Source of the DNA: a virus
DNA length: 30,590 nt
Direction: 5' to 3' (one strand)
IMG/VR virus record: IMGVR_UViG_3300012005_000010
Coordinates: 1-30,590 of that record
The position numbers and the translations under genes are program-made. Below the pieces are notes generated by a model. The model saw only the letters and a list, made by a program, of their open reading frames with translations, was not told the DNA's origin and did no database searches. This document shows, piece by piece, positions 1 to 30,590 of this stretch. Every line of letters starts with the position of its first letter. Positions within the stretch are counted from its first letter, which is position 1.

Positions 1-27
1 GGGATAAGAGTTTGCATATCTGTAAAT

Positions 28-49
28 ATAAACAATAAATATTGTTTAT
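28..49. terminator. AT-rich hairpin, possible weak terminator
   Basis: A 9-bp perfect inverted repeat (ATAAACAAT / ATTGTTTAT) with a 4-base AAAT loop lies just past the stop codon of the minus-strand gene at 62-430. It contains almost no GC pairs and lacks a clear U-run on the minus strand, so it may be a weak terminator, an operator or chance. Confidence 0.25.
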
Positions 50-61
50 GATAATTTTACT

Positions 62-430
62 CTAAAATATGAAAATCAATCCAATAGTATAAATATTGCT
101 TATTCCTTGTACGCCATAGAACAAACCCTGTGAAATAAATCGATTTGATAAATCCATGTTTCTTCTCTTTGTAACAAACAAGAAATCATCTTGATTTTGC
201 AATGTCATAGTCTGTTGAAAAACATCTATTGATAAATTGTTATCGATTGGAAGTTGTAACAAAGGTTGTTTGACTTTATTTTTGAACATATCTCTGACAC
301 AGTTCTGAATATTGTTGTTAGCCAAAATATTTAATTGTTCCAAAGATTTATGTTCTGGTGTAAGTTTTTGAGCATGTACAATTTTTGTAAAAATCAATAA
401 ACTGGATATGATTATAAATCTATTTAACAT
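62..430 (-). CDS. small secreted or membrane protein of unknown function
   Basis: The 122-residue product starts with a positively charged, hydrophobic stretch ending in VHA followed by Gln (about residues 1-20), a good Sec signal peptide in Bacteroidota style. The mature part is polar with one Cys, and the last 12 or so residues are strongly hydrophobic, so the protein may be anchored at its C-terminus. The start codon overlaps the end of the upstream gene (420-836) by 11 bases, which supports co-transcription and translational coupling. I recognise no family. An envelope role in the infected host is inferred from the signal peptide only. Confidence 0.7.
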   Translation of the reverse strand: MLNRFIIISSLLIFTKIVHAQKLTPEHKSLEQLNILANNNIQNCVRDMFKNKVKQPLLQLPIDNNLSIDVFQQTMTLQNQDDFLFVTKRRNMDLSNRFISQGLFYGVQGISNIYTIGLIFIF

Positions 431-836
431 TTTCTAAAATATTTTCTGTTGGGATATACCAGTTCTGATGTGGGTATTGAATGTATTTTTCTAATGGAAT
501 ATATTTATCATTAGCTTCAAAAACGGTGATCATGTCTCCATCCACAGTTTTAACTTTATAATGACATTTCTCATCAAGGCACTTCATGAATTTGATCCAA
601 TGAGGTCTGTCGATAGATTGGTTTCCAAAAGCTTCACCTTTGAAATCTTGTTCATTTCTTTCCAAATCTTGAACAATACTCAACTTGTGATTTGGAGTCA
701 ATCTGTGATAATAATTAGTGATTATATCAGCAGGAAGAGTTGCTGAAGCTATAGTTTGGCGGTTCATAGCATAACGAATTGCCATCCATAATAGAGTATG
801 CTCAAAATCAGATAAAGGTGTTATATTCTTTTCCAT
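420..836 (-). CDS. hypothetical phage protein, 138 residues
   Basis: A cytoplasmic-looking protein with no signal peptide or membrane segment. The N-terminal part (about residues 9-60) is helical in character. The C-terminal half contains a short Cys-x3-Cys spacing (around residues 85-89) and aromatic-rich stretches near the end. I do not recognise a family. It overlaps the secreted-protein gene at 62-430 by 11 bases and follows 868-1182 with a 31-base gap, so these look like one transcription unit. The ATG start is preceded by an A/T-rich leader with no Shine-Dalgarno site. Confidence 0.65.
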   Translation of the reverse strand: MEKNITPLSDFEHTLLWMAIRYAMNRQTIASATLPADIITNYYHRLTPNHKLSIVQDLERNEQDFKGEAFGNQSIDRPHWIKFMKCLDEKCHYKVKTVDGDMITVFEANDKYIPLEKYIQYPHQNWYIPTENILENVK

Positions 837-867
837 GTTATGATATATTCACACGAAAAGATTTTGT

Positions 868-1182
868 TTAGATGTATTTTCTGCAAACTTGACAAAATGA
901 TTTTTGATAATCAGGAAGATAAGATCTTATCAATGCAGATGAACCATCATGATAAGTATGATCACATATATCTTGTATTTTTGATAATCGATCTTCTATA
1001 TTGGTTAGTCCAAGCTCGATCTGTTTGTTTTTCATTTCTAAATCTGCTTGTTCTTTATTGATAAAACCGTAGAACATTTTCTCTTGAATATAGATTTCAA
1101 AATCTCTATACTGTTGATATATTTTTGATTTATCTGCATTCAATCTGTCTACAATATTTATATTTCTAAAATATGGGTTCAT
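868..1182 (-). CDS. small coiled-coil protein with C-terminal zinc-knuckle-like motif
   Basis: The 104-residue protein has a charged helical N-terminal region (about residues 10-70, rich in Glu, Lys, Gln and Ile, coiled-coil-like). Its C-terminus contains CDHTYHDG followed 17 residues later by CQVC, near residues 73-101. The spacing of Cys/His and Cys-x2-Cys suggests a single zinc site. Small proteins of this form are common in T4-like phages, but I cannot name this one. Nucleic-acid or protein binding is an inference from the motif. Confidence 0.65.
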   Translation of the reverse strand: MNPYFRNINIVDRLNADKSKIYQQYRDFEIYIQEKMFYGFINKEQADLEMKNKQIELGLTNIEDRLSKIQDICDHTYHDGSSALIRSYLPDYQKSFCQVCRKYI

Positions 1183-1219
1183 TTAAAATCCATTTGAATG
1201 TTTATCTACATTGTAAATT

Positions 1220-1393
1220 TTATATGCAAGCTTTAATATTTTTTTCATGTTGCGATGAATGCAATCCATTGAAATCAAGTTCAGTCCTTACTGGTATTTT
1301 TACTTTACCAACCCATAAATCAGTAGTGAATGTCACTTTAGGTTCTAAGTTATTAGCCAACTGTTCCATTTCTGATTTTAATATAATGCTCAT
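1220..1393 (-). CDS. 57-residue hypothetical protein
   Basis: A short minus-strand ORF starting MSIILKSEMEQLANNLEPKV and ending KACI before TAA. It has normal amino-acid composition, an A-rich leader before the ATG, and fits head-to-tail between its neighbours. Its ATGA start overlaps the stop of a 27-codon ORF upstream (1390-1473), a typical coupling arrangement. A longer plus-strand ORF (1173-1409) covers the same bases but is oddly Cys-rich and overlaps 868-1182, so the minus reading is preferred. No family recognised. Confidence 0.5.
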   Translation of the reverse strand: MSIILKSEMEQLANNLEPKVTFTTDLWVGKVKIPVRTELDFNGLHSSQHEKNIKACI

Positions 1394-1473
1394 TTTGTTG
1401 GATTGTTAATATTTAAATTGTTTATGATAGGATAGTTAATTACAGATTCTGAAAATGCAGATATTGAATACAT
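1390..1473 (-). CDS. 27-residue peptide ORF, ATGA-coupled to the next gene
   Basis: ATG at 1473 leads a 27-codon ORF whose TGA stop shares ATGA with the start of the gene at 1220-1393. It is rich in Asn, Ile and Ser and resembles nothing I know. It may be a leader peptide, the tail of a decayed gene, or chance; the exact start/stop overlap is the only support. Confidence 0.25.
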   Translation of the reverse strand: MYSISAFSESVINYPIINNLNINNPTK

Positions 1474-1742
1474 ATATTTTTTTTGGTTATTTTTAATAGA
1501 TTTGTAGTTGTAAATTCATGTTAAAAACTATAAAACATCTTTAGAAGTTCTGTTTTTCATACCTATGAATTTCTAAAACTTCAAGTCTTAATCCTGCTAA
1601 AGTTATGGCTTCACGAATTGATTAGTTGATATTAACCATAACGCGTAACATATGCCTATTATTAATATTGTTATGAAAAACTTTGTGACTATTAGTATTA
1701 TTTTATTAATCATTTTATTTTTTTTTATTTAATTTGATTTAA
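1474..1742. other. sparse AT-rich stretch with only short ORF scraps
   Basis: No convincing full gene lies here. It holds a minus-strand reading frame interrupted by one stop (1541-1651, listed separately) and a plus-strand 26-codon ORF (1652-1732) that would encode a nearly all-hydrophobic peptide with a Lys-Asn start region. The rest is A/T-rich without strong hairpins. Confidence 0.4.
1541..1651 (-). pseudogene. mini-gene broken by one in-frame stop
   Basis: From ATG at 1651 the frame reads nine residues, then TAA (1622-1624), then 26 further codons beginning SIREAITLAGLRLEVLEIHR before a second stop. The second segment has good protein-like composition but no start codon of its own. A single C-to-T change (CAA to TAA) would explain the interruption. 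It may be a recently inactivated small gene or a chance open frame. Confidence 0.3.
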
Positions 1743-1907
1743 TCATTGCCAATCTTCAGACATAACATAAGTTATCTTAGGATTCTTGTTCTTGGCAGTC
1801 ATCTTATTTACATAATCGATAGCTTCATGTTTTGGAACATTAATCCTCATTATCTTATACTTGATTGCAGTATTCGCCCACCTTTTCACTATTCTATATG
1901 TTATCAT
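1743..1907 (-). CDS. 54-residue basic hypothetical protein
   Basis: ATG at 1907 opens a 54-codon ORF (MITYRIVKRWANTAIKYKIM onwards, ending SEDWQ) with many Lys/Arg and an A-rich leader. The latter half, with KHEAIDYVNKM and ITYVMSEDW, has the alternating character of a small alpha/beta fold. It is divergent from the plus-strand gene at 1988, with an 80-base AT-rich gap containing the 10-base palindrome GTAAATTTAC (1923-1932). A plus-strand ORF over the same bases is Cys/His/Ile-rich and looks like a shadow. No family recognised. Confidence 0.5.
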   Translation of the reverse strand: MITYRIVKRWANTAIKYKIMRINVPKHEAIDYVNKMTAKNKNPKITYVMSEDWQ

Positions 1908-1987
1908 ATAAAGTTGATTTATGTAAATTTACTAAACTAAATCATTTTCATATCATATACACTCTATTAATTAATGATTACATATAA

Positions 1988-2640
1988 ATGAAAACTGAAA
2001 ACTGGATAATTTTAGAATATTCTAAATATATTGAAAATGTTGATAAATTATCACATGAAGATGATTTTATTATTTACAACGAAATAAAAAAAAACGTTCT
2101 AAATTTGGAAGTTTGGTTTTGGTTGAAGGATTTATAAACACTTATCCTATTCTGAAATCTATAAATATCATAGAAAATAGATTTCCAGAATTGATTGTAA
2201 AAGATCAATTCGGTTTTAGAATTTATGTTGAAGGAGATGCTAACAATCTGGAAAAATATATCCCAATATTTACCAATCTTGGATATTCTATTTCATTGTA
2301 TAGTTTTGATAACGAAAAGTTTTCTATATATCTAAATCCTAAATATGATCTTGAAATGTTTCCAGTTCCTGATGTTTTATATTATGTTATTGATTCTAAA
2401 TTGAAAGGCAAAATATCAAAAATAGGATTTATACCTATAACAGGAGACAAAAAATCAAAACACCCTGATAGAATTTTCGTATTTAAAAGTGTAGAAAGAG
2501 CTATTAATTATGGAGAAAGTTTAAATAATGATTATAGTGTTTATGAGATAAAAGGATCATATATTCATGTTTATATAGATAAAAGTAATTATACATGCTA
2601 TATAAAAAAAATGAACTATCTCCTGAATGTTTTAAAATAA
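1988..2640 (+). CDS. unknown gene, copy 1 of a tandem pair, split by a -1 frameshift
   Basis: ATG at 1988 opens a frame that stops after 49 codons (TAA 2135-2137). The homologous continuation lies in the -1 frame and runs to TAA at 2638-2640. The switch falls at a run of nine A (2086-2094) followed by C, which contains A-AAA-AAC in the zero frame, a canonical -1 slippery heptamer. A slip there gives RSKFGSL next, exactly as in the paralogue at 2666. The joined protein would be about 217 residues. Without slippage the second part would need a non-ATG start (TTG 2113). The downstream part contains the motif shared with copy 2 (NRFPELIVKDQFGFRIYVEG). Function unknown. It lies on the plus strand against the general direction. 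Alternatives are real decay or a homopolymer sequencing error. Confidence 0.6.
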
Positions 2641-2665
2641 TAGATAAAAATTAAATTAATAATAA

Positions 2666-3043
2666 ATGGGAAACGGAAACTGGCTTATTTTAGAATATTA
2701 TCAATATATTAAAAATATTGATAAATTAAATCATGAAGATGATTTAATCATGTATAATGAGATAAAGAGACGTTCTAAATTTGGTAGTTTGGTAGTATCT
2801 CATGATTTATTGAAAACATATCCTATTCAGGAATCTATTAATATTATACAAAACAGATTTCCAGAATTGATTGTAAAAGATCAATTTGGTTTTAGAATTT
2901 ATGTTGAAGGATTTGTTAAAAATCTAACAAACTATATCCCAATTTTTACGAATTTGGGATATTCTATTATATTGTATAGTTTTGATAATGATCATTTTTA
3001 TATTTATCTAGATCCTAAATATATACTAAAAATGAATAAATAA
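2666..3043 (+). CDS. unknown gene, copy 2 of the tandem pair (truncated)
   Basis: The 125-residue product starts MGNGNWLILEYYQYI and aligns along its length with the frameshift-joined copy 1, including NRFPELIVKDQFGFRIYVEG and the GYSI.LYSFDN segment. The central DNA is nearly identical between copies, pointing to a recent duplication or gene conversion. Here the A-run is absent (AAG AGA CGT) so the frame is intact through the early part, but the protein stops shortly after DPKY where copy 1 continues for about 95 more residues. No known fold recognised. Confidence 0.6.
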   Translation: MGNGNWLILEYYQYIKNIDKLNHEDDLIMYNEIKRRSKFGSLVVSHDLLKTYPIQESINIIQNRFPELIVKDQFGFRIYVEGFVKNLTNYIPIFTNLGYSIILYSFDNDHFYIYLDPKYILKMNK

Positions 3044-3044
3044 A

Positions 3045-3236
3045 ATGGAAAATAGATCTAATCATATACATAAAAAATTTGATTATAATTCTGGATATTG
3101 TGTTTATGAAATAAATGGAGCAGGAATTAAAAATCTATACAGTGATGTAAATTTAAGAAATGCAGGATTTTATACAGATCATAACATATCTCCAAAATAT
3201 ATTAAATTAATACACGAACATAAATTTGAAAAATAA
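3045..3236 (+). pseudogene. C-terminal remnant of copy 2
   Basis: This 63-codon ORF begins one base after the stop of 2666-3043, in another frame. Its middle (YNSGYCVYEINGAGI) aligns with NNDYSVYEIKGSYI near the end of copy 1. Copy 2 therefore appears to have lost roughly 55 codons and its reading frame, leaving a separate C-terminal piece. It could be translated from its own ATG, but is best read as a fragment. It ends exactly next to the stop of the convergent gene at 3237. Confidence 0.45.
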
Positions 3237-3455
3237 TCAATTCTTATCCTTCATCTTATCATGTACAACATCACATATTTTCATTAGCATATTAGCCAAA
3301 TCCCATGTGATCAAAAAACCTAAAAGAAAATACCATTTTCCGGTGATCATAAAAGCGGTGAGCGGACTCAACAATACCAACATTACTGATAAAAATAACA
3401 AAGCCAAAATAACATAGCTTATAAAAAACTTTGATATTTGATAAATGTTTTTCAT
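3237..3455 (-). CDS. small membrane protein, two transmembrane segments
   Basis: The 72-residue protein has two hydrophobic helices (about residues 10-33 and 40-60) separated by a short loop containing TGKW, and a charged C-terminus (HDKMKDKN). It is convergent with the plus-strand remnant and sits 11 bases after RtcB in the same direction. An overlapping minus-strand ORF at 3292-3552 is a shadow: it runs into rtcB and lacks membrane-protein logic. Function unknown; it should sit in the host inner membrane. Confidence 0.6.
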   Translation of the reverse strand: MKNIYQISKFFISYVILALLFLSVMLVLLSPLTAFMITGKWYFLLGFLITWDLANMLMKICDVVHDKMKDKN

Positions 3456-3466
3456 ATACTAATTTA

Positions 3467-5252
<1,786 letters not shown>

Positions 5253-5310
5253 TTTTACAATTATTTAATGTAAATATACCAAAAAATTTCTAATAAAATA
5301 AGAATAAAAA

Positions 5311-5633
5311 CTATTTTCTACTCCATTCTTTTATCGACATTATAAATGAATATGTAGATTCTTTAAGAGTCTCAACAAAATCAAAGTCTTTGATAAAATC
5401 ACCAAAGATATGTAAATTTGATGATACATTACCTTCACATGAGAATATATTCAGTTTTGATACATTAATCAATTGAATTCTATCAGTGTCTAATTTAATA
5501 GAAAGTTCATTTGCTATCATGCTAGACTTTGGAAGTTCTGTGTTGCCTTCCCATCTGTTTGATGCAGTTAAGAAAACAATTTTTTACTATCGCTTTTCTT
5601 TAAGTATTTATATAGATTTTTAAAATCTTCCAT
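5311..5633 (-). pseudogene. broken flavodoxin/FMN-reductase-like remnant
   Basis: From ATG at 5633 a frame reads MEDFKNLYKYLKKSDSKKL then stops at 5568-5570. The neighbouring frame continues FLTASNRWEGNTELPKSS MIANEL and on to TAG at 5311. One missing T in the TTG-TTTT tract explains the break. The joined N-terminus has the look of an NADPH-dependent FMN reductase/flavodoxin-like family (beta strand, then TASNRWEGNT as phosphate-binding loop, a helix, then NIFSCEGNVSS). The protein then jumps to a C-terminal-looking tail, so an internal deletion is also likely. The 69-codon part from ATG 5520 could still be translated. Family assignment is tentative and based on pattern only. Confidence 0.45.
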
Positions 5634-5654
5634 TAATGTTATTAAATTTAAACA

Positions 5655-6044
5655 TCAATCACCTTTGTAATAATATGCATCGTTCACTATATCTTTTTTA
5701 TCTTTTATTGAAATTTGATAAACTATCATGCTTTTACAAATATCGATAACAGCGCATTCATCTGGTTCTCCAGCATTTTCTAAACAACACATACCACCGA
5801 CACATCCTTCTTCCTTAAAAACTGTAAAATATTTTTTTAATTTATTTTTAACTCTAGGCAATTTCATATCACGATATATGAAAATATAATCATTAGCAGT
5901 TCGGTATAATTCTATTTCAATGTTAGCTTCCTTAAGCCTTTCTAAATAGAAATCTATATGATTGATAGTATCGTCATCTACACTTGATATATTCGGTATG
6001 TCGTATTTGTTTGGTATTCCGTATGTATTTGGTAAATTGTTCAT
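5655..6044 (-). CDS. hypothetical protein, paralogue of the next gene
   Basis: The 129-residue protein is a tandem paralogue of 6071-6424. Shared features are an N-terminal IPN-rich stretch (MNNLPNTYGIPNKYDIPNIS), a helix with YLERLKEA followed by IELY, basic KLP...LKKYF, and the block CCLENAGEPDE around residues 85-95. The Cys-Cys pair plus a nearby Cys might bind metal or form a disulfide. No family recognised. Gap to the paralogue is 26 bases. Confidence 0.6.
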   Translation of the reverse strand: MNNLPNTYGIPNKYDIPNISSVDDDTINHIDFYLERLKEANIEIELYRTANDYIFIYRDMKLPRVKNKLKKYFTVFKEEGCVGGMCCLENAGEPDECAVIDICKSMIVYQISIKDKKDIVNDAYYYKGD

Positions 6045-6070
6045 ATTTTTTTATTTTACGTAAATCTACA

Positions 6071-6424
6071 TTAATACGTGAAAGAATTATTTACAATTTT
6101 GTCACTATTTTTTAGTGAAATTTGGTAAATCCTCATATTTTTGTTAGTATCAATAGAAACATACTCATCTGGTTCGCCTGCATTTTCTATACAGCATAAT
6201 CCATCAGCCCTACCTTCTTCTGTTGAAACATTAAAATATTTTTTCAATATACCTCTGATTTTAGGTAATTTTTTATCATAAAAAATATGAATGCAGTCAT
6301 CATAAGCTTTGTACAATTCTATTGTAACACCAGCTTCATTCAGTTTTTCTAAATAAATATCTATATCATTATTAGCATTTCCTGATATATTTGGTATATT
6401 GTATTTATTTGGTATATTGTTCAT
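6071..6424 (-). CDS. hypothetical protein, paralogue of the preceding gene
   Basis: The start at 6424 (MNNIPNKYNIPN) is chosen because it aligns with the start of the paralogue at 5655-6044 and avoids a 47-base overlap with the upstream gene that the longer frame (to 6478) would give. The 117-residue product keeps IDIYLEKLNEAG, IELY, KLP...LKKYF and LCCIENAGEPDE. It has diverged across its length, so the duplication is old enough to suggest that both copies are functional. Function unknown. Confidence 0.6.
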   Translation of the reverse strand: MNNIPNKYNIPNISGNANNDIDIYLEKLNEAGVTIELYKAYDDCIHIFYDKKLPKIRGILKKYFNVSTEEGRADGLCCIENAGEPDEYVSIDTNKNMRIYQISLKNSDKIVNNSFTY

Positions 6425-6431
6425 GCTTATT

Positions 6432-6878
6432 TTATACATAAATTGGTTCAGCTTTTTTCTGTAAATTTGATGGTTCAAATTTATCTTTTCTCATCACAGT
6501 TTTAATAGTGAACTTATATTTATATTCTCCTTTATCTTTAAATTTAGAAATCATCACTATTATATTCAATTTTGTAGAATCATTCCTTATCCGAATCTCT
6601 TTATTAAGTTCATTTCTGTTTTTATGATCCCAGAACAAACCATCATTAAACAAATTCTTTTTGACTATTTGTCTAATAGCTTTTCTTATATCAGCTTTGA
6701 CCTCTGCTTCATCGATAACAGTGTTGCCTTCTTTGTCAAGTTCATTATCAATTCTAGTTAATCTATCAAAGAAGTGTTCATCAGCTTCAATATCAAAATC
6801 GACATCTATAGACTTTGTAAACTGATCTACTAATCCTTCTAATATGAATTCTTGATAATCTAATATTATATTTTTCAT
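6432..6878 (-). CDS. candidate capsid-packaged internal protein with T4-like targeting sequence
   Basis: The N-terminus MKNIILDYQEFILEG closely resembles the T4 internal-protein capsid-targeting sequence (MKTYQEFIAEA), which is cleaved by prohead protease gp21 after (Leu/Ile)-x-Glu. Here FILE-G fits cleavage after Glu14. The remaining 134 residues have a helix with DEHFFDRLTRI, a KADIRKAIRQIVKKNL helix, then strands containing LNIIVMIS and YKFTIKTVMRKDKF. That helix-then-sheet order recalls small RelE/BrnT-like folds, but I see no diagnostic catalytic set, so this is weak. The targeting motif is visible; packaging and injection into the host are inferred from T4. Confidence 0.6.
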   Translation of the reverse strand: MKNIILDYQEFILEGLVDQFTKSIDVDFDIEADEHFFDRLTRIDNELDKEGNTVIDEAEVKADIRKAIRQIVKKNLFNDGLFWDHKNRNELNKEIRIRNDSTKLNIIVMISKFKDKGEYKYKFTIKTVMRKDKFEPSNLQKKAEPIYV

Positions 6879-6904
6879 TATGCATATATTAGATTATCAA
6901 GACT

Positions 6905-7120
6905 TTATGTATGTCCATCTTTGATAATTTTTAAAAGTTTATCATATAATTTATCAGAAACTAACATGTTTCCAGATCTTCTTATTTCTGTTGAAACAAT
7001 ATAATAATATTTACCTTTGGCATCTCTATTTAATAGATTATCAAAAGATCTGTTATTGATTTCAAAATTAAATTTCATCATGTCAAAAGCATTTTGTTCA
7101 GATTCTGTGAGCTTTTTCAT
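6905..7120 (-). CDS. 71-residue hypothetical protein
   Basis: A small charged protein beginning MKKLTESEQNAFDMMKF, with a helical start, a central strand (GKYYYIVSTEI) and a helical C-terminus rich in Lys/Leu. It lies 26 bases after the candidate internal-protein gene on the lower-coordinate side of 7136-7444, same strand. No motif or family recognised. Confidence 0.55.
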   Translation of the reverse strand: MKKLTESEQNAFDMMKFNFEINNRSFDNLLNRDAKGKYYYIVSTEIRRSGNMLVSDKLYDKLLKIIKDGHT

Positions 7121-7135
7121 TATAATTATTTTTTA

Positions 7136-7444
7136 TTAAAATTCAATTTTTAAACAATCAAATGTATCAGTCCAATGCCACAACAACATCCGAATAAAGT
7201 CATCAGAAAAAGTTTGAACATAACCCAGTTTAGCTTTTATAGCATGATATTCTTTGAACAAAATAGGCCCTATAGTATTTTCTAATTCATGTTCTGGAGT
7301 GTCCATCCATCTATTAAGTTCTCTATAGTAATGTCCAAGTATTTCTTTTTTAACATCTTCATTTATCAATACGGTGTTTAATGAATTTAACAATTCATAT
7401 TCACAGTCTCTGATATTTTCCATCATTGTAGAATCTATATACAT
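7136..7444 (-). CDS. 102-residue hypothetical protein
   Basis: An acidic, mostly helical protein with aromatic-rich segments (HYYRELNRWMD and LLWHWTDTFD). No signal or membrane segment. It is the first gene after the terminator at 7467-7495 and so probably starts a new transcript running toward lower coordinates, but I see no clear promoter box before it. No family recognised. Confidence 0.6.
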   Translation of the reverse strand: MYIDSTMMENIRDCEYELLNSLNTVLINEDVKKEILGHYYRELNRWMDTPEHELENTIGPILFKEYHAIKAKLGYVQTFSDDFIRMLLWHWTDTFDCLKIEF

Positions 7445-7466
7445 TTTAATAATTTTTAAGAGTTAA

Positions 7467-7495
7467 AAAAGAGCTGATAATTTATCAGCTCTTTT
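7467..7495 (-). terminator. intrinsic terminator of the T9SS-protein gene
   Basis: Inverted repeat GAGCTGATA / TATCAGCTC (7471-7479 and 7483-7491) with a 3-base loop, extended by A/T pairs, and a T-run on the minus strand after the stem. It sits 12 bases past the stop of 7507-8802. Confidence 0.85.
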
Positions 7496-7506
7496 GAATG
7501 ATTATA

Positions 7507-8802
7507 TTAGTTGATCACCATAAACTTCTTGTTCACTTTACCTTGTTCACAGTTGAATTGTGCAACATAGATGCCGTTATCTAAACTCATTTCTACTTTC
7601 GTTACTCCTTCTTCTAATTTTTGCTCAAAAACGACTTGGCCAGAGATGTTGATTATCTGTAAAGTCCCAGCATAGTTTGTTTTGTAACTGAAAGAACCAT
7701 TGTTAGGAACAGGATATAAACCTGAAGTGTTTTCTAATACAGATTCATTGATGCTTGTTGCAGTGTTAGTACCTGTAGCAGGTGAAGGAGTAAAAGAACC
7801 AAGTCTATTAAATATTGATGGATTAGATGCTATCGAATCAGCAATATCTATGAACAAACCTTTATCTGTGCTAACCCATAAATAATAATTATTAGGATTA
7901 GTTGGGCTATCCCATGTTTGTACGTATGTTATGCTATTAACTTTTGATACAGTGTTTGTAGTGTTATACGACATTGGAGTAACATTATTTAATGTATCAC
8001 AATTAAAAATTTTACCAGTGGTGTCAGCAAAATAAAGAAACATACCATCATTATAACCTTGAGTATTGTTAGCTTTAATAATATTATAATTTCCAGTTGC
8101 TACAGTAATAGTATTAGTTATGTTTATTATACCACCTGTTGTAGCATAATATAAACTTCCATTAAAAAATTCCATATCGTTTATTGTATAAGTATAAGTA
8201 TTAGAGCTTCCTATTTGAACGCCTGTTGCTGATTTATCTTTATATACCGTAGAACCAATAGAGTATATTAAAGTTGAGTCATTGTTATTATATTCCAATG
8301 ATGTAACGCCATTAATGTTTTTATATATAGTATTTGTTATTGAATTTGTTATTGACGAATTTAGTAAATCTATTTTTTGTATTCTATTTTGCATAGAGAT
8401 ATATAAAAGATTTATATTACTTGCAAAATGATCTGCTACATATCCTGTTATATTACCAGATGTAGTTCCTAATATTTTATGTACTATAGTATTATACATA
8501 GGATTATACATATATAATCCATTACTCTGTGTTCCTATATATAACATATTATGACTGACATCGTTGTACATAAACACTACATTTTTAAATGCAGTATCAA
8601 TAATAGGAATATTAATATTTGGCCCTGATATTAAATATAAACTATCATTCATAATTGTATAGTTAGAACCTGCAACACCTGATCCAACGGGTCCAAATGA
8701 ATTCTTATCAGTGATAACATTGTTTAATGTTTGTGCTTTTACATTTACGTTCATAATAATCATTATGATCATTAATAAACTAGTTGTGATTGTTTTTTTC
8801 AT
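7507..8802 (-). CDS. secreted beta-rich protein with type IX secretion C-terminal domain
   Basis: The 431-residue protein starts with a clear Sec signal peptide (KK, then a long hydrophobic run, cleavage near KA-Q at about residue 23). The body (about 25-350) is Asn/Thr/Ile-rich with repeated short strands (such as NMLYIGTQSNGLYMYNP), consistent with a beta-propeller-like fold. The last 70 or so residues match the type A T9SS sorting domain: LYPVPNNGSFS, then a strand pair around IINISGQVVF, then GIYVAQF and a basic KKFMVIN end. In Bacteroidota this domain directs export across the outer membrane and cell-surface attachment. The gene has its own promoter-like box and terminator, so it behaves as an independent 'moron'. 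Surface masking or superinfection exclusion is an inference. Confidence 0.85.
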   Translation of the reverse strand: MKKTITTSLLMIIMIIMNVNVKAQTLNNVITDKNSFGPVGSGVAGSNYTIMNDSLYLISGPNINIPIIDTAFKNVVFMYNDVSHNMLYIGTQSNGLYMYNPMYNTIVHKILGTTSGNITGYVADHFASNINLLYISMQNRIQKIDLLNSSITNSITNTIYKNINGVTSLEYNNNDSTLIYSIGSTVYKDKSATGVQIGSSNTYTYTINDMEFFNGSLYYATTGGIINITNTITVATGNYNIIKANNTQGYNDGMFLYFADTTGKIFNCDTLNNVTPMSYNTTNTVSKVNSITYVQTWDSPTNPNNYYLWVSTDKGLFIDIADSIASNPSIFNRLGSFTPSPATGTNTATSINESVLENTSGLYPVPNNGSFSYKTNYAGTLQIINISGQVVFEQKLEEGVTKVEMSLDNGIYVAQFNCEQGKVNKKFMVIN

Positions 8803-8827
8803 ATTGTTTGTTTTTAAGTTGTTTAAT

Positions 8828-8845
8828 TATTTATAGAGCAAATTT
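8828..8845 (-). promoter_or_regulatory. candidate Bacteroidota promoter box for the T9SS-protein gene
   Basis: On the minus strand TAAATTTG (8838-8845) matches the TAnnTTTG -7 consensus, about 35 bases before the ATG at 8802. An overlapping downstream TATAAATA (8828-8835) equals the T4 late-promoter octamer. No good -33 TTTG was found at the expected distance, and TATAAATA is frequent by chance in AT-rich DNA. Confidence 0.35.
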
Positions 8846-8859
8846 ACGAATAATATTTG

Positions 8860-8889
8860 AGAGTAAAAAATATTTTTACTCTTTTTTTT
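8860..8889. terminator. perfect A/T hairpin downstream of the restriction-like operon
   Basis: AGAGTAAAAA / TTTTTACTCT (8860-8869, 8873-8882) forms a 10-bp stem with a 3-base loop. The following T-run is on the plus strand, so it is a stronger terminator for plus transcripts, yet the only genes here are minus. It may be bidirectional, or an operator for the gene at 7507-8802. Confidence 0.4.
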
Positions 8890-8959
8890 ACCAAAGTTAT
8901 TAACAATTTATTTAAAGTGTTACCAATCCTAGGTTTAGGAATTAAAAATAATTAATAAT

Positions 8960-9415
8960 TTATAAGCAATTTTCAGGATATTTCATTTTTCTTTCATTTA
9001 TATTCAAATCAAAGAAGTCACTAGGCATCTTTAAAGTGTCTCCAATATATAGATTAAGTGTAAATCTATTGCCTATATTAAATATTCTGTTTATTGTTTC
9101 AGCAGATTCTCTCTGATATTCACAAATATAAATTTGGTTTTCTATGATATGTCTGTAACGTTCAAGTTTATTAGGAAATATATCTTTCAAACCATTCATT
9201 AATCCTTGTATTATAATCACAGTGAAATTTCCTTTACCTGCGCATGGATCCAAAAAAGTTAAATTTGGATTAGACCAAGTCTCTTTAGGAAGAGAATAAA
9301 GCATTTCCTTTATCAGATGTTCAGGAGTGAACACTTCACCATGATTATTAGATTTATCCTTTGAATACTTCGAAGCTTCATTAACTTTATGCTTTAAAAG
9401 GTTAATTAGGTTCAT
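8960..9415 (-). CDS. N6-adenine methyltransferase piece carrying the SAM-binding motif
   Basis: The 151-residue protein carries the start of an Eco57I-type N6-adenine methyltransferase: HGEVFTPEHLIKEM (about residues 25-38), motif I FLDPCAGKGNF (54-64) for S-adenosylmethionine binding, an acidic strand-end YICEYQRE, and GDTLKM (125-130). In intact relatives a catalytic NPPY motif follows within about 30 residues; here the protein stops first at KYPENCL. It is therefore either a truncated second methyltransferase or the SAM-binding half of a split enzyme whose NPPY half is the gene just upstream (9420-10622, gap 4 bases). Both options fit the sequence. Confidence 0.7.
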   Translation of the reverse strand: MNLINLLKHKVNEASKYSKDKSNNHGEVFTPEHLIKEMLYSLPKETWSNPNLTFLDPCAGKGNFTVIIIQGLMNGLKDIFPNKLERYRHIIENQIYICEYQRESAETINRIFNIGNRFTLNLYIGDTLKMPSDFFDLNINERKMKYPENCL

Positions 9416-9419
9416 GACT

Positions 9420-10622
9420 CTAATTATTTATCCAATTTATTTCTTCTTCTGTTAAATTAAAATGTTTATATAATTCATCTTCTGATTTAACATACAAATT
9501 CTCAATTTTCAACTCTCTTAAATACCATAAAGGTATCATAGCTGGAGTTCCATAAGGTTTCCAAACTCCAGGTTCTGGATCTATTAAAGAGTATATTAAT
9601 TTCCATATCATTTTATGTTCTAAAAATAAAACAATACTATCTGGATTTGAATTTATTTTATCAGTTAACCAATAACTACCTGTAAAAACTCCTATTTCAT
9701 CTTTACCTGAAAAATATCTAGGTCTTGGTTTACCAGCATAAGCTATCACAATTTTATTATCTAATTGGTGTTCAGTTTTAGAATCTGTTAATGTAAATTT
9801 ATCTGTCAACCAGCCTAATTGATTTTTATTACCTCCGCATTGTTTATATCTACCATTTTCAACTTGAGGTATGTTCATTTCTTCCCATCCTTTTTTAATA
9901 ATTATTTCATTGTTATAATTATGAGTTGATATTTTGTTTAAAATTGATAATTGTATAGAATTTTGCGAAAATTTATGTATTCTATCTATTTTACTAATAT
10001 CAATATTTTCAATATCGTAATTAGGATAATAAACTTTACATTCTTTTTGTTCTTCCTTATTATACACGTACCAATCAACACTAACTGAAACTTTTTCAGC
10101 TGCCCAAAAATATTGTAGCATATGTAATTCAGATAAATGTTTTTTAAGTTTTAAATGGAATTTATGATGAGATGATGCTATTCTCCAGCTATCAGGATGT
10201 ATAGCAATCATTTTACCACCATCTTTTAATAATTCTATCCCTTTTTCTACAAATTTTTTCCATAAACTATTAGGATTATATGGAGGATTTTGTATGATTA
10301 TATCAAATTTCATATTAGCGGTAATGTTTACTTCTTTATTATATTCCAATTCTAGGATATTGTTTAAAGAAACTCCTAAATTTACAGCAACTCTTTTCTT
10401 TAATTCACAACTAGTTGAATAGTATATATTGTTCATATCTAACCCTTTAGTCTTCAATATTATCAAAAATTCCAAATTTGATATGACCAAAATATCACCA
10501 TTCAAATATTGAATAGAATTTATCATGTTTTCACATAACTCGAAAGGTGTGTAAATACTATGTGGATCTTCTGATAATTTATAGATCTTCTCTAAGCTAT
10601 ATTGCAGTTCTAATTTGTTCAT
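9420..10622 (-). CDS. N6-adenine DNA methyltransferase with NPPY motif and target-recognition region
   Basis: The 400-residue protein has an N-terminal SIYTPFELCENMI element, a motif-I position occupied by an unusual ILVISNLEFLIIL (44-56, no Gly-rich DPxxGxG), and the catalytic FDIIIQNPPYNPN (106-118), which marks amino-methyltransferases acting on adenine N6. A substrate-proximal HPDSWR follows. Residues from about 180 onward form a target-recognition-like part with SGKDEIGVFTGSYWL and GTPAMIPLWYLREL. It lies 3 bases after the helicase gene in the same operon. The likely role is modification of phage DNA paired with the nuclease and helicase. Whether it binds SAM alone or needs the 8960-9415 protein cannot be seen. 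Confidence 0.82.
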   Translation of the reverse strand: MNKLELQYSLEKIYKLSEDPHSIYTPFELCENMINSIQYLNGDILVISNLEFLIILKTKGLDMNNIYYSTSCELKKRVAVNLGVSLNNILELEYNKEVNITANMKFDIIIQNPPYNPNSLWKKFVEKGIELLKDGGKMIAIHPDSWRIASSHHKFHLKLKKHLSELHMLQYFWAAEKVSVSVDWYVYNKEEQKECKVYYPNYDIENIDISKIDRIHKFSQNSIQLSILNKISTHNYNNEIIIKKGWEEMNIPQVENGRYKQCGGNKNQLGWLTDKFTLTDSKTEHQLDNKIVIAYAGKPRPRYFSGKDEIGVFTGSYWLTDKINSNPDSIVLFLEHKMIWKLIYSLIDPEPGVWKPYGTPAMIPLWYLRELKIENLYVKSEDELYKHFNLTEEEINWINN

Positions 10623-10625
10623 GAT

Positions 10626-12149
10626 TTATATTTTAAATCTGTTAAGCGTTTCTTCAACTTCTTCATTCATTACAGTAGACTTCAAAGCAAAATTATCTAA
10701 TTCTAGCTTATCGGCTTTTTCCTTCTCTTCAACTTCATGAACTATATCTAATATTTGAGCTTTGTAAGACATACCTCTTGTATCCAACTCATTCAGTCCT
10801 GATAATGGAACCGGCATCGCCTTTCCTTTGCTTTCTTTGATCACAACATCTTCACTGGCATTAAAACCATAAGTCCTGAGTGCATATACCATTTCGGCAA
10901 TACTTGCTCTCAGATCGTCTCCAATCATGCCATATACTGGTATGATGATCCATGCATAAGGCTTTGTGAACTTGTTCAATTCATTATATTTGATCTTCTC
11001 TGAATACAGGTTAGATCGATCTTTGTGATATAATCTGGTTGCTCTGCCCAATGTCTGCAAGAATGAACTCATGCTTAGATTATTCATCACCATTATTCCT
11101 GTTATGCCTGGAACGTCTATCCCTTCAGAGAGTATTTTCACATGTAGAATTATAACTTCATCTCTTTCATCCATATTTTGTAACTCATTCAGGAACAATT
11201 CTCTCTTGACTTCTATGCCATTTATCCTAGGCCTGTAAGCTGAAGATATATCGAATATTTTCAGATTTGGACGAGTGTCGATCTCCTGTTGCATCAATGG
11301 ATGGTTGACTATATTATTCAAGTGCTCAGAACCTTTTGTAACAACTAACAGTTTTGCTCCGATCTTGCAGTGGATCCTGTGTTCAGTGAAAGATTCCAAT
11401 ATAGCATTGACATCCTTGTCCAGCTCTGTGACTATTTCATCAGAAGAGACGTTGACCAAATGCATACGAGGTCTCAATATCTCACCAGCTTCTATCATTT
11501 CTAAAGGAGTCTTGGAGTATATAATCGGACCATATTCATCGACATTATTCATACCAAGTCCTGTTTCAGAAGCCGTCACTTTCAGTGTTGCAGTAAAATA
11601 GTATTTTCTCTCAGCATTGAACTGTAGCCTGCCATCTTCGTAGCCATCATATCTGATCCAACAGAACTCTTCGCTCACGAGATTATGAGCTTCGTCACAA
11701 AGAAGCATATAAACTGGAATCTTGGATTGTATGATTCTTACTGCGCTATCGTAAGTTGAGAATATGATTAAAGGGACATTTTCTCTTTGAGCTCTTTCGT
11801 ATTGATCCTTGATATCGATGCTAGATGTAGTGGATATCACTTCTCTGTAAGGCATATCTTTAGCCCAATTCATATCGTCTTTGTCCTCTTTTCTTCCAGA
11901 GTGTACAATCAGATATTGACAATCTCTTGCATTTGCAACAAGAATATCTTTCACTTCACTGTATAGCTGGTTAGTCAATAAAATTCTAGGACTCAATACT
12001 ACAAAAACCCTGGTTTTATCAAGATTATCAACAATAGCATTTGCCTGGATGAAAGTTTTGCCACTACCAGTCGGAAGATGAACAATTCCTTCTCTTATTA
12101 ATTCTATCTGAGTACTGGCATCCGTTTGGTGTTTTCTAGCTTTCTTCAT
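10626..12149 (-). CDS. SF2 DNA helicase/translocase of restriction-enzyme type
   Basis: The 507-residue protein has superfamily 2 motifs in order: Q-like RKHQTDA, Walker A LPTGSGKT (25-32), Ia (VLSPRILLTNQ), II DEAH (152-155), III TATLK (186-190), V SEGIDVPG and VI FLQTLGRATR. The spacing and the GIDVP-Q.GRATR form fit the motor of Type I/III/ISP restriction enzymes and related defence helicases better than T4 UvsW, whose N-terminal domain is absent. The C-terminal 120 residues are charged and helical. The start overlaps the nuclease stop by one base (TAATG), so the two are translated together. The predicted role is ATP-driven translocation on DNA for the adjacent nuclease. Confidence 0.87.
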   Translation of the reverse strand: MKKARKHQTDASTQIELIREGIVHLPTGSGKTFIQANAIVDNLDKTRVFVVLSPRILLTNQLYSEVKDILVANARDCQYLIVHSGRKEDKDDMNWAKDMPYREVISTTSSIDIKDQYERAQRENVPLIIFSTYDSAVRIIQSKIPVYMLLCDEAHNLVSEEFCWIRYDGYEDGRLQFNAERKYYFTATLKVTASETGLGMNNVDEYGPIIYSKTPLEMIEAGEILRPRMHLVNVSSDEIVTELDKDVNAILESFTEHRIHCKIGAKLLVVTKGSEHLNNIVNHPLMQQEIDTRPNLKIFDISSAYRPRINGIEVKRELFLNELQNMDERDEVIILHVKILSEGIDVPGITGIMVMNNLSMSSFLQTLGRATRLYHKDRSNLYSEKIKYNELNKFTKPYAWIIIPVYGMIGDDLRASIAEMVYALRTYGFNASEDVVIKESKGKAMPVPLSGLNELDTRGMSYKAQILDIVHEVEEKEKADKLELDNFALKSTVMNEEVEETLNRFKI

Positions 12150-12724
12150 TATTTGATATTTAAAAGTTCTCTGAATTTATCCCAGAACAATACATTATTA
12201 TCTAAAAGTTCTCTCATTTGTTTGTAACCGATGCATCTCACTTTTCCCAAGAACATCTCGTTGTCTGTGAAATGGTGTAAACCTTCGGCCGTTGTAATAA
12301 TCAACATATTGTTGAAAGAGTCTTTATCTACTCCATCGAATATCGAAGTCATCACGAAATTCGACAGATGATCTTTGTTAGCAGTCAATACTTGAGTAGT
12401 GTCGCTTCTGTATTTCACCTGAACTGTTGCAGTTTTGCCATCGATTCCAACACCTCTTCCATCGATCCCTTTGTCTTCGTTCTCCTTTACTATGACATAA
12501 TCAGAAATGCCTATTCTGTTATCAACAGGAGACATTTTGATCAGAGCTTCAACAAGCAATTCAAAACCATCACCTTTGTATTTATCTGGATCGTAACGAT
12601 CAGGAAACAATAATGAAAATTTCTCCAATCTAGAACAGAATGTCGAAAGCTTGTAACAGTTCTCTAGAAGCTCTTTAAGATTATGAGCTCTTGAAATGAA
12701 AGGATGATTCAATTCTATTTGCAT
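12149..12724 (-). CDS. Mrr-like PD-(D/E)xK restriction nuclease
   Basis: The 191-residue protein contains a restriction-endonuclease-like core: GDGFELLVEALIK (Glu55 in the first helix), KGIDGRGVGIDGK with the metal-binding Asp88, then VQVKY (Gln102-x-Lys104). This D...QxK form is typical of the Mrr/Type ISP nuclease family. The strand LIITTAEG and the later CIGYKQMREL fit the rest of the fold. It is the first gene of the operon, preceded by a TAnnTTTG-type box, and runs by a one-base overlap into the helicase. A stand-alone nuclease is about the size of the N-terminal domain of Type ISP enzymes. Confidence 0.75.
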   Translation of the reverse strand: MQIELNHPFISRAHNLKELLENCYKLSTFCSRLEKFSLLFPDRYDPDKYKGDGFELLVEALIKMSPVDNRIGISDYVIVKENEDKGIDGRGVGIDGKTATVQVKYRSDTTQVLTANKDHLSNFVMTSIFDGVDKDSFNNMLIITTAEGLHHFTDNEMFLGKVRCIGYKQMRELLDNNVLFWDKFRELLNIK

Positions 12725-12741
12725 GTAGTTAATTATTTATG

Positions 12742-12749
12742 CAAATATA
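12742..12749 (-). promoter_or_regulatory. candidate -7 promoter box for the restriction-like operon
   Basis: TATATTTG on the minus strand matches TAnnTTTG, 17 bases before the ATG at 12724 and just after the terminator of the previous gene. The -33 TTTG is not evident, so support is partial. Confidence 0.35.
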
Positions 12750-12751
12750 AT

Positions 12752-12788
12752 AAAAATATTTAGAGTATGTTTATTTACACTCTAAATA
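12752..12788 (-). terminator. terminator of the giant repeat-protein gene
   Basis: TATTTAGAGT / ACTCTAAATA (12757-12766 and 12779-12788) forms a 10-bp stem with a 12-base loop, followed by TTTTT on the minus strand. It starts 13 bases past the stop of 12802-19764. Confidence 0.6.
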
Positions 12789-12801
12789 CTTATTAACAAA
12801 T

Positions 12802-15800
12802 TTACGCTGATGTACCAATCGTATTATTTGGAACAATCTGATATGGTGGTGGCGCAATATGAACATCAAATGGAGTATCTAATAAATAAATGGTCCAAGA
12901 TGTATAGCTTGTTATTCCAAAATCACTTACAGGAGCTATGGCTATAATAGGATCAACAGTCAAACTAGTTGCTGTTGAAGCAGGCCTGTTTGGAATTCTT
13001 GCGATCATATAATGCGTAGCGTCATGTTCTATTCTAACATAATCACCGGCATCAACATAATTAGATATCGTGTTAAAAACAAAGCTAAATGTTTTTCCAG
13101 CTGTCAAATCTATAGTACGTGATGAATTTGAGCTAGCATTAAAAGGTTTATTCAACGCAGATATTGCTCCATTTATTCCATTTTGAAAATACAACAAACT
13201 TGTTGGATTATTAGGAGATGCATTAAATGTACTAGTACCGCTTTTCGTAAATATGGTTGCGGCATTTATAGTATGTTGGATCACAATTATATTTCTGTTG
13301 CCAGAAACTGGAATCTCAGAAAGATTATTACCATTTTTTCCAAAATCTCTTACTATTTTTGGAACTGCAGAATTGTCAGGATAACCAAAAAATACTTTGT
13401 AATCAGGTCCAAGATAATAGTCGATCACATCTCTCAATATATTCTGTTTTGTACCATCAGTTGCATCCCATGTAGCGCCGCTGCTTATAAGATCTGCAGG
13501 CCTTGCAGCAATAACTCCAGCAGGAATAGAAGATTGCCAAGAACCAGCAACATAGCCATTTGCAGGATAACTGTAAGGAGCATAGTTTATGGTTGCTGTC
13601 AACTTTAATATCATTATTCCATTATTCCATATAATCAAAGTAGATCCAGGATTTTCAGCTGAATAGTTCTGTGCTACTATAGGGATATGTGCATATTTAG
13701 TACGATTTATATCTCCGCTGTATATGTTGTTGTTCATGACAACACAATCATTCAAAATCTGTCCATTATTGATAACTCCATCTTTCAATATGCTATTTCT
13801 GACATAACCACCATTGAAATTTGAAGACAACATTAAACCTTTATCGAACGTTCCGCTATTCCATGTACCATACGTAACAGAATTTAAAGCATTACTGTTT
13901 GTGAAATTTCCAGACATTTGAGAATTTGTGAAATTTGAATCAGCGATCGTTCCGAATGTAAAGCCGAAAGCCAGTTCGTAATTTCCTCCATATATGTTTG
14001 TGCCTAACAGGTAAGAAGACTTTACATCGCCTTGTAAAACATAACAAAACTGTAATAATTTATATTTCATAGATCTCAAAGAAACTCTGCTGATTTTAGT
14101 AGTTCCAACGTCATTGTTATTGATGCCTATGCTCAGACTTCTATTTATTCCACCTTCCGTAAACAAAGCTATCTTGGTTGTTTCACCAGTTTTTATTCTA
14201 GCTAAAATTTCTCTATCACCATAATAATCTTCCACTTTTATAGCTAGAGTGTTTAAAGGGTTAGTATTTTCAAGACAATCGACTTCTATTACAAATGTAT
14301 TATAGGCTTCAACTACGCCATTCTGATATACATAAGTTCGATTATCATCCATATATCCCAATGTTTCCATCGTGATTGCACTCATTTTGTTATTATTACC
14401 AGGATAGCCTGCAGAATCACTCTTGTTTGTAACTATCAATTTATAATCTCCTGTAGTAGAATTATAATATGATACAAAACCTGAATACCATTTATTCGGA
14501 TTTGTTGGATCCACAGCTTTGAACCTGTTGCCTATTATAAATCTATTAGGGATTGTAGCAGTAGCAGAAGGAAAACCTTGTGTTGATGCAATATTACCTG
14601 TATCACCAAAATAGCTACTAAAATCTATCTGATATCCTGGAAAATCTGCATTTTTTATACCTTTATGCAAAGACGACGAACCGGTATTAGACTCCCAAGG
14701 TGGAATAGCATTTGTATCAACAGGAGCTGTAGCATTAAAAGAGTCCACAAGCCCTGATATCGGAACCAAATCGAAAGAATAATCATGTCTTAGATAATTT
14801 ATACCATATTGCATATCGTAAGAGTATCCAGAAGTTAAATTCCATCCTGTTCCTGTATCGAAATTAGGATTTATCAATAATTCATCAGAAGTATATTCTA
14901 GTGTAGATTTTATATTCTCTATCAAAGAGCTGTATATGTAACCTTTGCTCAGTATTCCATCTTTCCAAATGACATTATTTATAATAGTGTCGCTGTAAGG
15001 TATGAAATTTATCTGATCTGTTCCAAGTGTAAATTCAGAAGCTCCTGTATAACCAGTTGGTATAATATAAAATTTATGTCCTATACCAGTTGTTCCTTCT
15101 CTGACATAAGTTTGTAGATGTCTGAAGGTCTTTCCATTCGAACTATACTGATCATCAGTTCTGGTTAATGTTCCAGCGACATAATCATATACATAAATAC
15201 CATTCTCAAATAAATTAGATTGATCTTTAACCAAAATTCTTTGTACGATTGCGGGTTGTCCAATTGCAGGTATTACAATTGATACGCCAGCAGTTGAGAA
15301 ACCACCTATTGGTGATTGTACAAACTGTCCATCGCCTCTAGGTCCACCATTTGCAACATAAGTAAAATTATATACAGAAATATCAGTAGTTGTTGTAGCG
15401 TTCACAGATGGTATTCTGTACATAGAAGAATCAACAGTCCCTTTTATCCAACCGGTGTTAGAAAATGGTATTATACCAAAAGCTGGTTTGAACATTGTCA
15501 GAGGAGTATTATTACTTAAACCAAGTCTAAGAAATGCGCTAGATAATGAAGTATTATTATCTATCAAATAGGCTTCGTCATTATACACATTTCCTGAATT
15601 ATCTATAGCATTTCCAAAGAAATGTTTTTCACTGAATGCTGGAAAAGTTGGAGCTGTAGTTATAGTATTTACAAGATATAGACCGACACTAGATATAGAA
15701 ACATTCGTGTTTACAGATAAAGAATTCGTTATGAAGTTTATTTGTAGATTTCCTGTAGTACCTGCAGTAACTAATATAGCATAATCTCCACTACCAGAGT

Positions 15801-18800
15801 ATTTTAAAGGGTACACGTTAGTGCCTAAACGAACCGCAATTTGTATAGTATCTGGGTTAGAAGCGTGGTTCAAATAAGGTTTTGAATTTGAAACTATTTT
15901 GAACTTTAACAAATAAGCAGTACCTGCTGTAGTGGTTGCATTAATTTGCAGATATTGTCCATAGGTTGAATATGTACCAGCAGGTATAGTGACTGTTTCA
16001 ACACCTGAATTTTCCACTAAAGTTACTCCAGATCCAGAAACAGTGAACGCGCCAGTTGTTACATTTATTGTATTTATATTAGTCAAAACTACAGCAGGAG
16101 TTCCGGTAGAATAGTCCTTCGAAACAGTATTGAAAGTTGTTACGTCGTTTACTGTCCCTGTTATATTTCCAGACAAAAATGTATTATTGATATATTTGCC
16201 AGAAGTCATTGCAAGATCTGGATTATCTATGATGCAGTTTTCGTATGTAGGTGTTCCTGAATTAGAATAATTTCCACCTACGAAATTACAACCTTTGTGA
16301 TAACCATGCGTTGCAGAACATCCATATTTTGTTGTACAAATTGTCCAATTTGCACCTATATTATGAATATTATTCATTGCGCAGTTAAAAAAATCTCCAC
16401 CTGATGTGTAACCATTAACGATATCACATTGATTGAAAACACCATTTCTAAAAATTGTATATCCTAAAGAATAAAAATTACAAGAATTGAAAGTTCCACC
16501 AACATAATTTGTAAAATATTTTGAACTTGAATTAGTATAATAAGCTGTTGTATTGTTCAATACTCCACCATACACTTTAACTTGATCTTCTGTATAACTA
16601 AAAGTAGTCCAGTATCCAATATATCTCAAACTCTCTGTTGGAGTTATAACACTGATGATATAAGATTCACTAGGAGCTGTATAGATCCATATAGAACCAT
16701 TCCACTGTGCTATATAATTTGAATATCCAGTCCAAACGCCAGTACCGTTTTCAGATATGAGATATCTATCTCCTGTCGAAGGTGAAAATGGTGGATGACT
16801 CAATATTGATAAAACAGGAGCAGGTGGATATCCATTTGGAAATGATCCCAAAGTTGCTCCAGATGATATACCGCCGTTGAAATTTCCACTCAGTATAGTA
16901 CCTTGAAGATTTCCACCGTTGAATTCACCAGAAGATAATCTTCCATTCATTGTTCCTCCGTTGAACTGGCCGTTTAAGAAATAACTAGCAGTATTTGTAT
17001 AAGTTCCATTGTTGAAAATATTTCTAGAAACAGTATCGAACACGACTAAAGCACTAGGTGGATGAATAAAAATTGCAGTGCTAGAAGCGCTCGTTATGTA
17101 GTCCATGACTAAAGAATAATTCAAACCTCCGTTGTTTATAGCTTTTATTACATTGTAAGTTCCATCAGAACCATCTGTTGTACCAGTGACAGTGATATTT
17201 CTACCTGTGATATCGTCGATGTAAGCATCCGTAGATCCTAAGAACCTCAAAGTTCTGTGTTGGAATATGATATATAGATCATTTTTCACACCACCTCCAT
17301 AATACGAAGTTATATTAATATCCAATTGGTTGAGATCTTTGTTGTATGCAACGACTGTACCAGACATGCTTATCGCTGGATCAGAATGAGATCTTATTTC
17401 AAATGTAACTCCTGCTGTCAAACTTGTATGAAAGCAGTCCATATGTAATCTCTTCTGGTTTGCAAATACTACAACTGGTTCCAGTATATCGTAAGACATT
17501 GGAGTTGTAACCATGTTAGAATAACTCTGATTTCTAGAGAAAGGTACTATACCTTTGTGCCAGTTTGCCGAATCTGTGAAAGTTCCATTCGTCCATTCTC
17601 CTACAACAAAATGTGATCTTGAATCTCTGAAAGTTCCATCCAACCATCTGGCTGTATATTGATAATAGTTTGCAGCAGAAGGGACAAGTTCGAAACCAGA
17701 TTTCCATATACCACCTTGGAACAATCCATTGTACCAGTCGCCGTTAGCAAAGAATCCATTCATCCAAACACCGTCATAGAAATTTGTAGTGTTTGAAACT
17801 GTAACAGATCTGTTCTGAGTCCATGTAGAATCTTCGAACACTGTTGCAAATCTTTCTGATACACCTTTGATAAGAGCTTTAACATTACCCTGTTGAAAGA
17901 ATCCATTGACCCATCTTCCTCCTTCGAAACTGCCATCCATCCATGTAGTTCTGTTCATGAAAGCTTCGTATGAATCATGACCGTTTGAATAGTAGAAATT
18001 TGTAAATGCTACAGAATTCTGAGCCAGAGCTGGAACAGTTACAGTCACTTGTCCTGTACCGTTTGTTGATAAAACTACAGCAGGATAAGTCGATAGATCA
18101 GTACCTGAATAATTCAGGTTTCTCAAATATACAGTTTCTCCAACTATTGGATCATACACAGATAAAGGTATAGAAGTATCGTTGTACAAATCAACAGTCA
18201 ATTGACCCAATACCGAATTATCAATAATCTTTATCTTCCATCCATCTAATCTCATTCCTGATATCCATCGACCGTTATTCCAAGTTCCGTTGTAGAACCA
18301 AGAGTTGCTTATATAAGCATTGGTCAGATCGTAATTAAAAAGTGTTTGTGTTTCTATCTGATCTACCGTCACTAAATTATTTACATAATCAACTTTGTAC
18401 ACTTTGAATCTACACATGTTCATGTTGCGTTTATCGATAGCTGTGATAGGATCACGTAACATGTCAGTATTGTTTTCGTAAGAATTGTTAGATTTGATAT
18501 TCGAAACAAACATCAGATCGTCTACAGCATACAGATATGTTCTTTCTGCATCAACTCTGAAAGTGATGCGATTGTTTAGATCTTTTGTGATCTCTTTTAT
18601 ATTTGATAGAGAAGATCCGTACCATTCTCCGTTAGTGAAAGTTCCATCTAGAAAATAGATATCCTTTGCTGTACCGGAATTATGATTTCCTGCAAACCAG
18701 TACATGCCATAATGCAGAGATTCCGTACTACCAGCATTTTTCGAGCCATTGTGCCAGAAACCACCTCCTATTATACCGCCATATTGTGTACCATTAAACC

Positions 18801-19764
18801 AAGAACCATTGTGCCAAGTTCCGTTATAATAATTACCTGTTTGCCATACGCCACTCATCCATAGATTGTAACCTATACCGTTGTTATTTTTGAGCGAATT
18901 GTCCATGTTCTGTATAGACACAACTTCGTTTTCGTCCATTGTCGCTTTTCTACCAACGTAGTTTACGTAATTATCTGTTTTGGATTTCCAATCTCCTTTT
19001 ATAAATTCTCCTCCTAAAAAAACTGCATGGTTCACCGTAGCTTGAACTCCAGATTTGTTATTTATCGAACAACTTTTAGTTCTCGATATATTATATGCAG
19101 TAAATGTAGCTATAGTGAAATTTGTTGTTCCTACAGGACTAACCTTGAATGCAACATGGTATGCATCTACTGTGATCGATGGTATATTAACAGGAATAAA
19201 TTCTAAAACTTGATAAGTCCCTTTGTTGGTCATCTGATTTCCACCAGGAACATGAACTGTGATATGATCGTCTTTACTGAAAGTTGTTTCTCCTTCTGGC
19301 ATGAATAGATTGTAATCTGCTAAGCTGATGACGATATAATCATATCCTAAATAATTCAGGAATTGTACACCAGGTGTTTTAAGTGAACGTTCTACACCGA
19401 TGATACCATCATTGAATGTACCATTATTGAACTCACCTCCTCTGAAATAACCCATGCTGATATATGCATTGGTCGTTGCGTTGATCTGAGTGGCAGAAAA
19501 TGGATAAAGTCCATCCCAGTCTCGATCCAGTATTATAGAATTGTCGGTATAATCTACATCTATCACTATATAACCATCTGCATGGTTAGCATACGGCTTG
19601 TTGGATCCTAAACCAAGAGTCCAGTTGTCGTAATTACCACCAACAACAAATACTCTAACATCAGGTTTGATATCAGTATTCAATTCAGACCAAACTTTGG
19701 TTTTTATGAATCCTCCAACATTTATTGGTTCTGCTTTGTTGAGTAATTTGGAACTCTGAGCCAT
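12802..19764 (-). CDS. giant (2320-residue) aromatic/NG-repeat virion or adhesin-like protein
   Basis: By far the largest gene here. No signal peptide. Patches of short repeats of the form W/F-x-N/G-G-x-W/F (for example WQTGNYYNGTWHNGSWFNG) occur near residues 105-122, 300-350, 370-390, 490-505, 605-740, 925-970, 1090-1190 and 1965-2010. They alternate with beta-rich, Thr/Val/Ser-rich segments. Such turns-and-strands repeats suggest a long beta-solenoid-like or fibrous particle. Proteins of this kind in T4-like Bacteroidota phages are usually called structural or tail-associated; tail fibre, long baseplate spike or host-binding adhesin are all possible. The gene is followed by its own terminator and sits between the nucleotidyltransferase and restriction-like genes, not in the structural block. 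Function is inferred from shape only. Confidence 0.7.
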   Translation of the reverse strand: MAQSSKLLNKAEPINVGGFIKTKVWSELNTDIKPDVRVFVVGGNYDNWTLGLGSNKPYANHADGYIVIDVDYTDNSIILDRDWDGLYPFSATQINATTNAYISMGYFRGGEFNNGTFNDGIIGVERSLKTPGVQFLNYLGYDYIVISLADYNLFMPEGETTFSKDDHITVHVPGGNQMTNKGTYQVLEFIPVNIPSITVDAYHVAFKVSPVGTTNFTIATFTAYNISRTKSCSINNKSGVQATVNHAVFLGGEFIKGDWKSKTDNYVNYVGRKATMDENEVVSIQNMDNSLKNNNGIGYNLWMSGVWQTGNYYNGTWHNGSWFNGTQYGGIIGGGFWHNGSKNAGSTESLHYGMYWFAGNHNSGTAKDIYFLDGTFTNGEWYGSSLSNIKEITKDLNNRITFRVDAERTYLYAVDDLMFVSNIKSNNSYENNTDMLRDPITAIDKRNMNMCRFKVYKVDYVNNLVTVDQIETQTLFNYDLTNAYISNSWFYNGTWNNGRWISGMRLDGWKIKIIDNSVLGQLTVDLYNDTSIPLSVYDPIVGETVYLRNLNYSGTDLSTYPAVVLSTNGTGQVTVTVPALAQNSVAFTNFYYSNGHDSYEAFMNRTTWMDGSFEGGRWVNGFFQQGNVKALIKGVSERFATVFEDSTWTQNRSVTVSNTTNFYDGVWMNGFFANGDWYNGLFQGGIWKSGFELVPSAANYYQYTARWLDGTFRDSRSHFVVGEWTNGTFTDSANWHKGIVPFSRNQSYSNMVTTPMSYDILEPVVVFANQKRLHMDCFHTSLTAGVTFEIRSHSDPAISMSGTVVAYNKDLNQLDINITSYYGGGVKNDLYIIFQHRTLRFLGSTDAYIDDITGRNITVTGTTDGSDGTYNVIKAINNGGLNYSLVMDYITSASSTAIFIHPPSALVVFDTVSRNIFNNGTYTNTASYFLNGQFNGGTMNGRLSSGEFNGGNLQGTILSGNFNGGISSGATLGSFPNGYPPAPVLSILSHPPFSPSTGDRYLISENGTGVWTGYSNYIAQWNGSIWIYTAPSESYIISVITPTESLRYIGYWTTFSYTEDQVKVYGGVLNNTTAYYTNSSSKYFTNYVGGTFNSCNFYSLGYTIFRNGVFNQCDIVNGYTSGGDFFNCAMNNIHNIGANWTICTTKYGCSATHGYHKGCNFVGGNYSNSGTPTYENCIIDNPDLAMTSGKYINNTFLSGNITGTVNDVTTFNTVSKDYSTGTPAVVLTNINTINVTTGAFTVSGSGVTLVENSGVETVTIPAGTYSTYGQYLQINATTTAGTAYLLKFKIVSNSKPYLNHASNPDTIQIAVRLGTNVYPLKYSGSGDYAILVTAGTTGNLQINFITNSLSVNTNVSISSVGLYLVNTITTAPTFPAFSEKHFFGNAIDNSGNVYNDEAYLIDNNTSLSSAFLRLGLSNNTPLTMFKPAFGIIPFSNTGWIKGTVDSSMYRIPSVNATTTTDISVYNFTYVANGGPRGDGQFVQSPIGGFSTAGVSIVIPAIGQPAIVQRILVKDQSNLFENGIYVYDYVAGTLTRTDDQYSSNGKTFRHLQTYVREGTTGIGHKFYIIPTGYTGASEFTLGTDQINFIPYSDTIINNVIWKDGILSKGYIYSSLIENIKSTLEYTSDELLINPNFDTGTGWNLTSGYSYDMQYGINYLRHDYSFDLVPISGLVDSFNATAPVDTNAIPPWESNTGSSSLHKGIKNADFPGYQIDFSSYFGDTGNIASTQGFPSATATIPNRFIIGNRFKAVDPTNPNKWYSGFVSYYNSTTGDYKLIVTNKSDSAGYPGNNNKMSAITMETLGYMDDNRTYVYQNGVVEAYNTFVIEVDCLENTNPLNTLAIKVEDYYGDREILARIKTGETTKIALFTEGGINRSLSIGINNNDVGTTKISRVSLRSMKYKLLQFCYVLQGDVKSSYLLGTNIYGGNYELAFGFTFGTIADSNFTNSQMSGNFTNSNALNSVTYGTWNSGTFDKGLMLSSNFNGGYVRNSILKDGVINNGQILNDCVVMNNNIYSGDINRTKYAHIPIVAQNYSAENPGSTLIIWNNGIMILKLTATINYAPYSYPANGYVAGSWQSSIPAGVIAARPADLISSGATWDATDGTKQNILRDVIDYYLGPDYKVFFGYPDNSAVPKIVRDFGKNGNNLSEIPVSGNRNIIVIQHTINAATIFTKSGTSTFNASPNNPTSLLYFQNGINGAISALNKPFNASSNSSRTIDLTAGKTFSFVFNTISNYVDAGDYVRIEHDATHYMIARIPNRPASTATSLTVDPIIAIAPVSDFGITSYTSWTIYLLDTPFDVHIAPPPYQIVPNNTIGTSA

Positions 19765-19814
19765 CTAGACATTTCTCTTTCCAGTATATATTCGAAATAG
19801 AAAGTTTCGAGACG

Positions 19815-20978
19815 CTATTTATTGCTTTTTAATCTATTATAAATTTGAAAGAAGTGTTCGTTTTCTAATCTTTCCTTCTCTTTGGATATTTGTTCTCCGA
19901 TGAAGCCTTTGGCTACCAGATCTTTGCCATCCGTGATCGGTTCATATTCATGAAAAGCGTTCATGAAATATGGACACAGTTTTCTATTTATTACCCAGTT
20001 TTCCAAACTAAAAAATATGTTATTCAATTTTTTATAGAGTTTATAGACATGATTGAAATCATACACAATGTCACTTCTGATACCAAGTGAACATTGTTCA
20101 TATTTCAATAGAAATATAACTTCATTGTACAAATCACGAGGCCATTTCAGTTCTTCTATGATGTATTTTTCTTTGTTTATAAGATCTGGAAGTTGTAAAA
20201 ATGATGCAAAATGCTCTGACATAGATCCATTTTCGTAATAAGAATATGCCAAAGCATCAGATCTGAAACAATCCAACCCTTCGAACACTTGATCCAATAT
20301 TCCATACAAGTCAAGTCTCTGAAGATATAAAAAGAAATCTGTTTGTATATGAGCTTTTTTCATCTCTTCGATCATCCTTTCTCTGGAAACTCTTTCTTCT
20401 TTTGGAAGATCTAGATCGAACAGACGATTGTTTAAGTATAATTCTTTTGCAGATCTGTTCTCGATAAAGAATTTCAATTTCTCTGAAAGTCTGATCGCTC
20501 TGACTATGCGAAGTCTGTCTTCTGTGATCCTTGATTTAGGATCTCCGACAAAACGTAAAATTTTATCTTTTATGTCCTTCTGGCCTTCGAAAAAATCGAT
20601 AATTTCTCCTGTTTCAAGATCGTAATATAATGAATTTACAACAAAATCTCTTCGGCTGGCATCTTCATAAATAGAAGAATAAGAATATGTTGTGTTTTTG
20701 CCAATACCGGAATCAGCACGAAAAGTTGCAATTTCAAATTCTAGACCGTTGATCTTAGTTCTCAAAACTGGAAAGCTTTCACCAGTTGGAAGAGCTTCTA
20801 TGTTTGCTTCTTTTAAAATCCTTAGTCCATCTTCTAATGTAGCATCGGTAGCTATGTCGTAATCGTCCACTTCTATTCCTAGTAAAAAATCTCGAACTGA
20901 ACCACCTACAATATAAGTTTTGAAACCTGCATTTTTGTAAATGTTTTTTATTTTATCTATTTCTTTTGGATAGTTCAT
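19815..20978 (-). CDS. tRNA nucleotidyltransferase (CCA-adding)/poly(A) polymerase family
   Basis: The family adds CCA, or A, to RNA 3' ends. Motifs, numbered from the ATG at 20978 (387 residues): GGSVRDFLLG (25-34), DDYDIATDA with the catalytic Asp pair (38-46), RRDFVVNSL (109-117), GDPKSRITEDRLRIVRAIR (145-163), which includes the nucleotide-recognition region and marks class II. The longer frame starts with TTG at 20999; the ATG is preferred because a TAnnTTTG box sits 19 bases before it. The C-terminal half is helical and diverged, and I cannot tell CCA-adding, A-adding or poly(A) activity apart. With rtcB in the same window, a role in tRNA 3'-end repair during infection is the most economical reading. 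Confidence 0.88.
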   Translation of the reverse strand: MNYPKEIDKIKNIYKNAGFKTYIVGGSVRDFLLGIEVDDYDIATDATLEDGLRILKEANIEALPTGESFPVLRTKINGLEFEIATFRADSGIGKNTTYSYSSIYEDASRRDFVVNSLYYDLETGEIIDFFEGQKDIKDKILRFVGDPKSRITEDRLRIVRAIRLSEKLKFFIENRSAKELYLNNRLFDLDLPKEERVSRERMIEEMKKAHIQTDFFLYLQRLDLYGILDQVFEGLDCFRSDALAYSYYENGSMSEHFASFLQLPDLINKEKYIIEELKWPRDLYNEVIFLLKYEQCSLGIRSDIVYDFNHVYKLYKKLNNIFFSLENWVINRKLCPYFMNAFHEYEPITDGKDLVAKGFIGEQISKEKERLENEHFFQIYNRLKSNK

Positions 20979-20996
20979 TTGATCATTATTGATAAT

Positions 20997-21004
20997 CAAA
21001 AATA
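20997..21004 (-). promoter_or_regulatory. candidate -7 promoter box for the nucleotidyltransferase gene
   Basis: TATTTTTG on the minus strand matches TAnnTTTG, 19 bases upstream of the ATG at 20978. No clear -33 element is visible. Confidence 0.3.
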
Positions 21005-21030
21005 ATCATTTATATTAATTAAAAAAATAT

Positions 21031-21864
21031 TTAATCACTAATGATTGTCTGTTTTACTTTAATAGATGGGATTTTAGTTAAAAATACTTTCGAATCTGTC
21101 CAAAGTTCTCTTATGTTTTTATCACCTACTATATTCGGTACTTCTTTTTGTGTTACAATAGAGAATCCATTTTTTATAGGATCGAATGCATCTTCAATAA
21201 GAGCTTGTAATCCTCCATATTTTTTAATAAGGTCAAACATAAACATGAGTTTTTTAATTTCTGATTCAGGACTCTTATGTTCAGATCTTTCTTGTTTTTC
21301 AATCCATGCATTATGATATTCAGTCCTACTTATATTTTTTATTATCGCATCTATTTTTTTTAAATTAGGTTTTAAATATGGTTTTAGATCATAATGTTTT
21401 AGTTTTGAGTCCTCTACAGCTTTTTTTATTTTTGCTCCAAGTTCTCCCCACTTGTTTGATATAGTAGTTTGTAACCACCAAACTAATTGAGATTTTAATA
21501 AATAAGATAATGTTTTTCCAGCAAACGCATCATAAGTATTTATAGTAAATGGAGAATATTCAACTTTCGTATCTGGCATTAGCAATGAAACTGCATAAGG
21601 CCAACTTGTTAGATCATTAAAATCGTATCCTAAACACATACCAAGTTTGGCTTCAGCAATACATTCGTATAAAGATCCTGATTGTTGAACCCAATTAGAT
21701 GCATACTTAGGACTATTGCTCATGAATATGCTATGATTTCTCTTTGGAAAATCCTTCCAAGCTGGAAGCCACTCTATGAGTTTTGTTATAGAATATTTAG
21801 ACTCTTGCTTATTTTTTTCTTGTTCTTCTCCATTAAATAGTAATGTAAAATATTGAAAAATATC
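21031..21864 (-). CDS. phage ADP-ribosyltransferase-like protein, main part, no ATG start
   Basis: The open frame begins after a TGA (21886-21888) and has only TTG (21865-21867) or ATA codons before DIFQYFTLLF; the next ATG is near residue 49. Residues LPAWKDFPKRNHSIFMSNS followed by ASNW and a Tyr-Glu strand recall a phage family I associate with virion ADP-ribosyltransferases, where Y-Y-T-L-L..P.W..YPKRS.SI..S and a C-terminal DLFDP..NGF are recurrent; here the C-terminal match is DAFDPIKNGFS. The expected N-terminal YRG-type arginine segment is missing from this ORF but a similar FCGM occurs in the short ORF 325 bases upstream (22190-22270). Joining AAT (22190-22192) to GAT (21862-21864) is in frame. 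Family assignment is from memory of patterns and is moderate to weak. Confidence 0.5.
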   Translation of the reverse strand, partial: DIFQYFTLLFNGEEQEKNKQESKYSITKLIEWLPAWKDFPKRNHSIFMSNSPKYASNWVQQSGSLYECIAEAKLGMCLGYDFNDLTSWPYAVSLLMPDTKVEYSPFTINTYDAFAGKTLSYLLKSQLVWWLQTTISNKWGELGAKIKKAVEDSKLKHYDLKPYLKPNLKKIDAIIKNISRTEYHNAWIEKQERSEHKSPESEIKKLMFMFDLIKKYGGLQALIEDAFDPIKNGFSIVTQKEVPNIVGDKNIRELWTDSKVFLTKIPSIKVKQTIISD

Positions 21865-22189
21865 CAATATTATAAACTTATTGCTTCACAGACACCGGCA
21901 ACCCAGCATCTCCACGATCTTTTAGAATGATCACTCATTCAGGTTCGGGTTTACTCATCCCTACCTTCGGACCTTTCGGTACCAAATATTTAACTGAATA
22001 AATCCAGTTTTGATTTTAACATTTGTTTTACATATGAATTTGTAAATTTTCATACAACCAACATTTCAATGAACAGTAATCAATATATTAATTGATAAAG
22101 TATATATTGAATCCAGTTGGTTTAGTTTAACTATTTTTGTTTATTTTTACATAAATTTATACATAATCAGTTACTTAATATTATACTAT
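21865..22189 (-). other. 325-base insert or intron candidate interrupting the ART-like gene
   Basis: This gap contains no protein-like ORF. Its first 200 or so bases (read on the minus strand) are very AT-rich; its last part is the GC-rich structured block at 21881-21985. Removing 21865-22189 fuses the two reading frames, leaves U as the last base of the upstream piece and G as the last base of the insert (the group I intron rule), and an 8-bp inverted repeat (22108-22115 with 22192-22199) spans the upstream boundary like a guide-sequence pairing. No group I P7 core or group II domain V was recognised, and the pairing lacks the usual U-G wobble. A 9-base direct repeat (TATAATATT) lies near each edge. 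Confidence 0.4.
21881..21985 (-). ncRNA. GC-rich structured RNA candidate of unknown class
   Basis: A roughly 105-base block is much richer in G and C than its flanks and packed with hairpins. Read on the minus strand: ACC-GAAA-GGT (GNRA loop, 21971-21980), AGGT-A-GGG..CCC-GA-ACCT (21941-21966), GAATGA-GTGA-TCATTC (21925-21940, perfect with GNRA-type loop), and an outer CGGT/ACCG-type pairing (21894-21897 with 21977-21980). It ends a few bases before the ORF at 21031-21864. One minus frame would read VPKGPKVGMSKPEPE, stop, then KDRGDAGLPVSVKQ, which resembles a TnpB C-terminal tail; it may be the leftover 3' end of such a gene, whose RNA forms the omega guide RNA. Riboswitch, ribozyme or intron parts are alternatives. 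Confidence 0.5.
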
Positions 22190-22270
22190 ATTGGATTCAT
22201 ATGAATTTTTCATTCCACAGAATAAAGGGCTAACATTATTGTAATCTTCATATAGTTTTAAGTGCTTCAT
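22181..22270 (-). CDS. 29-codon ORF, likely 5' piece of the interrupted ART-like gene
   Basis: ATG at 22270 reads MKHLKLYEDYNNVSPLFCGM and stops at 22181-22183. The MKxxxLYEDY start resembles the capsid-targeting N-termini of T4-like internal proteins, and PLFCGMKN resembles the YRGM segment at the start of phage ADP-ribosyltransferases (with Cys in place of the usual Arg). Codons up to AAT (22190-22192) would be exon 1 if the insert is removed; the remaining two codons belong to the insert. It lies 51 bases after the S1-gene terminator with an A-rich leader. Confidence 0.45.
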   Translation of the reverse strand: MKHLKLYEDYNNVSPLFCGMKNSYESNIV

Positions 22271-22320
22271 TGCTGTTCAAAAATAGATTTATGTTTTATA
22301 TATTGTTCAAATGTAATCAA

Positions 22321-22350
22321 AAAGAGCCAGATGTTTAACATCTGGCTCTC
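22321..22350 (-). terminator. strong intrinsic terminator of the S1-like gene
   Basis: GAGCCAGATG / CATCTGGCTC (22324-22333, 22339-22348) with a 5-base loop and extra AGA/TCT pairs, followed by TTTTT on the minus strand, 15 bases past the stop of 22365-23492. Confidence 0.9.
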
Positions 22351-22364
22351 TTCTTTATTTTTAT

Positions 22365-23492
22365 CTATTTGGCGAAAGATAAAGATATTTTACGTTTTCC
22401 TCGATTGATGTCTGTGATCTTGACGGTCACTTTATCTCCTCGTGTGAAAGTCTTGCCATATTTTTCCAAATCTTCATTAGAAACCAAACCTTTTGTTTCA
22501 TCATCTAATGAAACTAACAATCCAAATGATTTTGTATCTATTACTGTACCAGGCAAAGTCTGTCCATTTTCGATAGAATCCCATAATGTTTCACGGATGA
22601 TCTGTGTCAAGATGATTTTATCTTTTAATATCTCTTTGATGTAGAAATCAATCTCTGTACCAGCTTCAATCAAATGTAATTTATCATGGTATACCGGATT
22701 GATATTAGCCTTGTGGATCATACCAGTCAAACAACCGTTGAACTCGATAAACACACCGTAATCAGTCGTTCCTGTAACTTTACCAGAATACACTTTTTCA
22801 TTGATCTTCAATTGCTTGATCTCCTTTGCCATCAAAGTCTGTAAGTATTTCTTGCGACTTAAGATGTATGTTCCTTTCTCCTGTGAGAAAGATTCAGATA
22901 TCACTTCTAAAGTCTTGCCAACTATAGATGTAGGATCTGCTAATTTGTTAGCCCCTGCTAACACATTAGGCATGAAGCCCTGCATTTTGATATCATCAAT
23001 AAAGAAGTCTAACAGATAACCAGCAGGTGTCAACTCTTTTACAAATGCTTCGATTGGTTCAGAACGATAGATCTTATCATTCATAGAAGTATGAGCAGCC
23101 TTTGCATAAACAGCATACATGCTTCCGGTGATAGAATAAGGTGTTTCTGTGATCTGAGTGATCATCACATCAACAGGTCCAGTTCCAACAAAGTCTGAAA
23201 TCAACATCTCAGCAGGCTTGTTTTCAACATACACTGATGTCTTGTAGCCGATGTCAACCATGATTGCATTCGCATTAATAGAAACGATACGCCCTACGAC
23301 AGTATTTCCTTCTTGTGGTTCATCCATCACTTCAGTGTTGTGAAGTGCTTGTGTCATCAAATCGTTTTGATCTAATGATTGGAATTTGTTTTTACGATTC
23401 TTACGCTGCTCGGACAGCTGATCGATTAGATCTAAACCTTGGATGCTTCCGCATTCTTGGCCTTCGCGATAAATTGTTTTTGTTTGTGTCAT
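22365..23492 (-). CDS. S1-domain RNA-binding protein (ribosomal protein S1-like)
   Basis: The 375-residue protein contains S1/OB repeats: residues about 62-125 (GNTVVGRIVSINANAIMVDIG), a degenerate one around 140-215 (YLLDFFIDD...QGFMP), 230-297 (VYSGKVTGTTDYGVFIEFNG), and 308-375 (LPGTVIDTKSFGLLVSLDDE, ending RGKRKISLSF). That order matches the RNA-binding core of bacterial S1. Residues 1-60 are charged and unlike a ribosome-binding S1 N-terminus. S1 binds A/U-rich single-stranded mRNA near the start site. In a Bacteroidota host, where Shine-Dalgarno pairing is little used, a phage S1 could steer ribosomes to phage mRNA; this is inference. The gene ends at a strong terminator and is divergent from 23592. 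Confidence 0.88.
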   Translation of the reverse strand: MTQTKTIYREGQECGSIQGLDLIDQLSEQRKNRKNKFQSLDQNDLMTQALHNTEVMDEPQEGNTVVGRIVSINANAIMVDIGYKTSVYVENKPAEMLISDFVGTGPVDVMITQITETPYSITGSMYAVYAKAAHTSMNDKIYRSEPIEAFVKELTPAGYLLDFFIDDIKMQGFMPNVLAGANKLADPTSIVGKTLEVISESFSQEKGTYILSRKKYLQTLMAKEIKQLKINEKVYSGKVTGTTDYGVFIEFNGCLTGMIHKANINPVYHDKLHLIEAGTEIDFYIKEILKDKIILTQIIRETLWDSIENGQTLPGTVIDTKSFGLLVSLDDETKGLVSNEDLEKYGKTFTRGDKVTVKITDINRGKRKISLSFAK

Positions 23493-23495
23493 ATT

Positions 23496-23536
23496 TTTAA
23501 GTTTACATTTGATATATGCTGTTTAAGTGTTTAAGT
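23496..23536. repeat. three TTTAAGT repeats in a divergent promoter region
   Basis: TTTAAGT occurs at 23496-23502, 23522-23528 and 23530-23536, between the divergent S1-like gene and the repeat protein at 23592. It may be an operator for a regulator of one or both genes. Short AT-rich repeats are also expected by chance here. Confidence 0.3.
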
Positions 23537-23591
23537 TTATATGTTAGAGAAAAAATATAATGATATGATTAAAATATTTTATATTTACAGA

Positions 23592-24155
23592 ATGACAAAT
23601 ATACTAGTTCCTCGCAACATCGAGGGTCGCAAAGAGAAACTTAAACAAATGAACACCAAGTTACTTTCACAAGAGGTGATAGATGGAGATCTTTATTTGT
23701 ATGAATCTTTCATGGACATCGATCCAAAGTTTGTAAAGCTCAAGAAAGTTAATGGAGATGTTTATTTGAATGGAGGACAATGGACTGAAATCCCTGAATG
23801 GTTGAAGGATGTAGAAATAACAGGAAGTTTTAATTGTTATAATAATAAATTAACTACATTGAAAAATTGTCCGCAGAAGATTGGCAGAAGTTTTTGGTGT
23901 TTTAATAACAAATTAATATCTCTGGAAGGTTGTCCTGAAACTATAGAAAGAAATTTTTCTTGTTTTAATAATTTATTAACATCTCTGGAAGGATGCCCTA
24001 AAAATGTAGCAGTAGGTTTTAGTTGTTCAGGTAATAAATTAACATCTCTGGAAGGATGCCCTGAATTCATAGGAGGAGATTTTTCTTGTACATATAATAA
24101 CGTTAAATTAGAACTTCCTGATTATGTAAAACTGAAAGGTGAATTTTATAATTAA
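23592..24155 (+). CDS. leucine-rich-like repeat protein with 21-residue repeats
   Basis: From ATG 23592 (MTNILVPRNIEGRKEKLKQM) the product is 187 residues; a longer frame from 23541 adds 17 residues of less protein-like sequence and is less likely. Residues 87-170 are four 21-residue repeats of the form L-T-S-L-E-G-C-P-x8-F-x-C-x-x-N-x. They carry Cys at two fixed positions and the LxxLxxC/N spacing of leucine-rich solenoids. Residues 30-86 contain weaker versions (DGDLYLYES, NGDVYLNGG, ITGSFNCYNNK). Such proteins are frequent in large phages and are thought to bind proteins. It is on the plus strand, divergent from the S1-like gene and convergent with 24157 with a one-base gap. Confidence 0.75.
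   Translation: MTNILVPRNIEGRKEKLKQMNTKLLSQEVIDGDLYLYESFMDIDPKFVKLKKVNGDVYLNGGQWTEIPEWLKDVEITGSFNCYNNKLTTLKNCPQKIGRSFWCFNNKLISLEGCPETIERNFSCFNNLLTSLEGCPKNVAVGFSCSGNKLTSLEGCPEFIGGDFSCTYNNVKLELPDYVKLKGEFYN
23850..24101 (+). repeat. four in-frame 63-bp repeats
   Basis: Four direct 63-base units encode the 21-residue repeats of the gene at 23592-24155. The second, third and fourth share near-identical TCTCTGGAAGG-TG-CC blocks, so copy number could change by slippage or recombination. Confidence 0.8.
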
Positions 24156-24156
24156 T

Positions 24157-24573
24157 TTATTTAGATGGATCCACTTTCATCTTCATATGTAGCATATAAT
24201 TCTTGATATTTATTGCTTTAGTATAGTCTTCCTCTTTCAAAACTTCAGTTAACAATCTGTTCAATCTGAGTTGTTGTTGCTTCAGTGTTTCATTAGGAAG
24301 CAATGCATAATGAGATATATCCTTATTGTCATGTTCCAACAATGCAGTATATTTCTCTTGCATGTCTTCTATGCTGGAAAAATGTTGTCCAATTATATCT
24401 TCATTATTTTCGACTGCATTCTTCAACTTGGAACTATTCAATATTTTGCTTATAAATGCATCAGTGAATGCATCATTATCTAATAAGTATTTGATAAAAA
24501 ATTTAGGTTTACTTTTGAATATTTTTAATAACAAAGAAAAACGTTGTTCGAAATCTTTTGATTTTGCAGCCAT
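24157..24573 (-). CDS. hypothetical protein in the virion block, UVR-like C-terminal helix pair
   Basis: The 138-residue protein is helical, starting MAAKSKDFEQRFSLLLKIF. The segment LLTEVLKEEDYTKAINIKNY (about residues 107-126) resembles the UVR motif, a helix-hairpin seen in UvrB/UvrC and some adaptor proteins. The gene follows the tail-tube-like gene by 10 bases, so it probably belongs to the virion transcript; helper or assembly functions are possible. Not recognised further. Confidence 0.6.
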   Translation of the reverse strand: MAAKSKDFEQRFSLLLKIFKSKPKFFIKYLLDNDAFTDAFISKILNSSKLKNAVENNEDIIGQHFSSIEDMQEKYTALLEHDNKDISHYALLPNETLKQQQLRLNRLLTEVLKEEDYTKAINIKNYMLHMKMKVDPSK

Positions 24574-24583
24574 ATGTTATTGA

Positions 24584-25165
24584 TTAAATATTGATATCCT
24601 GTATAACATCTTTTCCTTCTTCGAGAAAAATAAGATCCAAGAAATTATATGCAAATGTCATAGTAAAAGTTTTTTCATCTGCTTTTAATTCTGAGTAGTT
24701 TAGTCTCAATTCAGATAATCCTTTGAAGTTTACACTTCTGAACCTGACATCGAATAATCCATCTTTGTTCTCATCCAGTATTCTCAACATCAGTGGAGAT
24801 TCGTAAGTATTAGCAGTGTCAAGGTATCCATTAGTGATAAAATCCAATATGACGAAATAATTGAAGTGTGAATTAACGCTCTGAAATGTAATATCGATCT
24901 CTTTAGTGAACAGATCATATACATTCTGAGAACTCTTCCATGTGATCTCTTTGCCACGTTTGATATGCTGCATTGGTAGTTCTATGCTCATGCCTGGAAA
25001 CAAAACATCTTTCACTGTGCTATTCAGATAATCCAATATATTATCATATGGCGATCTGTAACTCTTCAACCTTTTTTTGTAAAGATCGATAACATTCTGT
25101 CCTACAAAATCTGTAGGAAGATTGAACACGAAATTGCTGGACTGTGATGGAAGATGTAAGCTCAT
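24584..25165 (-). CDS. tail-tube/baseplate-like virion protein
   Basis: The 193-residue protein lacks signal or membrane parts. It has an N-terminal extended part (LPSQSSNFVFNLP), a middle with FPGMSIELPMQHIKRGKEI and ITFQSVNSHFNYFVILDFI, and an end with VRFRSVNFKGLSELRLNYSE followed by FTMTFAYNFLDL. This strand-helix-strand layout, and the closing 'function of the sub-region then GLSEL..Y' element, resembles myovirus tail-tube and tube-initiator proteins (gp19/gp54-like). Sequence identity to known members cannot be judged here. It lies in an operon-like run with 25167-27023 upstream (1-base gap). Confidence 0.5.
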   Translation of the reverse strand: MSLHLPSQSSNFVFNLPTDFVGQNVIDLYKKRLKSYRSPYDNILDYLNSTVKDVLFPGMSIELPMQHIKRGKEITWKSSQNVYDLFTKEIDITFQSVNSHFNYFVILDFITNGYLDTANTYESPLMLRILDENKDGLFDVRFRSVNFKGLSELRLNYSELKADEKTFTMTFAYNFLDLIFLEEGKDVIQDINI

Positions 25166-25166
25166 T

Positions 25167-27023
25167 TTATTGTGTTATATTGTTTCCTGTGCCAAGATCT
25201 GGTTTTCTGATCGTCAGAGCATTTATGTTAGTATTCAAGAATATCTTTTTTAAACTATCTACTTTTTTAAACGATGTAAGTACAGGAGTTAATGTTGATG
25301 TTTGAACATTCTGTATTGTAGGATTGGCATCAATTTCGGCTTGGGCTGCAAGTTTAGAAAGATTTTCTGCAGATTCATAAGGAACGAAAGTTCCAGAATA
25401 TATCACAGTCTTTACATCTTTGGCATTGATCACTATATAAAAAACATTAACTCCAGATATATACATATTTTTTAATTTATCAGTATCCTTTTCAGATACT
25501 TTAAATACAACTATGCCACTTTTAAGATCAACTTGAGCAGAATCGTAATACAAAGGTATCTCTACTGCTTCTTTTGGAGACTTAAAAGACATTTTTACAT
25601 CAGATGTATTAGTTAAATCGAATGCAGCAACACTTGTAGAATTCACACTGTTGGCAATTGCGAATTTATAAACATTGTCAAATGGATTAACTACAATTTG
25701 CAATTTTCCTATACCGAAATATTTTTCTTTGTTGAAGTTCTCTGATACGTTTTTAGCAACGACATTAAACCTATCATACAATACTGGATAAGGAACATCA
25801 ACTTTTTGTACTATCTGGTTTGTAGTGAAAAGAGAACCAGCATCAATCATAAAATTATCACCCTTGGTGTTATAAATCTTTGGTTTAAAAGTGTTAGATA
25901 CTTTTATTCGTGTTAAGTTTGCTCCGTATTTGGCAATTTCATCTCTCAGTAAACCCAGAGTGCTTATTTTTGTAATCTGACTATTATCTACAGCATTGAT
26001 TATCTTGAGTTCAACTTGTATAGCTGCAGTCGTATTAGCGCTGATTATGACAGGTCTGTACATGATTTTTTGATCATATTCTGTATTTACAAAGAAATCT
26101 ACACTGTTTGTTGGTACATTTTCTTCATAAAGAGTTACTGTGTATATCAGATAATTTCTCTGTCCTATCATGTTTTGAGCATCAAGGAAAGTTTTAAATT
26201 CGCTATCGTTGTTGTTGAATATTCCAAAAATCTCAAAGAAGTCTCCGTTTGCAGAATGTTGTATCTGCACTCCCATAGTCTGAAAATCTGGAGTTTGAGG
26301 TATAGATGCTGAAAGAGGTTTAGAAATAATAAATGTGTTTGTACTCATTATGCTCTGTTTGAGCTCAATGAAGCTAAAATCTACAAATATTGGAGAGTTT
26401 TGGCTTAATCCAACTCCAGTTAAACCACCAGTCAAATTTTGATTTAAAGATCCTGGTGTTGGAATCTGTCCAGTTCTCTGATTAGCAGTATCATACACAG
26501 AAGGGACTTGTATTTCGATATATTTTCCCCATTGTTTTTCCTGAAACAGAAATGGAGGAGATGTAAATTCAACAATACTAGACATTGATATATCAGTTTT
26601 ATCGTAGTAAAAATTTGATAAATCAACCTTGATAAGATTATCAAAATCGTAAGTGTATATGTTCAGATAAGCTCCGACTTTATCTTCGAATGTATAATTT
26701 ACAGGAAAGTGGATCCTGAGTTTATCGTAACGCTGTGGACTGCCTGCTGCAAAATTCTGTACATGCAAGAATGGATATTTCACCAAGTCTACCTTTCCAT
26801 ATTTATTGGATACAACATCCAATCTGAACAATTGATTATTCTGAATATTGTTAGTCACAGAAGGATTCGTGAAAGTTGAATCGGCCTGTATCAATGAATT
26901 ACTCTGTACATAAGTTCCATCAGGAACTAATACCTTGTAATCCTCTGCTACCAGATTCAGATCATCATATATCCATTCCAGTAGAATGTTTTTGTCTATT
27001 TTGACATGTTTGGATGCTTGCAT
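25167..27023 (-). CDS. virion structural protein, 618 residues
   Basis: The N-terminus (HVKIDKNILLEWIYDDLN) and the early block RYDKLRIHFPVNYTFEDKVG...LNIYTYD recur in proteins I associate with T4-like marine and Bacteroidota phage virions. The remainder is beta-rich, with Ile/Val/Thr/Asn strands, no signal peptide and a C-terminal tail of small polar residues. It probably belongs to the baseplate or tail, judging from its place directly before the tail-tube-like gene. A terminator (27038-27066) precedes it, so its promoter lies in the 15-base to 60-base gap or transcription reads through. Exact role unknown. Confidence 0.6.
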   Translation of the reverse strand: MQASKHVKIDKNILLEWIYDDLNLVAEDYKVLVPDGTYVQSNSLIQADSTFTNPSVTNNIQNNQLFRLDVVSNKYGKVDLVKYPFLHVQNFAAGSPQRYDKLRIHFPVNYTFEDKVGAYLNIYTYDFDNLIKVDLSNFYYDKTDISMSSIVEFTSPPFLFQEKQWGKYIEIQVPSVYDTANQRTGQIPTPGSLNQNLTGGLTGVGLSQNSPIFVDFSFIELKQSIMSTNTFIISKPLSASIPQTPDFQTMGVQIQHSANGDFFEIFGIFNNNDSEFKTFLDAQNMIGQRNYLIYTVTLYEENVPTNSVDFFVNTEYDQKIMYRPVIISANTTAAIQVELKIINAVDNSQITKISTLGLLRDEIAKYGANLTRIKVSNTFKPKIYNTKGDNFMIDAGSLFTTNQIVQKVDVPYPVLYDRFNVVAKNVSENFNKEKYFGIGKLQIVVNPFDNVYKFAIANSVNSTSVAAFDLTNTSDVKMSFKSPKEAVEIPLYYDSAQVDLKSGIVVFKVSEKDTDKLKNMYISGVNVFYIVINAKDVKTVIYSGTFVPYESAENLSKLAAQAEIDANPTIQNVQTSTLTPVLTSFKKVDSLKKIFLNTNINALTIRKPDLGTGNNITQ

Positions 27024-27037
27024 GATCTTATATATTC

Positions 27038-27066
27038 AAAAAGCCGAGCTTATGACTCGGCTTTTT
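27038..27066 (-). terminator. strong, symmetric intrinsic terminator
   Basis: AAAAAGCCGAG / CTCGGCTTTTT (27038-27048, 27056-27066) with a 7-base loop, 18 bases past the stop of 27084-27476. A-run and T-run on both sides make it active in both directions. Confidence 0.9.
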
Positions 27067-27083
27067 TATTGTTTATAAATCAT

Positions 27084-27476
27084 CTACTTTACATGAATGC
27101 TCAAATATTCCTGAACTTGATTTTTTATCTCTTCTAATTCCATTCCAGGATAATTAGTCTTGATAGTATCCAATAAAACCAATTCATCTTTCTTCAAAGA
27201 GTCTATTTTGTCTTTAATAGGATCTAAAACTTTTTGAATTTTTTCAGATTGTTCAGCAACTTCATTCATCTTATTGAATATGATTTGTAGCTCATTGGAA
27301 TCTTTATCCTTCTTCAAATTATTTTTGCTAGTCTCTAGCTGAGAAGCTATCAGCAGTAAATTATCTTTCAATAAAGTCAATTTCTTTTCATCTCTTTCTA
27401 TATCTTTGTTAAGATTTAGAAAATTTCTGCGTATGTGTAATGCTCTTCTTAAGAAGTTTATATCTATTTTAGCCAT
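27084..27476 (-). CDS. coiled-coil protein of unknown function
   Basis: Starting at MAKIDINFLRRALHIRRNF (ATG 27476, giving an 8-base overlap with the upstream gene), the 130-residue product is almost entirely charged heptad-like helix (Lys, Glu, Leu, Asp, Asn). Seven more codons lie upstream in frame from 27497 but would deepen the overlap to 29 bases. No cysteines or signal. It could be a chaperone, scaffold-like or tail-assembly protein; nothing more specific can be seen. It ends at the strong terminator. Confidence 0.6.
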   Translation of the reverse strand: MAKIDINFLRRALHIRRNFLNLNKDIERDEKKLTLLKDNLLLIASQLETSKNNLKKDKDSNELQIIFNKMNEVAEQSEKIQKVLDPIKDKIDSLKKDELVLLDTIKTNYPGMELEEIKNQVQEYLSIHVK

Positions 27477-28302
27477 TATCTGTTTTTGAATTATCAATTA
27501 TTTCTGTTTTAATAATATTTCCAGTATTCATAAGTGCTAAATCTTCAGGATCTATCAGATCATTATAATCTATAATAGCATGTTCAACAGGTTTAGTATC
27601 TTCAACTTTAATTTTTTCAGTCAATATAGTAGGCGTAGGATCAATTATTTCAGGAACTCCTGAACCATCAAATCTTTCAGGATAAATCAATTTGTTAAGA
27701 AATGTTCTGATCTGGATTTCTAACAATTCTGGATTCATCAAAAGTTTATCTGTGAAATCCTTTGCAAGATAATCGATAATCGATGTTTCGAAGTTATCAT
27801 TCATCAAACGTATAAAATCTCTTCCAGGAATTTTCTCTTTGAAAGATAATACAATATCTATACTATCAGGTTTTTTCATTTTTCTGAATAATGCATCTTC
27901 AGGATTGTTAGATGGCATAGTATAGTGGTTGATCGGAGCTTGTTGATATGTTGGATTATGAGTCACAGCTGGATTACCATTTCCTAAAATGGTTTCAACT
28001 TGTTGAGCAGTCGGTTGAGATTGCATACCGGCATTAGGATCATTTACAGAAACATGCGTTCTTTCATCAACATATGCTGAAGTATTCACGTTTTGGACAT
28101 TTTCTTTTATCTGATTTGCAAGATTTCCTAAAGCATTCGCACTTGTATTGAAGAATGTGTTAGGATCCATATATTCATCATAAGATGATAATAATGTAGT
28201 TTTCTTTATTGCAGCTCCACCAGAAAGATATGCAAAATCAGCATCTTCTTTGATAACTTCTAGAATTGATCCATTGACATCGAATTTTTTACCTGTTAAC
28301 AT
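27469..28302 (-). CDS. hypothetical virion-block protein, 277 residues
   Basis: The N-terminus (residues 1-45) is a small beta-rich module (FDVNGSILEVIKEDADFAYL), followed by a Gln/Asn/Pro-rich linker (about 60-130) and a helical, conserved-looking region (PDSIDIVLSFKEKIPGRDFI to FLNKLIYP, about 146-213), then an acidic tail. The order beta domain, flexible linker, helical domain suggests an adaptor. It is first in the transcript that ends at 27038 and lies after the gp32 terminator. A TATAAATA octamer (28354-28361, minus) lies 52 bases before the start but is at chance level. No family recognised. Confidence 0.6.
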   Translation of the reverse strand: MLTGKKFDVNGSILEVIKEDADFAYLSGGAAIKKTTLLSSYDEYMDPNTFFNTSANALGNLANQIKENVQNVNTSAYVDERTHVSVNDPNAGMQSQPTAQQVETILGNGNPAVTHNPTYQQAPINHYTMPSNNPEDALFRKMKKPDSIDIVLSFKEKIPGRDFIRLMNDNFETSIIDYLAKDFTDKLLMNPELLEIQIRTFLNKLIYPERFDGSGVPEIIDPTPTILTEKIKVEDTKPVEHAIIDYNDLIDPEDLALMNTGNIIKTEIIDNSKTDNG

Positions 28303-28324
28303 TTTGATATATTATTTGTTTTGA

Positions 28325-28354
28325 AAGAGAGCAAGAACTTAATCTTGCTCTCTT
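28325..28354 (-). terminator. intrinsic terminator of the gp32-like gene
   Basis: AGAGAGCAAGA / TCTTGCTCTCT (28326-28336, 28343-28353) with a 6-base loop, 22 bases past the stop of 28376-29485. The following T-run is short on the minus strand. Confidence 0.7.
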
Positions 28355-28375
28355 ATTTATAGTTAAATACTTGGC

Positions 28376-29485
28376 TTAGTCTAAATCAGCAAAAGGATCT
28401 TCATTTGGATCTACTGGAGTTTTATCTCCTAAATCAGCAAATGGATCTTCTTCTGTTGCTACAGCTTTTTGTTGAACTGGAGCTTTTGGAGCCGCGACTG
28501 GAGCTTGGGCTGCTGGTTTTGTTTCTTTAACAGGAGCAGCAGTTGCAGCAGTTTTAGCTGTTTCGTTAGATGAACTTCCGAATAAATCTTCAGCAGACAT
28601 AGGATCAGCAGAGTTGAATAATACATTAGAACCTTCAGTAGAAGTGTTTGTTAAAATCTTAACAATTTTATCAATCTTTTCTATTTGTTCATCGGTCAAA
28701 CGAGCAGGCATATATTTATTTAAATCAACACCTTCTTCGCGACTACGTAAGAATGTAGTTAATTTAGGCATTAAATCTTCACGGATGATCTTTTTTGTAA
28801 TTTCTTTACCAGCTTTATTCGTGAAAACTTTTTCTTGTGTAGGCAAACTTTTTCCATTGATCTTGATAGATGAACGCTCTAAGAATAAAGATGAATCGTA
28901 ATTTTCAAAATCTCCAACATTCTTTACAACTAATTTGAAATCTTTACCTTCTGCAACATCATAGATATTACATTTACGGCCTTCTACGTTTTCACCATTT
29001 TCTTCAGCTTGCATCTTTTGTAAGATTTTCCAACCGTAAGAATAAACCATGATTTTTCCTACTGCATCTGGATTTTGTGAATCTTCTACAATCAATACTA
29101 AAGAATAATACTTGTTCACTTTGTTTAAACAAACTGCACGTTCTTTTAATACTGGGTTTGTAGACTTATCTAAATCGAAATATAATTTAGATAATGCACA
29201 TTTCTCCTTGAAATTTGCTGGAGAATCGTACAAGCCGTTTAATTCTTGTTGACCTTCAATTTTAACATAATTCATGATGCGGTGTAAACCGTTTGGACCT
29301 GTTTTAGGATTTCCGTTTTCATCATCTTCATTTAATACCCATGGTAAGAAACGGATAACTGCAGTGTATCCTTTTCTAGGATCAGTTGCTTTTTTGTAAG
29401 AAGGGCGGTATAAACCGTCCACTCCTGATTTTCCATCATTGACGAAGCCTAATGATGATTCTTCTTCTACGTTGAATAGACTCAT
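28376..29485 (-). CDS. single-strand DNA-binding protein, T4 gp32-like
   Basis: The 369-residue protein has the layout of gp32: a short basic N-terminus, an OB-fold core (about 30-260) with YTAVIRFLPWV, a region with Cys residues near KEKCALSKLYFD and AVCLNKVNKYYSLVLIVEDS, and GKIMVYSYGWKI. Then come an Ala/Pro/Lys linker (about 305-350) and an acidic tail with two DPFADL copies, the second at the extreme C-terminus. In gp32 the acidic tail binds replication partners, including helicase loader and polymerase, and weakens DNA binding. The T4 zinc ligand set is not obviously kept. Length is somewhat greater than T4 gp32 (301 residues), due mostly to the linker. It coats single-strand DNA in replication, repair and recombination. 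Confidence 0.88.
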   Translation of the reverse strand: MSLFNVEEESSLGFVNDGKSGVDGLYRPSYKKATDPRKGYTAVIRFLPWVLNEDDENGNPKTGPNGLHRIMNYVKIEGQQELNGLYDSPANFKEKCALSKLYFDLDKSTNPVLKERAVCLNKVNKYYSLVLIVEDSQNPDAVGKIMVYSYGWKILQKMQAEENGENVEGRKCNIYDVAEGKDFKLVVKNVGDFENYDSSLFLERSSIKINGKSLPTQEKVFTNKAGKEITKKIIREDLMPKLTTFLRSREEGVDLNKYMPARLTDEQIEKIDKIVKILTNTSTEGSNVLFNSADPMSAEDLFGSSSNETAKTAATAAPVKETKPAAQAPVAAPKAPVQQKAVATEEDPFADLGDKTPVDPNEDPFADLD

Positions 29486-29534
29486 TGCTTTTTAATTGTT
29501 TTTATTTGTTTATATGAGTTGCTCTCTTTGAGCA
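29486..29534 (-). promoter_or_regulatory. possible autogenous translational operator of the gp32-like gene
   Basis: The leader carries a hairpin TGCTC-AAAGA-GAGCA (minus, 29520-29534) followed by a 34-base stretch with almost no G before the ATG. T4 gp32 represses its own mRNA by binding such an unstructured A/U-rich leader next to a 5' structure. The layout is visible; the regulation is inferred. Confidence 0.35.
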
Positions 29535-29576
29535 GTCATGATAATTATATTACCGCCAAATAAAAAAGTTTAAAAC

Positions 29577-29614
29577 AAAAAAAACGATCCAAATATTTGG
29601 ATCGTTTTTTTTTT
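29577..29614 (-). terminator. strong intrinsic terminator
   Basis: A perfect palindrome CGATCCAAAT / ATTTGGATCG (29585-29604), extended by A- and T-runs of eight or more on each side, ends 18 bases before the stop of the minus-strand gene 29632-30054. Likely bidirectional. Confidence 0.9.
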
Positions 29615-29631
29615 AATTATTATTTTAATTA

Positions 29632-30054
29632 TTAAACCTCAGCATCTGGTAAAACAGGAGCTTCAGGTTCAGCCGCAGCAGGAGCTTCTTCTGTTGGTGT
29701 TGCAACCGGTGCCTCAGCAACCGGAGCAGCAGGTGTTTCCTCTACAGGAGCTTCTTCGATTGGAGTTTCTACCGGTCCAGTTTCTCCTACTAAAATAGAA
29801 GCTGGAACATTGTCGATGCTCATAAATGTGGAAATCACATATTTAGCAATCTCTTCAGCGATGTCGATATCACTCCAGAATTCACGAGCATTCTTGCTGT
29901 TTTCTTCCTTAACTTTTTTAACTAATGCGTTGATCAAGCTTTGAGGAACATCTAAAGTTGTTTTGACTTTGTATATATCATCAACTTTCATCACCGATTC
30001 ATTTGTAGATTTTGCATGTTCGCTAAAATCTTCATATTTCTTTAAAAATTCCAT
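29632..30054 (-). CDS. Pro/Ala/Glu-tailed phage protein
   Basis: The 140-residue protein begins MEFLKKYEDFSEHAKSTNES, in the style of T4-like internal or head proteins (xxYEDF), but no (Leu/Ile)-x-Glu cleavage site is obvious just after it. Residues about 30-90 are helical (VPQSLINALVKKVKEENS to AEEIAKYVISTF). The last 45 residues are low-complexity Pro/Ala/Glu/Val repeats of the EAPVEETPAAP type, very acidic. A scaffold, DNA-binding or partner-binding role is possible. It lies next to the gp32-like gene but is separated by a strong terminator. Function unknown. Confidence 0.6.
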   Translation of the reverse strand: MEFLKKYEDFSEHAKSTNESVMKVDDIYKVKTTLDVPQSLINALVKKVKEENSKNAREFWSDIDIAEEIAKYVISTFMSIDNVPASILVGETGPVETPIEEAPVEETPAAPVAEAPVATPTEEAPAAAEPEAPVLPDAEV

Positions 30055-30091
30055 TTAGAATTAATTTGTTTTTATGTTCTATATATTGTAT

Positions 30092-30526
30092 TTATTTGGT
30101 CAAAAATGCATAAGATCCCAAAATAGCAACAAGTATAGCTCCTGCTATGGCCAAGTTCTTCTTCCTCTTCTCTATTTTGATCTGCTTCTTCTGGATTGCA
30201 TTCAGACAGTTCAGATTATCTATCTGTTTAACTCTAGAAGAATCTATAGTGATAGAATTTTTTAGTTCAGCTTTATAATTAACAATCTGTCCATCTAAGT
30301 TATTGATTATCTTAGTGTTAACTGAATCTTTTTTTACATATACTTGGTTCAAAGCTTCAAAATAATGCATATTTTCTATATCCTTGGCTATAGTCTTTGC
30401 TTGTGGTACAGTGAATGCAACTACAGTGTCTTTATCATATTTAATTAGTTTTGGATAAGTGTTTTGAGAAATAGTCGATAAGCTGAACATTATCAAGATT
30501 ATCAATGTTGCCATTTTTTTTACCAT
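30092..30526 (-). CDS. secreted coiled-coil protein with C-terminal membrane segment, spanin-like
   Basis: The 144-residue protein has an N-terminal signal-like segment (MATLIILIMFSLSTISQ) and DTVVAFTVPQAKTIAKD, a charged coiled coil (about 60-120) and a C-terminal hydrophobic helix (AIAGAILVAILGSYAFL). Proteins with this order, next to an overlapping coiled-coil ORF, recur in Bacteroidota phages near lysis functions. No lipobox is seen. An alternative start at the second Met (MATL) is possible. The first 86 bases overlap the end of the upstream ORF (30441-30590) in another frame, as in Rz/Rz1-type spanin pairs. Lysis function is inferred, and no endolysin or holin is in the window. Confidence 0.6.
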   Translation of the reverse strand: MVKKMATLIILIMFSLSTISQNTYPKLIKYDKDTVVAFTVPQAKTIAKDIENMHYFEALNQVYVKKDSVNTKIINNLDGQIVNYKAELKNSITIDSSRVKQIDNLNCLNAIQKKQIKIEKRKKNLAIAGAILVAILGSYAFLTK

Positions 30527-30590
30527 GATCTTTTTTTATTTTTTCGATTTTGTCATTCAGAACATCGATAGAATCGCTCAATACAGAACC
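30441..30590 (-). CDS. C-terminal part of an overlapping coiled-coil gene (cut by window edge)
   Basis: From the window edge a minus-strand frame stays open for 49 codons and ends at TAA 30441-30443. It contains DSIDVLNDKIEKIKKDH (coiled coil) then NLDNVQLIDYFSKHLSKTN, a C-terminus of the kind found in small phage membrane and coiled-coil proteins. It overlaps the start of 30092-30526 by 86 bases in a different frame. The frame lacks a start in the window, so it is incomplete. Confidence 0.5.
   Translation of the reverse strand, partial: GSVLSDSIDVLNDKIEKIKKDHGKKNGNIDNLDNVQLIDYFSKHLSKTN

What the first reader, a model, noticed from the sequence alone, without database searches (positions are those of the whole stretch)
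21031..22270. ADP-ribosyltransferase-like gene interrupted by a 325-base RNA-like insert
The main ORF has no ATG and starts right after a stop and a structured block. 325 bases upstream a 27-codon piece has an ATG, a capsid-targeting-like start (MKHLKLYEDY) and FCGM, resembling the missing YRGM part. Removing 21865-22189 joins ...YESN to DIFQYFTLL in frame, with U before and G at the end of the insert as in group I introns, and an 8-bp pairing over the 5' junction. This may be a previously undescribed intron, an IS605-like IStron, or a mobile RNA in a virion effector gene.
Basis: partly seen in the sequence, partly recalled or inferred. Interest (0 to 1): 0.85.

Follow-up and report, generated by a model that had tools for sequence, protein, structure and literature searches.

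The report
Megaphage gene split by structured insert
In a fragment of a giant bacterial virus, a gene of a rare jumbo-phage protein family is cut in two by a roughly 330-base non-coding piece that folds well as RNA; it is no known intron or RNA family, no clear relatives were found, and the gene may simply be broken.

Summary
The split gene is real; the proposed mechanism is not shown. The 278-aa ORF (21031-21867, minus) belongs to phrog_12810, a family of huge-phage proteins. All six relatives examined carry a YRG/WRG motif before the part our ORF covers. The ORF lacks it and has no in-frame ATG until residue 49. The 29-codon piece at 22270-22184 supplies PLFCGMK, the only P-x-[YFW]-x-G-M-[KR] match in six frames of the window, aligning with PLYRGMR/PIYRGMK of relatives. 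The conserved arginine is a cysteine and an N-terminal helix is missing, so gene decay is likely. The intervening 325-331 bases fold better than shuffles as sense-strand RNA (z -3.95), mainly through five hairpins. They match no Rfam family, including group I and II introns; the same group I test finds an intron in a related megaphage. No copy was found in phage, plasmid or IMG/VR searches or about 790 Bacteroidota genomes; one weak candidate relative lies between genes of megaphage LR756508. No tnpB is nearby. Best reading: insertion of an unclassified structured element, gene probably inactivated; an undescribed intron stays possible.

The parts
22184..22270 (-). 5' gene piece: 29 codons, MKHLKLYEDY start and PLFCGMK motif (stop codon at 22183-22181, inside the insert)
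   Evidence: only P-x-[YFW]-x-G-M-[KR] match in the window
   Evidence: sense-strand fold z -3.95 for 21862-22196
22188..22196 (-). left arm of the 9-bp end helix (ATCCAATAT)
   Evidence: mean pair probability 0.93; p 0.007 to 0.075 by two controls
21862..21870 (-). right arm of the 9-bp end helix (ATATTGGAT)
   Evidence: weaker pairing continues into both flanks (I1)
22056..22122 (-). long hairpin arm in the A+T-rich half
   Evidence: the A+T-rich half as a whole is not better than shuffles (z -0.92)
21992..22009 (-). hairpin H1, AACUGGA UUUA UUCAGUU
21967..21985 (-). hairpin H2 with GAAA loop
21941..21966 (-). hairpin H3, AGGUAGGG-AUGAGUAAA-CCCGAACCU; the stretch that resembles LR756508
21925..21940 (-). 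hairpin H4 with GUGA loop
21890..21911 (-). hairpin H5, nine pairs with GUUG loop
   Evidence: mean pair probability 0.99
21031..21867 (-). main ORF of the split gene, phrog_12810 family, no ATG start
   Evidence: (E 7.6e-10, profile 52-246)
22319..22353 (.). strong bidirectional terminator-like hairpin between the S1-like gene and the split gene

Best explanation
A gene of the phrog_12810 family, possibly an ART-like protein packaged in and injected with the virion, was interrupted about eight codons after its YRGM-type motif by an element of roughly 325-331 bases. The element carries no protein gene. It has a short end inverted repeat and an array of five hairpins that fold best as RNA read in the gene's own direction. 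The most likely sense is a non-autonomous mobile or structured-RNA element of unclassified type that landed at a partly self-complementary site. The host gene is most likely inactive: its conserved arginine is a cysteine, the N-terminal helix is missing, and translation from the original start stops in the insert. Shown: the split, family membership of the main ORF, sense-strand structure, absence from known families. Inferred: that the DNA in between arrived by insertion, that it is mobile, and that the gene is dead.
For: Relatives of the family are uninterrupted (LR756502 L044:1435-2232, L045:1228-1911; LR756508; Atu_ph07). The main ORF enters the profile only at position 52 or 51. The 5' piece bears the single motif match. 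The spacing from motif to core is close to that of relatives. The insert's fold is beyond all 300 shuffles on the sense strand and stronger there than on the other strand. End inverted repeat 9 bp. YRG/WRG arginine present in 6 of 6 relatives, cysteine here.
Against: No second copy of the insert was found anywhere, which a mobile element should have. No target duplication is clear. The end repeat is only borderline significant. The main ORF is intact over 278 codons, so decay must be recent, or the gene is still used. No closely related phage with an uninterrupted copy of this very gene was found.
Confidence: 0.5

Rival explanations
1. An undescribed self-splicing intron: the end helix brings both splice sites together, the hairpin array forms the catalytic core, and splicing yields one reading frame.
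For: Sense-strand structure z -3.95 with GNRA-type loops; main ORF kept open over 278 codons; end helix spans both junctions; group I introns of about 206 nt are very common in other huge phages (PMC12363816), so introns in such genomes are expected.
Against: No group I or II match up to E 10 while the control rings at 96 bits; none of the group I core stretches seen in that control is present; 8-bp junction pairing at chance level; the product would lack the conserved arginine and a helix.
Confidence: 0.2
2. An IS200/IS605-type remnant (IStron or tnpB-less element) whose right half is a guide-RNA scaffold acting with a TnpB supplied in trans.
For: Lay-out with an A+T-rich left part and a structured right part, no coding capacity, insertion in a partly self-complementary site; a more distant megaphage, LR756500, carries several tnpB genes.
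Against: No tnpB in this record or above cut-off in LR756502, LR745206, LR756504, LR756501; element ends of the LR756500 tnpB copies differ; model R1 does not hit LR756500; no Rfam match.
Confidence: 0.1
3. No insertion: the structured block is a leader RNA or separate small RNA, the 29-codon ORF is a leader peptide or the remnant of another gene, and the main ORF is translated from the TTG at 21867.
For: The insert lies between two ORFs; the 5' piece scores only 2.1 bits against the family profile; a weakly similar stretch sits between genes in LR756508.
Against: Nearly all other genes of the window start with ATG; all six family members examined have a YRG-type motif upstream of the part covered, and the only such PxxxGM motif in the window is in the 5' piece.
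Confidence: 0.12
4. Assembly chimera or local misassembly in the metagenome contig.
For: Single metagenomic record, insert seen once.
Against: Both flanks belong to one gene family, in order and orientation; base composition of the insert as a whole (28% G+C) is near that of the window (32%).
Confidence: 0.05
5. Canonical group I or group II intron that the models miss.
For: Size fits a small group I intron; T before and G at the end of the proposed insert.
Against: negative on both strands; control intron detected.
Confidence: 0.03

Closest known systems
PHROG 12810 proteins (LR756502, LR756508, Agrobacterium phage Atu_ph07)
   Same: Main ORF is a member (E 7.6e-10); same order of start, [YF]xGM motif and LPxWKxxPK..S core
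   Different: Others are one uninterrupted ORF with YRG or WRG; here split, arginine replaced, N-terminal helix missing
Group I introns of huge phages (LR756501 at 718159-718390; Jug phages, PMC12363816)
   Same: Small structured RNA without ORF in a megaphage genome
   Different: None of the core stretches of the LR756501 intron; no Rfam match; no G-U pair at the proposed 5' splice site
IStrons and IS200/IS605 non-autonomous elements with omega RNA
   Same: Non-coding, structured toward one end, no evident target duplication
   Different: No tnpB in this record or above cut-off in the nearest relatives, no scaffold match, no second copy
Intergenic stretch of megaphage LR756508 (L061:1501-1627)
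   Same: GGUAGGGnUGnGnAAACCCGAnCC and AAAAG..UGGAGA..GCUGGGU in the same order
   Different: Between genes, no H2, H5 pairing not kept, weak statistics (17 bits, E 0.08 in that genome)

Membership tests
PHROG 12810 | profile match of the core | tested here: met
   E 7.6e-10, profile 52-246
PHROG 12810 | contiguous N-terminal start and YRG motif in the same ORF | tested here: not met
   motif lies in a separate 29-codon ORF over 300 bases upstream
ADP-ribosyltransferase superfamily (R-S-E class) | profile match to an ART family | tested here: not met
   no ART match in Pfam for this ORF or two relatives
ADP-ribosyltransferase superfamily (R-S-E class) | conserved arginine in the first strand | tested here: not met
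   cysteine in FCGM; arginine in 6 of 6 relatives
ADP-ribosyltransferase superfamily (R-S-E class) | ART fold | tested here: inconclusive
   single-sequence model has pLDDT 37 and was not used
Group I intron | P3-P8 catalytic core recognised by RF00028 | tested here: not met
   no match up to E 10; control intron 96 bits
Group I intron | G-U pair at the 5' splice site in P1 | tested here: not met
   the only 8-bp pairing over the junction has no such pair and is at chance level
Group II intron | conserved domains, recognised by the Rfam group II models | tested here: not met
   no match up to E 10
IStron / IS200-IS605 | tnpB or tnpA in the element, genome or close relatives | tested here: not met
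   tnpB: (47-kb fragment only; the rest of this phage is not held); tnpA was not searched
IStron / IS200-IS605 | right-end guide RNA scaffold | tested here: inconclusive
   no Rfam match; TnpB scaffolds may be poorly covered there
MITE | multiple copies | tested here: not met
   no copy in this record, related megaphages or collections searched
MITE | terminal inverted repeats | tested here: inconclusive
   9 bp perfect; 151 of 2000 shuffles, 30 of 4313 equal-distance zones reach it

The most novel reading that the evidence does not exclude
The insert is a founding member of an undescribed class of small self-splicing or mobile RNA in megaphages, with the intergenic stretch of LR756508 as a distant relative.
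Probability: 0.13. Interest if true: 0.85.

Novelty: new variant of a known kind. Interest (0 to 1): 0.4.

Why it matters
Some huge phages fragment many genes with group I introns. A structured insert in one of them that is not group I or II would, if spliced, be a new kind of intron; if not, it is an RNA-like element that breaks a possible virion-borne effector. Either way one read-mapping or RT-PCR test would decide it.

Tried and rejected
Rfam on both strands at gathering and up to E 10: nothing relevant. Exact 17-18-mers and degenerate patterns of the hairpins in IMG/VR and GTDB genomes: the hits inspected were coding or unrelated chance matches. Covariance model of the single sequence in 396 and 395 Bacteroidota genomes: two weak hits, both overlapping protein genes. 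The LR756508 hit: its three-prime part alone aligns better than 994 of 1000 shuffles, but its own fold is no better than shuffles (z -0.56), H5 is not kept, and its neighbours have no relatives; left as inconclusive. tnpB elements of LR756500: ends unlike the insert. tRNA or tmRNA: none. Close homologues of the main ORF in IMG/VR: none. Short matches of the insert's right end in LR756502 and LR756504 looked like a repeated element end; they are short, in A+T-rich DNA, without the structured block beside them, and were judged chance. AlphaFold model: unusable.

Full report
Where the window lies. The window is 30.6 kb of a 46.9-kb virus record. Its 618-aa and 375-aa proteins match uncultured megaphages of 462-735 kb at about 30-46% identity (LR756502, LR745206, LR756504, LR756501, LR756500). 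The window also holds gp32-like, RtcB, tRNA nucleotidyltransferase and secretion-tail domains, so it is a fragment of a huge phage, probably of Bacteroidota (inference).

The gene. The minus-strand ORF 21031-21867 (278 aa) matches PHROG 12810, function unknown, E 7.6e-10, entering the 788-position profile only at position 52. Its first in-frame Met is residue 49, and its only early start codon is a TTG shortly after a stop. Nearly all other genes in the window start with ATG. Two paralogues in LR756502 (L044, L045), one in LR756508 and three in Agrobacterium phage Atu_ph07 are uninterrupted. All six have a YRG or WRG motif about 30 residues or more before the core that our ORF covers, five have an MK.. 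or MRW start, and three have YRGM followed by R or K. The 29-codon ORF at 22270-22184 reads MKHLKLYEDYNNVSPLFCGMKNSYESNIV and contains the only P-x-[YFW]-x-G-M-[KR] match in six frames of the window. A profile of the family's N-terminal part gives it only 2.1 bits, so the assignment rests on motif, position, strand and the missing start of the main ORF together. I consider the split gene real, at about 85-90%.

State of the gene. The motif arginine present in all six relatives is a cysteine here, and the roughly 30 residues between start and motif are reduced to about 8. The name ADP-ribosyltransferase is an inference from motifs; Pfam finds no ART domain in this ORF or two relatives, and a structure model from the single sequence was too poor to use. 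ARTs are common in jumbo phages and thought to be delivered with the virion (PMC9503650). The main ORF is still open over 278 codons, with a chance of about 2e-10 in random DNA of this composition, and keeps codon-position composition. Decay, if it is decay, is recent.

The insert. Between the two pieces lie about 325-331 bases. Folded on the sense strand it is more stable than all 300 shuffles (z -3.95), with weaker stability on the other strand (z -2.95); the 128-base block 21885-22012 carries the signal (z -3.53 against -1.43) and the A+T-rich half does not (z -0.92). Five local hairpins with high pair probability and a 9-bp helix of the two ends make up the structure. Compared with other stretches of the window at equal G+C, the block is in the lower tail but not extreme (z -1.9, rank 42 of 1218). 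The end helix is reached in 151 of 2000 shuffles and in 30 of 4313 equally spaced zones, and weaker pairing continues into both flanks. The 8-bp pairing over the 5' junction is chance (82 of 500 shuffles).

Identity. No relevant Rfam family matches up to E 10 on either strand. As a control, RF00028 finds a group I intron in LR756501 with 96 bits. No second copy exists in this record, in INPHARED or PLSDB by blastn, or in IMG/VR by patterns. A covariance model of the block, searched in megaphages and about 790 Bacteroidota genomes, gave two hits inside protein genes and one between genes of LR756508 (17 bits, E 0.08 there). In the last, the 3' part outside the matched core also aligns better than 994 of 1000 shuffles, but hairpin H5 is not conserved and the stretch does not fold better than shuffles. 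I regard it as an open lead. tnpB is absent from this record and not above cut-off in four of the closest megaphages.

Conclusion. The data support an interrupted gene and a sense-strand RNA structure in the interrupting DNA. They do not support a known intron class or a known IStron. Insertion of an unclassified non-coding element with probable loss of gene function is the most economical reading; an undescribed intron cannot be excluded without RNA or read data. The flanks were not joined in any search or script of this work; the pieces were searched apart.

Noticed in passing
window 22319-22353: Strong bidirectional terminator-like hairpin (16 pairs) between the S1-like gene and the split gene, so the split gene probably has its own transcription start downstream of it.
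   Followed up: partly
window 12802-19764: 2320-aa protein with many NGxWxxGxW-type repeats, weakly like tail fibre PHROGs.
   Followed up: no
window 29575-29610: A+T-rich hairpin AAAAACGATCCAAATATTTGGATCGTTTTT, another bidirectional terminator-like site.
   Followed up: no
window 3467-4861 and 19815-20999: RtcB RNA ligase and tRNA nucleotidyltransferase in one phage fragment, perhaps an RNA-repair set.
   Followed up: no
window 9420-12724: Eco57I-like methylase, DEAD/ResIII helicase and a very weak Mrr-like gene in a row: may be a phage-borne restriction or anti-restriction cluster.
   Followed up: no
L088 1501-1732 (LR756501 718159-718390): Clear group I intron (96 bits) in the 735-kb megaphage.
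   Followed up: partly
L036, L037 (LR756500): Two tnpB copies 95% alike with shared ends, so a fairly recently active element in a megaphage.
   Followed up: partly
window 22198-22208 and 22031-22041: 11-base direct repeat CATATGAATTT, once in the 5' gene piece and once inside the insert; may be chance in A+T-rich DNA.
   Followed up: partly
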